From: Amycolatopsis acidiphila
GTDB lineage: Bacteria; Actinomycetota; Actinomycetes; Mycobacteriales; Pseudonocardiaceae
Assembly (NCBI RefSeq): GCF_021391495.1
Contig: NZ_CP090063.1
Coordinates: 248,001 to 312,000, forward strand
DNA length: 64,000 nucleotides
Direction of reading: 5' to 3'
Both the position numbers and the translations under genes were made by a program. Below the pieces are notes generated by a model. It had not been told where the DNA came from. It saw only the letters and a list, made by a program, of their open reading frames with translations, and searched no databases. Below, piece by piece: positions 1 to 64,000 of this stretch. The first letter of the stretch is position 1. Each line of letters starts with the position of its first letter.

Positions 1-145
1 CGGGGCGGTGCCCGTTGCCCATGCGGCTGACCAGCGACGCGCTCACCCCCGCCTCGGCCGCGAGCTGGCGCCAGGACAGGCCCCGGGCCTCGCGCTCCGC
101 GTCGAGCGCCCCGTGCAACCTGGCCGCGTCCAGCCGTCCCGCCAT
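1..145 (-). CDS. XRE-family helix-turn-helix regulator, N-terminal part only
   Basis: The reading frame starts at an ATG at 145 and runs off the left edge of the window, so only the first 48 residues are visible. They read MAGRLDAARLHGALDAERE, followed by a classic Cro/C1-type helix-turn-helix (LSWRQLAAEAGVSASLVSRM, residues about 23-42). This is a DNA-binding repressor/activator fold; its C-terminal domain is outside the window. Its promoter region is shared with the divergent DUF2188 gene at 267 and holds a cluster of GTTGCA-type half sites, which suggests autoregulation. HTH identity is clear; the regulated process is unknown. Confidence 0.75.
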   Translation of the reverse strand, partial: MAGRLDAARLHGALDAEREARGLSWRQLAAEAGVSASLVSRMGNGHRP

Positions 146-173
146 CGATCCACGCACCCTCCGTCTTTTCGTC

Positions 174-247
174 GTTGCAGTGTTGCTGGGGCGTTGTGGT
201 TGTGCAACACTTGTGCAGATTGGGAACACTGTTGCAGCTCTGCAACA
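174..247. promoter_or_regulatory. Operator cluster between divergent XRE regulator and DUF2188 gene
   Basis: The 120-bp divergent intergenic region carries repeated GTTGCA/TGCAAC elements. The best is a perfect 8-bp inverted repeat at 230-247 (TGTTGCAG, 2-bp centre, CTGCAACA). A shorter GTTG-TG-CAAC repeat lies at 199-208, and further half sites (GTTGCAG, TGTTGC) at about 174-186. The likely binder is the XRE regulator that starts at 145. This is inferred from symmetry and position only. Confidence 0.55.
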
Positions 248-266
248 CCACGGAAGGGGATCTGCC

Positions 267-488
267 ATGTCGTGCACCGTCTACTGGGTCTCGCCGCTGT
301 TCGGCAGCTGGGACGTCCGGCGGGTGGACCGGGTGGTCTCGCACCACGGGCGCAAGCGTGAAGCGGTGAGCGTGGCCGCGCGGCTCGCGCGGCGGGACAG
401 GCCGAGCATGCTGAAGATCCAGCGGCGGGACGGGTCCATCGAGAGCCGGCGGGTCTACGGGCACGATGCCCTTCCGCCGGCCGGCTGA
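267..488 (+). CDS. DUF2188-like small protein
   Basis: A 73-residue protein starting at ATG 267, with a purine-rich ribosome site (GGAAGGGGA) just upstream. Longer in-frame starts would run through the operator cluster and were not used. The pattern of an N-terminal W-V-R segment, a central basic helix (HHGRKREAVSVAARLARRD) and a C-terminal strand with DGSIESRRVYG followed by DALPP fits the DUF2188 family. These are small proteins often found beside stress or phage-related regulators; no biochemical function is established. It is divergent from the XRE regulator and probably controlled by it. Confidence 0.65.
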   Translation: MSCTVYWVSPLFGSWDVRRVDRVVSHHGRKREAVSVAARLARRDRPSMLKIQRRDGSIESRRVYGHDALPPAG

Positions 489-508
489 GCTCTGTTGGAC
501 GCAGGGGT

Positions 509-528
509 TCTCGAACATGGGTTCGAGA
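509..528. terminator. Hairpin between convergent genes
   Basis: A perfect 8-bp stem (TCTCGAAC / GTTCGAGA) with a 4-nt loop lies between the end of the DUF2188 gene (488) and the end of the SIS gene (562). It is placed to serve as a bidirectional terminator. There is no clear U-tract on either strand. Confidence 0.4.
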
Positions 529-561
529 CTAGGGGTGGGGTCTGACAGTTCGGGGCGTCGG

Positions 562-1176
562 TCAGCCGGCCTTGCGGGGCGAGTCCGAAGTGGACAGTTC
601 GTTTTCCAGTACAGCGCCCAGAATGTGCACCGCGACGAGATGTGCCTCCTGGACGGTGGCTGCCGTGCCGGGCAGGCAGATCGCGTCCTCGACGACGTTC
701 GCGAGCGGGTTGGGGCCGGGGCCGGTCAGTGCCCACACGTTGGCGCCGGCCCTGATCCCCGCCTCCGCGGCTAGGGCGAGGTTGCGGCTGCGGCCGTTGG
801 CGGACAACAGCACCAGGATGTCCCGCGGCCGCGCGTGTGCCGTCACCTGGCGGGCGAAGACCTCGGCGTAGTCGTGGTGGTACTCGTCCCCGATGGCGGT
901 CAGGCTCGATACGTCCGCGGTCAGTGCGATCGCGGAGAACGGGGGTCTGCCCTGGGGGTAGCGCCCCATCAGCTCGGCGGCGAGCTGATGGGCTTCGGCG
1001 GCGGAACCACCGTTGCCCGCGGTGAGTACACGGTTGCCCTCCTGCAGGCGTTCGGCCACCAGGTGTCCCCACCGGGTCAGCCGAGCCATCTGCTGCCGGA
1101 GTGCGTCCAGCGTGTCGTCCAGGGTGCTCAGGTGTCCGCGCGCCACATTCGACAGGGGTGTGGTGGTCGCGCTCAT
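562..1176 (-). CDS. SIS-domain phosphoheptose isomerase-like protein (GmhA family)
   Basis: A 204-residue protein with one sugar-isomerase (SIS) domain. The GNGGSAAEAHQLAAELMGRY motif (about residues 55-74) is the phosphosugar-binding loop of sedoheptulose-7-phosphate isomerases. It continues through LTADVSSLTAIGDEY and a second SIS segment ILVLLSANGRSRNLALA. GmhA enzymes convert sedoheptulose 7-phosphate to D-glycero-heptose 7-phosphate. The length matches the family. In actinomycetes such genes often occur alone or with glycosyltransferases, and no other heptose gene is nearby here, so the substrate is uncertain. It lies downstream of csoR in the same direction across an 86-bp gap and may be read through. 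Confidence 0.8.
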   Translation of the reverse strand: MSATTTPLSNVARGHLSTLDDTLDALRQQMARLTRWGHLVAERLQEGNRVLTAGNGGSAAEAHQLAAELMGRYPQGRPPFSAIALTADVSSLTAIGDEYHHDYAEVFARQVTAHARPRDILVLLSANGRSRNLALAAEAGIRAGANVWALTGPGPNPLANVVEDAICLPGTAATVQEAHLVAVHILGAVLENELSTSDSPRKAG

Positions 1177-1262
1177 GGCAGTGGAATGCCCCTCGCCGCG
1201 GAACTGAAACAGCGGCTGGATCGAGCGAGCTGGCGGGTTTTCCCGGGCCAGGGAGGGAGGTG

Positions 1263-1544
1263 TCAGGACTTCACGAGCCGCGCGATGGCGTCGGAGGCTT
1301 CGCGCACCTTGACCTCGGCCTCGTGGCCACCCGCCTTCGCGGCGTCGACCACGCAGCCGGCCAGGTGCTCGTCGAGGAGCTCGAGCGAGAACGACTGCAG
1401 TGCCTTCGTCGCCGCCGAGACCTGGGTCAGGATGTCGATGCAGTACTTGTCCTCCTCGACCATCCGCTGCAGGCCCCGGATCTGCCCTTCGATCCGGCGC
1501 AGGCGCTTGAGGTAGGCGTCCTTTTCCCCGCTGTAGCTTGCCAT
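1263..1544 (-). CDS. csoR: CsoR-family copper-sensing transcriptional repressor
   Basis: A 93-residue all-helical DUF156/CsoR repressor. With the start at ATG 1544 (GGTGG upstream at good spacing; an alternative GTG lies at 1556), the copper ligands fall at Cys35, His60 and Cys64, matching the C-H-C triad of CsoR proteins. The basic DNA-contacting helix is YLKRLRRIEGQIRGLQRM. CsoR binds operators without copper and releases them when Cu(I) binds. It is divergent from the NiCoT gene, and a 17-bp operator-like site sits between them at 1581-1597. Sites of the same form precede copZ and the permease gene, so it probably controls all of these and itself. Confidence 0.9.
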   Translation of the reverse strand: MASYSGEKDAYLKRLRRIEGQIRGLQRMVEEDKYCIDILTQVSAATKALQSFSLELLDEHLAGCVVDAAKAGGHEAEVKVREASDAIARLVKS

Positions 1545-1580
1545 TGCGCTGCCCACCTTCGTGCTCGACTTCGTCCGATC

Positions 1581-1597
1581 ATACCCGCTCCCCGTAT
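1581..1597. promoter_or_regulatory. CsoR-type operator, csoR/NiCoT divergent region
   Basis: A 17-bp imperfect palindrome, ATACC at one end and GTAT at the other with a C-rich middle, centred between csoR (start 1544) and the NiCoT gene (start 1652). It has the same length and ends as the sites at 2720-2736 and 6280-6296. CsoR operators in actinobacteria are GC-rich palindromes of this type with ATA/TAT-like flanks. Assignment to CsoR is inference. Confidence 0.6.
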
Positions 1598-1651
1598 CTC
1601 GAGACAGAAGCGAAACCCCAACCGGCTGCTCATCTGATTACTCTGGCAGGT

Positions 1652-2710
1652 ATGAGCAGACGTGACTGGCTGCCGGTGTCCGCGATGGCCGGCTTCGTGG
1701 TCGTCCTCAACGTGCTGGGCTGGGGTGTGCTGACCCTGTTCGTGGTGCCGGAGCACTACGCGATCGGGAACGCGCAGGTCTTCGGGGTCGGGCTCGGGGT
1801 CACGGCGTTCACCCTCGGCATGCGGCACGCGTTCGACGCCGACCACATCGCCGCCATCGACAACACGACGCGCAAGCTCATCGCGGACGGGCAACGGCCG
1901 CTGACCGTGGGGTTCTGGTTCTCCCTCGGCCATTCGACGATCGTGTTCGTGCTGTGCCTGCTGCTCTCGCTCGGCGTGCGGGCGCTGACCGGCCAGCTGG
2001 AGAACGACGCCTCGACGCTGCACCAGGTGACCGGGGTGGTCGGGGTCCTGGTGTCCGGGGTGTTCCTGTGCCTGATCGGGCTGGTCAACCTGGTCGTGCT
2101 CACCGGGATCGTCAGGGTGTTCCGCGGGATGCGGGCCGGCGAGCTCACCGAGGCGCAGCTCGAGGAGCAGCTGAACAAGCGCGGCTTCCTGAACCGGATC
2201 CTCGGCCGGACCACCGCCGCGGTGCGCAAGCCGTGGCACATCTACCCGGTCGGCGTGCTGTTCGGCCTGGGCTTCGACACCGCGACCGAGGTCGGCCTGC
2301 TCGTGCTCGCGGGCGGCGCGGCCGCGTTCTCGCTGCCCTGGTACGCCATCCTCGTGCTGCCGGTGTTGTTCGCGGCGGGCATGACGTTGTTCGACGCCGC
2401 CGACGGGCTGTTCATGAACCGGGCCTACGACTGGGCGTTCGCGCAGCCGGTGCGCAAGATCTTCTACAACATCACGGTCACCGCGCTGTCCGTGGCGGTG
2501 GCCCTGCTGATCGGCGTCATCGAGCTGATCAGCGTGCTCACCGAGCAGCTGGGCATCACGACCGGGCCGCTCGCGGCGATCGCGAACCTGAACCTGGACT
2601 ACGTCGGGTTCGTCATCGTCGGGCTCTTCGCGGTGACCTGGGTGGTGGCGCTGGTGGTCTGGCGCGTCGGCCGGATCGAGGAACGCTGGGCGGTGCCGGC
2701 CGAACAGTAG
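1652..2710 (+). CDS. Nickel/cobalt transporter, NiCoT family (HoxN/NixA type)
   Basis: A 352-residue polytopic membrane protein with about eight hydrophobic segments. The family signature RHAFDADHIAAIDNTTR (H-x4-D-H type, in the second membrane segment, around residues 55-70) carries the metal-binding residues. LGFDTATEVGLL is the second NiCoT signature. These permeases import Ni2+ or Co2+ with high affinity. The start at ATG 1654-region (codon at 1652) was chosen because the longer frame runs back through the CsoR operator and into csoR. It is divergent from csoR and ends 36 bp before copZ. Cobalt could feed B12 for the MetH encoded 43 kb away; that link is speculative. Metal specificity cannot be read from sequence. 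Confidence 0.85.
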   Translation: MSRRDWLPVSAMAGFVVVLNVLGWGVLTLFVVPEHYAIGNAQVFGVGLGVTAFTLGMRHAFDADHIAAIDNTTRKLIADGQRPLTVGFWFSLGHSTIVFVLCLLLSLGVRALTGQLENDASTLHQVTGVVGVLVSGVFLCLIGLVNLVVLTGIVRVFRGMRAGELTEAQLEEQLNKRGFLNRILGRTTAAVRKPWHIYPVGVLFGLGFDTATEVGLLVLAGGAAAFSLPWYAILVLPVLFAAGMTLFDAADGLFMNRAYDWAFAQPVRKIFYNITVTALSVAVALLIGVIELISVLTEQLGITTGPLAAIANLNLDYVGFVIVGLFAVTWVVALVVWRVGRIEERWAVPAEQ

Positions 2711-2719
2711 GTTTCCCCG

Positions 2720-2746
2720 GTACGGGTAGGGGGTATGATCGGCACC
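2720..2746 (+). promoter_or_regulatory. copZ promoter with overlapping CsoR-type operator
   Basis: A 17-bp operator-like palindrome lies at 2720-2736; read on the minus strand it begins ATACC and ends GTAC. It overlaps a good -10 hexamer, TATGAT, at 2734-2739. The -10 ends 7 nt before the ATG at 2747, so transcription would start at or next to the start codon and give a leaderless mRNA. Binding here would block RNA polymerase directly. Confidence 0.6.
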
Positions 2747-2950
2747 ATGACTCAGACCAGCTACACCGTCACCGGGATGACCTGCGAACACTGCGTCAAG
2801 GCGGTCACCGAGGAGGTGGGCCGGATCGAGGGTGTCGAGTCCGTCGCGGTCGACCTGCCGTCCGGTGCGCTCACCGTCGTCAGCTCGGGCGAGTTGAGTG
2901 ACGACGCGGTGCGCGCGGCGGTCGACGAAGCGGGCTACCAGGTCGCCTGA
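2747..2950 (+). CDS. copZ: CopZ-like copper chaperone (heavy-metal-associated domain)
   Basis: A 67-residue single HMA domain with the Cu(I)-binding motif GMTCEHC near residue 10 and the typical beta-alpha-beta-beta-alpha-beta pattern. It carries Cu(I) in the cytosol and hands it to the CopA ATPase. ATG 2747 is preferred over ATG 2735 because the latter lies inside the -10 box. The stop TGA overlaps the copA ATG by one base (TGATG), so the two are translationally coupled. Confidence 0.9.
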
Positions 2951-5130
2951 TGACCGCCACCGCGGACCACGACCGGCTGGAGCTCGCGATCGGCGGGATG
3001 ACCTGTGCGTCCTGCGCGATGCGGATCGAGAAGAAGCTCAACAGGCTCGACGGCGTCACCGCCACGGTCAACTACGCCACGGAGAAGGCCAACGTGACCT
3101 TCCCGGTCGGCGTGGACCCGAGGCGGCTGGTGGAGACCGTCGAGGCGGCGGGCTACACCGCCGCGCTGCCGCGGCCGGGGCAGGACGAGGACGCGACCCG
3201 TCCGTTGCGCCGCCGCCTGATCGCGTCCGCGGTGCTGGCTATCCCGGTCGTGGTGCTCGCGATGGTTCCCGCCTGGCAGTTCGACTACTGGCAGTGGGTG
3301 TCGCTCGCGCTCGCGACCCCGGTCATCGGCTGGGCGGCGTGGCCCTTCCACAAGGCGAGCTGGACGAACCTGACGCACGGCACCACCACCATGGACACGC
3401 TGATCTCGGTCGGCACGCTGGCCGCGTTCCTGTGGTCGCTCTACGCGCTCGTCCTCGGTGACGCGGGCATGATCGGCATGCGGCATCCGTTCGCGCTGAC
3501 CATCGAGCGCTCGGCCGGGGACGCGGTCTACTTCGAGGTCGCGACCGGGGTCATCACCTTCCTGCTGGCGGGGCGGTACTTCGAGGCACGGTCCAAGCGG
3601 CGGGCCGGCGCCGCGCTGCGGGCGCTGCTCCAGCTGGGCGCGAAGGAGGTCGCGGTCCTGCGGGACGGCGCCGAAGTGCGGATCCCGGCCGACCGGCTCG
3701 CCGTGGGCGACCGGTTCGTCGTGCGGCCGGGGGAGAAGATCGCGACCGACGGCGTGATCGAGGAGGGCGCGTCCGCGGTCGACGCGAGCATGCTGACCGG
3801 CGAGTCCGTGCCGGTCGAGGTCGGGCCGGGGGACGCGGTCGTGGGGGCGACGGTCAACGCGGGCGGGCGGCTCGTGGTGCGTGCGACCCGGGTCGGCGCG
3901 GACACGCAACTGGCGCAGATGGGCCGGCTCGTCGAGGCCGCGCAGGCCGGGAAGGCGCAGGTCCAGCGGCTGGCCGACCGGGTCGCCGGGGTGTTCGTGC
4001 CGATCGTGCTGACGCTCTCGCTGACCACGCTGGTCGGCTGGCTCGCCGCGGGCGGCACGCCGTCGGCGGCGTTCACCGCGGCGGTCGCGGTGCTGATCAT
4101 CGCGTGCCCGTGTGCGCTGGGACTGGCGACGCCGACGGCGCTGCTGGTCGGCACCGGGCGCGGGGCGCAGCTCGGCATTCTCATCAAGGGGCCGGAGGTG
4201 CTGGAAGGCACCCGCCGGATCGACACGATCGTGCTGGACAAGACCGGGACCGTGACCACGGGCCGGATGTCACTGGTGGACGTGCGGCTCGCGCCGGGCG
4301 AGGACCGCGCCGAGGTGCTGCGGCTCGCCGGGACGCTGGAGCACGCGTCCGAGCATCCGGTCGCCAAGGCCATCGCCGCCGCGGCGCCGGAGACCGGGGA
4401 GACCGCGGAGTTCGTCAACGTCGAGGGCCTCGGGGTGCGGGGCGTCGTCGACGGCCGGTCGGTCGTCGTGGGACGGGCGGCGTTGTTCGACGACCTGCCC
4501 GTCGAGCTGGCCGAAGCCAAGGCGGCGGCGGAGAAGCTCGGCCGGACGGCGGTCGTGGCGGGCTGGGACGGCAAGGCGCGGGCGGTACTGGAGGTCGCGG
4601 ACACGGTCAAGCCGACGTCTGCGGAGGCGGTTCGCCGCTTCGCCGCGCTGGGGTTGCGGCCGGTGCTGCTGACCGGCGACAACGAGGCCGTCGCCCGCGA
4701 GGTCGCGCGGGAGGTGGGGATCGACGAGGTCGTCGCCGAGGTGCTGCCGGCGGGCAAGGTCGACGTGGTCAAGCGGCTGCAGGAACAGGGACGCCGGGTA
4801 GCCATGGTCGGCGACGGTGTCAACGACGCCGCCGCGCTGGCCCAGGCCGACCTGGGCCTGGCGATGGGCACCGGCACCGACGTCGCGATCGAGGCCGGCG
4901 ACCTCACGCTGGTGCGCGGTGACCTGCGTGCGGCGGCGGACGCGATCCGGTTGTCGCGGCGGACGCTGGGGACGATCAAGGGGAACCTGTTCTGGGCGTT
5001 CGCCTACAACGTCGCCGCGCTCCCGCTCGCGGCGCTGGGCCTGCTCAACCCGATGATCGCCGGGGCGGCCATGGCGCTGAGCTCGGTGTTCGTGGTCAGC
5101 AACTCCCTGCGGCTGCGGAGCTTCCGCTAG
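2950..5130 (+). CDS. copA: Cu(I)-exporting P1B-type ATPase CopA
   Basis: A 726-residue P-type ATPase. From the N-terminus it has one HMA domain with GMTCASC (Cys19, Cys22), then eight predicted membrane segments. The transport-site CPC motif is at 386-388 (IACPCALG), the phosphorylation motif DKTGT at Asp430, an HP motif in [11 protein letters not shown], and the hinge [11 protein letters not shown] from Gly621. CPC with one N-terminal HMA domain is the Cu(I)-exporter pattern. It uses ATP to move Cu(I) across the plasma membrane out of the cell and is coupled to copZ. Its 3' end overlaps the convergent permease gene by 4 bp. Confidence 0.93.
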
Positions 5131-6275
5131 CCGCTGTGCTCGTCGCTCGGGTCGCCGCCCATCATCCTGAGCATCGACCAGCCGCCGGAGCGGACGAAGC
5201 GGATCAGCAGCACGGCGGCGAGCAGCAGGAACGCGATGTTCAGCCAGGTCGTGTAGTTCCAGGAGATCCCGGCCTCGAGGACCTTCGCGTTCCGTTCCGT
5301 GGGGGCCAGCCCGGTCACGCCGAACAGCAGCTCGACGACGTACCCGGCGGCGACCATGGCCAGGTAGAACACGCCGAGCAGGGTGAGTGCCATCCGCCCG
5401 CCGTAGTACTTCCGGTAGATGTTGAGGATCGGCAGGATCAGCAGGTCGGCGAAGATGAACGCGACCACGCCGCCGAAGCTGATGCCACCGTTCCACAGCA
5501 CCGCCGCGAGCGGCACGTTGCCGATCGAGCACACGAAGCTCAGGATCGCGACCACCGGACCGACGACCGGCCCCCACAGCGCGGAGCCCAGCGGATGGTC
5601 GGTCAGGAAGAAGCCGCGCCAGAACGACTCCGGCACCCAGGCACCGATCGCGCCCGCGATGAGCAGGCCGACCACCAGGTCGCGCAGGATCGCGGCCCAC
5701 TCCATGACGAACACGTGCGAGACGGACGTGAACCCCTCGGCCGATCCCAGCCGTCGCCAGAAGGAGCCCTCGCGGGTGACGGACATGTCCATCGCCGCGT
5801 GTCCCTCCATTGCGCCGGCGATGCCCTTCTCCGCCTGCTCACGCGCCGCGTGCAGGAGCCGGTCGCGGACGAAGAGGCGGAACATCAGCGCCACGAACAC
5901 GATCATCAGCGGCCCGCCGACGAACTCGGCCACCGTGAACTGCCAGCCCATCAGCAGCGCGAGCAGGATGCCCAGCTCGACGACGAGGTTCGTGGACGCG
6001 ATCTCGAAGGTCATCGCCGCCGTGAAGTTCGCGCCCTTGCGGAACAGCGACCGGGCGAGCGCGACCGCCGCGTAGGAGCACGACGAGGAGGCGACACCGA
6101 GCCCGGCTGCGGTCGCCAGCGTGCGCGCGCGGTCGTCGCCGAGCAGGCGCACGACCGTGGACCTGCGCACCACCGCCTGTACCACGGCGGACAGGCTGAA
6201 CCCCAGGATCAGTGCCCACAGGATCTCCCAGGTCATCGAGCCCGCGAGCGCCAGTGCGTCCCCGATCGCGGCCAT
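5127..6275 (-). CDS. Two-domain permease, UPF0718/YraQ type
   Basis: A 382-residue membrane protein with two halves of about four hydrophobic helices joined by a charged linker (around residues 160-195). Motifs such as [17 protein letters not shown] and [20 protein letters not shown] match the COG0701 permease family, whose members include putative thiol or metalloid exporters. The start at ATG 6275 is set by GGAGG seven bases upstream; an ATG at 6281 is too close to it. A perfect ATACC...GGTAT operator sits at 6280-6296, so this permease probably belongs to the CsoR regulon. Cys-Ser-Tyr in SSSCSY could be a metal site, but no substrate is proven for this group. Confidence 0.8.
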
Positions 6276-6279
6276 GTTC

Positions 6280-6296
6280 ATACCTCCAAGGGGTAT
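6280..6296. promoter_or_regulatory. CsoR-type operator upstream of permease gene
   Basis: A 17-bp site with perfect 5-bp inverted ends (ATACC / GGTAT), overlapping the ribosome-binding region of the permease gene. Same length and ends as the sites at 1581-1597 and 2720-2736. It lies 45 bp before the divergent CoA-transferase gene. Confidence 0.6.
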
Positions 6297-6340
6297 CAGA
6301 CGGGTTCGACTGTAGCCGGTCGTGCGGTAGAAGGGAGGAC

Positions 6341-7483
6341 GTGACTGATGGACCACTGTCGGGGGTGCTGATCGCCGACTTCAGCCGGGTGCTCGCCGCG
6401 CCCTACGCGACGATGCTGCTGGCCGACCTCGGCGCCGAGGTGATCAAGGTGGAGCGACCCGTCGCGGGGGACGACACCCGCGCCTGGGGGCCGCCGCACG
6501 TCGACGGCGAGGCCGTCTATTACCGCTCGGTCAACCGAAACAAGCGCTCCGTCGTGCTGGACCTGGGCGACCCGGCGGGGCTCGCGGCGGGGCGGGAGCT
6601 GGCGCTGCGGGCGGACGTGCTGATCGAGAACTTCCGGCCGGGGCTGATGGCCCGCTACGGCCTCGACCACGACAAGCTGCGCGTCGGCAACCCCGGGTTG
6701 GTGTACTGCTCGGTCTCCGGGTTCGGCGGCGGCGCGGGCGCCGCGCTGCCGGGGTACGACCTGCTGGTCCAGGCTGTCGGCGGGTTGATGAGCGTGACCG
6801 GACCGGCGCCGGGCGAACCGACGAAGGTGGGTGTCGCGCTCGTCGACGTGCTCACCGGCCTGCACGCGGGCATCGGGATCCTGGCCGCGTTGCGGCACCG
6901 GGAGGCGACCGGAGAGGGGCAGCTCATCGAGGTGGACCTGCTCAGCGCGCTGCTGTCGAGCATGGTCAACCAGAGCGCGAACCACCTGATGGCCGGGCTG
7001 ACGCCGGGCATCATGGGCAACCGGCACCCCTCGGTCGCGCCGTACGAGGTGTATCAGGCGGCGGACCGGCCCATCGCGCTGGCGGTGGGGAACGACCGGC
7101 AGTTCGCGTCGCTCGTCGGGGCGCTCGGGGCGCCGGAGCTCGCGGCGGACCCGCGGTTCGTGCACAACGCGAGCCGGGTCGCGCACGTCGACGAGCTGGC
7201 GGCGCTGCTGAGCGCGCAGCTGGCGACGCGCACGGCGGACGAGTGGTTCGAGCTGCTGACCCCGCTCGGGGTGCCGTGCGGGCCGGTGAACGACCTCGCC
7301 GAGGCCTTCGCCCTGGCCGAGCGGCTGGGCCTCGAGCCACGCGCGCCCGGTGGCTCCGTCCGGAACCCGATCAAACTGTCGGCCACCCCGCCCGCGTACC
7401 GGCTGCCGCCGCCGACGCTCGGGGAGCACACGACGGAGATCCTGGAGTGGCTCGCGAAGCCGGAGTCACCGCCAGGTGGCTGA
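6341..7483 (+). CDS. CaiB/BaiF (type III) CoA-transferase
   Basis: A 380-residue member of the formyl-CoA transferase-like family III. N-terminal motifs include GVLIADFSRVLAAPYATMLLADLGAEVIKVE and the segment around NRNKRSVVLDL. The middle has GYDLLVQAVGGLMSVTG, and IEVDLLSALLS is near the position of the family catalytic aspartate. The enzyme moves CoA between carboxylic acids through an aspartyl-CoA thioester. Start GTG 6341 follows GGGAGG. The substrate is not readable. It converges on, and overlaps by 18 bp, the IclR gene that ends the glucarate operon, so it may act on a related organic acid, but that is only a neighbourhood guess. Confidence 0.8.
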   Translation: MTDGPLSGVLIADFSRVLAAPYATMLLADLGAEVIKVERPVAGDDTRAWGPPHVDGEAVYYRSVNRNKRSVVLDLGDPAGLAAGRELALRADVLIENFRPGLMARYGLDHDKLRVGNPGLVYCSVSGFGGGAGAALPGYDLLVQAVGGLMSVTGPAPGEPTKVGVALVDVLTGLHAGIGILAALRHREATGEGQLIEVDLLSALLSSMVNQSANHLMAGLTPGIMGNRHPSVAPYEVYQAADRPIALAVGNDRQFASLVGALGAPELAADPRFVHNASRVAHVDELAALLSAQLATRTADEWFELLTPLGVPCGPVNDLAEAFALAERLGLEPRAPGGSVRNPIKLSATPPAYRLPPPTLGEHTTEILEWLAKPESPPGG

Positions 7484-8245
7484 GCGGACCGCGCGTTCGA
7501 TGGCCGTCCTGGCGCCGGCGAGGGCGTCGAGGACTGAGGACTCCGTCGCCGGGGTCAGCCGGGCGATCGGGACCGAGCAGCTGATCGCGTCGATGACGGG
7601 TGTCTCGTAGCGCAGCGCCATCCCGAAGCACCGCAGGCCGACGGTGCCTTCCTCGTTGTCGATGGAGTAGCCGCGCTCACGCACCCCCGCCAGATCGGTC
7701 AGCAGGCCGGGGCGGTCGAGGGTGTGCTCGGTCAGCGCGGGCAGCTCCGACGGCAGCAGCTTCTCGACCTCGGCGTCCGTGCGTTCGGCGAGGATCGCCT
7801 TGCCGAGCGACGTCACGTACGCCGGCAGCCGGCGCCCGACCCGGCTGAACGGGCGCAGGTAGTGCCGGGACTCCCGGGTCGCGAGGTACACGATGTCGGC
7901 GCCGTCGAGGCGGGCGAAGTGCACGGTCTCGCCGACCTGCTCGCCGAGGTCCTCCAGGTGCGGCTTCGCGGCCGCCAGCCGCGGGTCGCCGTCGAGGTAC
8001 GAAGTGCCGACGAGCAGCGCTCGCACCCCGATCGCGTACAACGAGCCCGTCGGGTCGGTGCGCACCCAGCCGCGGTTCACCAGCGTCTGCAGCAGCGCGT
8101 ACAGGCTGCTGCGCGGCACGTCCATCCGCTCGGCGAGCTGACGCAGGCTGATCGGCTGGCCGTCGAGGCTCCCGAGAACCTCGAGAACCTCGACGGTGCG
8201 CGCGGCCGACTTCACATCACGCACGCCCTTCTGCTGCTCAGGCAT
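7466..8245 (-). CDS. IclR-family transcriptional regulator of the glucarate operon
   Basis: A 259-residue IclR regulator. The N-terminal winged helix (SAARTVEVLEVLGSLDGQPIS, then LRQLAERMDVPRSSLYALLQ) is followed by the C-terminal effector domain with YVTSLGKAILAERTD and a conserved R-x-RGYSIDNEEGTVGLRC segment. Such proteins bind aromatic or sugar acids. It is the last gene of a co-directional run with the MFS, gudD and kdgD genes (12-bp gap to the MFS gene). It is thus probably the local regulator; the long inverted repeat upstream of kdgD is a candidate site. Confidence 0.85.
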   Translation of the reverse strand: MPEQQKGVRDVKSAARTVEVLEVLGSLDGQPISLRQLAERMDVPRSSLYALLQTLVNRGWVRTDPTGSLYAIGVRALLVGTSYLDGDPRLAAAKPHLEDLGEQVGETVHFARLDGADIVYLATRESRHYLRPFSRVGRRLPAYVTSLGKAILAERTDAEVEKLLPSELPALTEHTLDRPGLLTDLAGVRERGYSIDNEEGTVGLRCFGMALRYETPVIDAISCSVPIARLTPATESSVLDALAGARTAIERAVRSATWR

Positions 8246-8257
8246 GCTCGCATCTTC

Positions 8258-9580
8258 TCACTGCACTACCGGGGCGGTGACCTTCGAGCGGGCGGGCACA
8301 TGCCGTGCCCGCACCAGGAACACCGTCACCGCGGCGACCACGGACACCAGCGACAGCGTGTAGAGGCCGCCGGACGTGCTGCCCGTGTTCTGCTCGACGT
8401 ACCCGACGACGGTCGGCCCGACGAACCCGCCGAGGTTGCCCAGCGAGTTGATCAGGGCGATGCCCGCCGCGGCGATCTTCAGGTCCAGCGAATGCTGGGC
8501 CATCGGCCAGAACGCCGACGCCGCGCACTTGAACCCCGTCGCGCCAAGGCACAACGCCACCAGCGCGAACCACGGCGAGCCGAAGGTCGCGAGGAACGTG
8601 CCCGCCGCGCCGAGCACGAGCCCGACCGCGACCCACGGCCGCCGCTTGCCGGTCCGGTCGGTGTACCAGGCCAGCGCGTACATCGCGACGATCGCGCAGA
8701 TCCACGGGATCGCCGACAGCAGGCCGACGGTGAAGTCCGTGGTGCCGGGGATCTTCTTCACGATGCTCGGCAGCCAGAAGGTGATCGCATAGCCGGTGAG
8801 CGACATGGCGAAGAACAGCCAGCACAGCAGGAGCACCTGCGGGTTGGTCACCAGCTTCCAGCGCGGCACGCGCTCGGTCTTGGTGTCGGCGCGGATCGCC
8901 TCGTCCCGCTCGACCGCCGCGCTCAGCGCCGACTTCTCCTCCTCGGTCAGCCACTTCGCGTCCTTCACGCGGGACACCAGGAAGAATCCGGCGATGATCC
9001 CGATGACCACCGAGATCCCGCCCTCCAGCAGGAACATCCACTTCCAGCCTGCGATCCCGGCGAGGCCGTGCATCTCCAGCAGGGCACCGCTGACCGGCCC
9101 GGTGACGATGTACGCCGCGGCGGAGCCGCCGAGGAAGATCGCGACCGCCCGGCCGCGTTCGGCGTTGGGCAGCCATTTCGTGAAGTAGTACATGACACCG
9201 GGGAAGAACCCGGCCTCGGCCACACCCAGCAGGAACCGCAGGATGTAGAACGTGGTCGCATCGTGGGTGAACGCCGTCGCGGCGACCACGATGCCCCAGG
9301 TGATCATGATGCGGGTCAGCCACACGCGGGCGCCGAACCGTTCGAGCAGCATGTTGCTCGGCACTTCGAAGATCGCGTAGCCGACGAAGAAGAGGCCGGC
9401 GCCGAGCCCGAAGGCCGCGGCGCCGATGCCGAGATCGGTCTTGAGGTGGGTCTGCACGAAGCCGACGTTCGTGCGGTCCATCTGGTTGACCACCAGCATG
9501 AACACGACGAGCGGCAGCATGCGGCGGAAGAACTTCTTCACCGCGCTGCGGTAGGCGGGACTTTCGGACGACAGCGTCAT
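8258..9580 (-). CDS. MFS transporter, anion:cation symporter type, likely glucarate uptake
   Basis: A 440-residue, 12-helix major facilitator protein. The sequence pattern fits the ACS family of organic anion:proton or sodium symporters (GudP/GarP/phthalate type): MDRTNVGFVQTHLKTDLGI in the first loop, FFVGYAIFEVPSNMLLERFG around helix 2, and GVAEAGFFPGVMYYFTKW around helix 4. It sits between gudD (33 bp upstream) and the IclR gene, so D-glucarate or galactarate import is the best reading. The substrate is inferred from context. Confidence 0.82.
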   Translation of the reverse strand: MTLSSESPAYRSAVKKFFRRMLPLVVFMLVVNQMDRTNVGFVQTHLKTDLGIGAAAFGLGAGLFFVGYAIFEVPSNMLLERFGARVWLTRIMITWGIVVAATAFTHDATTFYILRFLLGVAEAGFFPGVMYYFTKWLPNAERGRAVAIFLGGSAAAYIVTGPVSGALLEMHGLAGIAGWKWMFLLEGGISVVIGIIAGFFLVSRVKDAKWLTEEEKSALSAAVERDEAIRADTKTERVPRWKLVTNPQVLLLCWLFFAMSLTGYAITFWLPSIVKKIPGTTDFTVGLLSAIPWICAIVAMYALAWYTDRTGKRRPWVAVGLVLGAAGTFLATFGSPWFALVALCLGATGFKCAASAFWPMAQHSLDLKIAAAGIALINSLGNLGGFVGPTVVGYVEQNTGSTSGGLYTLSLVSVVAAVTVFLVRARHVPARSKVTAPVVQ

Positions 9581-9613
9581 CGACGTCTCCGGTTCCTGGG
9601 AGAAGGGGGTGAG

Positions 9614-10894
9614 CTACCAGCGGGGGAACGTGGGCGCTGCCCAGTCCGGGTGTACGCGGCGCATCGCCGCGGCGTCGTCCCGGCGGCGTACATCGTTGTC
9701 CTGCCAACGTTTGTGCAGTTTTTCGAGGCTCTCGCGGTCGAGTTCGACACCCAGTCCCGGTGCGTCGGGCACGGCGAGCTTGCCGCCGGCGAAGGTGTGC
9801 GGCTCGGTGATCACGTCCTCGGTCTGCCATGGACGGTGGGTGTCACAGGCGTAGCGCAGGCCCGGAATGGTCGCGGCGACCTGGGTCATCGCGGCGAGGC
9901 TGATGCCGAGATGGGTGTTGGAGTGCATGGAGAGGTCGACGCCGAAGGTCCGGCACACCGCGGCCAGGTCCTGCGTCGCGCGCAGGCCGCCCCAGTAGTG
10001 GTGGTCGGACAGCACGACCTGCACGGCGTTGGTGCTGAACGCCTCGGGCACCTCGTCGAACGCGGTCACACACATGTTGGTGGCCAAGGGAAGTGAGGTC
10101 TTGCGAGCGACCTCGGCCATGTTCGCCGTGCCCGTGGTCGGGTCCTCGAGGTACTCGGCGACGCCCTCCAGCGCGGCGGCCACTTCGAGGCTCGTCGAGA
10201 CCGACCACGCGCCGTTCGGGTCGAGGCGCAGCGGCTGCCCGGGGAAGGCCTCGGCGAGCGCGCGGACGGCCGCGACCTCCTGCGCGGGCTCGAACACGCC
10301 ACCCTTGAGCTTGAACGAGCTGAACCCGTAGTCGTCGGCCATGCGCTTCGCTTGCGCGACAACGCCTTCCGGGTCGAGCGCGGCGCCCCAGGTGTCCTTC
10401 GGCTCGTCGGGTTCCGGATGCTCGGCCCAGCGGTAGAACAGGTACGCGCTGTACTCGACCTCGTCCCGCACCTTGCCGCCGAGCAACGCGTGCACGGGCA
10501 CGTCCAGCTCGTGGCCCAGCGCGTCGTAGACCGCGACCTCGAACGCCGAGGCCACGCTCGACGCGATCTTCGACAGGGTGCGGCTGCCGCGCAGGCCCTC
10601 GGCCTGGACGGTGTTGTCCACTCGCTCGGCGCCCACGTCGTCCAGGCGTTGCACCACGGTCGCATACAGGTTGTTCACAACGAGTGGGCGACCGACGAGC
10701 TGCGGCGCGACGGCCTCGGCGAGGTTGAGATAGTCGGTGTCACCGTAGGTTTCGCCGAGACCGACGGCACCGCTCTCGGTGATCACCTCGAGGATCGTGC
10801 GAGGTGTATACGGCTGGTGCACACCCTGCAGATTCAGCAGCGGCGGGTCGGAGATCAGAATCGGGGTGACGCGAACTTCCGCGATGCGGGACAA
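9614..10894 (-). CDS. gudD: Glucarate dehydratase
   Basis: A 426-residue enolase-superfamily enzyme. It has the K-x-K catalytic pair in FSSFKLKGGVF, metal ligands in LRLDPNGAWS and YLEDPTTG, and a C-terminal catalytic histidine region LSMHSNTHLGISLAAM. Glucarate dehydratases abstract the C5 proton of D-glucarate, or C2 of L-idarate, to give 5-dehydro-4-deoxy-D-glucarate. Translation seems to begin at a TTG (10894), with GGAGGA six to seven bases upstream inside the 11-bp gap after kdgD. The product feeds KdgD, encoded by the gene before it. Confidence 0.9.
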   Translation of the reverse strand: MSRIAEVRVTPILISDPPLLNLQGVHQPYTPRTILEVITESGAVGLGETYGDTDYLNLAEAVAPQLVGRPLVVNNLYATVVQRLDDVGAERVDNTVQAEGLRGSRTLSKIASSVASAFEVAVYDALGHELDVPVHALLGGKVRDEVEYSAYLFYRWAEHPEPDEPKDTWGAALDPEGVVAQAKRMADDYGFSSFKLKGGVFEPAQEVAAVRALAEAFPGQPLRLDPNGAWSVSTSLEVAAALEGVAEYLEDPTTGTANMAEVARKTSLPLATNMCVTAFDEVPEAFSTNAVQVVLSDHHYWGGLRATQDLAAVCRTFGVDLSMHSNTHLGISLAAMTQVAATIPGLRYACDTHRPWQTEDVITEPHTFAGGKLAVPDAPGLGVELDRESLEKLHKRWQDNDVRRRDDAAAMRRVHPDWAAPTFPRW

Positions 10895-10905
10895 CAGTGT
10901 CCTCC

Positions 10906-11832
10906 TCAGACGAGGTCGAGGCCGGTGGCCAGCAGGGCTTTCAGGGTGGTGAGCTCTTCGGGAGACGGGTCGGACAGCGGGGCACGCACCGGCCCGACGG
11001 GCAGGTCGCGCAACCGGGCGGCGGCCTTCACGAGCGAGACCGCGTATCCGGCCCGGTGATCACGCAGTTCGACGAACGGCTGGTAGAACTCGCGCAGCAG
11101 TTCGTCCACACGGGACTGATCGCCGGCGTGCAGCGCCGTGAAGAACGCCTTCGAGATCTCCGGCGCGAACGCGTGCACGGCCGAGGAGTACGCCGGGATG
11201 CCGATCGCGCCGTACGCGCGCGCCTGCATCTCCGCCGTGGCCACGCCGTTGAAGAACAGGAAGTCCTCCGGCGCCGTCAGCCGCAGGCGCTGCAGCTGGT
11301 CGAGGTCGCCGTGGCCGTCCTTGAGGCCGATCACGGTCGGGATCTTCGCGAGCATGCCGACGGACGTGGCGTCGAACGTGACGTGGTCCCGCTGGTAGGC
11401 GATCAGCGGCAGCGATGTCGCCTCCGCGACCTTGCGCACCTGCTCGACCAGGCCGTCGACCGGGGCCTTGACCAGGTAGTGCGGCATCAGCAGGGCGCCG
11501 TCGGCACCCGCCTCCTGCGCCCGGGCCGCGTACTGGGCGGCGATCGCCCAGCCGTACCCGGCGCCCGCGATGACCGGGATGCGGTGGGCCGTCTCCTCGA
11601 CGGCGATCCGCACCACCTCGGTGTACTCGTCGAGCGTCAGCGAGAAGAACTCGCCCGTGCCGCACGCCACGAACACCGCGGCGGGATCGGCGGCCAGCTG
11701 CGACCGGAAGTACGTGCGGAACGCGTCCGGGTCCAGCTCGCCGCGGTCGGTGAACGAGGTCAGGGGGAACGAAAGCACCCCGGCGGCCATGCGTTGCCGG
11801 AGCAGATCTGCGGTTTCCTGAGATGTGGTCAT
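10906..11832 (-). CDS. kdgD: 5-dehydro-4-deoxyglucarate dehydratase
   Basis: A 308-residue (beta/alpha)8 enzyme of the DHDPS/NAL class-I aldolase superfamily. Visible motifs are the carboxylate-binding CGTGEFFSLT, a catalytic tyrosine in PLIAYQRDHV and the Schiff-base lysine in VIGLKDGHGDLDQ. It dehydrates and decarboxylates 5-dehydro-4-deoxy-D-glucarate to 2-oxoglutarate semialdehyde. ATG 11832 is preferred; a TTG at 11856 would extend the protein by eight residues into the operator. It is the first gene of the operon, directly downstream of the inverted repeat at 11840-11872. Confidence 0.9.
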   Translation of the reverse strand: MTTSQETADLLRQRMAAGVLSFPLTSFTDRGELDPDAFRTYFRSQLAADPAAVFVACGTGEFFSLTLDEYTEVVRIAVEETAHRIPVIAGAGYGWAIAAQYAARAQEAGADGALLMPHYLVKAPVDGLVEQVRKVAEATSLPLIAYQRDHVTFDATSVGMLAKIPTVIGLKDGHGDLDQLQRLRLTAPEDFLFFNGVATAEMQARAYGAIGIPAYSSAVHAFAPEISKAFFTALHAGDQSRVDELLREFYQPFVELRDHRAGYAVSLVKAAARLRDLPVGPVRAPLSDPSPEELTTLKALLATGLDLV

Positions 11833-11839
11833 CAGCTCG

Positions 11840-11872
11840 TCTTCATATGTAGACAACGACTCGATATGAAGA
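11840..11872. promoter_or_regulatory. Long inverted repeat upstream of the glucarate operon
   Basis: Perfect 9-bp arms TCTTCATAT and ATATGAAGA separated by 15 bp, ending 8 bp before the kdgD start codon. It stands out in composition (AT-rich in a GC-rich genome). Two half sites about 24 bp apart on the helix would suit a dimer-of-dimers regulator such as the IclR protein at the end of the operon. The binder is inferred. Confidence 0.6.
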
Positions 11873-11914
11873 CAGCCTACGAACGGATCACCGCCCGAGT
11901 CAACGCCCCGAACG

Positions 11915-11953
11915 CGCCGAGGGGCCCCTTCGCGGTGAAGGGGCCCCTCGGCG
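11915..11953 (-). terminator. Strong GC-rich hairpin after the ThDP enzyme gene
   Basis: A perfect 17-bp stem (arms 11915-11931 and 11937-11953) with a 5-nt loop, lying 9 bp past the stop of the pyruvate-oxidase-like gene. There is no U-tract, which is common for actinobacterial terminators. It insulates the glucarate operon promoter from read-through. Confidence 0.75.
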
Positions 11954-11961
11954 ACGGCCGG

Positions 11962-13749
11962 TCAGCGGGAGGGCAACAGCTCCTCGGCCTTGGTCTTGAG
12001 GCCTTGGGCCATCAGGTGCCAGGCGTTGGGGTCGCCCTTGAGGACGGCTTGTGCGGCCGACTTCATCTGCTCGAACGTGGCGTGCGGCGGGATCGGCGGC
12101 ACCTCGGGGTCGCAGCGGACGTCGAGGACGGTGGGCCGGTTGACGGAGAAGGCGCGGTCCCAGGCAGGGGCGAGTTGGTCGGGGGTGTCGACGGTGATGG
12201 CTTGGAAGCCGAGGGTGTGGGCGAAGTCGGCGTAGGAGATGTCGGGCAGGGATTGGGATTCCACGAACTTGGGCGAGCCGCCCATGGCGCGCAGTTCCCA
12301 GGTGACCTGGTTGAGGTCGTTGTTGTGGAACACGCACACGATCAGCCGCTGGTCGGACCACAGTTCGCGGTAGCGGGCGATGGTGATTAGTTCGGCGAGC
12401 CCGTTCATCTGCATGGCGCCGTCGCCTTCGAGGGCGATCACCGGCCGGTCGGGGTGGGCGAACTTGGCGCCGATGGCGTAGGGCACGCCGGGTCCCATGG
12501 TGGCCAGGGTGCCGGAGAGGGATCCGCGCATCCGGCCGCGGATTTTCAGGTTGCGGGCGTACCAGTTGGTGGAGGAGCCGGAGTCGGCGGTGATGATCGC
12601 GTCCTCGGGGATGCGCTTGGAGAGTTCGTGCACGATGCGCATCGGGTTGACCGGGTTCGCGTCGAGCATTGCCTGTTGCTCGACGGTGTCCCACCAGTTG
12701 GTGACGTTCTTCTCGATCGTCTCCCGCCAGGATCGATCGTCCTTGCGCGTGATCATCGGTAGTAGTGCGCGCAGGGTGCCCTGGGCTTCGCCGATGAGGT
12801 TGACCTCGGTGGGGTAGCGCATCCCGATCATGGAGCCGTCGATGTCGATCTGCACGGCGCGGGCGGTGCCGAACTCGGGCAGGAACTGGCTGTAGGGGAA
12901 GTTCGAGCCGACGATCAGCAGCGTGTCGCAGTCGCGCATCAGTTCATAGGAGGGGCGGGTGCCCAGCAGCCCGATCGAGCCGGTCACATACGGCAGGTCG
13001 TCGGGGAGGACGTCTTTGCCCAGCAACGCTTTCGCCACCCCGGCGCCGGTCCGTTCGGCGAGTTCGCGGACCTCGGCGGCGGCGTTGCGGGCGCCCTGGC
13101 CCACCAGGATCGCGACCTTGTCCCCGGCGTTGAGGAGGTCCGCGGCGCGGGCGAGTTCGTCCTCCGGTGGGATCGTGACCGGGTGTGGCCATCCCGGGGC
13201 GCTGGAGGGCACGTGTTTGAACTCGTGTTCCGGTGGCGTGTACCGCGTCTCCTGCAGATCGGCGGGGACGATGAGCGCGGTGGGGGCGCGTTTGGCCAGC
13301 GCGGTGCGGATCGCCCGGTCCAGGGCGTTGGGCAGTTGCTCGGCGACGTTGACCTCGACCAGGTACTCGCTGGCCACGTCCTTGTACAGGGCTTGCAGGT
13401 CGACTTCCTGCTGATACGACCCGCCCATCGCGGAACGGGCGGTCTGCCCCACGATCGCCACCACCGGCACGTGGTCCAGTTTCGCGTCGTACAAGCCGTT
13501 GAGCAGGTGGATCGCCCCCGGCCCGGAGGTGGCCATGCAGATACCGACCTGCCCGGAGAACTTCGCGTAGCCGACCGCCTCGAACGCCGCCATCTCCTCA
13601 TGCCGCGCCTGCACGAACCGCGGCTGGTTCCCGGCCTTCTCGAACGAGGCGACGATCCCGTTGATCCCATCGCCCGGATAGGCGAACACCTGCTCCACGC
13701 CCCACTCACGCAACCGCCGCAGCAGGTAATCCCCAACCGTCTCGGCCAT
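11962..13749 (-). CDS. ThDP-dependent enzyme, pyruvate oxidase/dehydrogenase (PoxB) type
   Basis: A 595-residue three-domain thiamin-diphosphate enzyme. The N-terminal PYR domain has VEQVFAYPGDGINGIV and the catalytic glutamate in ARHEEMAAFEAVGYA. The middle domain binds FAD or ADP-like groups. The C-terminal PP domain has the ThDP/Mg motif starting GDGAMQMNGLAE and ending NNDLNQ. The closest known types are pyruvate:quinone oxidoreductase (acetate + CO2 from pyruvate) and related oxidases; acetolactate synthase is less likely because no small subunit is nearby. It starts at ATG 13749 with GAGGAGG upstream, is monocistronic, and ends in a strong hairpin. Confidence 0.8.
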   Translation of the reverse strand: MAETVGDYLLRRLREWGVEQVFAYPGDGINGIVASFEKAGNQPRFVQARHEEMAAFEAVGYAKFSGQVGICMATSGPGAIHLLNGLYDAKLDHVPVVAIVGQTARSAMGGSYQQEVDLQALYKDVASEYLVEVNVAEQLPNALDRAIRTALAKRAPTALIVPADLQETRYTPPEHEFKHVPSSAPGWPHPVTIPPEDELARAADLLNAGDKVAILVGQGARNAAAEVRELAERTGAGVAKALLGKDVLPDDLPYVTGSIGLLGTRPSYELMRDCDTLLIVGSNFPYSQFLPEFGTARAVQIDIDGSMIGMRYPTEVNLIGEAQGTLRALLPMITRKDDRSWRETIEKNVTNWWDTVEQQAMLDANPVNPMRIVHELSKRIPEDAIITADSGSSTNWYARNLKIRGRMRGSLSGTLATMGPGVPYAIGAKFAHPDRPVIALEGDGAMQMNGLAELITIARYRELWSDQRLIVCVFHNNDLNQVTWELRAMGGSPKFVESQSLPDISYADFAHTLGFQAITVDTPDQLAPAWDRAFSVNRPTVLDVRCDPEVPPIPPHATFEQMKSAAQAVLKGDPNAWHLMAQGLKTKAEELLPSR

Positions 13750-13814
13750 GGTGCCTCCTCATGCTGTTCACCGGGTTCGCGCTTCGGCTACCCGTGGTGG
13801 GAGGCGGCGACACA

Positions 13815-14837
13815 TCAGGCGTTCAGGCGATCCGGCACCGGTCGCAGCAGCGCGGCGTCCGGGGACGGCGTCACCGCGTTGATCGTCTGCAACGGCAGCA
13901 TCTCCTCGTGCACCTGCAGGCTCGCGAGGTGGTGCAGCATGATCCCCTCGCGCAGGGCCCAGGGGCAGATGTCGACCTCCTTGATGTCGAGGGCGCTCAT
14001 CATGGCCTTCGCGACGATCGCCCCCGCGAGGATCTGCTTGGCGCGCGAGGCCGAAACACCGCGCAGGCGGGCGCGTTCGGCCGCGCGCATGTCGGCGAGC
14101 TCGGGGATCCACTTGTCCAGCGCCTCGCGACGGAGCGTGCGCCGGACGAACGGGCCCTTGCGCTGCGCCGGCGCGCCGGCGAGGCGGGCCAGCTGCTTGA
14201 AGGTCTTGGAGGTGCCTACCGCGCGGGCCGGCGCGCCTTCCCAGCGAAGCCGGTCGGCGACCTCGCGCAGCATGTCGCGCACGTGCCGCTGCACGTCCTT
14301 CACCTGGCGGCGGGACGGCGGGTCGTCACGCAGGAACTGGCGGGTCAGCCGACCCGCGCCCAGCGGCAGGGACAGTGTCAGGTCGGGTTCGGCGTCGCGG
14401 CCGAGCGCGATTTCGAGGGAGCCGCCGCCGATGTCGAACAGCAGGATGCGCCCGGCGGACCAGCCGTACCAGCGATGTGCGGCGACGTAGGTCAGGCGTG
14501 CTTCGTCCTCGCCGGTGAGGTACTGCGGGCGGACTCCGGTGCGTTGCTGGATGCGGTCGAGGATCTCGTCGCGGTTCGCGGCGTCCCGAATGGCGGAGGT
14601 GGCGAACAGGAACAGTTGCTCGACGCTGTGTCTTCGCGCCGCGGCCAGCGTTCCGTCGATCGCTTCGACCGCGCGGTGCACACCCTCCTCGGACAACGAC
14701 CCGTCGTCCTCGATCAGCTCCGCGAGCCGGGTCGGTTCCTTCACCGCGAGCGCGGGCAGCGGGGGCGCGCCGGGGGAGGCGTCCACGATCTGCAGCTGGG
14801 CGGAGTTGGAGCCGATGTCGAGCACGCCTAATCGCAT
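13815..14837 (-). CDS. Ppx/GppA-family phosphatase (exopolyphosphatase-like)
   Basis: A 340-residue protein of the ASKHA fold. The N-terminal phosphate loop LDIGSNSAQLQIVD is at residues 6-19, a middle segment has LFATSAIRDAANRDEIL, and the second loop is LLFDIGGGSLEIALG. Family members release orthophosphate from polyphosphate or hydrolyse pppGpp. The length matches the short actinobacterial Ppx type with no C-terminal HD domain. It lies alone, divergent from the SRPBCC gene at 14890. Which of the two substrates it prefers cannot be told. Confidence 0.85.
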   Translation of the reverse strand: MRLGVLDIGSNSAQLQIVDASPGAPPLPALAVKEPTRLAELIEDDGSLSEEGVHRAVEAIDGTLAAARRHSVEQLFLFATSAIRDAANRDEILDRIQQRTGVRPQYLTGEDEARLTYVAAHRWYGWSAGRILLFDIGGGSLEIALGRDAEPDLTLSLPLGAGRLTRQFLRDDPPSRRQVKDVQRHVRDMLREVADRLRWEGAPARAVGTSKTFKQLARLAGAPAQRKGPFVRRTLRREALDKWIPELADMRAAERARLRGVSASRAKQILAGAIVAKAMMSALDIKEVDICPWALREGIMLHHLASLQVHEEMLPLQTINAVTPSPDAALLRPVPDRLNA

Positions 14838-14889
14838 GAAGACCGAAGTACCCGTTTAAGTGATCGCTCACACGGATATCTCCAGGCTC

Positions 14890-15252
14890 ATGGGAACCGT
14901 TCACTACAGCGCACCCGCGGACATCCCCGCTGACGAAGCGTTCGCGTTCATGTCCGACGCGCCGGACCTGCCGCGCATCCTGCCCGGGACCACGGACGAG
15001 GCCCGGGTCCGGGCCGACGAGGCGGCCAGGCGGCTGACCTGGGGTACCGAAAGCGACGGCGACGACCACGGTGAGCTGCGTGTTGTCGAACGGGGCGCCA
15101 ACCAGTGCGAGATCGAGATCTCGGTGACCACCCAGCGGGCGGACACCGACCAGGTGAAGGAGGAGCTCGCGCAGGCCGTCGCCGCGCTGGCGCACAAGGC
15201 GAGCGCGGACGCCGACGAGGAGCGGGCCGGCCCGGGCGGGGGCTGGGCCTAG
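14890..15252 (+). CDS. SRPBCC-like small protein
   Basis: A 120-residue protein whose start GTVHYSAPADIPADEAFAFM, followed by DAPDLPRILPG, looks like the first strand and helices of a polyketide-cyclase/SRPBCC fold. Later strands RRLTWGTESDGDDHGELRVVE and CEIEISVTTQ continue that pattern. ATG 14890 was preferred; a GTG at 14860 is possible. No catalytic residues can be named. It ends 9 bp before cutA and shares its direction, so the two are probably cotranscribed. Confidence 0.6.
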   Translation: MGTVHYSAPADIPADEAFAFMSDAPDLPRILPGTTDEARVRADEAARRLTWGTESDGDDHGELRVVERGANQCEIEISVTTQRADTDQVKEELAQAVAALAHKASADADEERAGPGGGWA

Positions 15253-15261
15253 GGTGGGCGC

Positions 15262-15582
15262 ATGCCCGGGCACGTGATCGTCACGACCACCACCGACAGT
15301 GCGGAAGCCGCCCGTGACCTGGCCGCACAGGCGGTCGCGGCGAAGCTGGGGGCGTGTGCGCAGATCGTCGGCCCCATCACGAGCGTGTACCGCTGGGAGG
15401 GCGAGGTGCGCACGGACGCCGAGTGGCGGGTGGAGATCAAGACCGCGGCGGATCGCGTGCCGCCGCTGGTGTCGCTGTTGAAGTCGGTGCACAGCTACGA
15501 CATCCCCGAGATCATCGCGACGCCCATCGAGGGCGGGAGCGCGGACTACCTGGACTGGCTGGTCTCCGAGACGCGGGTGTAG
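15262..15582 (+). CDS. cutA: CutA1 divalent cation tolerance protein
   Basis: A 106-residue CutA1 trimer-type ferredoxin-like fold. Diagnostic segments are VTTTTDSAEAARDLAAQAV, LGACAQIVGPITSVYRWEG, EWRVEIKT and the C-terminal block HSYDIPEIIATPIEGG followed by YLDWL. CutA proteins are cytosolic trimers linked to copper and other divalent metal tolerance; the exact role is unsettled. It lies about 10 kb from the CsoR block, and no CsoR-type site was found upstream of it. Confidence 0.92.
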   Translation: MPGHVIVTTTTDSAEAARDLAAQAVAAKLGACAQIVGPITSVYRWEGEVRTDAEWRVEIKTAADRVPPLVSLLKSVHSYDIPEIIATPIEGGSADYLDWLVSETRV

Positions 15583-15677
15583 TTCGGTCTGCCCATCGTC
15601 GGCTCGAGGCTCCGATCGCTCGTCCGGGTTAACGCGGTACCGAGGAACTTCCGGGCGAAGTGGGTAGTTTTCCGGAC

Positions 15678-16760
15678 ATGGCGAGAAAACTTCGGTGGAC
15701 CATCCCGGCGCTGCTCGGCGCGCTGGCGTGGACTGTGTGGGAGATCCCCCTGGCCTTCGGCGGCAGGCCCGACCTCGAGGTGATGAAGCGGTCACCCCAG
15801 TTCCGCGACGGACGGTTCCAGAACCTGGCGCCGCCGGTGCCGCAGACCGCGAGCACGGGGCGTGACCTGCTGCGGGAGATGCTGCTCGGTGGTCAGCAGC
15901 GCCGACCGCGACGGCCGATCCCGCTGGTCCCACAGCGGCCGGACTCTCCCGAAGACGGGCTGCACATCACCTGGTTCGGGCACGCCTCGTCGCTCGTCGA
16001 GATCGAGGGCACCCGGATCCTGCTCGACCCCGTGTGGGCGAAGCGCGCCTCGCCGTCGCGACTGGTCGGTCCGCGGCGGATGCACGAACCGCCGCACGAG
16101 CTGACGGAGCTGCCGCGCCTCGACGCGATCATCTTCTCGCACGACCACTACGACCACCTCGACGCGGCTGCCGTCCGGACGCTGACCCGGACCCAGCAGG
16201 CGCCGTTCATCGTGCCGCTGGGAGTCGGCGCCCACCTGCGCCGTTGGGGGGTGCCCGCCGAGCGGATCACCGAACTGGACTGGCACGAGAGCACCGAGGT
16301 CGCGGGCGTGCGCATCACGGCGGCGGACGCCCAGCACTTCTCCGGCCGGGCCTTCACCCGCAACAACACGCTGTGGGCGTCGTGGGTCCTCGCGAGCGCG
16401 AACCGCCGCGTGTTCTACACGGCCGACTCCGGCTACTTCGACGCCTACCGCAGGATCGGGGAGAAGTACGGGCCGTTCGACGCCTCGCTGGTGCAGATCG
16501 GTGCCTACCACCCGTCGTGGCCCGACATCCACATGACGCCCGAAGAGGGTGTCGCCGCGCATCTCGATGCCCGCGGCGGCGTGCTCATCCCGGTGCACTG
16601 GGCGACGTTCCGGCTCGCGCTGCACGGGTGGAGCGAGCCGGTGGAGCGCGTCTGGCGCGAGGCGAAGGCACACGACGTCACGCTCGTCGTGCCGCGCCCC
16701 GGCGAGCGGGTCGACATCGACAACGTGCCGCCGGTCGATGCCTGGTGGCAGGCCCTCTAG
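15678..16760 (+). CDS. Metallo-beta-lactamase-fold hydrolase, NAPE-PLD/UlaG-like
   Basis: A 360-residue MBL-fold protein. Start ATG 15678 puts a hydrophobic segment (IPALLGALAWTVWEIPLAF) at the N-terminus, so it may be membrane-anchored. Metal motifs follow in order: TWFGHASSLVEIEGTRILLD, the HxHxDH core IIFSHDHYDHLD, DAQHFSGRAFTRNNTLWASW, a FYTADSGYFDAY segment with the bridging aspartate, and IPVHWATFRL. This order matches the N-acyl-phosphatidylethanolamine phospholipase D-like branch. The substrate is unknown. Its end overlaps the convergent PPOX gene by 4 bp. Confidence 0.82.
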   Translation: MARKLRWTIPALLGALAWTVWEIPLAFGGRPDLEVMKRSPQFRDGRFQNLAPPVPQTASTGRDLLREMLLGGQQRRPRRPIPLVPQRPDSPEDGLHITWFGHASSLVEIEGTRILLDPVWAKRASPSRLVGPRRMHEPPHELTELPRLDAIIFSHDHYDHLDAAAVRTLTRTQQAPFIVPLGVGAHLRRWGVPAERITELDWHESTEVAGVRITAADAQHFSGRAFTRNNTLWASWVLASANRRVFYTADSGYFDAYRRIGEKYGPFDASLVQIGAYHPSWPDIHMTPEEGVAAHLDARGGVLIPVHWATFRLALHGWSEPVERVWREAKAHDVTLVVPRPGERVDIDNVPPVDAWWQAL

Positions 16761-17140
16761 GACATCCCGAGCCTTCGGGTGAGGGTGATCTCGATGACCA
16801 CGCGTTCCGGGTTCGGGCGGGGCTGACGGCCGTAGCGCGCGGCATAGCGGTCTTCGGCGTCCCGCACGGACTCGGGGTCTTCGCGGACGACGGCGATGCC
16901 TTCCAGCGTCGACCACCGGCGGCGCTCCACCTGGCTCACCGCCACCCGCGCCCCGGCCTCACCGGCGGCGCGGACGTTGCGCGCCTTGACGCTGCCGCGC
17001 GAGCAGATCACCCGTGCGACCTCGAACTTCTCGTCCACGGTGACGCCGACCGGCACGACGTGCGGCGAACCGTCACCGCGCAGGGTCGTCAGCGTGCACA
17101 GGTGCCATTCGGACCAGAACTCCCGCAGTTCGTTGCTCAT
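16757..17140 (-). CDS. PPOX-class, probably F420-dependent, flavin-fold protein
   Basis: A 127-residue split-beta-barrel protein: LREFWSEWHLCTLTTLRGDGSPHVVPVG, given here only as a start pattern, is the family opening. A ligand-binding segment ICSRGSVKARNVRAAG and AVSQVERRRWSTLEGIAVV follow. TLR-DGSP-HVVPV and GSVKARN are typical of the F420-binding branch of pyridoxamine-phosphate-oxidase-like proteins in actinobacteria. These reduce or bind F420-linked substrates. The reaction is not known. It is convergent with the MBL gene and starts 50 bp from the divergent YdjM-like gene. Confidence 0.75.
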   Translation of the reverse strand: MSNELREFWSEWHLCTLTTLRGDGSPHVVPVGVTVDEKFEVARVICSRGSVKARNVRAAGEAGARVAVSQVERRRWSTLEGIAVVREDPESVRDAEDRYAARYGRQPRPNPERVVIEITLTRRLGMS

Positions 17141-17189
17141 CGCGTGTCCCCCTCAGGTTTTGTCACACCCTATTGCCAAGATCGTCCCC

Positions 17190-17957
17190 ATGATGGGCCG
17201 CACGCACGCACTCACCGGCTGGTGCGCCGGGCTCGCCGTCGCCCCCGTGGTCGGCGCGGGCTCGGTGCACCAGGCCGTCGCCTTCGCCGCCACCACGGCG
17301 GGCTTTGCGCTGCTGCCCGACCTCGACCACCCTGGCGCGGGCGCGTCCCGGCTGCTCGGGCCGATCACCGGCGCCGTGTCGTGGCTGTTGCGCCGGGTGT
17401 CCTCGGCGCTGTACGCGTTGACGAAGGGGCCGCGCGACGAGCGGCACCACGGCATGCACCGGCACCTGTCGCACACGCTGCTGTTCGCCGTCGGGCTCGG
17501 GGCGCTGACGATGTGGGGCACCCGCGCGGGCGGCTGGTACGCCGTCGCGGGCGTGGTGCTGTTCGGCGTGCTGCTGGCGGCCGACGCGCTGGGGGACTGG
17601 CTGTTGCTGGTCGCGGGCGGCGCGGCGGCGTGGTGGGCGCTGACGGCGAGCGCGGCGGGGGAGCTGCGGGAGCTCACGGGCTGGCTGGGAGTGGCCGTCG
17701 CGGTCGGCTGCTTCACGCACTGCCTCGGTGACGCGCTGACCGAGGCAGGCTGTCCGTTCCTGTTCCCGGTGCCGATCGCGGGCGAGACGTGGTACGAGCT
17801 TCGCCCGCCCGGCTTCCTGCGGTTCCGCACCGGGAAGCGGGTGGAGAACCTGCTGGTCTTCCCGGTGTTCGTGGTGCTCGCGGTGCTGCTCGTGCCCGGC
17901 GCCTGGCACGGGCTGACCGGGCTGTTCGAGCAGTCGACGGTGCAGGCGGGACAGTAG
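17190..17957 (+). CDS. YdjM/LexA-regulated-type membrane-bound metal-dependent hydrolase
   Basis: A 255-residue membrane protein starting MMGRTHALTGWCAG. It has DLDHPGAGAS and HHGMHRHLSHTLLF motifs, whose Asp/His pattern matches the DUF457/YdjM family of inner-membrane putative metal-dependent hydrolases. Several hydrophobic helices follow, with a late HCLGDALTEAGCPFLFPVP segment. The function is unknown for the family. ATG 17190 or 17193 starts fit. It is followed after 10 bp by a TetR gene in the same direction, so they may form a small operon. Confidence 0.75.
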   Translation: MMGRTHALTGWCAGLAVAPVVGAGSVHQAVAFAATTAGFALLPDLDHPGAGASRLLGPITGAVSWLLRRVSSALYALTKGPRDERHHGMHRHLSHTLLFAVGLGALTMWGTRAGGWYAVAGVVLFGVLLAADALGDWLLLVAGGAAAWWALTASAAGELRELTGWLGVAVAVGCFTHCLGDALTEAGCPFLFPVPIAGETWYELRPPGFLRFRTGKRVENLLVFPVFVVLAVLLVPGAWHGLTGLFEQSTVQAGQ

Positions 17958-17967
17958 AATCGGGCCG

Positions 17968-18519
17968 ATGAGCAAGCCGACCCTGCGCGCCGATGCGCGG
18001 CGCAACCGCGCGCGGGTACTCGCGGCGGCGCAGGAGGCGTTCGCCGACGAGGGGCTCGCCGTGCCGCTGGACGAGATCGCCCGGCGCGCCGGGGTCGGCG
18101 CGGGCACCGTGTACCGGCATTTCCCGTCGAAGGAGTCGCTGTTCGAGGCGGTGGTGCTGGACGGCGTCGAACGGCTCGCCGAGCAGGCGCGCGAGCGCCT
18201 CTCCGAGGACGACGCCGGCCGCGCCTTCTTCGACTTCCTCGAGATCGTCGCCGAGCAGGCGCTGCTGAACAAGGCGTTGTGCGAAGCGCTGGAATCCGCG
18301 GGCAGCGGCCTGTCGAAGCGCGTCGAACCGGCCACGGACTTCCGCGCCCGGTTCGGCGAGTTGCTGCGCCGCGCGCAGGCCGCCGGCGCGGTGCGGGACG
18401 ACGTCGAGCCCGGCGATCTGACCGGGCTCCTCGCGGGGTACCTCGCGATCAGGAGGCAGTCGCCGGCGAACCGTTCACTGAGCCGGATCCTCACCGACGG
18501 CCTGCGCCGCGCTACTTGA
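17968..18519 (+). CDS. TetR-family transcriptional regulator
   Basis: A 183-residue TetR protein. The N-terminal HTH is LRADARRNRARVLAAAQEAF, then VPLDEIARRAGVGAGTVYRHFPSKESLF (residues about 30-57, quoted only as motif order). The C-terminal ligand domain resembles the SbtR/TetR_C type with a LLRRAQAAGAVRDDVEPGDL segment. It is encoded 10 bp after the membrane hydrolase gene. Its end overlaps the convergent membrane protein gene by 8 bp. No palindromic operator was seen immediately upstream; target genes are unknown. Confidence 0.88.
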   Translation: MSKPTLRADARRNRARVLAAAQEAFADEGLAVPLDEIARRAGVGAGTVYRHFPSKESLFEAVVLDGVERLAEQARERLSEDDAGRAFFDFLEIVAEQALLNKALCEALESAGSGLSKRVEPATDFRARFGELLRRAQAAGAVRDDVEPGDLTGLLAGYLAIRRQSPANRSLSRILTDGLRRAT

Positions 18520-19621
18520 TCTCGAACCGGCCGGTCCGGGTGCTCGCGCCGCGCCAGACCTGCGGGGCGAACTGTTGTACGGCCGCACCGATCTGCCCTG
18601 CCGCGCCGCGCTGATCGCCCAGCGGAAGGTCGCGGTTCTGCCCGCCCGTGTGCAGCACGACGTGGTCGAGACTGCGGCCGCTGGTCCAGGTCCACGGCGA
18701 GCCCTTGACCACAGTGGACCGGATCGCGACCGAGGAGATCTCCTGCCAGGGCAGGGCGAAGGAGTCCTCGCCGGGGTCGTCCCAGGTGAAGGCGTAGGGA
18801 TCGAGCACCGCGTATCGCCTGCGCGCCAGCAACGGCACGCTCATCAGGATGCCGACCGCGAGCAGCAGGAACGGTGAGCCGACCACGGCGAAGACCGCCC
18901 GCATGCCCGGACTCGTGCCGCCGCTGAAGGCCGCGATGAACGCGACCACGCCGAAGAAGGCCGCGAGCGCGCCGCCGGTCAGGCCCTGCCCGGCCAGTCG
19001 CCTGCCGATGTCCACCACCACCGGCCGCGCGAGGTCGGGCTGCGGGATCACCTGCGGCGCGATCCCCGGTGCGGCCGCGAGCGCGTCCCACGGGCCCGGC
19101 GCGAACCGCTGCCAGTCACCCGGTGCGCCGTCGCGGACGGCGGCCACGACGCCCGCGCGGCGGGGCAGCCTGGCCAGCAGGCCGCCGTTCTGCCGAAGCG
19201 GGATGAGCGAACCACCGGTGAGACCCGCGGACTTCGGGAAGAACACGAGCGCGAGCCCGAACCGGGCGTCCACCTCGGCATCAGAGTGCACGCCGACCGC
19301 GGCGAGCTCGGACCAGCGCAGCTGGAACCCGCCGCCCTTCTTCGATTCGTAACTGATCCCCTCGGGGCCGACGGTGAGGGTGCGCGGCCACACCAGCGAG
19401 CGCCAGCCCTGCAGCCGCAACAGGGCGACCAGCAGGAACACGACCCCGATCACGATCATCGGCACCGTGAGCCAGCCGCTCCAGTCCAGCAGCGCGCCGA
19501 GCACCACCAGTCCGACGCCGATGACGACGACGTTGATCGCGACCGTGACCTGGTCCAGCCGCGCCTCCCAGCCCAGCCGGACGCGGGTCACGCCGTCACT
19601 CGCCGCCGGATTTCCCTTCAC
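18512..19621 (-). CDS. Membrane protein with PH-like domain, last gene of type VII-associated operon
   Basis: A 369-residue protein not recognised by name. Two pairs of hydrophobic helices are visible: residues about 28-68 (VAINVVVIGVGLVVLGALL and the next) and about 220-270. Each pair is followed by a soluble segment that looks like a bacterial PH-like beta-fold (LTVGPEGISYES..., and YAVLDPYAFTWDD...LPWQEISSVAI). This pairs two copies of a 2-TM plus PH-like unit. The GTG start at 19621 has GAGGAG upstream and overlaps the preceding gene by 26 bp. Being encoded in an ESX-substrate operon, it might anchor or protect against the secreted partner; that is a guess. Confidence 0.6.
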   Translation of the reverse strand: MKGNPAASDGVTRVRLGWEARLDQVTVAINVVVIGVGLVVLGALLDWSGWLTVPMIVIGVVFLLVALLRLQGWRSLVWPRTLTVGPEGISYESKKGGGFQLRWSELAAVGVHSDAEVDARFGLALVFFPKSAGLTGGSLIPLRQNGGLLARLPRRAGVVAAVRDGAPGDWQRFAPGPWDALAAAPGIAPQVIPQPDLARPVVVDIGRRLAGQGLTGGALAAFFGVVAFIAAFSGGTSPGMRAVFAVVGSPFLLLAVGILMSVPLLARRRYAVLDPYAFTWDDPGEDSFALPWQEISSVAIRSTVVKGSPWTWTSGRSLDHVVLHTGGQNRDLPLGDQRGAAGQIGAAVQQFAPQVWRGASTRTGRFEIK

Positions 19622-20777
19622 CGTGCTCCTCTTCGTAGGGTTCCGCGGCTTCCTTCGACCGGTCGCCCTGCTCGTTCTCCTGGCGGCGGCCCTCCACCAC
19701 GGTGGCCACCGTGTCCGCGTTGTTCCACTTGGGCACCCCCTCGCCCTCGGTCCATTTGCCGAGGTCGAGGAAGCTCTTCTCGCCCGCCTTCTCGCCCTCT
19801 CCCGCCTCCTTGAGCTCCTGGGCGGTCTTGCGCGCCTCGGCGGCCTCCTTGGCCTCCTTGCCCGCCTGCTTGAGGTTGTTCGCCGTCGACTCGATCTTCG
19901 TGGCCGCGTCCACGCTCTTGTCGACGATCCTGTCCGCGGCCTTGCCGATCTTGCCCAGCGCCTTGGCGGCGGCCTCGATCGCGGCCTTCGACTTGTTCGC
20001 GTTCTTGGCCAGCGACTCCAGCTTCTCCACGATCTTCGCGATCCGGGTACTGATCTTCTCGGCGAGGATGCCGCCCTCCACCACGGTGTCCGCGATGAAC
20101 GCCGCGATGGTGCCGCCGAACGAGCACCACGAGGTGGCCAGCGCGGCGAGCCCCTTGACGATCAGGCCGCCGACGAACTCGGAGATCATGTCCCGGATCA
20201 GCCCGCGCTCGGTGCCCACGATGGCGGCGCCGACCTGCATGGCCGTGGAGGCGTTCTGCGCGTGCCCTGCGGCGCCGCGCAGTGAGTCGGCGTAGCTCTT
20301 GGCGGTCGCCTGGTAGGCGTTCGCGCCGTCGCCGCCCTTGTAGGACTCGCCGGCCTTCCCCGCCGACTTCTCGTAGGTCTCGGCGGTCTCGGACAGCTGT
20401 TTGGAGACGTTCTGCCAGGTCTGCGCCTTGGCGGTGACCGCCTCCGGGTTGCCGGCCAGCTTGTCCAGGCCGTCCTTGAGGAAGCTGATGTGCTCGATCA
20501 GGAAGCCGACGCCGGCGCTCGCGAGCGTGCCGAGCGGATCCATCGCCGCGCCGAGCAGGTCCAGGCCGTCGGTCGCGACGTCCATCGCCGCGTTCGCCCA
20601 GTCACCGTCCGAGAAGTCCTTCACCGACGTCGCGACGTCGTTGAACAGGCCGGATCCCGCGGTCTGCGCGGGCAGGTTGTCGATCGCGCTCGCGCCGTCC
20701 TTGCCGGTGTTCGTCAGCAGGCCGGACGAGGGTTCGGACTCCGCGACCAGCGGGTTCTCGGTCTCGGTCGAGGTCAC
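19596..20777 (-). CDS. Large WXG/EspB-like putative type VII secretion substrate
   Basis: A 393-residue protein rich in Ala, Lys and Glu. The centre (about residues 115-180) has a helical hairpin with TWQNVSKQLSETAETYEKS and SYKGGDGANAYQ. It contains a Y-x3-D motif (YKGGD) like the general type VII export signal. A glycine-rich hydrophobic stretch with LIVKGLAALATSWCSFGGTI follows, then a long coiled-coil-like Lys/Glu/Ala tail. Start GTG 20777 has AAGGAGG at correct spacing; a GTG at 20783 would sit on the ribosome site. It is coupled to the EspC-like gene upstream and to the membrane protein downstream. Type VII secretion is inferred from this pattern; no toxin domain is evident. Confidence 0.6.
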   Translation of the reverse strand: MTSTETENPLVAESEPSSGLLTNTGKDGASAIDNLPAQTAGSGLFNDVATSVKDFSDGDWANAAMDVATDGLDLLGAAMDPLGTLASAGVGFLIEHISFLKDGLDKLAGNPEAVTAKAQTWQNVSKQLSETAETYEKSAGKAGESYKGGDGANAYQATAKSYADSLRGAAGHAQNASTAMQVGAAIVGTERGLIRDMISEFVGGLIVKGLAALATSWCSFGGTIAAFIADTVVEGGILAEKISTRIAKIVEKLESLAKNANKSKAAIEAAAKALGKIGKAADRIVDKSVDAATKIESTANNLKQAGKEAKEAAEARKTAQELKEAGEGEKAGEKSFLDLGKWTEGEGVPKWNNADTVATVVEGRRQENEQGDRSKEAAEPYEEEHGEGKSGGE

Positions 20778-20779
20778 GG

Positions 20780-21100
20780 TCACACCTCCTTGCCGAGCGC
20801 GGTGAGTGCCGCCTTCGAGTTCTGCTCGTGCGTGGACATCGCCTGGTGCGCCGTGCCGACCTTGTCGGCGAGGTCGTGCCCGGCGTCGCCGAGCCCCTTG
20901 ACGAAGCTGGTCGCGCTGTGGATCCAGTACTCGATGCCCGCCGCGACGACCTGTCCGACCAGGCCGAACGCGTTGATGTCACCAAGGCCCTGCGCCGCGC
21001 CGGTGGCGTCGATCGCCTGGTGGACCTGCTCCGCGACCCCGCGCACCTCCGGCTCGTGTGCCGCCAGCGCCTGCAGATCGACCTCGTATCCGCCTGCCAT
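20780..21100 (-). CDS. EspC/WXG100-like small secretion-associated protein
   Basis: A 106-residue helical protein. YEVDLQALAAHEPEVRGVAE opens a first helix. A glycine-containing turn follows, then FVKGLGDAGHDLADKVGTAHQAMSTHEQNSKAALTAL, which matches the second helix of ESX-1 secretion-associated (EspC/DUF2580-like) proteins. Such proteins pair with larger partners for type VII export. ATG 21100 has AAAGGGG upstream and overlaps the stop of the EbfC-like gene by one base, so translation is coupled. The TTG and GTG codons upstream are less likely starts. Confidence 0.65.
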   Translation of the reverse strand: MAGGYEVDLQALAAHEPEVRGVAEQVHQAIDATGAAQGLGDINAFGLVGQVVAAGIEYWIHSATSFVKGLGDAGHDLADKVGTAHQAMSTHEQNSKAALTALGKEV

Positions 21101-21636
21101 CACCAACCCCTTTGCATGATCGAGCCGAAGTCGTCGTCGCCGTCGTCGTCGTTACCCTGCGGCCGCGCGGGCCGGGGAGGCGCCGGACGGGGAGGCGCCG
21201 GGTGCGGTGGCGCGGCAGGCCGCGGGGGAGCGGGCGGCGGCTCCTCCTCCTCGGTGAAGCCCGGTCGGCGTTCGCCTGTCGCGGGTGGCTGTTCTTCCGG
21301 CGGTTCGGGCGCCGGAAACTGCTCTTCCAGGAAATGCATCGCATCGCTGTCGGTGCCGATCACCGGCGCCATGATCGCGGTCAGCCGGCGCGCGGCCTGC
21401 GCTTGTGCGCGTTGCGCGGTGGCGACGACCGCCGCCGCCAGTTGGTCGAGCGGAAGTTCGCGCGCTTTCGCCCCGAATGCGAGTTTCTGCAGCGCACCGC
21501 TGGCGTTGACGGTCACGGTCGCCGCACCGTCGTGGCTGGAGACGGTGGCCGACAATTGCTGAAGCTGCGCCTTGGCCGCTTCCGCTTTGTGCGTGATGTC
21601 CGCTATTTCCTCGGCTTCGGACGAATTCATGCTCAC
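21100..21636 (-). CDS. YbaB/EbfC-like protein with proline-rich C-terminal tail
   Basis: A 178-residue protein. Residues 1-90 match the YbaB/EbfC nucleoid-protein fold: THKAEAAKAQLQQLSATVSS, a strand with AATVTVNASGALQKLAFG, and LPLDQLAAAVVATAQRAQAQ. The C-terminal half is disordered, with Pro-rich PPAPPRPAAPPHPAPP repeats, Glu/Asp patches and a final DDDFGSIMQRGW. In actinobacteria such EbfC-like proteins with long tails are encoded at the head of ESX-substrate operons and are thought to be secretion partners or chaperones rather than DNA-binding proteins. First gene of the four-gene operon. Confidence 0.7.
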   Translation of the reverse strand: MSMNSSEAEEIADITHKAEAAKAQLQQLSATVSSHDGAATVTVNASGALQKLAFGAKARELPLDQLAAAVVATAQRAQAQAARRLTAIMAPVIGTDSDAMHFLEEQFPAPEPPEEQPPATGERRPGFTEEEEPPPAPPRPAAPPHPAPPRPAPPRPARPQGNDDDGDDDFGSIMQRGW

Positions 21637-21699
21637 TCTGATGGAGCTAAGTGCAATCAGGTTCCATGAACAAGAGGAAAGGTGAATTGTCCGATTAGG

Positions 21700-23154
21700 T
21701 CATTCTTTCAGGGCTAGTGCCATATACTTCACGTCGAGGTACTCCTCGATGCCCTCGTTCCCGCCTTCGCGGCCGAAACCGGACTGCTTCACCCCGCCGA
21801 ACGGTGCGGCCGCATTGGACACCAGCCCGGTGTTGATGCCGACCATGCCGGTGGACAGCCGCTCGCCGACCCGGATCGCGCGGTCCAGGTCGCGGGTGAA
21901 CAGATACGCGACGAGACCGAACTCGGTGTCGTCGGCGAGCCGCACAGCTTCGTCCTCGGTGTCGAAAGTGGTCACCGGCGCGACGGGGCCGAACACCTCT
22001 TCGCGCAGGATGCGCGCGTCCGGCGGCACATCGGTGAGCACGGTTGGCGCATAGAAGAAACCGTTGCCGTCCAACGGTTTTCCGCCCGTGGTGGCGCGTG
22101 CGCCGCGGGCGAGCGCGTCGTCGACGAGCTCGATCACCTTGTCCCGCTGGTCGGCGCTGATCAACGGGCCGACCTTGACGCCGTCCTCGGTGCCGTGCCC
22201 GACCTTCAGCGCGGACATCTCCTCGGTCAGCCGCCGCACGAACTCGTCCGCGATCGACGAGTGCACGTGGAACCGGTTGGCCGCGACACAGGACTCGCCG
22301 TTGTTGCGCATCTTGGCCGTGACCGCACCGGTGACGGCGTCGTCGAGCGAAACGTCCTCGAACACCAGGAACGGCGCGTTGCCGCCGAGTTCCATCGACA
22401 TGCGCTGCAGGTTGGGCGCGCACTGCTCGACGAGCTTGCGCCCGACCTCGGTCGAGCCGGTGAAGGACATCTTGCGGATGCGCGGGTCCTCGAGCGCGGG
22501 GCTGACGACGCGGCTCGCCGACGTCGTCGGCAGTACGCTCAGCACGCCGTCGGGCAGCCCGGCCTCCTTGAGCAGCGCGGCGAGGTTCAGCATCGACAAC
22601 GGGGTCAGCTGTGCGGGCTTCACGATCATGGTGCAGCCCGCGGCGATCGCCGGACCGAGCTTGCGGGTGCCCATGGCCAGCGGGAAGTTCCACGGCGTGA
22701 TCAGCACGCACGGCCCCACCGGATGCTTGGACACCAGCATCCGGCCGGCCCCGGCGGGGTTGCGGCCGTAGCGGCCGTCGACGCGGACGGCCTCCTCGGA
22801 GAACCAGCGGAAGAACTCGGCCGCGTAGGTCACCTCGGCCTTGGACTCCTCGATGCTCTTGCCCATCTCGAGGGTCATCAGGCGAGCTGTGTCCTCGGCG
22901 CGGTCGGTCATCAGCTGCCAGGCGCGGCGCAGGATCTCCCCGCGCTCGCGCGGCGCGGTGGCGGCCCACTCGTCCTGCGCGGCGACGGCCGCCTCGATGG
23001 CCTCGCGGACGTCGGCGTCCTGCGTGTCGGCGACCTCGCACAGTTGCCGCTCGTTGCCCGGATCCTGCACCCCGAACCGGCTGCCGTCCGCGGCGTCGCG
23101 CCACTGGCCTGCCAGGAAGATCTGCTTGGGTACGCGGTCGATCAGCTCGCTCAT
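21700..23154 (-). CDS. NAD(P)-dependent semialdehyde dehydrogenase (GabD-like)
   Basis: A 484-residue aldehyde dehydrogenase. Key segments are the cofactor-binding TPWNFPLAMGTRKLGPAIAAG, FTGSTEVGRKL, the general-base glutamate in MSMELGGNAPFLVF and the catalytic cysteine in NNGESCVAANRF. GIN-TGLVSNAAAPFGGVKQSGFGREGG, in two parts, is the C-terminal oligomer segment. The ESCVAANR context is that of succinate-semialdehyde and related (2-oxoglutarate semialdehyde) dehydrogenases. The latter reaction is exactly what the glucarate operon at 8-12 kb lacks, so either role is possible. It stands alone and ends 63 bp beyond the start of the EbfC-like gene. Confidence 0.85.
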   Translation of the reverse strand: MSELIDRVPKQIFLAGQWRDAADGSRFGVQDPGNERQLCEVADTQDADVREAIEAAVAAQDEWAATAPRERGEILRRAWQLMTDRAEDTARLMTLEMGKSIEESKAEVTYAAEFFRWFSEEAVRVDGRYGRNPAGAGRMLVSKHPVGPCVLITPWNFPLAMGTRKLGPAIAAGCTMIVKPAQLTPLSMLNLAALLKEAGLPDGVLSVLPTTSASRVVSPALEDPRIRKMSFTGSTEVGRKLVEQCAPNLQRMSMELGGNAPFLVFEDVSLDDAVTGAVTAKMRNNGESCVAANRFHVHSSIADEFVRRLTEEMSALKVGHGTEDGVKVGPLISADQRDKVIELVDDALARGARATTGGKPLDGNGFFYAPTVLTDVPPDARILREEVFGPVAPVTTFDTEDEAVRLADDTEFGLVAYLFTRDLDRAIRVGERLSTGMVGINTGLVSNAAAPFGGVKQSGFGREGGNEGIEEYLDVKYMALALKE

Positions 23155-23234
23155 GTGGGCTGGTTACCCTGGCACCGCGCCGCGTATGCGTCGGGCAGAC
23201 CATGCATCCGGCACATCCTGGCCGACACAGGAAA

Positions 23235-23267
23235 AAGAGCCCGGACCCCCGACCTGCCCGGGCTCTT
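23235..23267 (-). terminator. Intrinsic terminator of the ABC exporter operon
   Basis: On the minus strand a 10-bp stem (AAGAGCCCGG / CCGGGCTCTT) with a 13-nt loop runs into TTTTTC. It lies 18 bp past the stop of the ABC permease gene. This is one of the few terminators here with a real U-tract. Confidence 0.8.
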
Positions 23268-23284
23268 CCTCCATCGGGTCCTGG

Positions 23285-24880
23285 TTACCCGATGTCCCGT
23301 CGCCTGAAACCGGCCAACCCGACAACGAGGGTGACCACCGCGATCCCCGTCAGCCACAGCATCGGGGTCGCGGTGAGCGTCGCGCTCGGAAGTTTCGGGA
23401 CGTGGGTGAACGGCGAGATGTCCAGCACCGGCTGCGGCAGGTTCAGCACCGGCCCGTACAGCGCGATCGCCAGCGAGAGCGACGCCACCGACCAGCTCGT
23501 GGTCGCGTACTTCGGCACCAAACCGAACAGCAGCACCGAAATCCCGGCGACCACCCACACCGCGGGCAGCTGCGCGAGCGTCGCGCCGAGCATCGACGGG
23601 ACCTGTCCGCTGACATCGCCGATGCGCAGCCCGTGCAGCAGGCCCGCGGCGGTGCCGGCCACGACGAGCAGCAGCGCGCTCCCGAACAGCGAGAACACCA
23701 GGTGGCTCGCCGCCCACTGCAGCCGCCGGACGCGTGTCGCCAGCAGGGGTTCGAGCCGGTACGCCGTCTCCTCGCTGCGCATCCGCAGGTTCGCCTGCAC
23801 GGTGTAGATCGCGGCGATCATCCCGGTGATCCCGGCGATCGCGGCCAGGTAGGCGTCCACCAGCGCCGACGCGCCGCCCATCCGCTCGAACACCTGCCGC
23901 ACCTCGGTACTGCCGCCCACCACGTCCCCGATCCCCGCGGCGAGCGAGCCGAAGAGTGCGCCCGACAACGCGAAGCCCACCAGCCAGCCGATCAACATCC
24001 CCCGCTGCAGCCGCCAGGCCAGTGCGAACGGCGAGCGGAGGCCGGGTGCGGCGACGGCGGGGCCGGGGCGCGAGGGGAAGACGCTCAGCCCGACATCGCG
24101 TCGCGTCAACAATCGGTAGGCGAGTCCGCACAACACCACGGTCGCCGCCAGCGGCAGCAGGAGCACCGCCCACCGCTCCCCGGCGAACGGGCGTACCTGC
24201 GCCCCCCACCCGAGCGGCGAGAGCCAGGACAGCCAGCTGATGTCCTTCGCCGAGTCGCCGACCCCGCGCAGCAGGAACGCCAGCCCGAGCACCGCGCACG
24301 CCAGTCCGTTCGCCGTCCGCGAGTACTCGACGAGCTGCGCCGTGACGGCCGCGACCGCGCTGAACACCCAGCCGGACAACGCGAGCCCCAGTCCGAACGC
24401 GATCGAGCCCGTCGCGGGCAGGCCGGCGACGACCAGTGCCACCGTCGAGATCAGGCCGGTCGCCGGCGAGGCCAGCCCGGCCACGAGCAGTGACGCGGTG
24501 AGCGCGGTGTACCGGCCGGTCACACCCGAGGACAGCAGCTCCTGGCGCCCGGTCTCCTCCTCCTGCCGGGTGTGCCGGGTGACGGTGAAGATGCAGGCCA
24601 GCGCGAGGAACAGGGACAGGAAGGTGAGGTAGCGCCAGGCGGTGAACCCGCCCGCTGTGGACAGGTCGAAGGCCGGTCCGTACAGCAGCGCGACCGAGGG
24701 GTTGCCCGTCGCGCCCGCGGTCAGCGAGGCCCGGCCGGCCGCGTCGGGGTACAGCTGGTCGTAGAGCCCGGCGGTGGCGGCCGGGATGATCCCGATGAGC
24801 ACCACCCAGATCGGCAGGACGAGCCGGTCCCGCCGCAGGGCGAGCCGGACCAGGTGCCAGGTGCCGGCGAACGGCTTCAT
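23285..24880 (-). CDS. ABC-2 type exporter permease (polyketide-antibiotic exporter family)
   Basis: A 531-residue membrane protein with roughly 12 hydrophobic segments in two halves, separated by a less hydrophobic middle around residues 250-275. [20 protein letters not shown] after the second helix is the hallmark of actinobacterial exporters of polyketide antibiotics. [20 protein letters not shown] repeats the same motif in the second half. It pairs with the ATPase encoded immediately upstream (4-bp ATGA overlap) to export an unknown compound. The start at ATG 24880 is fixed by that overlap. The operon is probably repressed by the divergent GbsR/MarR-type protein. Confidence 0.85.
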
Positions 24881-25773
24881 CGCGCGCTCGCCTCGGCCTT
24901 GTAGTGCCGCAGGAACAGCTCCTCCAGCGTCGGCGGCTGGCTGGTGAGGCTGCGCACACCGGCGTCGGTCAGCTGTCGCAGCACCTTGTCCAGCGAGTGC
25001 GTCTCGACGTCGAAGCGCACGCGGTTGCCCTCGACCTTCAGGTCGTGCACGTCCGGCAGGGACGACAGGCCGTTGGGATGTCCGGCGAGCTCGGCCGTGA
25101 TCGAGGTCCGGGTGAGGTGCCGCAGGTCCCCCAGCGTGCCGCTCTCGACGGTGCGCCCGTTGCGGATGATGCTCACCCGGTCGCACAAGGCCTCGACCTC
25201 GGCGAGGATGTGGCTCGACAGCAGCACCGTGCGGCCCTGCTCGCGCTCCTCCTGGATCGCGTACTGGAAGGTGGCCTCCATCAGCGGGTCGAGGCCCGAG
25301 GTGGGCTCGTCGAGCACCAGCAGGTCCACGTGGGACGCGAGCGCCGCGACGATCGCGACCTTCTGCCGGTTGCCCTTCGAGTAGGTGCGGCCCTTCTTCT
25401 TGGGGTCGAGGTCGAAGCGTTCGACGAGCTCCTTGCGCCGGCGCGGGTCGAGGCCACCGCGCAGGCGGCCGAGCAGGTCGATGACCTCACCGCCGGAGAG
25501 GTTGGGCCACAGGTTCACGTCGCCCGGCACGTAGGCGAGGCGGCGGTGCAGATCCGCGGCGTCCCGCCACGGGTCGCCGCCGAGGAGGCGGACCTGGCCG
25601 GCGTCGGCGTGCAGCAGGCCCAGCAGGACCCGCACGGTGGTCGACTTGCCGGAGCCGTTGGGGCCGAGGAAGCCGTGCACCTCGCCCGTCGCGACCTCCA
25701 GATCGAGGCCGTCGAGGGCCTGGGTCGGCCCGAACGCCTTGCGCAGACCGGAGATGGAGATGGCGTTGTCCAT
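24877..25773 (-). CDS. ABC transporter ATP-binding protein
   Basis: A 298-residue ATPase of the DrrA-like class. Walker A is GPNGSGKST (about residues 37-45). The signature loop is the unusual [15 protein letters not shown]. Walker B is [14 protein letters not shown] and the switch histidine is in [13 protein letters not shown]. The C-terminal 80 residues form the regulatory extension typical of multidrug/antibiotic exporters. It energises the permease encoded next. A perfect 18-bp palindrome 20 bp upstream of its start lies in the promoter shared with the GbsR-type gene. Confidence 0.92.
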
Positions 25774-25792
25774 GGCTCGGAAGCTACACTCG

Positions 25793-25810
25793 CTTCACAA
25801 ATTTGTGAAG
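25793..25810. promoter_or_regulatory. Perfect palindromic operator between ABC operon and GbsR-type gene
   Basis: CTTCACAAATTTGTGAAG is an uninterrupted 18-bp palindrome, AT-rich at the centre, between the ABC ATPase start (25773) and the regulator start (25867). A MarR/GbsR dimer encoded next door is the natural binder and would repress both directions. Binding is inferred. Confidence 0.7.
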
Positions 25811-25866
25811 TTAGGAAAACGTCAAGATCGCGTGAAGGCTGGGGGAGGATGAGAGAGGATGATCGA

Positions 25867-26358
25867 ATGCCGACCGACCCAGCCGTGCACCTGGACGAGG
25901 CCGCGCTGCAGTTCGTCGAGAAGTTCGGGCAGGCGCTGACCGACGCCGGCGTGCCCCGGATGCCGTCCCGGGTGTTCGCCGCCATCCTCGCCAGCCCCGA
26001 GGGCAGCCTCACCGCCCGCGACATGACCGAGATCCTGCGCATCAGCCCGGCCGCGGTGTCCGGTGCCGTGCGTTATCTGGGGCAGATCCAGCTGCTGCGA
26101 CGCCGGCGGCGTCCAGGTGAGCGCCGCGATCATTTCGTGGTCCGCAGCGACTACTGGTACGAGATGGTCAGCACCCAGGACAAGCGCTACCAGGACCTGC
26201 TCGGCGCGTTGAGCGACGGGATCGACGCGGTGGGCCCGGACAGCCCGGCGGGCGAGCGGCTGCAGGAGACACACGACTTCTTCGCCTACCTGGCCGAGGA
26301 GATGCCCCGGCTGGTGGAACGCTGGCGGGCAAGGCGGATCAGCGAAGAAGGGGCTTGA
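25867..26358 (+). CDS. GbsR/MarR-type transcriptional regulator
   Basis: A 163-residue winged-helix protein. ALQFVEKFGQALTDAGVPRM followed by PSRVFAAILASPEGSLTA is the opening of the GbsR-like MarR branch. The recognition helix lies in MTEILRISPAAVSGAVRYLG and the wing in LLRRRRRPGERRDHFVVRS. ATG 25867 was chosen for its GAGAGGA site seven bases upstream; ATG 25849 sits too close to GGGGGAGG. It is divergent from the ABC exporter, so an efflux repressor responding to the exported compound is likely. Its end overlaps the convergent TetR gene by 20 bp. Confidence 0.85.
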   Translation: MPTDPAVHLDEAALQFVEKFGQALTDAGVPRMPSRVFAAILASPEGSLTARDMTEILRISPAAVSGAVRYLGQIQLLRRRRRPGERRDHFVVRSDYWYEMVSTQDKRYQDLLGALSDGIDAVGPDSPAGERLQETHDFFAYLAEEMPRLVERWRARRISEEGA

Positions 26359-26917
26359 CCAGGCTTTTCGCCAACGCGTCGAGCTCATCCGGTGCCGGCG
26401 GCTCGCCCTCGAACGAGATCAGGAACGCCTGCTGGAAGCACGCACCCAGCAGCAATGCCGCCATCGCGTCGACGTCGGTCGCGCGGGGCAGCCGGCCCAG
26501 CCGCTGCTCGGCGCGGAGGTATCGGCTCAGCATCCGCTGCGGGTTGCGTGGCCCCACCCCGCGTTCGCGCACCGCGTCCCGGTGCTTCGTCCGCAGGTCG
26601 CTGGTCGAGAACAGCGAGGCCGAGATCGGGAAGCTCGCCACGTAGAAGTCCAGCGCGGCCCGGGCGACCTTGACCAGGTTCGCCCGCACGGTGCCCTTGC
26701 CAGCGTCCTCGGCGAGCTCCGTCAGCAACGCGCCGAGCGCGGGCAGTTGCTCCGACAGCACGCCGAGGAAGATCTCGGTCTTGTCCGCGAAGTGCTTGTA
26801 CAGCGTGGCTTCCGAGTAGCCCGCCGCCCGGGCGATCTCCTTGGTCGTGGCGCGCGCGTAACCCTGCTCGCGCATGATCCGGCTCGCCGCCGCCAGGATC
26901 TCGTCCCGTGTGCCCAA
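26339..26917 (-). CDS. TetR-family repressor of the divergent oxidoreductase gene
   Basis: A 192-residue TetR protein. The HTH is ILAAASRIMREQGYARATTK, then EIARAAGYSEATLYKHFADK. The ligand domain carries a Trp-free, Phe/Leu-rich core (AALDFYVASFPISASLFS). Translation begins at TTG 26917, preceded by GGGG. Two perfect 18-bp palindromes at 26951-26968 and 26975-26992 lie between it and the divergent NAD(P)-binding gene, so it very probably represses both. The inducer is unknown. Confidence 0.88.
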   Translation of the reverse strand: MGTRDEILAAASRIMREQGYARATTKEIARAAGYSEATLYKHFADKTEIFLGVLSEQLPALGALLTELAEDAGKGTVRANLVKVARAALDFYVASFPISASLFSTSDLRTKHRDAVRERGVGPRNPQRMLSRYLRAEQRLGRLPRATDVDAMAALLLGACFQQAFLISFEGEPPAPDELDALAKSLVKPLLR

Positions 26918-26950
26918 CCTGAGCCCCTTCTCAGCCTCGCTTGACGAGTG

Positions 26951-26992
26951 GGTGAGTACTTACTCACCATAGCTGGTGAGTGAACACTCACC
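26951..26992. promoter_or_regulatory. Twin TetR operators
   Basis: Two perfect palindromes of identical architecture, each 18 bp: GGTGAGTA-CT-TACTCACC at 26951-26968 and GGTGAGTG-AA-CACTCACC at 26975-26992. Their centres are 24 bp apart, just over two helical turns. They sit between the TetR gene (start 26917) and the oxidoreductase (start 27007). The second ends 14 bp before that start and abuts its AAGGAGG ribosome site. Confidence 0.8.
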
Positions 26993-27006
26993 GCAAGGAG
27001 GAGATC

Positions 27007-27642
27007 ATGAAGCTCACGGTTTTCGGCGCGACCGGCGGTACCGGCGTCGAGGTCGTGCGTCAGGCGCTGGACCAGGGACACCAGGTGACCGCGGTGGTCC
27101 GCGACCCCGCCCGGCTGGACGTGCCGTCGCACGAGCGGCTCGAAGTCGTGACCGCTAACGTCTTCGAGCCGGCGGAGATCCTGCCCGCGGTCAGCGGGAG
27201 CGAGGCGGTCATCTCCGCGCTCGGCCCGCGGGATCGCGGTCCCACCACCATCTGCCGGGTCGGCACGAGCAGCATCATGTCCGCCATGGACACCGCGGGC
27301 GTGCGGCGGCTGGTGGTGGTCAGCAACAGCGGGATGCACACCGACTGCGACGGGGTGTTCGTCCGGCGGATCGTCAAGCCGATCCTGATCCGCGTGCTGC
27401 GCGAGGGCTACGAGGACATGGGGATCATGGAGGACCGGGTGCTGGCGAGCGGTCTCGCCTGGACCGTCGTCCGCCCGCCGATGCTGACGAACAAGCCGTA
27501 TACAGGTCGTATAACGAGCAGTGTGGGGGAAACCGTCCGCGGCAGAGTCACGATGTCCCGGGCGAACCTCGCCGACTACCTGCTCCGTGCGGCCGGGGAT
27601 GACACGGTCATCGGCACGGCCCCGTTCGTCGCGAACGGTTAG
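27007..27642 (+). CDS. NAD(P)H-binding SDR-like oxidoreductase (NmrA/BVR-B type)
   Basis: A 211-residue atypical short-chain dehydrogenase. The nucleotide loop is MKLTVFGATGGTGVEVVRQA. The chain continues through VTAVVRDPARLD and a SEAVISALGPRD strand. RLVVVSNSGMHTDCDGVF replaces the usual YxxxK site, as in biliverdin-reductase-B/NmrA-like members, and WTVVRPPMLTNKPYTG follows. It binds NAD(P)H; the substrate is unknown and may be a quinone or electrophile, since such genes are often TetR-induced. ATG 27007 follows a strong AAGGAGG. The stop overlaps the convergent SRPBCC gene by 4 bp. Confidence 0.85.
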   Translation: MKLTVFGATGGTGVEVVRQALDQGHQVTAVVRDPARLDVPSHERLEVVTANVFEPAEILPAVSGSEAVISALGPRDRGPTTICRVGTSSIMSAMDTAGVRRLVVVSNSGMHTDCDGVFVRRIVKPILIRVLREGYEDMGIMEDRVLASGLAWTVVRPPMLTNKPYTGRITSSVGETVRGRVTMSRANLADYLLRAAGDDTVIGTAPFVANG

Positions 27643-27989
27643 GACTCCAGAAGTCCTTTGAGGGTCCGGAGATCTTTCATCACCCAGTCGGCGTCGGCGG
27701 TGAACTTCTCGTCGTCCATCCCCGGCTGACGGAACAGCGTGAACAGCACCTCCGTGCCGGTGCCGTTGCGCACGGCGCGCATCGGCACGTACACGTCCTG
27801 CCCGTCGGGCAGGTGGACCGTGTGGTCGAGGACGCCGAACTCGTTCGGCTCGGTGTTGGTGACGGTCCCGGAGGTGTCCACTCCGGAGGCCCATTTCGCG
27901 GAACTTCCAGGCTCCGTCAGGAATTTGTAGACCTCGGCATACGGCCGTTCGATGCGAACGCTCAGGGTGCGGGAAGGCATAGTCGTCAT
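27639..27989 (-). CDS. SRPBCC-family small protein
   Basis: A 116-residue protein with an SRPBCC/polyketide-cyclase-like pattern. SRTLSVRIERPYAEVYKFLT forms the first strand and helix, then PGSSAKWASGVDTSG, EFGVLDHTVHLPDG and GTEVLFTLFRQPGMDDEKF. The fold makes a hydrophobic ligand pocket; no function is known. ATG 27989 is taken as start; ATG 27980 is also possible. It is convergent with the oxidoreductase and ends 4 bp inside it. The ligand is unknown. Confidence 0.6.
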   Translation of the reverse strand: MTTMPSRTLSVRIERPYAEVYKFLTEPGSSAKWASGVDTSGTVTNTEPNEFGVLDHTVHLPDGQDVYVPMRAVRNGTGTEVLFTLFRQPGMDDEKFTADADWVMKDLRTLKGLLES

Positions 27990-28195
27990 GTCGTGAAGTC
28001 TGCCCGGACGGGCAGCCGTCCGCTTGAACGAATCGGACACCGTTCCACGGCGAGTAGGCAGACGCTGCGCCGAACGGGTGAAAGTTCAAGCGTCCGACCA
28101 GGCCGTTCGAAAAAAATTCTGGCCGTGTGTATCTGGAGCAGCCCGCCGTGCGTCATAGGAGCGTTGGTTGAATTGGCCCCCCAGTTGGAGGATGC

Positions 28196-29344
28196 ATGAG
28201 CTCCGACCGCTCTTGCGAGGAGGAAATCGCGGCGATCCGCGATTCCCTTGCCACGCTTGGGGATCCGTGGCAAGCAGGGGAGACCTTGCTGAGCAGGCTG
28301 GGGGGCGGGTCGCGTGCGGTGCGGCTGGGGGTGCCGGCCCCGAGTGCGGCCGCGGTCGAGGCCAGGGCGGACCTGCCCGGGCTGATGGCCGAGGCCGCAC
28401 TCGGGACTGCCGGGCAGCAGTGCACGGCGGCGTACGCGCCGACGTGGGAGCTGCCGCGGGCCTTCGACCTGCGGCGGACGTGCGACGGCGACTACACCAC
28501 GCCCGTCAAGGACCAGGGGGAGCGCGGTTCTTGTACCGCGTTCGGGGTCATCGCCGTGCTGGAGGGGACGGCGGCGTACACCCGGCGGGCGGCGCGGCTG
28601 GATCTGGACCTGTCCGAGGCACATCTGTTCTTCGGACAGGCCACCAGCCGCCAGCTCGGTGGGGAGGACGGCACCTGGCCGGACGACCTGCTGGGCGACT
28701 GCGTGTCGACCGGGGTCACCTTCGAGGACTACTGGCCCTACACCGACACCGGTGCCGGTTCATTGAACCCGAACTGGCCCAACCGTCTCGTGCACGCGGA
28801 GAAGATGGTCGACCTGACCCGGGACCCGGCGGGGATCAAGCACCACATCTACGGGTACGGGCCGGTCACCACCTGCATGGTGGTGTACGAGGACTTCTTC
28901 CACTACACCGGCGGCATCTACCGGCACACCACCGAGGAGACCAACGGCGGCCACTGCGTCGCCCTCGTCGGCTGGGACGACGACCAGGGCTGCTGGATCG
29001 CGAAGAACTCGTGGGGCACCGGCTGGGGGGAGGGCGGCTACTTCCGGATCGCCTACGGGGAGTCCTACATCGAGGACTATCCGGAGGAGCGGCCGACCAC
29101 GCTCGGCTGCACGGGCACCACCCTGCGCGCGTGGTTACCCGCGCAACGCGCGCTCGGCCTGTTCGCGTCGGCGCAGGACGCGGGCGGATGGGCGTTTCTG
29201 GAGAACCTGGGCTGGACGCGGCTCTCTGGGGGAAGGAGCGGCGCGAACCAGCTCGCGCTGCTCGCCGAGGCACGGGCCGGCGGCTATCCCGTCATCCCGT
29301 ACGTCGTGAACGAAGAGTTACGAATGGTCCAGACCACATTCTGA
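28196..29344 (+). CDS. Cytoplasmic papain-like (C1) cysteine protease
   Basis: A 382-residue protein with a C1-type peptidase domain at about residues 90-310. The catalytic triad is complete: Cys113 in DQGERGSCTAFGV (with the oxyanion Gln), His253 in NGGHCVALVGWDD and Asn271 in AKNSWGTGWGEGGYFRI. There is no signal peptide, so it should act inside the cell. The N-terminal 85 residues may be a pro-like or recruitment segment (RLGVPAPSAAAVEARADLPG). The last 70 residues have no clear family. Two rare TTA leucine codons occur (29135 and 29318). The repeat-protein gene follows after 25 bp, suggesting one transcript. The target is unknown; the neighbouring sigma/CHAT genes suggest signalling. Confidence 0.85.
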   Translation: MSSDRSCEEEIAAIRDSLATLGDPWQAGETLLSRLGGGSRAVRLGVPAPSAAAVEARADLPGLMAEAALGTAGQQCTAAYAPTWELPRAFDLRRTCDGDYTTPVKDQGERGSCTAFGVIAVLEGTAAYTRRAARLDLDLSEAHLFFGQATSRQLGGEDGTWPDDLLGDCVSTGVTFEDYWPYTDTGAGSLNPNWPNRLVHAEKMVDLTRDPAGIKHHIYGYGPVTTCMVVYEDFFHYTGGIYRHTTEETNGGHCVALVGWDDDQGCWIAKNSWGTGWGEGGYFRIAYGESYIEDYPEERPTTLGCTGTTLRAWLPAQRALGLFASAQDAGGWAFLENLGWTRLSGGRSGANQLALLAEARAGGYPVIPYVVNEELRMVQTTF

Positions 29345-29369
29345 TCGTGCGAGCAGGGGAGCAGTAACG

Positions 29370-30005
29370 ATGACCACGAGCGAAACCGAGAAGCCGGCCA
29401 CCGGGCCGGAGGACGACCCAGAACCGACCCACGTCAACGCCCCGACGGGTGCGTGGGATCCGAATACCCCGCCGCCCACTGGCGCGTGGGATCCGAACAC
29501 TCCGCCGCCGACGGGTGCGTGGGATCCGAATACGCCGCCACCGACTGGCGCGTGGGATCCGAACACTCCGCCGCCGACGGGTGCGTGGGATCCGAATACG
29601 CCGCCACCGACTGGCGCGTGGGATCCCAATACGCCGCCGCCCACTGGCGCCTGGGACCCGAACAGTCCGCCGCCGACCGGCGCGTGGGATCCGAACAACC
29701 CGCCGCAGCCCCAGCCGCCCGCGCCGCAGCCGCAGCCACCCGCGCTGCGGCCGCAGCCGGGCAACGGGACTGCCCCGCAGGCCACCGGCCTGTGGATCCG
29801 CAACCGCGTCATCACGCATCTGCTCTCCTCGAGCGCCTGCCCAGGCGTGTGGGTGTTCGTCGCGGGCCTGGGCTGGAAGCAGCTCGCGGCCGTCGAAACG
29901 GGCCGCAGCCCGTTGACCGGTCTCGCGGTGCTGGCCAAGGCCAACGGGCTCACTGTGTCGTTCCACGAGAACGCCTACGGCCTGATCGACCAGTTGCTGG
30001 TCTGA
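29370..30005 (+). CDS. Repeat protein with eight 11-residue PTGAWDPNTPP units
   Basis: A 211-residue protein with three parts. An acidic Thr/Glu-rich leader (residues 1-24) is followed by eight tandem PTGAWDPNTPP units (residues 25-112), the last two with Ser and Asn variants. A Pro/Gln linker leads to a compact C-terminal domain (about 135-211) with TGLWIRNRVITHLLSSSACP, VWVFVAGLGWKQLA and a closing HENAYGLIDQLLV. I recognise no family. The Trp-Asp-Pro repeats look like an unstructured spacer or multivalent binding strip. It is probably cotranscribed with the papain-like protease, so it could be its substrate or adaptor. It is followed by a strong terminator. Confidence 0.7.
   Translation: MTTSETEKPATGPEDDPEPTHVNAPTGAWDPNTPPPTGAWDPNTPPPTGAWDPNTPPPTGAWDPNTPPPTGAWDPNTPPPTGAWDPNTPPPTGAWDPNSPPPTGAWDPNNPPQPQPPAPQPQPPALRPQPGNGTAPQATGLWIRNRVITHLLSSSACPGVWVFVAGLGWKQLAAVETGRSPLTGLAVLAKANGLTVSFHENAYGLIDQLLV
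29442..29705 (+). repeat. Eight tandem 33-bp coding repeats
   Basis: Eight in-frame 33-bp units code for the 11-residue repeats of the preceding entry. Units 2 and 4 are identical, as are units 3 and 5, showing a 66-bp higher-order repeat that arose by recent duplication. Units 7 and 8 are diverged. The array is likely to vary in copy number between strains. Confidence 0.9.
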
Positions 30006-30013
30006 CCTGAGCT

Positions 30014-30052
30014 GGTGGTGGCCGGCAGCCGAGGGGGCCGCCGGCCACCACC
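30014..30052 (+). terminator. Hairpin terminator after the protease/repeat-protein operon
   Basis: Perfect 13-bp arms (GGTGGTGGCCGGC and GCCGGCCACCACC) with a 13-nt loop, starting 9 bp after the stop codon. It separates the protease pair from the sigma/CHAT operon. There is no U-tract. Confidence 0.7.
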
Positions 30053-30422
30053 GTCCGGCGGGCCGCCGAAGTGGACAGACCGGGACGCCGCGCACGCCAG
30101 GCCGACGAGGGGAGACGGCAGGCGTGTGGGGGTGCGGCGGAGACGGCGGTGCACGAAGGCGGTCCGGTGGTCGTCGAGGCACTGAGCGGGGGGGACGACC
30201 ACAGGGTGCGGTGGCCGTGGGGACGGCCACCGGGTGCAGGGGGGTGGCCGGCCGGCGTCCGAGAGCCTCGGCGCCGGTCGGCAGCTACCGCGGCGTGACA
30301 AAGTTCCTTACGCCAATCAGGTGACATTTGTATCTGACGGTCGCAAGGCTTCTCTCATACGGCGAAGGCGGGATACTGCGAGCGTCGTTCGAGGAGAGAC
30401 CACGGAGAGCGGGGCGAATGGG
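30053..30422. other. Intergenic region before the sigma factor gene
   Basis: About 370 bp with no credible gene; the open frames are shadows with no ribosome site. The last 120 bp are noticeably AT-richer (around 30297-30370), with TGACA elements at about 30296 and 30321, and are the likely promoter region of the sigma/CHAT operon. No sharp -35/-10 pair could be fixed. Confidence 0.4.
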
Positions 30423-31028
30423 GTGACGGAAGTCCACACCGCCGAGGCGGACCCTCCCTGGGAAGGCCTGCGCGGCCCCGAACTGTTCGAAGCGTGCCTG
30501 CACGCGGCTCGGGAAGGGGACAAACGCGGGCTGGACCGGCTGGTCGCCGAGTTGACGCCGCTCGTGTGGAACGTCGCGCGCGGCCACGGGCTGGACAAGC
30601 ACACCGCCGAGGACGTCGTGCAGACGGTGTGGCTCGCCCTGCTGAGCAACCTCGACCGGCTGCGTGAGCCCAAGGCGCTCGCGGGCTGGCTCGTCACCAC
30701 CGCCCGCCACGAGTCACAGCGTTCCAGCGGCCGGAAACAACCACCCGTGCCGTTGACCGACGAAATGGCCGAGGCCGTGCCCAGCACGTTGCCCGCACCG
30801 GAAGCCGAGGCCCTGCGCACGGAGCGGGACCGCCGGATCTGGGCGGCCTTCGGCAAGCTTCCGCAGCGGTGTCAGGAACTGCTGCGGCTCACGGTGCTCT
30901 CCGGACGCGCGGAGTACCGGGTTGTCGCCGAGGCATTGCAGATGCCGCGGGGCAGTATCGGGCCCAACCGAGGCCGCTGCCTGAAGACGATGCGCGAACT
31001 GCTGGACATCGAAGGGGGCAGCGCATGA
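30423..31028 (+). CDS. Sigma-70 family (ECF-like) RNA polymerase sigma factor
   Basis: A 201-residue sigma factor. Region 2 spans LFEACLHAAREGDKRGLDRL, then ELTPLVWNVARGHGLDKHTAEDVVQTVWLALLSNL (residues about 22-80), with the core-binding and -10 recognition helices. AGWLVTTARHESQRSSGRK closes region 2. Region 4 is LPQRCQELLRLTVLSGRAEY, RVVAEALQMPRGSIGPNRGRCLKTMRELL, the -35-binding HTH. The start is uncertain: GTG 30423 is used. The stop overlaps the start of the next gene (ATGA), a CHAT-operon beta-sandwich protein, so the two are translated together. No classic zinc-finger anti-sigma gene is adjacent. Confidence 0.85.
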   Translation: MTEVHTAEADPPWEGLRGPELFEACLHAAREGDKRGLDRLVAELTPLVWNVARGHGLDKHTAEDVVQTVWLALLSNLDRLREPKALAGWLVTTARHESQRSSGRKQPPVPLTDEMAEAVPSTLPAPEAEALRTERDRRIWAAFGKLPQRCQELLRLTVLSGRAEYRVVAEALQMPRGSIGPNRGRCLKTMRELLDIEGGSA

Positions 31029-31504
31029 ACGAGATCCAGGCGCCGGAGGGCGCCCATCCAGGGGACGAAGCGTTGCTGGCCGATCTCGACCGCCTGCTGG
31101 CGGTCTGTGATCCGCCGCCCGCCGGGCTGGTCGAACGGGTTCAGTTCGCACTGGAGCTGGAGGACCTCGACGTGGAGGTCGCGCGCTGGGAGCGGGCCGA
31201 CCAGCTGGCCGGCGTCCGCAGCAGCGTCGACCAGGGCACGATCACCTTCACGGTGAGCGATCTGACCGTGATGATCAACCTGACGAAGGTCGGCCGCTGC
31301 CACCGCATCGACGGCTGGCTGGTGCCCGCCGGTGAGCACGGGGTCGAGGTGCGGGTCGCCGGGCACGGTTCGTCGGCCACGGTCTCCGACGAGGGCGGGC
31401 GGTTCGTGCTGGACAGCGTGCCGCGCGGGACCACGCAGATCGTCATCTCGGTCGGGGGTGCGGCCAGCCGGCGCACCGTGGTGACTCCCGCCGTCGTGCT
31501 CTGA
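31025..31504 (+). CDS. Small protein with carboxypeptidase-regulatory-like beta-sandwich; candidate sigma partner
   Basis: A 159-residue protein. The N-terminus (about 15-60) is helical, with LLADLDRLLAVCDPPPAGLV and ERVQFALELEDLDVEVARWE. A beta-rich part follows: TITFTVSDLTVMINLT, then VEVRVAGHGSSATVSDEGGR and FVLDSVPRGTTQIVISV. The last two segments match the CarboxypepD_reg-like fold. It overlaps the sigma gene by 4 bp (ATGA) and lies 48 bp before the CHAT gene. The position and helical N-terminus suggest an anti-sigma or sigma-tethering role, possibly cut by the CHAT protease. That is inference; no cleavage site can be read. Confidence 0.65.
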   Translation: MNEIQAPEGAHPGDEALLADLDRLLAVCDPPPAGLVERVQFALELEDLDVEVARWERADQLAGVRSSVDQGTITFTVSDLTVMINLTKVGRCHRIDGWLVPAGEHGVEVRVAGHGSSATVSDEGGRFVLDSVPRGTTQIVISVGGAASRRTVVTPAVVL

Positions 31505-31552
31505 CCTCACCAGCTGTATGCGTTCGGACACAGGTGTGCTCAGATAGTTCGC

Positions 31553-34141
31553 GTGGCCGGACCTCGCGAACTGAAACGAGTTCTCGCGCGCAGCGGCCAG
31601 CTGCACGCGAAGGCCGCCGACGCGTCGGGGAACCTGCACAACGTCGACGCCGTCCGCCTGCTCAACCGCGCTTTGAAGCTCCTGGACTCCTTCGGTCCGT
31701 GCGGTGAACCGGACTGGGTGCAGCTGCGGGCGCGCGTGCTCATCAGCCTTGCCATCGCCGAAGCCGAGGTCGGCTCGACGGCCACCGGCCTCGCCCGCCT
31801 CGATGACGCCGCAACGCTTCCCCGGCTGCTTCCCGAAAGTTCCGCGCCACACCTGCTCAGTGCGGTCATCGACGCCCAGCGAGCGCTCGTGCTCTGTCGC
31901 GTAGGCCGGTTCACCGAAGCACTCGACCTGTTCGACGCGATCATCCCGGTGCTCGGTCGCGACGCCGAGGACAACGCGCTTCCCCTGTCGCGCAACCTGA
32001 TGAACCGCGCGCTGGTCCACATGAGCCTCAACAAGCCGGACGCCGCGCTTTCCGATCTGCGCCGCTGCATAGATCTGGCCGAGCGACACGGTCTGGTCCG
32101 GATCGAGGGAAAGGCGCGGCACAACTTCGGCGACCAGTCCCAGCTCGTCGGCGACATCCCCGAGGCACTGCGGTACTACGAGCAGGCCGCCCGGATCTAC
32201 GAGGCGGAGATCCCCGGCTGGTTGCCGCGGCTGCGGCTGGACCAGGGGCGCGCGCTGCTGACCGCCGGTCTCGGCGAGGAGGCGGCCCGGCATCTCGACG
32301 AAGCCTTGCCGGAGCTGCGGCGCAACCGCGCGATTCAGGACGTCGCCGAGGCGGAGGTCGCCCGCGCCGCCGCCGCGATCCTCGACGGCGACTTCGCGCT
32401 TGCCCGGCGGCTGGCCGCCGACGCACGACGCCGGTTTCTCCGGCGCGGCAACGAAAGATGGGCCGAAGTCGCGGCGCTCGCACGGCTGCGCGCGAACGCG
32501 AACGAGGCGCTCGAAAATGAGCGACGGCCGCCCGTCCGGCTGTCCGCCGAGCTCGCGGAGCACGCGACCCGGCTGGCGGAGCTGGGCCTGCGCGACGAGG
32601 CGGCGGTGGCCCGGCTGCTCGCGGTCCGCCTGCACCTGCGCCGCGGCGCGGTCGACGCGGCCGAGGAGCTGCTCGCCCAGATCCCCAAGCCGCGTCAGAC
32701 CACCCCTGTCGACCACGTGATGCTGCTGCGCCTGTGCCGCGCGGAGCTGGCGGTGGCGCGGGGAAGTTCGCGTGCGGCGCTCGCCCAGGCACGCGCCGGG
32801 TTCGTCGAGCTGAGCCGGGTCCGCGACCGGATGGGCGGGCTGGACCTGGTGTGCGGCACGGCCGTGCACGGGCAGGCGCTCGGGCGGCTGGCGGTCGGGC
32901 TTGTCCTCGGCCGCGCACGCGGGAATGCCGGTGCCCGAAGGGTTTTCGCCTGGCAGGAGCGCACCAGGGCGCAGGTGTACCGCTACGAGCCGCTGCCCGA
33001 GATCGCCGATCCCGTGCTGGCGCGGCTGATCACCCAGATGCGGCACGTGCAGCGCATCGCGCAGCAGAACCGGCTCGATGGCAAGCCGGTCGGCGGGCTG
33101 GAGCAGCGGTACGTGCGGCTGCAGCGCGAGGCGAGCCGGCTCGGCTGGTACACGAGCCAGTGGGGGAAGCCGCGACCGGTGTGTACCCCGGAGCAGGTCG
33201 CGGCAGACCTCGGCGAGCGGGCGCTGGTGAGCATCACCGGCCACGGCGACCGGCTCTCGGCCGTGGTCGTGCGCGACGGGCGGTTCCGGCTGGTGGGGCT
33301 CGGCGCGTTGGCGGAGACCGTCGAGATCACCAAGCAGCTGCACGCCGACCTGAACGTGCTCGCGCCCGATCACCTGCCCGCGCCGCTGGTCGAAGCGGTG
33401 ACCCACTCGGCGCAGAAGCGGGCCCGGCTGCTCGACCGGCTGCTGGCGGAGCCGCTGGCCGACGCGATCGGCGACCGCGAGCTGGTGATCGTCCCGTTCG
33501 GCCCGCTGTACGCGTTGCCGTGGGCCGCTTTGCCTTCGCTGCGTGGACGTCCGCTGTCGATCGCCCCGTCCGCGACGGCGTGGCGCACCGCGGCCGTGCA
33601 CGCCGAGCCGGAGCCGGTGGTGCTCGTCGGCGGGCCCGGTGTGCCCGGCGCGATCGGCGAGGTACGGGAGCTACGTTCGGTGTACCCGGGGGCCACGCTG
33701 GTCGACGGACCGAACGCGACGAGCCAGGCGGTGCTCGCCGCGCTGGACGGCTCGGGTCTGGCGCACCTGGTCGCACACGGCGCACACGAGCCGGCGAACG
33801 CGTTGTTCTCGCGCCTGGATCTGGTCGACGGCCCGCTGTTCGCACACGAGACCGCGCGGCTGCGGCATCCCCCGGAGCGCGTCGTGCTGGCGGCGTGCGA
33901 GCTGGCGATGAGCCACATCCGGCCGGGCGAGGAGGCGCTGGGTTTCGCGGGGGCGCTGCTGGCCGGTGGTTCACGTACGGTCGTCGGAGCGGTCGCGCGG
34001 GTCGGCGACACCGCGGCCGCCGAGGCGATGACCGATCTGCACCGCCTGCTGGCGAAGGGCACGTCGCCCGCATTGGCCCTGGCGGAAGCCACGGCGGCCG
34101 ACCCGCTGCGGCGGCCGTTCCTGTGCCTGGGGGCGGGTTAG
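31553..34141 (+). CDS. TPR-CHAT protease (caspase-like)
   Basis: An 862-residue protein. Residues 1 to about 450 are helical repeats of TPR type: LLNRALKLLDSFGPCGEPDW, ALVLCRVGRFTEALDLFDAI, MNRALVHMSLNKPDAALSDL, GDIPEALRYYEQAARIYE and more. Residues about 560-862 form a CHAT caspase-like domain. The predicted dyad is His742 in HLVAHGAHEPANALFSRL and Cys782 in VVLAACELAMSHIRPGEEA; AGALLAGGSRTVVGAVARVGD follows. CHAT proteases cleave partner proteins when their repeat region senses a signal. It sits in one operon after the sigma factor and the small beta-sandwich protein. The start appears to be GTG 31553. Its end overlaps the convergent deacetylase gene by 4 bp. Confidence 0.88.
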   Translation: MAGPRELKRVLARSGQLHAKAADASGNLHNVDAVRLLNRALKLLDSFGPCGEPDWVQLRARVLISLAIAEAEVGSTATGLARLDDAATLPRLLPESSAPHLLSAVIDAQRALVLCRVGRFTEALDLFDAIIPVLGRDAEDNALPLSRNLMNRALVHMSLNKPDAALSDLRRCIDLAERHGLVRIEGKARHNFGDQSQLVGDIPEALRYYEQAARIYEAEIPGWLPRLRLDQGRALLTAGLGEEAARHLDEALPELRRNRAIQDVAEAEVARAAAAILDGDFALARRLAADARRRFLRRGNERWAEVAALARLRANANEALENERRPPVRLSAELAEHATRLAELGLRDEAAVARLLAVRLHLRRGAVDAAEELLAQIPKPRQTTPVDHVMLLRLCRAELAVARGSSRAALAQARAGFVELSRVRDRMGGLDLVCGTAVHGQALGRLAVGLVLGRARGNAGARRVFAWQERTRAQVYRYEPLPEIADPVLARLITQMRHVQRIAQQNRLDGKPVGGLEQRYVRLQREASRLGWYTSQWGKPRPVCTPEQVAADLGERALVSITGHGDRLSAVVVRDGRFRLVGLGALAETVEITKQLHADLNVLAPDHLPAPLVEAVTHSAQKRARLLDRLLAEPLADAIGDRELVIVPFGPLYALPWAALPSLRGRPLSIAPSATAWRTAAVHAEPEPVVLVGGPGVPGAIGEVRELRSVYPGATLVDGPNATSQAVLAALDGSGLAHLVAHGAHEPANALFSRLDLVDGPLFAHETARLRHPPERVVLAACELAMSHIRPGEEALGFAGALLAGGSRTVVGAVARVGDTAAAEAMTDLHRLLAKGTSPALALAEATAADPLRRPFLCLGAG

Positions 34142-34869
34142 CCGAGGAAGTCGGGCAACGGCACGGGAGTCAGACCATCCCTTGTGGACTGGTCGACGAA
34201 CGCGGCGAAGTCCTCCGTGAAGGTCTTGCGGAAGTGCATCAACACGATGTCGCCTGGTTGTAAGCGCTTTCCCTCCTGGAAGTCGACGCGCCCGTCGTTC
34301 ACGGACGCCGTCCACAGCACGCTCGCGCGCATCCCGCAGTTCGCCGCGGCCTTGAGCGTGTTGTCGTCCCAGTTGCCGAACGGCGGCCGGAACAGCACGG
34401 GCCGGACGCCGAGCGCGCGCTGCAGGTCGTCGGCGTCCTCGCAGATCTCCTCCTGCTGGTACGCCAGGGACTTGCCCTTCAGGTCAGGGTGGTTCACGGT
34501 GTGGTCGCCGAGCGTCGCGCCCGCCGCGAGCACCTGTTTGAAGTAGTCCTCGTGCCCGCGGACGTAGATTTCGTTGAGGAACAGCACCGGATGCGTGCCC
34601 GACTCGCGGATCAGCCGCGGTGCGTCCGGGTCCGGCACCGCGCCGTCGTCGATGGTGAGGAACACGAGCGGCCTGTCGACGGCTATCCGGCGCACCTGCG
34701 GGACCTTCCCGTCGACGATCGGCCCGGCCTGCTGCTGGACCTCGCCGGCGGGGTAGGGCGCGTTCAGGTGCAGCGACGGTGGTGTGTAGCTCGGTACGGC
34801 GGCCTCGGTCCGCGTGCAGGCGGTCGTCAACGCCACCAGCGCGAGCGCTGCCGCGAAGGCGCGTTTCAT
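34138..34869 (-). CDS. Polysaccharide deacetylase-family lipoprotein
   Basis: A 243-residue secreted protein. A lipoprotein signal peptide, MKRAFAAALALVALTTACTR, has the lipobox cysteine at about residue 18. The NodB-type domain has VFLTIDDGAVPDPDAPRLIR (the TxDDG metal motif), ATLGDHTVNHPDL (the H-x3-H zinc pair), VRPVLFRPPFGNWDD (RPPFG) and GDIVLMHF. It would remove N-acetyl groups from a cell-wall or other polysaccharide at the outer face of the membrane. The longer open frame upstream belongs to a neighbouring gene in another register and was rejected. It overlaps the end of the CHAT gene by 4 bp. Confidence 0.85.
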   Translation of the reverse strand: MKRAFAAALALVALTTACTRTEAAVPSYTPPSLHLNAPYPAGEVQQQAGPIVDGKVPQVRRIAVDRPLVFLTIDDGAVPDPDAPRLIRESGTHPVLFLNEIYVRGHEDYFKQVLAAGATLGDHTVNHPDLKGKSLAYQQEEICEDADDLQRALGVRPVLFRPPFGNWDDNTLKAAANCGMRASVLWTASVNDGRVDFQEGKRLQPGDIVLMHFRKTFTEDFAAFVDQSTRDGLTPVPLPDFLG

Positions 34870-34943
34870 CCGGCGTTCCCCTTTCTCGAACCACAAATAA
34901 GTCGTGGTGGGGAACGTTGTTGTTGCACTTCCCGGACGTGATC

Positions 34944-35390
34944 TCAGTCGCGTTCGGCCGCGCGCACCAGTTGTGCGGAGACGAACGTGATCACTCCACG
35001 CAGCAGCTGTCGCACGACCGGGCCGCTTCCCGGGATCTTCTCGGTGAACGAACCCCGCCAGCGCAGGTCGGTGCCACCCGCGGCGTTGGGGGTGAAGGTC
35101 ACCTCGGCGCGGTAGTCGTTCACCGGTGCCGAGCGGGCGAGGGTGTAGACGTGGCGCCGGTCCTGTTCGTACTCGAGGGTCTCCTCGTACACGAGCACGG
35201 GGAACAGCCCGACGCGGCGGATCGCGCCGATGCCGCCGACGGGATCGGCCCACCGCTCCCAGCTGGACTGCACGATCAGCGGCTTGGCCCAGTCGGACCA
35301 GTGCGCCCCGTCGGTCTCGAGCCGGAAGAGCGTGGCGGGCGAGGCGCTGCTCGTGCGGTTGACCTCGAAGGAGAACGTCTTCGGTGGCAT
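34944..35390 (-). CDS. SRPBCC-family protein
   Basis: A 148-residue polyketide-cyclase/SRPBCC protein. TFSFEVNRTSSASPATLFRL and ETDGAHWSDWAKPLIVQSSW are the typical first strand, helices and W-x-x-W turn. Later strands are YEETLEYEQDRRHVYTLARS, DYRAEVTFTPNAAGGTDLRW and a long C-terminal helix PVVRQLLRGVITFVSAQLVR. Such proteins bind hydrophobic ligands. ATG 35390 was chosen since upstream sequence is the promoter region of the divergent small-protein gene. No ligand can be named. Confidence 0.75.
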   Translation of the reverse strand: MPPKTFSFEVNRTSSASPATLFRLETDGAHWSDWAKPLIVQSSWERWADPVGGIGAIRRVGLFPVLVYEETLEYEQDRRHVYTLARSAPVNDYRAEVTFTPNAAGGTDLRWRGSFTEKIPGSGPVVRQLLRGVITFVSAQLVRAAERD

Positions 35391-35493
35391 GGCGTGGGTC
35401 CTTCCGGTCGGCGATGCTGGGATGGATCTTGCCGCATCATCGACCAGGTGACATCGCGGTGCGCGGGAGGCCGGATCGGTGTTCGATGGCTTC

Positions 35494-35721
35494 ATGGGCA
35501 TCAACTTCGATGAGATCAAGAAGAAGGCTCAGGACGCGCTGGGCCAGAACGCCGAGAAGATCGAGCAGGGCATCGACAAGGCGAGCGGTTTCGCCAAGTC
35601 GAGGCTCGGGCAGCATGCGGACAAGATCGACAACGTGAGCAGCAAGGCGAAGGACTTCCTGCACAAGAACCAGGGCGGCGCGGGTCCCGACACGCCCGGC
35701 CCCGGTCCGGCGCAGCAGTAG
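35494..35721 (+). CDS. MT0933/Rv0909-type small 'antitoxin' protein
   Basis: A 75-residue, highly charged helical protein. INFDEIKKKAQDALGQNAEK and KASGFAKSRLGQHADKIDNV match the MT0933-like family, annotated as antitoxins from mycobacterial Rv0909-Rv0910. A short Gly/Pro tail ends it. In mycobacteria the partner toxin Rv0910 is an SRPBCC-fold protein. Here an SRPBCC gene lies immediately upstream but divergent, a suggestive arrangement. ATG 35494 was preferred over GTG 35479. The toxin-antitoxin role is unproven. Confidence 0.7.
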   Translation: MGINFDEIKKKAQDALGQNAEKIEQGIDKASGFAKSRLGQHADKIDNVSSKAKDFLHKNQGGAGPDTPGPGPAQQ

Positions 35722-35829
35722 GTCCCGCGGAACGTCCCCCGCCCCCGGCGGTTTCGGTCGAGGGCGGGGTTTGGTGTGTCCTTTTGCGGTGGCTTTGGGG
35801 GCCGGCAGGTCGGCTTCGCGGCTGCCGCT

Positions 35830-36631
35830 GGCAGGTGCTTTGCGGCTGAGCTGCTGTCGTTCAGGCCACCTCGCGCCGGGCCGTGCTGCCGCCACCGGCC
35901 GCGCTGCTTGCGCCGCTCGGCCGCCTCCGCCGCTCGGCCGCGTCTTACCCGAGACGCCGTCCGGCCCCTCGCGCCGCACCGCGCGCTACCGCCGCCCGCC
36001 GCACCGCGCGCTACCGCCGCGCCGCGCCGCCGGCCGCGCTGCTCGGCCACCGCCGCCACCCGCCACAACGGCCGCGTCTCGCCCGAGCCGCCGCCCGCCA
36101 GCCTCCGCCCGGCTGCCTCGCGCCACACCCCCACCAGCCACACCGCGCGGCCGCCACCACACCCGGCGCCACCGCCGACCACCGCCGCCGCTTGGCCACC
36201 TCGCGCTACCGCCGCCCGCCAGCCGCGGCCCGGCCACCTCGCGCCAACACCGCTCGCCGTCACGGCCGCGCCGTGTGCCGCCGCCGTGCCCGTGCGCTGC
36301 CGCCGCCCGGCCGCGTCCCGCCCGAGCCGTCGCCCGGCCGCCTCGCGCGCTAACGCCGCCCGCCACTCGGCCACCCAGCCGCACCGGGCGCCGCCGCACC
36401 GGGCGCCGCTACCGGCCGCGCCACCTCGCGGCCGCCGCTGGCCGCGCCGTCACACCGCGCGCCGCCGCCGGTCGCCGCCGTCACACCGCGCGCCGCCACC
36501 GTCACAGCCGCGCCACACCGCGCGCCACTGGCCGCCGCCACCGCCCGCCGCGCGCCGCCACCGACCGCGCCGCACGTCCGCCGCCGCCACCGACGGCCGT
36601 GCGCCGCGACCGCCCCCAGCCGAACCGCCGC
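35830..36631. repeat. C-rich low-complexity tract with degenerate repeats
   Basis: About 800 bp made almost wholly of C/G with extreme strand asymmetry (C-rich on the plus strand). It has short imperfect repeats: CACCGCGCGCTACCGCCGC twice near 35978-36020, GGCCACCTCGCG at 35865, 36195 and 36232, and GCCGCGTC...CCCGAGCCG at 36072 and 36310 (238 bp apart). A copy of the last 14 bases of tyrA (TCAGGCCACCTCGC) occurs at 35860 as well as at the real end of tyrA (36632). All frames are Arg/Pro/Ala or Gly/Arg/Ala low complexity, with no start signals or domain. I see no gene here. Confidence 0.7.
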
Positions 36632-37600
36632 TCAGGCCACCTCGCCGATGGCCGTCTCGTCCGTGATGGCGGTGACCCGCCCGCCACGCTCGCCGAGCGC
36701 GCGCAACCCGGCGCGCGCTTCCGGCGCCGCCAGGTTCACCCGCACCCCCGCCGGCGTCGCTTCGCGGGCTTGCGCAAACGCTTGCGCCCCCTCGTAACCC
36801 GCCTTGATCGTCGCCGCCAGGCCGCCTGTCGACGCCAGCGAGCCGCGCATCGCACCGAGCCGGCCCAGGGCCTCGTCCAGCACCGGCAGCAGCGCCTCCC
36901 GGTTGCCCTCGGTCATCGCCCGCACCAGCTCCGGGCGCGTGCCCGCCACCCGCGTCCCGTCCGTGTAAGACCCCGCTGCCAGCGCCATCGGCACCGGGCC
37001 GCCCTGCGCGCCGACCGTCGCGAGCACCGCCGCCAGCAGGTGCGGCAGGTGGGAGATCCGCGCGGCCGCTTCGTCGTGCGCGGCCGCGGTCAGCGGGACC
37101 ACGTGCGCCCCGACGTCGAGCGCCAGCCGCGCCACCTCGGCCCATGCGGCCAGATCGGTGTCGTCCTCGACGCACGCGACCCACGCCGCACCGCCGAACA
37201 GTGCCGAGTTGCCCGCACGCCAGCCCGACTCGGCCGTCCCCGCCATCGGGTGCCCGCCGACGAACCTGGTCTCCGGCGCGAACGAGCGTGCGGCCCGCAG
37301 CACGGGCGACTTCACGCTCGCCACGTCCGTCAGCAGGCAGCGCGGCGCGCACGCCCCCACCGTGCGCAGCACCTCGTCGACCACCGTCAACGGCACGGCG
37401 AGCACGACGAGGGCGTCCTGGTCAGCGGCCCGGCGCAGCGCCGCGTCGACGTCCGTCGAGACGTCGAAACCGTCCGCCGCGGCCGCCTGGGCGTCGGCTT
37501 CCGAGGCCGTCGCGCCCCACGCCTCACGCCCGACCGCGGAGGCCGCGCGCAGCAGCGAGCCGCCGATCAACCCCAGTCCGATCACGCATACGTCTCGCAC
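36632..37600 (-). CDS. tyrA: Prephenate dehydrogenase
   Basis: A 322-residue TyrA. The N-terminal Rossmann motif is VCVIGLGLIGGSLLRAA (residues 4-20). LVVLAVPLTVVDEVLR and TDVASVKSPVL carry NAD contacts, and VGGHPMAGTAESGWRAGNSA has the catalytic His and prephenate-binding residues. The C-terminal helical domain includes HLPHLLAAVL. It oxidatively decarboxylates prephenate to 4-hydroxyphenylpyruvate for tyrosine. There is no ACT domain, so the length fits the short actinobacterial form. It ends at the edge of the C-rich low-complexity tract and follows the M20 gene region on the same strand. Confidence 0.92.
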   Translation of the reverse strand: MRDVCVIGLGLIGGSLLRAASAVGREAWGATASEADAQAAAADGFDVSTDVDAALRRAADQDALVVLAVPLTVVDEVLRTVGACAPRCLLTDVASVKSPVLRAARSFAPETRFVGGHPMAGTAESGWRAGNSALFGGAAWVACVEDDTDLAAWAEVARLALDVGAHVVPLTAAAHDEAAARISHLPHLLAAVLATVGAQGGPVPMALAAGSYTDGTRVAGTRPELVRAMTEGNREALLPVLDEALGRLGAMRGSLASTGGLAATIKAGYEGAQAFAQAREATPAGVRVNLAAPEARAGLRALGERGGRVTAITDETAIGEVA

Positions 37601-37606
37601 GGGGCG

Positions 37607-38878
37607 TCATCCTGCCAGTGATTGCTGTGGCGCACGCAACGCGTCCAGCGCGACCGCCGCATACATCGCGACGCCGGACGGGAAAGCGCTTTCGTCATGC
37701 AGCACGCGGTTGGAGTGGTTGGCCGCGGCCTCACTCGGGTCGGTGCCCGGCGGGCAGGTGCCGAGGAACGCGAACGCGCCCGGAACCCGCTGCAGCACGT
37801 AGGAGAAGTCCTCGCCGCCCATCATCGGCGCGGGCATCGGGACCGACTGCTCCGCACCCAGCACCTCGCGGCCCAGCGCGAGCACCCGGCCGGCCTCCAC
37901 CGGGTCGTTCGCGGTCACCGGGTAGCCGGGCTCGACGTCGACCTGGACCCGGCAGCCGTGCGCCGCGCCGACCGCCTCGCACACCTTCGGCAGCTCCTCG
38001 CGCACCAGCGCCCGGCTGCTCTCCGACAGCGTCCGGAAGGTGCCTTCGAGTTCGGCGGTCTCCGGGATGATGTTCGTCGTCGTGCCGCTCGCGATCCGGG
38101 TCACCGACAGCACGGCCGGGTCGAACACGCTGACCCGCCGGGTGATCATCGTCTGCAGCGCGCCGACCATCGCCGCCGCGGCCGGCACCGGGTCGATCGC
38201 GTGGTGCGGGGCTGAGCCGTGCCCGCCCTTGCCGATCACGCGCACGAAGAAGTTGTCCGTCGAGGCCATCATCGGCCCGGGCCGGGTCTGCAGCTGGCCG
38301 GAGACGATGTTCGCCGACACGTGCAGCCCGAACGCGCGCTCGACCCGCTCGCCCGCCGCGTCCAGCACCCCTTCGTGGATCATGTGCCGCGCCCCGTGGA
38401 AGCCCTCCTCACCGGGCTGGAACATGAACACGACCGAGCCGGCGAGCTCCTCCACGTGCGCCGCGAGCAGCCGCGCGGCCGACGCGAGCATCGCCACGTG
38501 CGTGTCGTGCCCGCAGGCGTGCATCGTCCCCGGTTCGAGTGAAGCGAACTCGAGGCCGGCGTCCTCCTGCAACGGCAGCGCGTCCATGTCGCCGCGCAGC
38601 AGCACCGACGGCCCGGGCCGCGCGCCGCGCAGCACGGCGGTGAGCGCGGTGGTGGACCTGCCGGGCCGCACCTCCAGCGGCAGATCGTCGAGGGCCCGCT
38701 GGATCGCCGCCTGGGTGCGCGGCAGGTCGAGGCCGCGTTCGGGATGCCGGTGGATCTCGCGCCGCAGCTCGACGGTGGTCGCCTGCAACGTGCGCGCCTC
38801 GGCCAGCAGCCCGGCGAACCGGGCGTCGGGCAACGAGGGCAGCTCGGTGGGTCCGCTCATGTATCGATAGTGGCCCAT
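37607..38878 (-). CDS. M20-family amidohydrolase
   Basis: A 423-residue M20D-type metallo-amidohydrolase (hippurate/N-acyl-amino-acid hydrolase group). Metal and catalytic motifs in order are ELRREIHRHPERGLDL, LLRGDMDALPLQED, MHACGHDTHVAMLASAARLL, FQPGEEGFHGARHMI and a late GGEDFSYVLQRVPGAFAFLG. A dimerisation lid lies at about 200-310. Start ATG 38878 follows GGAGG; ATG 38860 is an alternative. It ends 7 bp before the tyrA start on the same strand, so tyrA may be cotranscribed. The acyl-amino-acid substrate is unknown. Confidence 0.87.
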   Translation of the reverse strand: MGHYRYMSGPTELPSLPDARFAGLLAEARTLQATTVELRREIHRHPERGLDLPRTQAAIQRALDDLPLEVRPGRSTTALTAVLRGARPGPSVLLRGDMDALPLQEDAGLEFASLEPGTMHACGHDTHVAMLASAARLLAAHVEELAGSVVFMFQPGEEGFHGARHMIHEGVLDAAGERVERAFGLHVSANIVSGQLQTRPGPMMASTDNFFVRVIGKGGHGSAPHHAIDPVPAAAAMVGALQTMITRRVSVFDPAVLSVTRIASGTTTNIIPETAELEGTFRTLSESSRALVREELPKVCEAVGAAHGCRVQVDVEPGYPVTANDPVEAGRVLALGREVLGAEQSVPMPAPMMGGEDFSYVLQRVPGAFAFLGTCPPGTDPSEAAANHSNRVLHDESAFPSGVAMYAAVALDALRAPQQSLAG

Positions 38879-38894
38879 GGTCCTCCACCGCAGG

Positions 38895-38908
38895 TATACG
38901 GTGTGCGC
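38895..38908 (+). promoter_or_regulatory. Leaderless-type -10 element before the TadA-associated gene
   Basis: TATACG at 38895-38900 lies 8 nt before the ATG at 38909, and there is no ribosome-binding sequence between them. This matches a leaderless transcript. The divergent M20 gene starts 30 bp away on the other strand. Confidence 0.45.
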
Positions 38909-39391
38909 ATGTCGGTGAAGGAGCCGGTCGCGGGGTTCGCCGTGGCTGTCGTCCGGGAGGACGGCAAGTGGCGATGCAGCGCGTTGGACGTGGACGCGCT
39001 GACCAACCTGGACGCGGCGATCACGGCACTGGGGAAGCTGCGCTCGACGGGGGCGGTCTTCGCGCTGCTCGCCGTCGACGACGAGTTCTTCGTGATCGTC
39101 CGGCCGAGCCCGCGTGGCCCGTCGCTGCTGTTGTCGGACGCGGCGGCGGCGCTGGACTACGACATCGCCGCGGACGTGCTCGACGTACTGCGGGTCGAGG
39201 CGCCGGACGAGGACGACGACTCGATCTGGCCCGAGGGCGACCTGGAGATCCTCGCGGACGTCGGCCTGCCCGCGCCCGAGCTCGAGGTCATCGCTGGCGA
39301 GGTCGACCTGTACCCGGACGAGCAGCTCCAGATGATCGCGCAGCGTTGCGGGTTCGGCGACGAGTTCGCCGCGCTGCTCGACGAGATCTGA
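38909..39391 (+). CDS. tRNA adenosine deaminase-associated protein
   Basis: A 160-residue acidic protein of the actinobacterial family always found next to tadA. It opens with FAVAVVREDGKWRCSALDVD, followed by LTNLDAAITALGKLRSTGAV and FALLAVDDEFFVIVRPSPRG, then a DEDDD-rich loop and a closing YPDEQLQMIAQRCGFGDEFA. Its biochemical role is unknown; the fixed pairing suggests an accessory to the deaminase. Its stop overlaps the tadA start by one base. Confidence 0.88.
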   Translation: MSVKEPVAGFAVAVVREDGKWRCSALDVDALTNLDAAITALGKLRSTGAVFALLAVDDEFFVIVRPSPRGPSLLLSDAAAALDYDIAADVLDVLRVEAPDEDDDSIWPEGDLEILADVGLPAPELEVIAGEVDLYPDEQLQMIAQRCGFGDEFAALLDEI

Positions 39392-39843
39392 TGGACCACG
39401 CGGCTCTGGTGCGGGCCGCGCTCGCCGCCGCCCGCGAGTCCGGGCCGGACGTGCCCATCGGTGCGGCGGTCTTCGGCCCCGACGGGGTTTTGCTGGCGTC
39501 CGCCCACAACGCCCGCGAGGAGCTCGGCGACCCCACGGCCCACGCAGAAGTGCTCGCGCTGCGCGAAGCGGCCCGCGTGCACGGCGACGGGTGGCGGCTC
39601 GAAGGCTGCACGCTCGCGGTGACCGTCGAGCCGTGCACGATGTGCGCCGGCGCGCTCGTCCTCGCGCGGGTGGCACGGGTGGTGTTCGGGGCGTGGGAGC
39701 CGCGGACGGGTGCGGTCGGCTCGCTGTGGGACGTGGTGCGGGACCGGCGGCTCAACCACCGGCCCGAGGTCATCGGTGGAGTGCTCGAGGACGAGTGCGC
39801 CGCCCTGCTCGAAGCCTTCTTCACGGATCACCGGGAAGTGTGA
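39391..39843 (+). CDS. tadA: tRNA-specific adenosine deaminase
   Basis: A 150-residue cytidine-deaminase-fold enzyme. The zinc site is HAE in DPTAHAEVLALREAA and PCTMC in VTVEPCTMCAGALVLARV, with the catalytic Glu in HAE. GAWEPRTGAVGSLWDVVRD is the tRNA-contact loop. It converts A34 to inosine in tRNA-Arg(ACG). The one-base stop/start overlap with the associated protein gene indicates coupled translation. Confidence 0.93.
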   Translation: MDHAALVRAALAAARESGPDVPIGAAVFGPDGVLLASAHNAREELGDPTAHAEVLALREAARVHGDGWRLEGCTLAVTVEPCTMCAGALVLARVARVVFGAWEPRTGAVGSLWDVVRDRRLNHRPEVIGGVLEDECAALLEAFFTDHREV

Positions 39844-39889
39844 CGACGCAGTCCCCGGGGTAACCGACAGCAGGTCGGAAGGAGGACTC

Positions 39890-40120
39890 ATGAGTGTGTT
39901 CAAACGTGCGCAGAGTAGGTCGCAGCAGCTGGTCGGCACGGCGAAGGAGCGAATCGGTCTGAACACCGGCAACCGCAGGCTCGCCGCGTCGGGGCGGCGG
40001 GACCGGATGGTCGGCAGTGTCCGGGAGACCACGAACGAGGTCCGCGACTGGCCCGGCGCCGGTTCGGCACCCGCTCGACGCGCCCTCGGTGAAGCTCGCG
40101 GACGCGGTGCAGTACCCTAG
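39890..40120 (+). CDS. Small CsbD-like basic protein
   Basis: A 76-residue basic protein. LVGTAKERIGLNTGNRRLAA and GRRDRMVGSVRETTNEVRDW resemble the two amphipathic repeats of CsbD/UPF0337-like stress proteins. A strong GGAAGGAGG site precedes ATG 39890. It is very Arg-rich and probably binds nucleic acid or membranes, but that is a guess. The tRNA-Ser gene begins 6 bp after its stop. Confidence 0.6.
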   Translation: MSVFKRAQSRSQQLVGTAKERIGLNTGNRRLAASGRRDRMVGSVRETTNEVRDWPGAGSAPARRALGEARGRGAVP

Positions 40121-40125
40121 TCGGC

Positions 40126-40215
40126 GGTAGCGTGTCCGAGCGGCCGAAGGAGCACGACTCGAAATCGTGTGACGGTTGATCCCGTCCGTGGGTTCAAATC
40201 CCACCGCTACCGCCA
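40126..40215 (+). tRNA. tRNA-Ser (anticodon CGA)
   Basis: A 90-nt class II tRNA. The acceptor stem is GGTAGCG / CGCTACC, the anticodon stem-loop CACGA-CTCGAAA-TCGTG gives anticodon CGA, a long variable arm follows, and GGTTCAAATCC is the T loop. Discriminator base G and an encoded CCA end it. It reads UCG serine codons. Confidence 0.95.
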
Positions 40216-40217
40216 CG

Positions 40218-40250
40218 AACGCCGGTTTCCCGCCAAGGGGAGCCGGCGTT
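40218..40250 (+). terminator. Hairpin after tRNA-Ser(CGA)
   Basis: AACGCCGG and CCGGCGTT arms close a stem-loop with further inner pairing (TTCCC/GGGGA), followed by TTTCTGT. It starts 3 bp after the tRNA CCA end. A normal tRNA terminator position. Confidence 0.7.
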
Positions 40251-40251
40251 T

Positions 40252-40751
40252 CTGTCGTTGTGGCGCAGGATTCGACGTCGGTGACGAACCGCGGCCGGGT
40301 AGCACCGCCGTCGATGTGCTGGGTGAGGACGAAGCTCGGCACTCGTCGCCGAACAGCCCTTGGTGTAGCCGATGTCCGTTGACGCCAGGGGTTGTCACAC
40401 TCGTCGCGCGTGAGCTGGGAGTCACGCGTCAGGCGATCCAGAAGATGCTTGCCTGCTAGCGACGATGGACCCGACGGGCAGCTGGAAGCTCGTCCGAAGG
40501 ACGAGTACGACCTCGCGCTGGCGCTGCCCGTACTCACCTCGGCGCAGCGGGTGCGATCAGCCCCTGACGGGCACCGGGCATCCATGGCTGGAACTGCTCG
40601 TGCCGCCCGGCACAACCGACCAAAGTCGGGCATCTGCACTGCCCTGACCTGGGCGAACCCAACCGTTACCAGTTGTTACGTTCAGGTCTTCCCCTGTCTC
40701 ACCGGTTGGAGGGAGGATGCCTCGATCGATCGAGACTGAGGGGAACTGAGG
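40252..40751. other. Gene-poor stretch downstream of tRNA-Ser, possible gene remnants
   Basis: About 500 bp without a convincing intact gene. Around 40385-40459 one frame reads VTLVARELGVTRQAIQKMLAC, which looks like a helix-turn-helix fragment with no start signal. The 3' 60 bp hold the promoter and ribosome site of the nuclease gene. No direct repeat of the tRNA 3' end was found, so integration at this tRNA is not supported. Confidence 0.4.
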
Positions 40752-43142
40752 GTGATCTCTCGTAGAACGGGCGTGCTAGCTGTCGTGGCCGTCGCCGGGC
40801 TGGTCGTCTGCGCTCCAGCCGCACCCGCCGCGCTCGCCGCACCCAGCGCGGACGCGCTCATCGGCGAGGTCTACGGCGGCGGCGGTAACTCGGGCGCGAC
40901 GCTGACCAGCGACTTCATCGAGCTGACCAACGCGGGCACCGCCGCGGTGAGCCTCGACGGATGGAGCGTCCAGTACCTGCCCGCCGCCCCGAGCGCGTCG
41001 AGCAAGTGGCAGGTCACGCCGCTCACCGGCAGCGTCGCCGCCGGCGCGCGGTACCTCGTGGCCGAGTCCACCGGATCGGGTGGCACCGTCGCCCTGCCGA
41101 CGCCCGACGCGAGCGGCGGCATCGCGATGGCCGCCGGGGCCGGCACGGTCGCGCTCGTGCACGCCACGACCGCCCTGACCTGCCTCACCGCGGCCGACTG
41201 CGCCGCCGACGTGGCCGTCCACGACCTCGTGGGCTACGGCGCCGCGACCGTGCGCGAGACGAACCCCGCCCCCGCCGCGAGCAACACCACCTCGATCGCC
41301 CGCACGAGCGGCGACACCGACGACAACGCCGCCGACTTCGCCACCGGCACCCCCACGCCGACCAACGGCAAGGGCGAGACCGCGGGCGGCGGCATCCCGC
41401 CGGTCGCCGCGAAGATCCACGACATCCAGGGCACCACGCGGATTTCGCCGCTGAAGGGTCAAAAGGTCGCCGGCGTCACGGGCGTCGTCACCGCGATCCG
41501 CGCCTTCGGGTCCTCCCGCGGCTTCTGGTTCACCGACACCCACCCCGACAGCGACCCGCGCACCAGCGAGGGCCTGTTCGTGTTCACCGGGTCCAGCACT
41601 CCGGCCGTCGCCGCGGGTGACGCCGTGACGGTGAGCGGCACCGTCAGCGAGTACTACCCGGACAGCCCGACCGACTCGACCTACCAGTCCACCACCGAGC
41701 TCACCGGTCCACAGTGGACCATCGAGTCGAGCGGAAACGCTCTGCCCGCGCCGACGGTGCTCACCCCCACCACCGTGCCGGATGCACTGGCGCCACAGCC
41801 GGGCGGCAACATCGAAAGTCTCCCGCTGGAGCCCGCCAAGTACTCCCTCGACTTCTGGGAGGCCCACGAAGGCGAGATCGTCAGCGTCAGCAACGCGCGT
41901 GTCGTCGGCCCGACCACGGCGTACGACGAGCTGTACGTGACGACGAAGCCGAAGCAGAACCCGACCCCTCGCGGCGGCACGATCTACACGGGATACGACC
42001 AGTCCAACACGGGCGTGTTGAAGGTCGAGTCGCTGGTCCCGTTCGCGGAGCGGCCGTTCCCGGTGGTCAACACCGGCGACACGCTCACCGGCGTCACCGC
42101 GGGCCCGGTCGAGTACGACTCCTTCGGCGGCTACACGCTCGAGGCGAGTGTCCTCGGCGGCGTCCGCAGTGGCGGCATCACCAAGGAGGTCACCCGCAAG
42201 CAGCGTCCGGACGAGCTCGCGGTGGCCACCTACAACGTCGAAAACCTCTCCGCTGTGGACACCGAGGACAAGTTCGACCAGTTGGCCCGCGGGATCGTCG
42301 ACAACCTGTCCTCGCCGGACATCGTGACCCTGGAGGAGATCCAGGACAACAACGGCGCCGACGGCAACGGTGACGGCGTTGTCGCGGCCGACCAGACGCT
42401 GCAGAAGTTCACCGACGCCATCGTCGCGGCGGGCGGTCCGCGCTACCAGTGGCGCGAGATCGATCCGCAGGAGGGAACCGACGGCGGCGAGCCGGGCGGC
42501 AACATTCGCGTCGGCTTCCTGTTCAACCCGAATCGGGTGTCCTTTGTAGATCGTCCAGGCGGGGACGAGACCACCGCGGTGTCCGTGGTGAAGGACCACA
42601 ACAAGGCGCACCTGTCCGTCTCGCCGGGCCGCGTCGACCCGACGAACGAGGCGTGGCAGGACAGCCGCAAGCCGCTGGCGGGCGAGTTCGTGTTCCGCGG
42701 CCGCACGGTGTTCGTGATCGCGAACCACTTCAACTCCAAGGGCGGCGACCAGCCGACGCACGGCCGCTACCAGCCGCCGACGCGCAGTTCCGAGGTGCAG
42801 CGCGGAAAGCAGGCGCAGGTGCTGCGCGGGTTCGTCGACCAGCTGCTCGCCGCGGACCGCAAGGCGAACGTGATCGTGGCCGGTGACCTGAACGACTACC
42901 AGTTCTCGCCGGCGCTGCGGACGCTCACCGCGGGCGGCAAGCTGACCGACCTGATCAACACGCTGCCGGCCCGCGAGCGCTACAGCTACGTCTACGAGGG
43001 CAACTCCCAGGTGCTCGACCACATCCTGACCGCGCAGGACCCGCGCGGCATGGACTACGACGTCGTGCACATCAACGCCGAGTTCGCCACGCAGGCTTCC
43101 GACCACGACCCGCAGATCGTCCGGTTCCGCCCCCGCGGTTAA
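40752..43142 (+). CDS. Secreted LTD/EEP-domain nuclease
   Basis: A 796-residue exported protein. A signal peptide (GVLAVVAVAGLVVCAPAAPA, cleavage near AALAAP) is followed by a lamin-tail domain at about 33-165 (IGEVYGGGGNSGATLTSDFI, ELTNAG). An OB-like segment spans about 225-320. An endonuclease/exonuclease/phosphatase domain covers about 485-795. Its catalytic motifs are ATYNVENL, IVTLEEIQDNNG, the His in IANHFNSKGG, VAGDLNDYQFSP and SDHDPQIV. This is the layout of extracellular DNases that scavenge DNA or phosphate. Translation starts at GTG 40752. Not in an operon; the next gene converges and overlaps its end by 4 bp. Confidence 0.88.
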   Translation: MISRRTGVLAVVAVAGLVVCAPAAPAALAAPSADALIGEVYGGGGNSGATLTSDFIELTNAGTAAVSLDGWSVQYLPAAPSASSKWQVTPLTGSVAAGARYLVAESTGSGGTVALPTPDASGGIAMAAGAGTVALVHATTALTCLTAADCAADVAVHDLVGYGAATVRETNPAPAASNTTSIARTSGDTDDNAADFATGTPTPTNGKGETAGGGIPPVAAKIHDIQGTTRISPLKGQKVAGVTGVVTAIRAFGSSRGFWFTDTHPDSDPRTSEGLFVFTGSSTPAVAAGDAVTVSGTVSEYYPDSPTDSTYQSTTELTGPQWTIESSGNALPAPTVLTPTTVPDALAPQPGGNIESLPLEPAKYSLDFWEAHEGEIVSVSNARVVGPTTAYDELYVTTKPKQNPTPRGGTIYTGYDQSNTGVLKVESLVPFAERPFPVVNTGDTLTGVTAGPVEYDSFGGYTLEASVLGGVRSGGITKEVTRKQRPDELAVATYNVENLSAVDTEDKFDQLARGIVDNLSSPDIVTLEEIQDNNGADGNGDGVVAADQTLQKFTDAIVAAGGPRYQWREIDPQEGTDGGEPGGNIRVGFLFNPNRVSFVDRPGGDETTAVSVVKDHNKAHLSVSPGRVDPTNEAWQDSRKPLAGEFVFRGRTVFVIANHFNSKGGDQPTHGRYQPPTRSSEVQRGKQAQVLRGFVDQLLAADRKANVIVAGDLNDYQFSPALRTLTAGGKLTDLINTLPARERYSYVYEGNSQVLDHILTAQDPRGMDYDVVHINAEFATQASDHDPQIVRFRPRG

Positions 43143-43372
43143 ACCGAGTGCAGGTAGGTGGCCCGGTGCTGGGCAGCCCGGGCCGCCTGCAGCATCGCCT
43201 CCGCGAGGTCGGCGGGCTCGACCTTGTCCACCAGCGCTGTGTTGATCGCCACCTCGACGATCTCGCCGGTTCTGGTCACCCCGACCTCGACCAGACCCCA
43301 GTCGTCCTGTGCCACCGTGATGCGCTGCTCGCGTTGCCGGCGCCGCGCCAGTGGTTTCGGCTCGCACTCCAT
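43139..43372 (-). CDS. Small YbaB/EbfC-like protein
   Basis: A 77-residue protein. VEVGVTRTGEIVEVAINTAL and VEPADLAEAMLQAARAAQHRA resemble the strand plus last helix of a YbaB/EbfC domain, without its usual N-terminal helix. That makes it a short or degenerate form. ATG 43372 follows AAGGGGGA. It converges on the nuclease gene. Such minimal EbfC-like proteins occur near type VII loci in this family of bacteria, but no secretion gene is next to it here. Confidence 0.55.
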   Translation of the reverse strand: MECEPKPLARRRQREQRITVAQDDWGLVEVGVTRTGEIVEVAINTALVDKVEPADLAEAMLQAARAAQHRATYLHSV

Positions 43373-43458
43373 CGCGTCCCCCTTTCACTCCGGTCCCTAC
43401 GACGGTGGGAAACCTTCCGCGGTTCCGGGAACCGCGGCGCTCCTTCACCCGTCCCACG
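43373..43458. promoter_or_regulatory. Perfect inverted repeat upstream of the small EbfC-like gene
   Basis: A 10-bp inverted repeat with a one-base centre (CCGCGGTTCC at 43417-43426, GGAACCGCGG at 43428-43437) stands 45 bp upstream of the divergent small gene. It could be an operator, or a stem with a five-base loop. I checked this region and the rest of the gap up to metK for a SAM-responsive riboswitch and saw none of its conserved core. Confidence 0.35.
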
Positions 43459-43641
43459 ATGATGAGCTGGACACGCGCGCGAGCCGAGCACCTGTCCCGC
43501 CGCCGGATCGCACCCGCGGTGCCGGCTGCGATCCGCGCCGAATCCGGCTGGGTTCGCGCGTATGTCGCGATGCCGGTCGAGCAGGAGAAGGACACGCTCG
43601 AACCGGACAGCTGGCTGCGTCCAGCAGGTGGGACGGTGTAA
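43459..43641 (+). CDS. Doubtful small open frame
   Basis: A 60-residue frame (MMSWTRARAEHLSRRRIAPA, then VPAAIRAESGWVRAYVAMPV). No family is recognised and there is no good ribosome site. It is listed because the surrounding 330-bp gap between 43372 and metK holds no other gene. It may be a non-coding leader of metK. Confidence 0.25.
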   Translation: MMSWTRARAEHLSRRRIAPAVPAAIRAESGWVRAYVAMPVEQEKDTLEPDSWLRPAGGTV

Positions 43642-43700
43642 CAAGTCTGCGCCACCGCCGATCCTTGAGCGACTGCACCTGCGCTTGAGGAGACGGCACC

Positions 43701-44906
43701 GTGACTGCAAACCGGCGATTGTTCACCAGCGAGTCGGTGACCGAGGGACACCCTGACAAGATGTGCGACGCGATCAGCGACACCATCCTGGACGCGCTGC
43801 TCGCGGCCGATCCCCGCAGTCGGGTCGCGGTCGAGTCGCTGATCACCACGGGGCAGGTGCACGTCGCCGGCGAGGTGACGACCGAGGCCTATGTGGACGT
43901 TCCGGCCCTGGTGCGGCACAAGATCCTCGACATCGGCTACGACTCCTCGGCGAAGGGGTTCGATGGCGCTTCCTGCGGGGTGAACGTCGCGATCGGCTCC
44001 CAGTCGCCGGACATCGCGCAGGGTGTGGACGCCGCATACGAGTCGCGAGTCGGCACGCGGCCTGGGGACGACACGGACGAGATCGACCGGCAGGGCGCCG
44101 GCGACCAGGGGCTCATGTTCGGCTACGCCTGCTCCGACACGCCCGAGCTGATGCCGCTGCCGATCGCGCTGGCGCACCGGCTCGCGCGGCGGCTGACCGA
44201 GGTCCGCAAGAACGGCACCGTGCCGTACCTGCGGCCCGACGGCAAGACCCAGGTGACCATCGAGTACGCCGGTGACCGGCCGGTCCGGCTGGACACCGTG
44301 GTCATCTCCAGCCAGCACGCCGAGGGCATCGACCTGGACACGATGCTGGCCCACGACCTGCGTGAGCACGTCATCACGCCGGAGACCGCCTCGCTCGGCC
44401 TGGCCGCCGAGGACCCGAGGGTGCTCGTCAACCCGACCGGGCGGTTCGTGATCGGCGGCCCGATGGGCGATGCCGGCCTGACCGGGCGCAAGATCATCGT
44501 CGACACCTACGGCGGTATGGCGCGGCACGGTGGCGGTGCCTTTTCGGGCAAGGATCCGTCCAAGGTGGACCGTTCCGCCGCCTACGCGATGCGCTGGGTC
44601 GCGAAGAACGTGGTCGCCGCGGGGCTCGCGGACCGCGCCGAGATCCAGGTGGCGTACGCCATCGGCAAGGCCGCTCCGGTGGGCCTGTTCGTGGAGACGT
44701 TCGGCACCGAGCACCTGGACCCGCTGAAGATCCAGGCCGCCATCACCGAGGTGTTCGACCTGCGTCCGGCGGCGATCATCCGCGACCTCGACCTGCTGCG
44801 CCCGATCTACGCGCAGACGGCGTCGTACGGACATTTCGGCCGCGCGGACCTGGACCTGCCATGGGAGCGGACGGACCGGGCCGGCGCGCTGAAGAACCTG
44901 GCGTAG
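43701..44906 (+). CDS. metK: S-adenosylmethionine synthetase
   Basis: A 401-residue MAT enzyme with all family blocks. [20 protein letters not shown] binds ATP/methionine. [36 protein letters not shown] and the P-loop-like [18 protein letters not shown] follow. It makes SAM from methionine and ATP. Translation starts at GTG 43701 with GAGGAGA upstream. It leads the metK-adoK-metH run (gaps 3 bp and a 4-bp overlap). In many actinomycetes the housekeeping metK lies elsewhere, beside primary-metabolism genes, so this could be a second copy dedicated to methylation. Confidence 0.95.
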
Positions 44907-44909
44907 GCC

Positions 44910-45884
44910 ATGCGGATCGCCGTGACGGGATCGATCGCGACCGACCACCTGATGGTGTTCCCCGGCCGGTTCACCGAACAGCTCGTGGCGGACCGGCTGG
45001 ACAAGGTGTCACTGTCCTTCCTGGTCGACCAGCTCGACGTCCGTCGCGGCGGGGTGGCGGCGAACATCTCGTTCGGCCTCGGTGTTCTCGGCCTGTCCCC
45101 GATCCTGGTGGGCGCGGTCGGCGCGGACTTCGCCGACTACCGCTCGTGGCTGGAGCGGCACGGGGTCGACACGAAGTCCGTGCGGGTCTCGGAAACCCGC
45201 CACACGTCACGGTTCCTGTGCACCACCGACGAGGACCAGAACCAGATCGCGTCGTTCTACGCCGGGGCGATGGAGGAGGCGCGGGAGATCCGGCTGGCTC
45301 CGGTCGCGGACCGGGCAGGCGGACTCGACCTCGTGCTGATCGCGCCGAACGACCCCGTCGCGATGGTCCGGCACACCGAGGAGTGCCGGCAGCGTGGGTT
45401 CGCCTTCGCCGCGGACCCGTCGCAGCAGCTGGCCCGGATGGGCGGGCCCGAGGTCCGCAAGCTCGTCGACGGCGCGTCCTACCTGTTCACCAACGAGTAC
45501 GAGACCGCGTTGCTGCTGAAGAGCACCGGTTGGTCGGCCGAGGACGTGCGGGATCGCGTCCGCTGGTGGGTGCAGACCCAGGGCGCCGACGGTGTGCGGA
45601 TCGAGGGCTGTGGTGTTTCCCTTACGGTGCCCGCGGTTCCGGTCAAGCAGGAGGCGGACCCGACGGGTATCGGGGACGCGTTCCGCGCGGGTTTCCTGTG
45701 GGGGAGGCACGCGCGGTTGTCGCTGGAGCGCTCGGCGCAGGCGGGCTGCACGCTGGCGGCGATCGCGCTGGAAACCGTCGGCACACAGGAGTACCGGCTG
45801 ACTCGACAGTCCTTTTCGGACCGGGTGGCGCGGGCCTACGGCTCGGCCGCCGCCGCTGACATCGAAGCGAAGTTGCGGATATGA
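44910..45884 (+). CDS. PfkB-family kinase, probable adenosine kinase
   Basis: A 324-residue ribokinase-fold kinase. IAVTGSIATDHLMVFPGRFT and the di-glycine VRRGGVAANISFGLGVLG form the substrate lid. DFADYRSWLERHGVDTKSVR is typical of the Rv2202c-type adenosine kinase. DPTGIGDAFRAGFLWG holds the anion hole and catalytic Asp. It would phosphorylate adenosine released from S-adenosylhomocysteine to AMP. Starting 3 bp after metK and overlapping metH by 4 bp, its place in a SAM cycle fits this assignment well. Confidence 0.85.
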   Translation: MRIAVTGSIATDHLMVFPGRFTEQLVADRLDKVSLSFLVDQLDVRRGGVAANISFGLGVLGLSPILVGAVGADFADYRSWLERHGVDTKSVRVSETRHTSRFLCTTDEDQNQIASFYAGAMEEAREIRLAPVADRAGGLDLVLIAPNDPVAMVRHTEECRQRGFAFAADPSQQLARMGGPEVRKLVDGASYLFTNEYETALLLKSTGWSAEDVRDRVRWWVQTQGADGVRIEGCGVSLTVPAVPVKQEADPTGIGDAFRAGFLWGRHARLSLERSAQAGCTLAAIALETVGTQEYRLTRQSFSDRVARAYGSAAAADIEAKLRI

Positions 45885-48800
45885 ACCTGCTGGACGCGCT
45901 CGCGGACCGGGTACTGGTCGCCGACGGTGCGATGGGCACGATGCTGCAGTCGGTCCCGTTGTCCCTCGACGATTTCGCCGGTCTCGAAGGCTGCAACGAG
46001 ATCCTGAACGTCACCCGGCCGGACGTCGTCCGCCAGGTGCACCGCGGCTACCTCGAAGCCGGGGCGGACGCGATCGAGACGAACACGTTCGGCGCGAACT
46101 GGGCGAACCTGGCCGAATACGACATCGCCGACCGGATCTTCGAACTCGCCGAGACCGGCGCGCGGCTGGCACGCGAGACCGCGGACGAGTTCGGCGACCG
46201 GTTCGTGCTGGGCTCGGTCGGCCCGGGCACGAAGCTGCCGACCCTGGGGCACGCGCCGTTCGCGAAGCTCCGCGACGCCTACGCCGAACAAGTTCGCGGC
46301 CTGCTCGCGGGCGGCGCGGACGCCGTGATCATCGAGACCTGCCAGGACCTCCTGCAGACCAAGGCGGCGGTGCTCGCGGCGCACCGCGCGATGGCACTCG
46401 AAGGCCGCATGGTTCCGGTCATCGCGCAGGTGACCGTCCAGACGACGGGCACGATGCTGCTCGGCAGCGAGATCGGCGCCGCCCTGTCCGCGCTGGAACC
46501 GCTGGGTATCGACCTGATCGGGATGAACTGTGCGACCGGGCCTGCGGAGATGGGCGAGCACCTGCGGACCCTGTCGCAGCGGTCGCGGATCCCGCTGTCG
46601 GTGATGCCGAACGCGGGCCTGCCGGAGCTGGGGGCGAACGGGGCGGAGTACCGGTTGAGCCCGGAGGAGCTGGCCGGGGCGCTGGCGGAGTTCGTGTCCC
46701 GCTACGGCGCACGCCTGGTCGGCGGCTGCTGCGGTACGACCGCCGAGCACATCCGGCAGGTCGTCGCCGCGGTGCGCGAAGTGCCTTGCGGCGCACCGGT
46801 TCCGGTGCCGCAGCCCGGCCTGTCCTCGACGTACCAGCCGGTGCCGTTCGCGCAGGATGCGTCCGTGCTGATGATCGGCGAGCGCACCAACGCCAACGGC
46901 TCGAAGAAGTTCCGCGAGGCGATGGTCGCTTCGCGCTACGACGACTGCGTCGAGATCGCGAAGGCGCAGATCCGCGACGGCGCGCACATGCTGGACCTGT
47001 GCGTGGACTACGTGGGCCGCGACGGCGCCGCGGACATGGCCGAGCTGGCCGGCCGGTTCGGACGGCCTCGACGTTGCCGGTCATGCTGGACTCGACCGAC
47101 CCCGGGGTACTGCGCACCGGCCTCGAGCACCTCGGCGGCCGGTGTGCGATCAACTCGGTCAACTACGAGGACGGCGACGGGCCGGACTCACGGTTCGTGC
47201 AGGTCATGCGACTGGCGCGGGAGCACGGCGCAGCGGTGGTCGCGCTGTGCATCGACGAGGACGGGCAGGCCCGCACCGCGGCGTGGAAGCTGCGGGTCGC
47301 CACCCGGCTGATCGAGGACCTGACGACCAACTGGGGCATGCTGGTCGACGACATCATCGTCGACTGCCTGACGTTCCCGATCTCCACCGGTCAGGAGGAG
47401 GTCCGCCGCGACGCGGCCGAGACGATCGAGGCGATCCGTGCGCTGAAGGAACGCTGTCCGCGGGTGCAGACGACGCTAGGCGTGTCCAACGTGTCGTTCG
47501 GGCTGAACCCGGCCGCGCGGCAGGTGCTGAACTCGGTGTTCCTGCACGAATGCGTCCAGGCGGGGCTCGACACGGCGATCGTGCACGCGTCGAAGATCCT
47601 GCCGATGGCGCAGATCCCCGAGGAGCACCAGCGGGTCGCGCTCGACCTCGTCTACGACCGGCGCCGCGAAGGGTACGACCCATTGCAGCGGCTGATGGAG
47701 CTGTTCGACGGGGTCTCGACGGCCTCGTCGAGGGCGACCCGAGCGGAGGAACTGGCGTGGCTGCCGCTGTTCGAGCGGCTGGCGCGGCGCATCGTCGACG
47801 GCGAACGCAACGGCCTGGAGGCGGACCTCGACGCGGCGATGGCCGAGCGACCGCCGCTGGAAATCATCAACGGCACCCTGTTGTCGGGCATGAAGACGGT
47901 CGGCGAGCTGTTCGGCTCGGGGCAGATGCAGCTGCCGTTCGTGCTGCAGTCGGCCGAGACGATGAAGGCCGCGGTGGCGTACCTGGAGCCGCACATGGCG
48001 GGCGACGGGTCCGGCGGCAAGGGCCGGATCGTGCTCGCCACGGTGAAGGGCGACGTGCACGACATCGGCAAGAACCTGGTCGACATCATCCTGTCCAACA
48101 ACGGCTACGAGGTGGTCAACCTCGGGATCAAGCAGCCGATCTCGGCGATCCTGGCGGCCGCGGAGGACAAGCAGGCCGACGCGATCGGCATGTCCGGGCT
48201 GCTCGTCAAGTCCACGGTGATCATGAAGGAGAACCTGGAGGAGATGAACTCGCGCGGGGTCGCCTCGCGGTGGCCGGTGCTGCTGGGTGGCGCGGCGCTG
48301 ACGCGGTCCTACGTGGAGAACGACCTGGCCGACGTGTACCAGGGCCAGGTGCGCTACGCGCGCGACGCGTTCGAGGGCCTGCGGTGGATGGATCACATCA
48401 TGGCGGGCGAGGGGCCTTCGCCGGCGGAGGAGGCGAAGGCCGCGGAGCGCAAGGCCCGGCGTTCCCGGATCGCGCGTCCGGTGGAGGCGGGGTCGGGCCG
48501 TTCGGATGTCGCGACGGACGTGCCGTTGCCGTCGCCGCCGTTCTGGGGCAGCCGGGTCGTGAAGGGGGTGCCGCTGGGGGAGTACACGCCGTTCCTGGAC
48601 GAGCGGGCGTTGTTCCTCGGGCAGTGGGGGCTGAAGGCCGGGCGCACGGGCCCGTCGTACGAGGAGCTGGTGGCGGCGGAAGGCCGGCCGCGGCTGCGGT
48701 ACTGGATGAACGAGCTGACCACGCGCGGCATCCTCGCGCACGCGGCCGTCGTGTACGGCTACTTCCGGTGTGTCGCGTCCGGAGACGACCTGGTGGTGCT

Positions 48801-49314
48801 CGGCTCCGAGGGCGACGAGCGCTGCCGGTTCACGTTCCCGCGGCAGGCCCGCAACCGGCGGTTGTGTCTGGCGGACTTCTTCCGCCCGCAGTCCTCCGGC
48901 GAGGTCGATGTGGTGCCGCTGCAGATCGTCACCATGGGCCGGCCGATCGCGGACTTCGCGGCGACGCTGTTCGAGCGCGACGCGTACCGGGACTACCTGG
49001 AGATCCACGGGTTGGGTGTGCAGTTGACGGAAGCCCTGGCGGAGTACTGGCACCGGCGGGTGCGCCAGGAGCTGCGGATCGCGGATCAGGACCCGGCGAC
49101 GGTGGAGGAGTACTTCAAGCTGGGCTACCGGGGCGCGAGGTTCTCCCTGGGCTACGGCGCGTGCCCCGACCTGGAGGACCGGGCGAAGATCGTGGCCCTA
49201 CTGGAGCCGGAGCGCATCGGCGTCACCCTGTCGGAGGAGTTCCAGCTGCATCCCGAGCAGTCCACCGACGCCATCGTGACCCACCACCCGGAGGCGAAGT
49301 ACTTCAACACCTGA
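45881..49314 (+). CDS. metH: Cobalamin-dependent methionine synthase, with apparent frameshift
   Basis: About 1,144 codons in two registers. The first part (45881 to about 47060) covers the homocysteine domain, with the zinc cysteines in LVGGCCGTTAEHIRQV, and the start of the folate domain (MIGERTNANGSKKF). Near 47058-47062 the frame must shift by minus one: the downstream register resumes TASTLPVMLDSTDPGVL. It then carries the rest of the folate domain, the B12 domain (KGDVHDIGKNLVDIILSNNG, IGMSGLLVKST) and the activation domain (GYGACPDLEDRAKIV). The start overlaps the adoK stop (ATGA). The enzyme remakes methionine from homocysteine and methyl-folate. A one-base deletion, real or from sequencing, explains the break. 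Confidence 0.88.
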
Positions 49315-49384
49315 GTTGCGGCTCGAACCGGCGGCACGCACGGCGACCGGCACCGGCCGCCAACCCGTCACCTGGCTCGAAACC

Positions 49385-49744
49385 TCAACGCCGCGCCCGC
49401 CACCCCAGCGACAGTACCGAGTCCACCAGCTCCTGGTACATCGGCTTCAGCTCGTTCAGGTACCGGTCCAGCCACGCGGCCCGGGCGTTGGCCGCCGGTG
49501 TGGGGCCCTCCGCGAGCTCCAGCCACGTCAGCCGCGAGACGTTGTCCGCCGCCATGCGCCACCAGTTGTGCGCCACCTGCGCCGTCCGCTGCTCGCGCTG
49601 GGCCGCCTCCGCCACCGCCTGCTCCGCGGCCAGGATCTCGCTCTCCAGCTCCTGCACCCGCCGCAGCTCCCAGGCCCGCAGCTCGTCGGCCGCACTGGCG
49701 GCCAGCCCGACGATCTCCTTGTAGCGCATCGCGGCGGATTCCAT
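49385..49744 (-). CDS. Helical partner protein, last gene of FtsK-like operon
   Basis: A 119-residue alpha-helical protein. MRYKEIVGLAASAADELRAW and ELRRVQELESEILAAEQAVA suggest an antiparallel coiled coil. A tail with WLDRYLNELKPMYQELVDSVLS follows. No known family is recognised. The ATG at 49744 overlaps the stop of the FtsK-like gene by one base (TGATG), so its dose is tied to the ATPase. It may be a structural partner of the ATPase or of the two small helical proteins at the head of the operon. Confidence 0.6.
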   Translation of the reverse strand: MESAAMRYKEIVGLAASAADELRAWELRRVQELESEILAAEQAVAEAAQREQRTAQVAHNWWRMAADNVSRLTWLELAEGPTPAANARAAWLDRYLNELKPMYQELVDSVLSLGWRARR

Positions 49745-52452
49745 CAGAACTCCGGACGGTCGAAGGGAATCATCACTTCCGGTGAGACGTGCGTGCTGCG
49801 GTCGAAGAACAGTGCCCGCCCCGGCCGCGGCGACCAGTGCACGACCTGTCCCGCCGCGAACTGGCTCAGCTCGCTGCCCTGCACGTCGAGCGCGGCCCAC
49901 GCGCCGATGTCGTCGGTGCCGCCGAAGCCCAGCGTGTCCTTCAGCCGCGCGGTGCTGCGCCACCAGCCGAGCGTGTGCACGTTCCTCGTCGGCCCCTGCT
50001 TGAGCACGGCCCGGAAATGGTCCAGCCCGCTCTTCAGCTCACCCGGTTTCTTCGCCTCGAGCAGCGGCAACACCGCGTCGACGCCGTAGAGCAGCAGTAT
50101 CCGCGCCCGATCCGACGGCTCCTCGACGAGCTTGAGCATGCGCGCCCCGAGCTCCTCCTCGTGCAGCATCTCGACCAGGTGCCCCTCGGCCTTCAGCGTC
50201 TGCACCAGGTGATCCACTGCCGGGGCGCAGCGGTCGACCAGGCAGCACACCAGGAACTCGACCTCGTGCGGCTGGTACTGCCGGGCGAGCGACTTCCCCC
50301 CGGCGTCCATGATGGACAGTGCTTCGGCGGCCGCGGTGCCCAGCACCGCCAGGTTCCGGCCCGGCGCGTTGAACAGGTCCGCCGCGCACGCCGTGTCCTC
50401 GACGTCGATCGACTGGCCCAGCAGCGCCCGCGGGCGGCCGCCGGGGGTGAGCGCGGCGAACGCCGGGATGTGCTCGAGGATCGGCGAGTGCGCGCCGTCG
50501 AACAGCCGCGGGCGCTGGTGCTCGTCGGCGTAGAGCTCCCACAGTTTCCGTTGCAGCGACGAGAAGATGTCCCGGCTGCTGGCGTCGGGCACATGCGCGA
50601 GCTGGTTGCCGTGCGCGACGCCCGAGTCGTGGTTGACGACCGCGTGCCACTTCGGTGCCGCCACCGCCGCGTTGTTCGTCTCGGCCAGCACCCGTCGCGC
50701 CTTCGGCATCGCGATCCGCAGCGTGCACTGCTCGAACACCGCGGGCTTGCCCCAGAACGCGTCGATCCCGGCGATGTCCTGGCTCGCCAGGATCAGGTGG
50801 ATGCCCTGGGCGCGGCCGCGGCGGGCGATGTCCTCCAGCAGCGCGGTCGCCTGGTTGGTCACCGTGTCGCGCCCGGCGAAGAGGTACTGGAACTCGTCGA
50901 TCACCGCGACGATCCGCGGCCAGTGTCCCGCCGGGTCCTGCCGACGCAGCTCGGCCAGGTCGGTGACCTCGTGTTCCTTCGCCGCAGCCGACCTGCGCCG
51001 CAGCTCGTCGGCGAGGAACCGCAGCAGGGCCAGCCCGAACTCGCGGTCGGTGTTGACGTTGACCCCGATGAGCCGGGCGTGCGGCAGCCAGCTCGCGTCG
51101 CGGCGGCCGGGTGCGAGGCCCGCGAAGGACACGCCCTCCTTGAAGTCCAGCAGGTACAGCGCCAGCTCGTCCGGCGGATACCGGGCGGCGAGGCTCCCGA
51201 GCAGCGCGTACAGGAAGTTCGTCTTGCCCGAGCCGCTGGGCCCGCCGATCAACGCGTGCGGGGTGCCGTCCCCGATGACCACCTCGACCGGGTCGCCCTC
51301 GAAGAACCCGACGGGCGCCCGCAGTTCCTTCGCGGAGCTCTCCTGACCCAGCTCGGCCGGCAGCAGGTCGTTGAACGAGCGCGGCCCGCCCTGTTTGGCG
51401 ATGAGCGCCTCGGCGAGCCTGCTCGCCGCGCCGCTGACCTCGCCGGCCGGGATCGGCGGGTCGAGGTCCACGAGGATGTCCGGCCCGGTCATGCTGGTCA
51501 CCGCGTGCTGCTCGTCGAGCAGCCGGATGTTCTCGACCCCGCCGCCGAACATCGTCGGCAGGTCGATCCCGATCAGCGAGATCCCGGCCGCGAGCGCACC
51601 GCCGGCGATGCGCTTGAGCTCACGCAGCTGCTCGCGGGTCCAGTCCTCGCCATTGCCGAAGAACACGACGATGCGCCACGGTTCGGTGCGCTGCCCGAGC
51701 GCTTCGCGCATGCTGCGCAAGGAGTGGTGCCCGGCCTGCATGGTCTGCGCGTGCGTGCGGCGGACGTACCCGGCGAGCTCCTCGAGCAGGTCGTCGAGGC
51801 GGGCGGGGTCGTAGACGGTCACCGCGCTGGTGCGGCTGAGCGGATACAGGTTGGGCAGGACGGCCGTGAGCTGGCCGACGTCCCACAGGTGCACCCGGAC
51901 GGCGCCGGGCTCCATGCTGCTGAGCACGCGCAGGAGCAGGGCTTCGACCAGGGCTTCGGCCGCCGCGCGCGTCTTCGGCGCGGTGGTGACGGCCAGGTGC
52001 GACTCGTCCAGCAGCGGCACCGCGACCGGGAACGGACCTGTGGAGTCCACTGTGGACGAGCCGATGCGCCACAGCGGCGGCACCTTCAGCGTGCCGGTCC
52101 CGACGCGGCCGAGCCAGTCGCTCGGCGGACGGCTCGCGGCGCCCGGTGCGGTGTCGGCGACCAGCTGGCGCAGGCGGCCGGGAACCGTGGCGGCCTCGGC
52201 GTAGAACGCGGCCTGCACGGCGTTCAGCTGCTCGCGAACGCTCGCCAGCGCGGGGTGGCGGAGGTCCTCGGGATCCGCCTTGCCGATGCCGGCGTGGACG
52301 ATCCGCTGCTCCAGCCGCAACCGGTCCAGCTCGGCCTCGGCCGCGGCCCGGGCGGACTGGGCCGCGCCGAGCACGAGGCCGAGCTGCTGGCGCATGTTGC
52401 CGAGCGCGGTCAGGACCCGGCCGCGCTGGTCACTGGACTTCGCGAACTTCAT
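49744..52452 (-). CDS. FtsK/SpoIIIE-like ATPase
   Basis: A 902-residue protein. The first 100 residues are coiled-coil-like and there is no membrane segment. A HerA/FtsK-type core has Walker A GGPSGSGKTNFLYAL near residue 405 and Walker B IVAVIDEFQYLFAG near 518, followed by RRGRAQGIHLILASQDIAG, the sensor segment typical of FtsK/EccC. Upstream lies a region with FFGNGEDWTREQLRELKRIA that looks like a degenerate ATPase repeat. A C-terminal second alpha/beta domain includes ARILLLYGVDAVLPLLEAKK. It lacks the membrane anchor and three full ATPase domains of EccC and the gamma domain of chromosomal FtsK. It is coupled on both sides to small helical proteins, so pumping of a partner protein or nucleic acid is inferred. 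Confidence 0.75.
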   Translation of the reverse strand: MKFAKSSDQRGRVLTALGNMRQQLGLVLGAAQSARAAAEAELDRLRLEQRIVHAGIGKADPEDLRHPALASVREQLNAVQAAFYAEAATVPGRLRQLVADTAPGAASRPPSDWLGRVGTGTLKVPPLWRIGSSTVDSTGPFPVAVPLLDESHLAVTTAPKTRAAAEALVEALLLRVLSSMEPGAVRVHLWDVGQLTAVLPNLYPLSRTSAVTVYDPARLDDLLEELAGYVRRTHAQTMQAGHHSLRSMREALGQRTEPWRIVVFFGNGEDWTREQLRELKRIAGGALAAGISLIGIDLPTMFGGGVENIRLLDEQHAVTSMTGPDILVDLDPPIPAGEVSGAASRLAEALIAKQGGPRSFNDLLPAELGQESSAKELRAPVGFFEGDPVEVVIGDGTPHALIGGPSGSGKTNFLYALLGSLAARYPPDELALYLLDFKEGVSFAGLAPGRRDASWLPHARLIGVNVNTDREFGLALLRFLADELRRRSAAAKEHEVTDLAELRRQDPAGHWPRIVAVIDEFQYLFAGRDTVTNQATALLEDIARRGRAQGIHLILASQDIAGIDAFWGKPAVFEQCTLRIAMPKARRVLAETNNAAVAAPKWHAVVNHDSGVAHGNQLAHVPDASSRDIFSSLQRKLWELYADEHQRPRLFDGAHSPILEHIPAFAALTPGGRPRALLGQSIDVEDTACAADLFNAPGRNLAVLGTAAAEALSIMDAGGKSLARQYQPHEVEFLVCCLVDRCAPAVDHLVQTLKAEGHLVEMLHEEELGARMLKLVEEPSDRARILLLYGVDAVLPLLEAKKPGELKSGLDHFRAVLKQGPTRNVHTLGWWRSTARLKDTLGFGGTDDIGAWAALDVQGSELSQFAAGQVVHWSPRPGRALFFDRSTHVSPEVMIPFDRPEF

Positions 52453-52700
52453 TACAGGCTTGCCTGGTAGCCGCTCACCAGTTCGTCGGCCGCCGCGAGC
52501 CGCCCGGCGTCCTGGCGCAGCCGGTCCTCGGCGAGGGCGAGTTGGGGCGGTAGCCACGGCTCCGCCTGTTCGAAGGCCGTGACGATCGTTTCGCGTGCCT
52601 CATCCAGCAGCTCCACCGCACGGTTGGTGTGACCGGTTGCTTCAGCCAGTTTCGCACGGAAAGCGCCGAGCTGCGCGTGGAGCTCGCCCAGGGAGTACAT
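52452..52700 (-). CDS. Small helical (WXG-like) protein
   Basis: An 82-residue helical protein. LGELHAQLGAFRAKLAEATG and HTNRAVELLDEARETIVTAF form a first helix pair, and LAEDRLRQDAGRLAAADELV the last. The pattern of a central Pro-containing turn (EPWLPPQLA) between long helices resembles WXG100-like dimers, though the exact W-x-G is missing. The stop TAA overlaps the ATG of the FtsK-like gene (TAATG). The start follows the previous gene with no gap. Confidence 0.6.
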   Translation of the reverse strand: MYSLGELHAQLGAFRAKLAEATGHTNRAVELLDEARETIVTAFEQAEPWLPPQLALAEDRLRQDAGRLAAADELVSGYQASL

Positions 52701-52961
52701 CTACAGCCGGGCGGAGTAGGACTCGGCCGACGACACGGCGGCCTGGATGGTGCTCTGCTGGCCGGTGATGCCCTGGACGGCTTCGGCGAGCAGACCGTGG
52801 GCCTGGGTCACCTCCGGCTGGGTGCTGCCGGACGTGACCTGGCCGAGGATCTGCTGGGCCTCCTCGAGTGCCTGGGCGGCCTGTTGCAGGGCGGCGACGC
52901 TGGCGTTGCACTTCTCGTTCGCCATCGCGATCCCAGCACGGATCTCTTCCACTCCGGCCAT
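52701..52961 (-). CDS. Small helical protein, first gene of FtsK-like operon
   Basis: An 86-residue protein with two helices. MAGVEEIRAGIAMANEKCNA and SVAALQQAAQALEEAQQILG come first, then a Thr/Ser/Gln-rich turn and LLAEAVQGITGQQSTIQAAV. It is of the size and shape of WXG100-type or EspC-like proteins but has no signal motif I can identify. ATG 52961 is chosen over longer frames that enter the promoter. It is the head of a four-gene overlapping operon. Confidence 0.6.
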   Translation of the reverse strand: MAGVEEIRAGIAMANEKCNASVAALQQAAQALEEAQQILGQVTSGSTQPEVTQAHGLLAEAVQGITGQQSTIQAAVSSAESYSARL

Positions 52962-53130
52962 CGGCGCGGGTTCTCCTCGGTCTGTCGAGCTTGCGTGGTC
53001 GCCGTTGGTGACGACCCTCGTAAAACTATCGGTAGGTGCCGAGGCTGATCGCACTAGGCCGATCAGGTGACAGGTTGCGAATTAGCCCGCTGTTCGGGTG
53101 AAGAACTACCGGGGCCGCCGACCCGCCAAC

Positions 53131-53170
53131 GACAGAACGCCGGGCGCGTCGAGCCACCCGGCGTTCTGTC
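53131..53170 (-). terminator. Hairpin terminator of tRNA-Ser(GGA)
   Basis: Perfect 14-bp arms (GACAGAACGCCGGG at 53131-53144 and its complement at 53157-53170) with a 12-nt loop, lying 11 bp past the 3' end of the minus-strand tRNA. It also separates the tRNA from the FtsK-like operon downstream. Confidence 0.75.
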
Positions 53171-53180
53171 TGCAAGAGAG

Positions 53181-53267
53181 CGGAGGATACGGGATTCGAA
53201 CCCGTGAGGGCTGTTACACCCAACACGATTTCCAATCGTGCGCCTTAGGCCGCTCGGCCAATCCTCC
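53181..53267 (-). tRNA. tRNA-Ser (anticodon GGA)
   Basis: An 87-nt class II tRNA on the minus strand. The acceptor stem is GGAGGAT / ATCCTCC with discriminator G. The anticodon stem-loop CACGA-TTGGAAA-TCGTG gives GGA, with a long variable arm and GGTTCGAATCC T loop. CCA is not encoded, unlike in the tRNA-Ser at 40126. It reads UCC/UCU. Confidence 0.95.
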
Positions 53268-53288
53268 GCCGAAGAGCCTACACGGGCC

Positions 53289-54407
53289 TCAGGCGCGGTC
53301 GAGACGGGGGAAGGTCACCTCGCGCAGGATGAGCAGCACGGCCGCGGCCAGCGGAATCGCGACCAGCGCGCCGACGACCCCGAGCAGCACCCCGCCGAGC
53401 AGGACCGCCAGCACGGTGACCAACGCGGGCACCCGCACGACCCGTCCGATGATCTTGGGCACCAGCACGTAGTCCTCGAGCACGCGGTAGACGACGGCGA
53501 ACCCGGCGGTCGCGAGGCAGGCGGGGACGGACACGGTCAGCGCCATCAGGCACAGGACGAGGCTGCCGACCGTCGAGCCGATGACGGGGACGAGGTCGAG
53601 CACGCCGAACAGCAGCGCGAGCAGCACCGGGTAGGGCACGTCGAAGACCAGCAGCCAGACGAACGCGGTGGCCGAGGCGATCGCGGAGACGGCGATGTTG
53701 CCCAGCACGTACCAGCCGACCTTCGCGATGATCTCGTCGCCGATCAGGATGACGCGCGGCCGCCTGCTGTGCGGCACGAACCGGTACACCGCGGCGCGGA
53801 TCTTGGGGAAGTTCGCGAGGAAGTAGACCGTGAGCACGAAGACGACGACGACATCGGTGAGGGTGCCGAGCAGCGCCTTGCCGCCGCCGACGAGCCCGGT
53901 GAGCAGGTCGGGGTTCTTCAGCGCGGCCGTGGCGCGTTGCTGCAGCTGGAAGCGGTCGTCGAGGCGGCCGAGGGTCGAGCTGTGGTCGCCGAGCTGACGC
54001 AGGTATTCGGGCGCCTTGTCGACGAACCGCGTGGTCTGCTCGATCAGCGGCGGGATGAGCGCGGCGAGCAGGCCGGCCACCGCGGCGAGCGACGCGACCA
54101 TCACGAGCGCGACGGCGACCGCTCGGGGAAAGCAATGGTCCGCGAGCCACCCGACGACCGGCTCCAGCCCGACGGCGATGAACAGCGCGACCCCGATGAG
54201 CACGAGCGTCCCACCGGTGAGGAACAGCAGCCACACCCCGCCTGCCGTGACAGCCATCCCCGCGGCGATCGCCATGCCCACGAAGAACGGCGACCGCCGA
54301 TCGAACGGCACCCCCAGCGGGCCGAGCGGCTGCTCGCGATCGCGGAGCTGCCCGGCCTTGGTGTCCGCGTCCTCGACGGGATCCCTGAGCTGCCTGAACG
54401 CCCCCAT
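53289..54407 (-). CDS. AI-2E/PerM-family membrane transporter
   Basis: A 372-residue protein with about eight membrane segments. MAIAAGMAVTAGGVWLLFLT starts the first. A central soluble stretch (about 110-160, IEQTTRFVDKAPEYLRQLGD) and the conserved FGVLDLVPVIGSTVGSLVLC and PALVTVLAVLLGGVLLGVVG are AI-2E transporter family marks. Members export small molecules or act as Na+/H+ antiporters; the AI-2 role is not general. It stands alone between tRNA-Ser and the HAD-MBL gene. The longer frame upstream crosses the neighbouring gene and was rejected. Confidence 0.8.
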   Translation of the reverse strand: MGAFRQLRDPVEDADTKAGQLRDREQPLGPLGVPFDRRSPFFVGMAIAAGMAVTAGGVWLLFLTGGTLVLIGVALFIAVGLEPVVGWLADHCFPRAVAVALVMVASLAAVAGLLAALIPPLIEQTTRFVDKAPEYLRQLGDHSSTLGRLDDRFQLQQRATAALKNPDLLTGLVGGGKALLGTLTDVVVVFVLTVYFLANFPKIRAAVYRFVPHSRRPRVILIGDEIIAKVGWYVLGNIAVSAIASATAFVWLLVFDVPYPVLLALLFGVLDLVPVIGSTVGSLVLCLMALTVSVPACLATAGFAVVYRVLEDYVLVPKIIGRVVRVPALVTVLAVLLGGVLLGVVGALVAIPLAAAVLLILREVTFPRLDRA

Positions 54408-54472
54408 GGAACACGGGTTCCCGCTGGCCACCCCGAGAAACTGAGCGACCCTCACCCGAGCGGGTGCTGTCC

Positions 54473-55864
54473 TCAGGTGCTCAGTGACAATGTGGTGCCG
54501 GTGGTCGCCACCGCCAGCGAGTTGTCGTAGAAGCGGCGTGCTTGCTCGATCGTGGCGAGGCTGTTCGCGGGATTCGTCATGTGCGCCAGCAGCAGCGTTT
54601 CGGCGCCGGCCCGTTCCGCGAGCCGGCCGGCCTGCCCGGCGCTGAGATGACCCTGCTCGTCCCGCGCCGGGGGCTTGTCCGGGTAAGTCGCTTCGCAGAC
54701 GAAGACCGTCGAGTCGGTCGCCGCGGCGACCACCGCGTCGGTGGGACCGGTGTCGGAGGAGAAGGCGACCGCCGCGTCGGGCAGCTGGAACCGCAGTGCC
54801 GCCGAGGGAACGGCATGCCGAGCCGGATACGAGAACACCGGGACCCCCGGCAGCAGGGCGATTCCGGTCGTGCCGTCCATGGGAAGCGCTTTCGCCTCGA
54901 AGGCGTGCGCGATCGGACTGGTCAGGCTTTCGATCGAGGGAACGCGGTACAACCGGTCGAGCTCGTCGAACAGGTCGAGCGTGTGTGCCGGTGCCAGCAG
55001 CGTCGGCCGGCTGTACTGAGGAGTGGGATACTGTGCGGCGTAAGCAAAAGCTGTCACGTCGAGGCTGTGGTCGGCGTGCGCGTGGGTGATGACGACGGCG
55101 CGGATGTCCGGCAGCTGCCCGGCGCGGTCGAGCGCGCTGACGACGCCGGGACCACAGTCGATCAGCACTAGCCCGGACGGGGCGTGCAGCAGGTATCCGG
55201 AGCTGCGCCCGGCGGTTGAGAAGAGCACCGACAGCTGCGGCGCGTGCCGCTTGACGTAGTCGGGCGCGGCGAGAAGCGTTGCCAGCGCGTCGAAATCGTC
55301 GATCGTCGCGGCAGGACCGGCGCAGAGCAGCGCCGATGCGGGACGGTACCCGGCGGTGTAGGCGATGGCCGTCGCGCATGCCCGCGTGGCCGCGGCGATG
55401 TCGTACTCCGTATCGCCCACGTAGGTCACCGGCCCGGTCTCGGCCAGCTCGCGAAGTGTCACGGACTTGTCCGCGACGTCGCTGTGGATCGTGTCGATCA
55501 AGCTGGTCCAGCCGAGGTACTGCAGGTCACGATCGAGGGATCGGGCGCCCGCGGCGGTGACGACAGCCGTGCGCCAGCCCGCCGAGCGCGCTTGCCGCAG
55601 CAGTTGCGCGGCGCCCGGCGAAGGGACTGGGGCGGACCGGGCCATTTCGGCGTTCCGCAGCTCGATCGTTTCGTCGATCAGTTCGGGCGGCACGGCCATG
55701 TCCGTGAAGAAGTCGGCCAGTGGCAGGCGGAACGCGGCGCGGAAGGACGCGATGTCGAGGCCGGCGTGCCCGTGTTTCGCGAGGACGGCCGCCGTCGCTC
55801 CGGCGGCACGATGGACGTCTGCGACGAGAGTGCCGTGCCAGTCGAACGCGAGTACGGGCTTCAC
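54473..55864 (-). CDS. HAD phosphatase fused to metallo-beta-lactamase-fold hydrolase
   Basis: A 463-residue two-enzyme fusion. Residues 1 to about 210 are a HAD hydrolase: nucleophile motif LAFDWHGTLV (Asp8, acid/base position His10), WRTAVVTAAGARSLD for motif II, and VTYVGDTEYDIAAA for the metal-binding motif IV. Residues about 215-463 are an MBL-fold hydrolase of the RNase Z-like type, with AVVITHAHADHSLDVTAF as the HxHxDH core, FSSDTGPTDAV and LLLAHMTNP. The second HAD residue after the nucleophile is His rather than Asp, which is unusual. It is coupled to the EEP hydrolase (ATGA overlap). The two domains may process successive steps of one phosphoester; the substrate is unknown. Confidence 0.8.
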   Translation of the reverse strand: MKPVLAFDWHGTLVADVHRAAGATAAVLAKHGHAGLDIASFRAAFRLPLADFFTDMAVPPELIDETIELRNAEMARSAPVPSPGAAQLLRQARSAGWRTAVVTAAGARSLDRDLQYLGWTSLIDTIHSDVADKSVTLRELAETGPVTYVGDTEYDIAAATRACATAIAYTAGYRPASALLCAGPAATIDDFDALATLLAAPDYVKRHAPQLSVLFSTAGRSSGYLLHAPSGLVLIDCGPGVVSALDRAGQLPDIRAVVITHAHADHSLDVTAFAYAAQYPTPQYSRPTLLAPAHTLDLFDELDRLYRVPSIESLTSPIAHAFEAKALPMDGTTGIALLPGVPVFSYPARHAVPSAALRFQLPDAAVAFSSDTGPTDAVVAAATDSTVFVCEATYPDKPPARDEQGHLSAGQAGRLAERAGAETLLLAHMTNPANSLATIEQARRFYDNSLAVATTGTTLSLST

Positions 55865-56679
55865 CGCAGGACCGCCACCTCTATCTCGGCGAGGACGCCG
55901 TAGTGGTCGCTCACGGGCGGAGCGGTCAGCACGACTTGGCTGCGCAGGATCTTCGCGCTCACGTCCGGGTGGTGGTGACGGGAGCCGACGAGGACGTAGT
56001 CGATGCGCCGCGCGTGCGGAAGCTGCCCGACGGCCTCCTCGACGACGGGTAGCGCGAGTGGGTTCTCACTGGTCCACGTGTAGCCGGGGCCGCCGTCACC
56101 GGCCACGGTCCAGCTGTCGTGGTAGTGCACGCTGGTGCCCTCGCTCACCGCCCGGCCTGCGAGGTAGCGCATGCTGTCGGCGTCCGGGGTGGCGTCGAAG
56201 TCACCGGCGATGATCGTCGGCACCGCCCGGCGCAGTTTCGCGTCGAGCTCCGCGATGGCCTTCACCTGGGCGAGCCGGGCGGCCTCGGCGTCCAACCGCC
56301 AGGTGGGTTTCGCCGCCACGAACACCAGGTCCTGGCCGTTCGGCAGGCGAATGGTCGCGGCGATCGCGCATTCGGCGCCGAGGGCCCGTGGTAGGGCGAT
56401 GGCCTCGACTTCCGTTGGTTTCCAACGGGAAGCCAGCGCGGTGCCGGCACGCGCTGCGGCCGGATGCGCGTCGAGCACCTCGAGTTGATGGATGCCGTGC
56501 AGCCCCGTGCCGTCGAGCAGGCCGGCCAGCTGGTCGCGTTCGGAGGTGCGCGCGACCTCCTGCAGGGACAACAGGTCCGGCCGCAGATCGTGGATCGCGT
56601 CCCGCAGGAGGGATTGGCGACCCGGCTCACCTTCGAGGTTCCAGAGGTTGAGAGTCAGGACTCGTAGCGTCAGGCTCAC
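55861..56679 (-). CDS. Endonuclease/exonuclease/phosphatase-family hydrolase
   Basis: A 272-residue EEP-fold protein. LRVLTLNLWNLEGEPGRQSL and DLLSLQEVARTSE give the metal Asn and Glu, PTIIAGDFDATPDADSM is the catalytic GDF-N-like motif, and RRIDYVLVGSRHHHP and VSDHYGVLAEIEV finish the active site. There is no signal peptide. Start is GTG. It may act on a phosphodiester such as a nucleic acid, inositol phosphate or lipid. Its end overlaps the HAD-MBL gene by 4 bp, so the two proteins should work together on phosphoester chemistry. Confidence 0.82.
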   Translation of the reverse strand: MSLTLRVLTLNLWNLEGEPGRQSLLRDAIHDLRPDLLSLQEVARTSERDQLAGLLDGTGLHGIHQLEVLDAHPAAARAGTALASRWKPTEVEAIALPRALGAECAIAATIRLPNGQDLVFVAAKPTWRLDAEAARLAQVKAIAELDAKLRRAVPTIIAGDFDATPDADSMRYLAGRAVSEGTSVHYHDSWTVAGDGGPGYTWTSENPLALPVVEEAVGQLPHARRIDYVLVGSRHHHPDVSAKILRSQVVLTAPPVSDHYGVLAEIEVAVLR

Positions 56680-56763
56680 GGTGGCGCCAACTCCTCGCAG
56701 GTCTGTCGTCTCACCGGCCTGTCGAGGCTAGCATTTTTCGTAACTACGATTCCATCTAGTGAA

Positions 56764-57030
56764 TTAAGCGGCTTCCAGTGGCTCGACCGTCAGCGCGCTA
56801 TGCCCGGCCGGGGTGAGCCGGACGGGGACCCGTTGCCCGATGGCGCCGGGGCGCGCGGGGCAGATCAGGTTCGCGTGCGCGAGGAACCGGGCCGTGACCT
56901 GGTCGCAACAGGCGAGCCCGTCGATGAACAGGTCCGGCTCGCAGCTGCAGGTCATCTCGGCGCGACCATTCGCGGCCGCTCGGAGCATCGCCAGGGCCCG
57001 CTGTGGCAGGTCCGAAGGAACTGGGCTCAT
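56764..57030 (-). CDS. Small cysteine-rich protein, function unknown
   Basis: An 88-residue protein with a central CSCEPDLFIDGLACCDQ segment and one more Cys in NLICPARPG. Four or five cysteines within 30 residues suggest a metal site. The tail VPVRLTPAGHSALTVEPLEA is weakly like a winged-helix C-terminus. ATG 57030 has GGAGGTGG upstream. No family is recognised. It stands alone, with 84 bp to the EEP hydrolase gene upstream on the other side of a putative promoter. Confidence 0.5.
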   Translation of the reverse strand: MSPVPSDLPQRALAMLRAAANGRAEMTCSCEPDLFIDGLACCDQVTARFLAHANLICPARPGAIGQRVPVRLTPAGHSALTVEPLEAA

Positions 57031-57166
57031 CGCCGACCACCTCCGTTACTCGCAGTGGCCAGAACGAGCGTTGGTCGGGTCACTGACGCGTCGACTTGTG
57101 TTTCATTTGCCGGTACGCCGAGTTCATATATCGAAAAGATTAGGTCTCACCGGATCGTGGTGTCAA

Positions 57167-57901
57167 TCAGGCCGACCGCTGAGCCGGTATGTCTTCGACG
57201 TTATCCCGCGGCCGGAACAGCGCACAGATCTCGCTGATGACCTGGTGATGCACCGCGAGCGCGAGATGTCCGGCGCCCGGCACGACGACGTTGCGCACGT
57301 CCAGTTCCGGATGGTCGATCAGGCCGTTGCGGCTGGGCAGGACCACCTGGTCGGTGTCGCCGGCGTAGGCGACGAACCTGGTCGTGCAGCCGGGCGCGGG
57401 CCCGGCCAGTTCGGTGAGCAGGTCGCTGCCCGGTCGCAGCTGCCGGACCAACGGCAACGGCGAGGGCAGCCGGGCCGCGATCGTGCCGCCGTGTGGCGTC
57501 CCGATCGTCACCGCCGTCTCGACGCGCGTATGCCCGCCGAGTCGCTGTACGTAGTAACGAGCGATCAGACCACCGAGGCTGTGCCCCACCAGGTCGACCT
57601 GCTGCTCGCCGCTGATCACGCACAGTTGCTCGATCTGGTCCGCGAGCCGGGCGGCCGCCGTCTGCACCTTGCCCACGAGGGGGCTGTAGCTGAACGACAC
57701 GACCGGCCCGGCTCCGCAGGCTTCCAGGGCGATTTTGAGCTCGGTGAAGACGGAGGTGTTGTCCGCGAGGCCGGGGAGCACCACCAGCGGGCGCCGCGCC
57801 TGCTGTGTCATCGCCCAGTGATGGCCGATGCCCGAGGGGTAGCGCATCAGGTGGTTCACCATGCTCGCGAGTTCCACGGCCATGTTGCGCAGCATCTCCA
57901 C
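57167..57901 (-). CDS. Alpha/beta-hydrolase, lipase-like
   Basis: A 244-residue protein. VVLPGLADNTSVFTELKIAL holds the oxyanion strand, VDLVGHSLGGLIARYYVQRL the nucleophile elbow (GHSLGG), and TIGTPHGGTIAARL is typical of the bacterial lipase/EstA-like and triacylglycerol lipase group. The catalytic His is in VPGAGHLALAVH, with the Asp in AYAGDTDQVV. No signal peptide is clear. GTG 57901 is used; ATG 57895 is equally possible. It is 11 bp downstream of the XRE-type regulator gene on the same strand, and probably cotranscribed. Confidence 0.8.
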   Translation of the reverse strand: MEMLRNMAVELASMVNHLMRYPSGIGHHWAMTQQARRPLVVLPGLADNTSVFTELKIALEACGAGPVVSFSYSPLVGKVQTAAARLADQIEQLCVISGEQQVDLVGHSLGGLIARYYVQRLGGHTRVETAVTIGTPHGGTIAARLPSPLPLVRQLRPGSDLLTELAGPAPGCTTRFVAYAGDTDQVVLPSRNGLIDHPELDVRNVVVPGAGHLALAVHHQVISEICALFRPRDNVEDIPAQRSA

Positions 57902-57912
57902 TTCACCTCAGG

Positions 57913-59295
57913 TCAGCTGAACAGTCCGAGCTTGGGCATGACCTCCGTGGCCGCGGCCAGCAGCGACCGCACGGTGCCGAGGTAGGTCTTCGCCTCCGCG
58001 GGGATGACGTGGCTGTCGCGGCTGGTCGGCGCCTGGAGCTCCCGTGCGCGCTGGCGGAGCGCCTCGACCTGCGAGAACTGGTGGCCGAACTGCGCGGTCA
58101 CCGCGGTGCCGAGGACGTGGTCGGGCGCCGACGCCGACGTGCGCAGTCCCTGGTGGGCCAGCATCGCCGAGCCGATGAGCTGCGCCGCCTGGGAGAGCAG
58201 GACGAACGCCGAGTCCGGCGAGGTGTCGGTGAGATGCTCGGCGGAGGCGATGTGCTTGCTCGCGAGCTGCAGGAACGGCTGGCTGTTGGCGGCCGGGCCG
58301 CCGGTCATCTCGAGCTGGCCCGTGCGCAGCAGCTGGGTGACGACCTCGTTGCCGTCCAGCGCGACGCCGGCGATCTGCGGCACGACGCGCGGGCGGATCG
58401 GCGCGATCTCGACGACGGGGTGGCCGGGGCGCTGCCGGGGAATCTGCAGCGTGTCGAGGTCGGGTACCACGGGGGCGACCGCGAAGTGCACGGGCCGCTT
58501 GAGCCGTTCCTCGGTGCGCTTGGCCGCGGTGGCGAGCGCGCGGGCGTCCAGCGTGCGGCCGGCCGGCGCCGCGACCAGCAGCTCGATGCTCTCCGGCGCC
58601 GGTCCGGCGATGCCCGCGAACCGGTCGGCCCACACTCCGCCGAGCACGATCCGCACGACGCCGGGCACGCAGCCGAACTCCTCGCCGACGACCTGCGGGA
58701 CGCCGTAGGTCATGCGCATCAGCTCGGTCAGCGGGCCGACCAGCGGGCCGCCGTCGGCGTTCGCGCGCATCAGCCGGATGGTCCCCTCGCGGCGGCTGGT
58801 GAGGATGCCGGCCTTCTCGAGGAGCTTGTTCTCCTTGTCGACGCTCGCCAGCGAGCTGCCCGCGTGCTCGGCGAGCTCGGTGAGGCTGAAGGAGCGGTCG
58901 GGGTTCATCAGCGTGGCGGCGAGGATGCCGGCCTGGACGCGCGAGCGGAAGACCGGAAGCAGCGCGGGCGTGCCCTGAGCCCGACGGGCCGGTCCCGGTC
59001 CGGCGGGCGCGTTCTCGGTCACGACGGCGTGGCCCAGCCGGCTACGCCGGCGCGCCGCGGCCGCGGCGATGTCCAGCCGCTCCTGCGGCACCTGCAGCAC
59101 GACGGAGAGCCACTGGCGGGTGCCCAGCCGGGGAATCTGGTGCCCGCGCTCCCAGCGTGCGACGAGGTCGCGGGTGATCGTCGGCCGGCCGGAGATGGTG
59201 GCGAGCTCCCTGGCCAGCGAGTACTGGCTGAGCTGGCGCTGACGCCGGGCAGCACGGATGACGTGCGAAATCGGCTGGTTGAAGTCAACTTCCAT
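57913..59295 (-). CDS. Multidomain regulator: XRE HTH, winged helix, pseudo-nucleotidyltransferase, HEPN-like
   Basis: A 460-residue protein. Residues 8-70 form a Cro/C1 helix-turn-helix (ISHVIRAARRQRQLSQYSLA, ITRDLVARWERGHQIP). Residues about 100-175 form an ArsR/MarR-like winged helix (FSLTELAEHAGSSLASVDKE, NKLLEKAGILTSRREG). Residues about 200-290 resemble a minimal nucleotidyltransferase (GGVWADRFAGIAGPAPESIE, LLVAAP). Its catalytic GS and D-x-D are replaced, so it should be inactive. The last 130 residues are helical and HEPN-like (FLQLASKHIASAEHLTDTSP, HQFSQVEALRQRA). Start ATG 59295 is used. It is probably a sensor-regulator built from toxin-antitoxin parts and is cotranscribed with the lipase gene. 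Confidence 0.65.
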   Translation of the reverse strand: MEVDFNQPISHVIRAARRQRQLSQYSLARELATISGRPTITRDLVARWERGHQIPRLGTRQWLSVVLQVPQERLDIAAAAARRRSRLGHAVVTENAPAGPGPARRAQGTPALLPVFRSRVQAGILAATLMNPDRSFSLTELAEHAGSSLASVDKENKLLEKAGILTSRREGTIRLMRANADGGPLVGPLTELMRMTYGVPQVVGEEFGCVPGVVRIVLGGVWADRFAGIAGPAPESIELLVAAPAGRTLDARALATAAKRTEERLKRPVHFAVAPVVPDLDTLQIPRQRPGHPVVEIAPIRPRVVPQIAGVALDGNEVVTQLLRTGQLEMTGGPAANSQPFLQLASKHIASAEHLTDTSPDSAFVLLSQAAQLIGSAMLAHQGLRTSASAPDHVLGTAVTAQFGHQFSQVEALRQRARELQAPTSRDSHVIPAEAKTYLGTVRSLLAAATEVMPKLGLFS

Positions 59296-59529
59296 GATCG
59301 CTCGTAGCTCCTCTGGTCGCCTGAAGGTCAATCTGTTCGCCCTGGAAGGTCATCGACGCTAACCCCGGCCGGGGGTGCTCGGCTGTACGGTTTGCGCACA
59401 CCTTTGGCGCATTCGCGCACGCCTCCCGCCCCAGGCTGGACGGTCGCCGGGCCGGATGAAACTCGTCCCCTGGAGGCACCGGTCGCCCCCGGCGAGTCTG
59501 GATCGCAGGCTCAGGACTGTTGGGAGCGA
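59296..59529. other. Divergent intergenic region before the nonulosonate cluster
   Basis: A 234-bp region between the XRE-type regulator (start 59295) and the CBS-nucleotidyltransferase gene (start 59530). It must hold both promoters. A GCGCACACCTTTGGCGCATT segment at about 59394-59414 has GCGCA/TGCGC-like symmetry, but nothing strong. Base composition changes here: sequence right of it is visibly AT-richer. Confidence 0.4.
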
Positions 59530-60594
59530 ATGGTGGAAAACCAGGACCGTGACCTCACCGTATGTTTGCTTACCCGGAAGAATCCTATCCGAACGGCGTT
59601 GTCGATAATCGACGAGCGGCGCACCGGAAGTGTTTTGGTAATTGACGAGGACGGGCGGCTCGAAGGTTGTGTGACCGAGCAGGAGATACGAAGGTCATTG
59701 CTAGCCGGCGCTACTCTGGATATCCCGGTTGAACAGTTGATGACAAAGCCGATGGCCACTGTGGCTCCTTCTGTCGGGCGCCCCGAGGTCCTCGATCTCA
59801 TGCAAGCTCTTCATCTGCGGGAAGTGCCGATCGTCGATTCCTCCGGGCGAGTGTGCGGGATCCACTTTGAGGACGAGATCATCGGTACGCCACAGCTCGA
59901 AAGCTGGGCAGTGATCATGGCTGGTGGTCGGGGAACTCGCTTGGCTCCCCTTACCGACAACATTCCAAAGCCAATGCTGCCGATTGCCGGGCGTCCAATT
60001 CTCGAACGCTTGGTCCTGCATCTGGTCGGAAGTGGCGTAAGAAAGATATTCCTATCTGTGAACTACCTGGCGGAAGTAATCGAAAAACACTTCGGGGATG
60101 GAAGCAAGTTTGGGTGCGATATCGAATATCTCCGGGAAGAAATTGACCGGCCGTTGGGCACAGGGGGGCCACTTCGACTGCTTGAGGACCTCGGGTACGA
60201 AGCCACGGCTCCTCTGATCGTTCTGAACGGCGATCTGGTCACGGCGTTCTCCGTTCAGGACCTGTTGGACGCTCACCGCGCGCGAGGCGCGGTGGCGACG
60301 ATCTCCGTGAGCGAGTACCAGCATCACGTTCCGTTTGGCGTACTAGAGCCGCGCGATGGGTATCTTCAGCGAATCGTCGAGAAACCCACGCACTCGTGGT
60401 TCGTGAACGGGGGGATCTATGTGGTGGAGCCTCAGCTCATCGAGCGGGTCCCTCCTGGCCGCATGTTCCCGATAACAGCCCTATTCGATGATTGCCTGAA
60501 ACGAGGCGAACTCGTCGGATTGTGGGACATCCGCGACGACTGGCAGGACATCGGACGGCCCGCGGAACTGGCACGGGCCCAGGGACATACGTAA
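59530..60594 (+). CDS. CBS-domain sugar-phosphate nucleotidyltransferase (PtmE-like)
   Basis: A 354-residue fusion. Two CBS motifs occupy residues about 8-120 (CLLTRKNPIRTALSIIDERR, VLVIDEDGRLEGCVTEQEIR, VEQLMTKPMATVAPS). A nucleotidyltransferase follows with the signature MAGGRGTRLAPLTDNIPKPM near residue 127. Product motifs are PLIVLNGDLV, FVNGGIYVVEPQL and DDWQDIGRP. CBS-plus-transferase proteins of this kind make GDP-glucosamine-type precursors in the legionaminic acid route (PtmE in Campylobacter). The three next genes fit that route. ATG 59530 follows TGGGAGCGA. The nucleotide (GDP or other) is inferred. Confidence 0.82.
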   Translation: MVENQDRDLTVCLLTRKNPIRTALSIIDERRTGSVLVIDEDGRLEGCVTEQEIRRSLLAGATLDIPVEQLMTKPMATVAPSVGRPEVLDLMQALHLREVPIVDSSGRVCGIHFEDEIIGTPQLESWAVIMAGGRGTRLAPLTDNIPKPMLPIAGRPILERLVLHLVGSGVRKIFLSVNYLAEVIEKHFGDGSKFGCDIEYLREEIDRPLGTGGPLRLLEDLGYEATAPLIVLNGDLVTAFSVQDLLDAHRARGAVATISVSEYQHHVPFGVLEPRDGYLQRIVEKPTHSWFVNGGIYVVEPQLIERVPPGRMFPITALFDDCLKRGELVGLWDIRDDWQDIGRPAELARAQGHT

Positions 60595-60765
60595 GCAAGC
60601 CGGACCACTGGCTTCCCTGGCATTGGCTGCGGTATCGCTTACGCGCTTAGCCGGCGTAGATCGGGCCCTCCCGCCCGGGTCAGGTATCTGTTTGAGTTGC
60701 CGTCACGACAAGCCGAGACAGCAAGGTTTCCATACCAGATTCGGATATTAGAAGCAGGTGTGAAT

Positions 60766-61758
60766 GTGGCCGGATTGGCCGGTATGCGCGCTTTGGTTAC
60801 CGGGGCGGACGGTTTCATCGGAAGCCACTTGGTCGAGCGACTAGTGGAGGAGGGGGTTCATGTAAAGGCACTGTGCCTGTACAACTCCAACGGTTCGTAC
60901 GGGTGGCTGAACGACTACACGCAAAACCACGAGAACAAGGTGGATTTCCATCTCGGTGACGTCCGGGACCCAGGTTACGTCCAAAACCTCGCCGACGGGG
61001 TCGACGCCATCTTCCATCTCGCGGCGCTGATCTCGATACCGTACAGCTACCAGGCGCCGGCATCGTTCGTGGCGACGAATGTGCAGGGTACTCTGAACGT
61101 TCTGGAAGCAGCACGCCAGGCGGGCGCCGTCAGGGTGATCAACACTTCGACCAGCGAGGTCTACGGCACGCCGGAGACGACGCCGATCCGTGAACAACAT
61201 CCGCTCCAAGCTCAGTCGCCATATGCTGCTACAAAGGTGGCCGCTGACCAACTTTGCTATTCGTATGCGTGTTCGTTTGGGGTCGACGTCGTCACTCTAC
61301 GTCCGTTCAACACTTTCGGGCCTCGCCAATCGACGCGCGCAGTGATACCTGCGATATTGACTCAACTGCTTGCGGGGCGCAACGAGGTTCACCTGGGCAG
61401 CCTGACGCCGCGCCGCGACTTCACTTATGTTTCAGACACAGTCGACGGTTTCGTGCGGATGGCCTCATCGCAGGTGCCGGCGGGGTCGGTTATCCAGTTA
61501 GGAACGGGGCAAGCCGTAACCATCCAAGAAATTTTCGATAAATGTTGCGAGGTGACTGGCGTTCATGCACGAGTGACCGTTGAGGAATCACGAATAAGGC
61601 CAGCCAAAGGTGAGGTGCAAGTGCTCGAGTCCGATCCTTCCCGCGCTTACCGGAACCTGCAGTGGAAACCGACCATGAGTTTGATCGACGGTCTCAAGAG
61701 AACTGCCGATTGGCTGGAGTCGAAACAACTACCGTACGTCGAAAGGTATCATCGATGA
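60766..61758 (+). CDS. legB: NAD-dependent 4,6-dehydratase, LegB-like
   Basis: A 330-residue extended SDR. The NAD loop is MRALVTGADGFIGSHLVERL. LYNSNGSYGWLNDY after it is the LegB-type fingerprint. Catalysis uses TSTSEVYGTPETTPI and the Y-x3-K in SPYAATKVAADQLC. RPFNTFGPRQSTRAVIPAIL, YVSDTVDGFV and the final LQWKPTMSLIDGL match NDP-GlcNAc 4,6-dehydratases. It makes the 4-keto-6-deoxy sugar in legionaminic acid synthesis. GTG 60766 is taken as start (GCAGG upstream); GTG 60760 or ATG 60784 are alternatives. One TTA codon (61498). The stop overlaps legC (ATGA). Confidence 0.85.
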   Translation: MAGLAGMRALVTGADGFIGSHLVERLVEEGVHVKALCLYNSNGSYGWLNDYTQNHENKVDFHLGDVRDPGYVQNLADGVDAIFHLAALISIPYSYQAPASFVATNVQGTLNVLEAARQAGAVRVINTSTSEVYGTPETTPIREQHPLQAQSPYAATKVAADQLCYSYACSFGVDVVTLRPFNTFGPRQSTRAVIPAILTQLLAGRNEVHLGSLTPRRDFTYVSDTVDGFVRMASSQVPAGSVIQLGTGQAVTIQEIFDKCCEVTGVHARVTVEESRIRPAKGEVQVLESDPSRAYRNLQWKPTMSLIDGLKRTADWLESKQLPYVERYHR

Positions 61759-62924
61759 CTTTGAGGCGGGAAATACCACTCGCCGAGCCATCGCTGGCAG
61801 GAAACGAGGAACGATATGTTCTCGAGTGCCTGTCAAGTGGGTACATTTCGTCAGCGGGCCCTCTGGTGCGGCGATTTGAGCAAGAGTTCGCCGAAGCAGT
61901 CGGCGCATCACATGCCGTCGCCTGCGTCAACGGAACCGCCGCACTGCACGTAGCTCTCCGGCTCGCCGGAGCCGGACCGGAACGAGTGGTCGCGGTCTCG
62001 ACCTTCAGCTTCATTGCCTCCGCGAACGCGGCTCACTATACCGGAGCCAACCTGTGGTTGATCGACAGCGAGACTACTACTTGGAACATGAACACCCAGA
62101 TGTTGCGGGACGAAGTAATACTCCGGGCGAAATTGGGCAAAAAAATTCCTGATGTGGTCGAAGTAGTGCACATCCTCGGCCATCCAGCGGAAATGGAACC
62201 GTTGCTGGAGCTCCGGGATAAATTTGGAATAGCCATCGTAGAAGATGCCGCGGAAGCGTTGGGTGCCTCATGGCGTACAGGGGCGCCGTCGGGACATCAG
62301 GTCGGAACCGTCGGCGACTTCGGATGCTTTTCCTTCAACGGGAACAAGATAATTACGTCAGGTGGTGGTGGCATGATCGTTACCAACGATCGTCAATCGG
62401 CTGACTCCGCCAAACATCTCACCACGCAGGCGAAACGCGCAACCGGCGAGTACATCCACGACGCAGTTGGATACAACTACAGACTAACCAACCTCGCGGC
62501 CGCGGTTGGCCTGGCGCAACTGGAACAACTCCCCCGCCATCTCCAGAGCAAGAGAACCCAGGCAGGTAGGTACAACGAGCTGTTGAAAGACATCGATCTG
62601 GAACGTCCACCCGCGGCGCGGTGGGCGAGACCGTCTTTCTGGCTCTATTCGGTACTGACCAGGAAGGTTAAGGATGTCTCTCGGTTGACACATTCGATGC
62701 GATTAGCGGGGGTTGAAGCGAGACGATTGTGGCCACCGATCCACACACAATTCCCGTACCGTTCATGCGAGAAACTGGGCGGCGAAGTGGCTGAACGAAT
62801 TTACCGGCGAGGACTGTCCTTGCCGAGCTCGGTGGGGCTTCATGTTGATGACCAGACGGCAGTCGCCGTCGCTCTTCGAACGGCGATTTCCGAACAGCGC
62901 GAGGCCTTGCCGACAAATGGCTGA
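61755..62924 (+). CDS. legC: PLP-dependent sugar aminotransferase, LegC-like
   Basis: A 389-residue DegT/DnrJ/EryC1-type aminotransferase. It opens IPLAEPSLAGNEERYVLECL and SSGYISSAGPLVRRFEQEFA. The cofactor sites are CVNGTAALHVALRLAGAG, VEDAAEALGASWRTG and the PLP lysine in CFSFNGNKIITSGGGGM. VVHILGHPAEMEPLLEL is typical of the LegC branch. It transfers an amino group to C4 of the keto sugar from LegB. It overlaps legB by 4 bp and legG by 8 bp, so these are one transcript. One TTA codon (62703) is present. Confidence 0.87.
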   Translation: MTLRREIPLAEPSLAGNEERYVLECLSSGYISSAGPLVRRFEQEFAEAVGASHAVACVNGTAALHVALRLAGAGPERVVAVSTFSFIASANAAHYTGANLWLIDSETTTWNMNTQMLRDEVILRAKLGKKIPDVVEVVHILGHPAEMEPLLELRDKFGIAIVEDAAEALGASWRTGAPSGHQVGTVGDFGCFSFNGNKIITSGGGGMIVTNDRQSADSAKHLTTQAKRATGEYIHDAVGYNYRLTNLAAAVGLAQLEQLPRHLQSKRTQAGRYNELLKDIDLERPPAARWARPSFWLYSVLTRKVKDVSRLTHSMRLAGVEARRLWPPIHTQFPYRSCEKLGGEVAERIYRRGLSLPSSVGLHVDDQTAVAVALRTAISEQREALPTNG

Positions 62925-64000
62925 CTTGGACAGATCCCAAAAGATTCGTGTATGTGTCTTCACCGGAACGCGAGCTGACTATGGACCGATGCTGCCGGTT
63001 ATTGAGAGGCTGCACAGCGATCCAGGCATCGATCTTAGTATCGTTGCTTCAGGTGGCCACCTCGTTCCTGACCAGGGCCTGACAGTGCGCTCGATCGAAG
63101 ACGACGGATTCACCGTGACGGACACCATTGATATGGTGCTCGCAAGCGACTCGCCAACTGGTGTTGCGAAATCACTTGGCCTTGCAGTTATCGGAATGGC
63201 GGAGTCGCTAAGACGAATCAAACCGGACATCCTGTTCGTGACCGGAGACAGATACGAGGCCCTGGCTGCCGCTGTCGCCGCGGTGACGGCGCCGATCACC
63301 ATAGCCCATTTCGGTGGCGGGCAGCTGACATACGGGTCGATGGACGAGCGCTGCCGACATGCCCTGACCAAGCTTTCACACCTACATTTCGTCTTCACGC
63401 CGGACGACAGGAGCCGCGTGCTGCGTATGGGAGAAAGCCCTGAGGACGTCCAGGTGGTAGGCGCCGTGGGAATCACCAGGGCCACAGTCGACAGGCTGTT
63501 GGACCGCCCGTCCTTGGAGTCCGCCCTCGGCATGCACCTGGCTCGGAACCTGTTCTTGATTACGTACCACGCGGCCACCGTCGACTCCGCCCAGTCCGTG
63601 GCGGTGCTGGGCGACCTGCTTGCGGCACTCGATAACTTTCCTGATGTGCAACTGGTCTTCACGGCGCCAAACGTCGACCACGGCAGCGGCGCGATATTGC
63701 ATTTGATTCGGGAATATACTGAGAAGAACGCGTGTCGCGCGACCTTGATTCCTTCCCTTGGCCAGCGTCGGTATCTCAGTATGTTGACGCACAGTCAGGT
63801 GGTCATCGGGAATTCGTCCAGTGGCATTGTGGAAGCGCCCGAACTCGGCACCCCAACGGTCAACATCGGCCCTCGGCAGGACGGGCGACCGCGTGGCCCG
63901 TCGATCATAGACTGCAGGGGCGGAGTCGTAGACATAACTGCCGCCATCGCGCGAGCGCAATCGATGGTGATAGACCGAGCGGCCAGTGATGAGGTGCTAG
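62917..64000 (+). CDS. legG: Sugar-nucleotide-hydrolysing 2-epimerase, LegG/NeuC-like, cut by window edge
   Basis: At least 361 residues; the frame is still open at the right edge. The N-terminus has IRVCVFTGTRADYGPMLPVI, the NeuC/LegG opening. ILFVTGDRYEALAAAVAAVT, the DERCRHALTKLSHLHFVF segment and NSSSGIVEAPELGTPTVNIG follow; these bind the UDP/GDP group. The enzyme removes the nucleotide and inverts C2 to give the free diamino-hexose. At the usual HGGE position it reads GGGQ, so the His and Glu expected for catalysis in NeuC are changed. The start overlaps legC by 8 bp. Nearly complete; probably a few tens of residues are missing. Confidence 0.85.
   Translation, partial: MADLDRSQKIRVCVFTGTRADYGPMLPVIERLHSDPGIDLSIVASGGHLVPDQGLTVRSIEDDGFTVTDTIDMVLASDSPTGVAKSLGLAVIGMAESLRRIKPDILFVTGDRYEALAAAVAAVTAPITIAHFGGGQLTYGSMDERCRHALTKLSHLHFVFTPDDRSRVLRMGESPEDVQVVGAVGITRATVDRLLDRPSLESALGMHLARNLFLITYHAATVDSAQSVAVLGDLLAALDNFPDVQLVFTAPNVDHGSGAILHLIREYTEKNACRATLIPSLGQRRYLSMLTHSQVVIGNSSSGIVEAPELGTPTVNIGPRQDGRPRGPSIIDCRGGVVDITAAIARAQSMVIDRAASDEVL

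Follow-up and report, generated by a model that had tools for sequence, protein, structure and literature searches.

A candidate protease-gated sigma factor switch in Amycolatopsis acidiphila: adjacent genes for an ECF sigma factor, its probable inhibitor and a caspase-like protease

The window analysed here is a stretch of 64,000 nt from the soil bacterium Amycolatopsis acidiphila (GCF_021391495.1, NZ_CP090063.1 positions 248,001-312,000, forward strand). Three genes lie side by side on its plus strand, where a first-pass annotation had placed them: S (30423..31028, GTG start), encoding an ECF sigma factor of 201 aa; M (31025..31504), encoding a middle protein of 159 aa with a putative function as anti-sigma factor; and C (31553..34141, GTG start), encoding a TPR-CHAT protease of 862 aa. 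S and M overlap by 4 bp (ATGA) and a 48-bp gap separates M from C, again as annotated. The S protein scores over the cut-offs of both Pfam Sigma70_r2 (3.3e-12) and NCBIfam sigma70-ECF (1.1e-19). Upstream of S, on the same strand, a leader (30321..30379) contains two conserved boxes, GTGAC...TGTATC at 30321-30334 and GATACTGC at 30372-30379. With two mismatches allowed, the leader-box pattern gives 53 matches in the genome, compared with 44 for the pattern read backwards, and 11 matches within the window, where 10.5 are expected; because it is built on the most frequent spacing and does not recover the box of the window itself, it is a weak test for a regulon. The one open frame to span both S and M (L155), considered as a natural fusion, proved to be a sigma gene interrupted by a frameshift and was rejected.

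The C protein matches Pfam CHAT (1.3e-27) and TPR_12 (6e-10). Its CHAT domain, delimited by Pfam and by alignment to Craspase, covers residues 621-847 (33413..34093, plus strand) and contains the predicted catalytic residues His742 (33776..33778) and Cys782 (33896..33898), at the positions originally assigned to them. Both are invariant among 76 aligned CHAT proteins (that of the window and 75 of >700 aa), and the dyad is intact in all 163 distinct CHATs having both columns, so that C possesses the CHAT domain with intact His/Cys dyad that defines a CHAT peptidase. The arginine-reading residue of separase is not conserved, its column being Ala823 in C, which counts against the switch reading developed below. 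Craspase K670 has been equated with separase D2151 (PMC9729208). Asp819 of C, conserved in 158 of the 163 CHATs, was considered as an arginine-reading residue and dropped as support, since in an alignment to Craspase, counted by hand, it lies four residues before the K670 column.

M is predicted to consist of two helices (residues 14-28 and 35-47) followed by a beta-sandwich (mean pLDDT 78), matching the helical N-terminus and carboxypeptidase-regulatory-like fold that had been described for it. The helical segment (residues 14-47; 31064..31165, plus strand) is presumably the sigma-binding part, and the Ig-like or carboxypeptidase-regulatory-like sandwich covers residues 70-159 (31232..31501), as judged from Pfam (CarbopepD_reg_2 at 1e-4, below cut-off), the model and fold searches. 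Searches with the models of the window M and of a Rubrobacter M returned common beta-sandwich matches only, resembling common binding folds at middling scores; no anti-sigma entry was among the fold matches listed for either model, in searches that barely probe the helices. An evident membrane segment is absent from M; of 190 called M genes, one exceeds a simple limit on hydrophobicity. Helices and sandwich are joined by a linker (residues 58-67) in which Arg65 (31217..31219) is kept in 236 of 240 distinct M sequences. In both predicted models the linker arginine sits inside this low-confidence and probably disordered segment, which makes Arg65 a candidate cut site.

The S-M-C triad is found across Actinomycetota, Streptomyces and Rubrobacter included. 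Among 30 short loci of relatives, S adjoins M in all 30 and C is present in 28, and the grouping is therefore more than chance; 49 of 80 named loci carry S-M-C and another 30 carry S-M. This neighbourhood survey supports the view of the genes as a conserved unit, although the 30 named loci without a linked C count against the switch reading, as do M genes without a neighbouring S (L344, L345) and pairs of C and a subtilase without S-M (L219, L221, L226). At the genome level, 75 of the 76 M-positive genomes in a 394-genome sample of the class have a gene for a TPR-CHAT protease of the family as well, in some cases unlinked, and C was located elsewhere in each of the 21 genomes searched that have S-M without a linked C. 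The original three-gene picture thus stands for the window and is incomplete beyond it, as loci outside the window's family commonly include an S8 subtilase as a fourth gene. The subtilase is added in many distant relatives, mostly without a signal peptide, and often forms with C a pair of its own away from S-M; it probably acts in the same cascade. No close subtilase of the family was found in the window genome.

The association of sigma, CHAT and carboxypeptidase-like genes is already published as the mainly actinobacterial group ECF54, for which subtilase neighbours are also described, control by proteolysis was proposed and an anti-sigma factor was assumed to be absent (Casas-Pastor 2021 and Huang 2015, via the review PMC8999054). 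The window shows part of this context, with CHAT and carboxypeptidase-regulatory-like genes beside an ECF sigma gene. It differs in that its genome is without a family subtilase, which many relatives have, and in that M, as the present analysis adds on sequence grounds, is probably the anti-sigma factor of ECF54-type loci. In a literature search for which subscription papers were mostly outside reach, we found no paper that calls M an anti-sigma factor or tests it as one.

The evidence for this assignment comes from the Rubrobacter orthologues. Nine of 12 Rubrobacter M proteins match NCBIfam anti-sigma models (best 5.3e-5, below the curated cut-off), and the model of a Rubrobacter M has a four-helix N-terminus followed by the same beta-sandwich as the window M. 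The Rubrobacter M profile scores 29.1 against anti-sigma sequences, compared with at most 8.4 in 60 shuffles and at most 4.5 for ten unrelated profiles, with an hhalign probability of only 55%; as these sequences were gathered with NCBIfam NF052375, partly below its cut-off, the NCBIfam matches and the profile score are not independent. The window-clade and Rubrobacter M proteins are homologous (E 1.8e-12). The first two helices of the Rubrobacter-type N-terminus are missing from the window M, which itself has no anti-sigma match in Pfam, NCBIfam or the anti-sigma profiles. The N-terminus of window-clade M compared directly with anti-sigma factors (score 4.6, shuffles up to 6.2) was rejected as not significant, and compared with the Rubrobacter N-terminus it scores 9.1-11.3, no better than the control at 11.4. 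The window M would thus be tied to anti-sigma factors through orthology and gene position, and not through its own helices. The first-pass statement that no ordinary anti-sigma gene is adjacent agrees with profile searches using the window protein, but has to be qualified by the anti-sigma-like domain of the Rubrobacter orthologues, from which the role first suggested for M, that of holding the sigma factor, appears likely. Mean-field DCA, covering sigma-M only (237 pairs, effective number 133, 15 full shuffles; paired sequences were also counted for M-CHAT, 128, and sigma-CHAT, 125), gave top inter-protein couplings that exceed the shuffles and are scattered over M without singling out the helices. 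We do not use them as evidence because shared phylogeny explains them equally well.

A precedent is the type III-E Craspase, in which Csx29 cuts Csx30, the inhibitor of a sigma factor (PMC10028731). Both systems combine a TPR-CHAT protease, a middle protein and an ECF sigma factor (CASP-sigma in Craspase), and the CHAT domains of C and Craspase are homologous (E 2e-8). However, C scores 16.2 bits against the Csx29 model (cut-off 300), with no match over the cut-off in the genome, and M has 159 aa, against residue numbers as high as 565 for Csx30 in the same source. Furthermore, the window has no CRISPR-like array, its direct repeats being coding or two-copy. The N-terminus of Rubrobacter M also matches domains of the RskA/zf-HC2 type, anti-sigma factors subject to regulated proteolysis, from which M differs in its lack of an evident membrane segment, its C-terminal beta-sandwich and, in the window, the missing first two helices. 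Finally, a transcriptional output was proposed for caspase systems that include TRADD-N/EACC2, ECF sigma and TPR genes (PMC8195603). They likewise join a caspase-like peptidase to an ECF sigma factor and a TPR protein, but neither EACC2 nor DUF1822, both described there, is matched by the window proteins in Pfam.

Together, these features lead us to give about an even chance to S-M-C being a transcription switch of the ECF54 kind that is gated by a protease and involves no CRISPR, with M as a soluble anti-sigma factor cut by CHAT. In the resting cell, the N-terminal helices of M would hold the ECF sigma factor, while the beta-sandwich would dock to the TPR-CHAT protease or stabilise M. Once its signal reaches the TPRs of C, CHAT would cleave the flexible linker of M, most likely on the C-terminal side of Arg65, and the sigma-bound piece would lose its grip or be degraded. 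The freed sigma factor would then join RNA polymerase, allowing the response genes to be read. In the window genome, this cascade would run without a subtilase.

Other arrangements of the same genes have to be weighed. The published ECF54 proposal, stated in PMC8999054, has no anti-sigma factor: sigma would be controlled through its own degradation by the proteases, with M serving as an adaptor at most. The window M, lacking an anti-sigma match of its own, fits this, but the Rubrobacter M in the same gene position carries an anti-sigma-like domain, and we consider the proposal unlikely for these loci. The proteases could also be outputs, M controlling sigma via another signal and sigma activating C and the subtilase, which would serve as effectors of stress or defence with other proteins as their targets. 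Cell death is a possible role of CHAT proteases (PMC9729208) and C and the subtilase often pair away from S-M, yet in many loci C follows S and M within one operon and nearly every M keeps the linker arginine, making this reading rather improbable. That M is a ligand-sensing anti-sigma factor, in which binding of a small molecule or protein to the sandwich releases sigma with no cleavage, we regard as very improbable: the resemblance to common binding folds has middling scores, no ligand site was identified, and the tight co-occurrence with CHAT and the linker arginine would be left unexplained.

Extending the protease-gated switch to the whole group, we tentatively suggest, at somewhat less than even likelihood, that loci of the ECF54 type form a widespread counterpart of Craspase that works on its own. 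In these loci, a TPR-CHAT protease resembling separase would cleave a soluble anti-sigma factor at a single conserved position in the linker (hydrophobic-Arg | Gly/Ser/Ala; Arg65 here), and the sigma factor, once released, would turn on a regulon for stress or defence. Rubrobacter would have kept the complete anti-sigma domain, and the other actinobacteria would have shortened it. Because the same gene set recurs across many actinobacteria, the suspected cut-to-switch-on mechanism is now directly testable. If true, the sigma factors of the ECF54 group would have a definite partner protein, with a candidate cleavage position that a change of one residue could test, and the way in which type III-E CRISPR acquired the same logic could be compared with theirs. 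Caspase- or separase-like proteases would then govern transcription in actinobacteria, among them Streptomyces, through cleavage of an anti-sigma factor and with no part played by CRISPR.

The three genes that the first-pass annotation had placed in one operon were confirmed on the plus strand, with an ECF sigma factor (S, 30423-31028) overlapping by 4 bp a 159-residue middle protein (M, 31025-31504), which is followed after a 48-bp gap by an 862-residue TPR-CHAT protein (C, 31553-34141). A polysaccharide deacetylase gene is convergent with C, and the closest named relatives of this M are from Amycolatopsis. The leader of S carries two conserved boxes (30321-30334 and 30372-30379, plus strand) with the inverted words GTATC and GATAC at a spacing of about 40 bases, and an Rfam search of 28000-36000 returned 0 matches. 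A box pattern built on the commonest spacing, which misses the window's own box, matched the genome 53 times at 2 mismatches against 44 times when reversed; within the window it matched 11 times, with 10.5 expected.

The triad is kept as a unit, as had been anticipated: of 30 short loci from relatives (1.5-kb flanks), all 30 have S next to M and 28 also have C. The 80 named loci, mostly from Amycolatopsis and related genera, comprise 49 with S-M-C, 30 with S-M and no linked C, and one M-C at a contig edge; in all 21 genomes searched from the unlinked group, C is found elsewhere in the genome. Across 394 sampled genomes of the class, M occurs in 76 and the family CHAT (E <= 1e-40) in 128, and 75 of the 76 M-positive genomes are also CHAT-positive (Fisher p 2e-44, uncorrected for relatedness), the single exception being 75% complete. 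Furthermore, when 19 of the 53 CHAT-positive genomes seemingly devoid of M were re-examined, 16 proved to have M next to CHAT (15 by a simpler count). Variants were also seen. In a Saccharothrix locus (L100:10715-13762), CHAT is replaced after S-M by a gene combining HTH, NB-ARC/STAND-like ATPase and TPR domains; in one genome with three M copies (G515), the M homologues at L344 and L345 have no neighbouring sigma gene; and in L155 a frameshift splits the M-adjacent sigma gene over two frames. A record titled Rhodococcus rhodnii (JOAA01000004.1) has a locus similar to those of Kibdelosporangium and comes from a 12.4-Mb genome, and is perhaps mislabelled.

M is probably an anti-sigma factor, judging from sequence comparisons with distant relatives. 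The window's M is modelled with helices at 14-28 and 35-47, a low-confidence linker at 58-67 and a beta-sandwich; fold searches with this model and the Rubrobacter one gave common beta-sandwich matches. In a coevolution analysis of 237 S-M pairs, the strongest couplings between the proteins exceeded 15 full shuffles but were spread over M rather than concentrated in its helices, a pattern that shared phylogeny accounts for equally well. A phylum scan matched M in 55 of 396 genomes and pointed to Rubrobacteraceae (the L362 protein is identical to one of Rubrobacter marinus), in which the gene order is S-M-C-P, P being an S8 subtilase, and M is longer, with four N-terminal helices, a linker and the same sandwich. 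The NCBIfam 'anti-sigma factor' model matches 9 of 12 Rubrobacter M (best 5.3e-5, under the curated cut-off), and RskA_N and zf-HC2 each match one of the 12. Compared with 28 anti-sigma sequences, the Rubrobacter N-terminus scored 29.1 (E 1.7e-5, probability 55%); 60 column shuffles averaged 2.3 and peaked at 8.4, and ten unrelated profiles reached at most 4.5. Window-clade M is homologous to Rubrobacter M (probability 97.7, E 1.8e-12), with an alignment that starts just before the second helix. The window-clade N-terminus alone did not rise above controls against anti-sigma or Rubrobacter profiles, so the case for the window's M as an anti-sigma factor comes from orthology and gene position. 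The earlier remark that no ordinary anti-sigma gene is adjacent agrees with profile searches of the window's M, which gave no anti-sigma match, but not with the matches of its Rubrobacter orthologues.

The linker of M contains a candidate cleavage site, Arg65, present in 236 of 240 distinct M, around which positions 60-62 and 67-69 vary freely. By weight, about 97% of sequences have Gly, Ser, Ala or Asp immediately after it, and Val, Leu, Thr or Ala predominate immediately before; the Rubrobacter equivalent, R105, is invariant in 14 sequences and lies in a low-confidence stretch (95-112) of the model. The predicted His/Cys dyad of CHAT is indeed present, and intact in 163 of 163 distinct sequences. 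Separase, which CHAT resembles, cuts after arginine. By a hand count on the alignment, however, its arginine-reading column falls on Ala823 of the window's CHAT, which would speak against cutting after Arg65 by CHAT; in Craspase, the type III-E CRISPR protease system, the residue is a lysine (PMC9729208). The linker arginine might instead contribute to sigma binding, or might serve the subtilase.

P was found in the same cluster in distant relatives (Peptidase_S8, 2e-16 to 2e-26, five tested). When loci at least 7 kb long are considered, S-M-C-P occurs in 28 of 38 M-positive loci of the class, 10 of 19 CHAT-positive loci where M was first missed, 10 of 20 further CHAT loci (P also adjoins C in 8 of the 9 of these without S-M) and 23 of 36 M-positive loci of the phylum, two of the 36 being without a confirmed gene. 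In a set of 98 distinct P, to which repeated records contribute, 7 have a hydrophobic N-terminus by a simple test, so most look cytoplasmic; a strict pattern found all three catalytic motifs in 64 of the 98. A close P is absent from the window genome (best E 1.7e-16) and from five of six other three-gene genomes (1e-16 to 6e-21), and in the sixth P lies beside a second CHAT. P is near S-M in 0 of 80 named loci, and 20 of 21 genomes with unlinked S-M encode it (E <= 1e-65), one being without. Some P of the system carry 3 to 11 tandem hexapeptide repeats (NPFMKT, PFHASN, PFTRGA, NPYGRT, NPAYQG and others) before the catalytic domain, in 25 rows, or 19 after removal of repeated records of the same genomes (including L145:6589-8157, L150:4373-5974, L154:4229-5848, L350, L353 and L359).

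Upstream of S are, both on the plus strand, a papain-like (Peptidase_C1) protease gene (28196-29344) and, between it and S, a gene for a 211-residue protein with eight 33-bp repeats (PTGAWDPNTPP; 29370-30005), with relatives in 28 and 26, respectively, of the 71 named loci at least 15 kb long. Their C-termini share 17 of 42 residues (E 2e-5, a single comparison), and only these two genes in the genome match this short domain (E <= 0.01). They are possibly a protease-partner pair or a sigma target.

In type III-E CRISPR, Csx29 cuts Csx30, an inhibitor of an ECF sigma factor (PMC10028731). The CHAT domain of C shows homology to Craspase chains (E 2e-8), but profile search of the window protein and the whole genome did not place C in Csx29. 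The proposed protease-to-transcription reading is partly upheld, in its conserved unit, likely sigma holder and intact dyad; to a protease-gated switch, in which CHAT would cut M and so free S, we give an even chance. An association of this kind is already in print for ECF54, a sigma-factor group with carboxypeptidase-like, subtilase and CHAT neighbours, for which control by proteolysis and no anti-sigma factor are assumed (PMC8999054). What is new is likely the Rubrobacter link pointing to M as an anti-sigma factor, together with M's dependence on CHAT at the level of whole genomes, the conserved linker arginine of M, and a subtilase-free form of the system.
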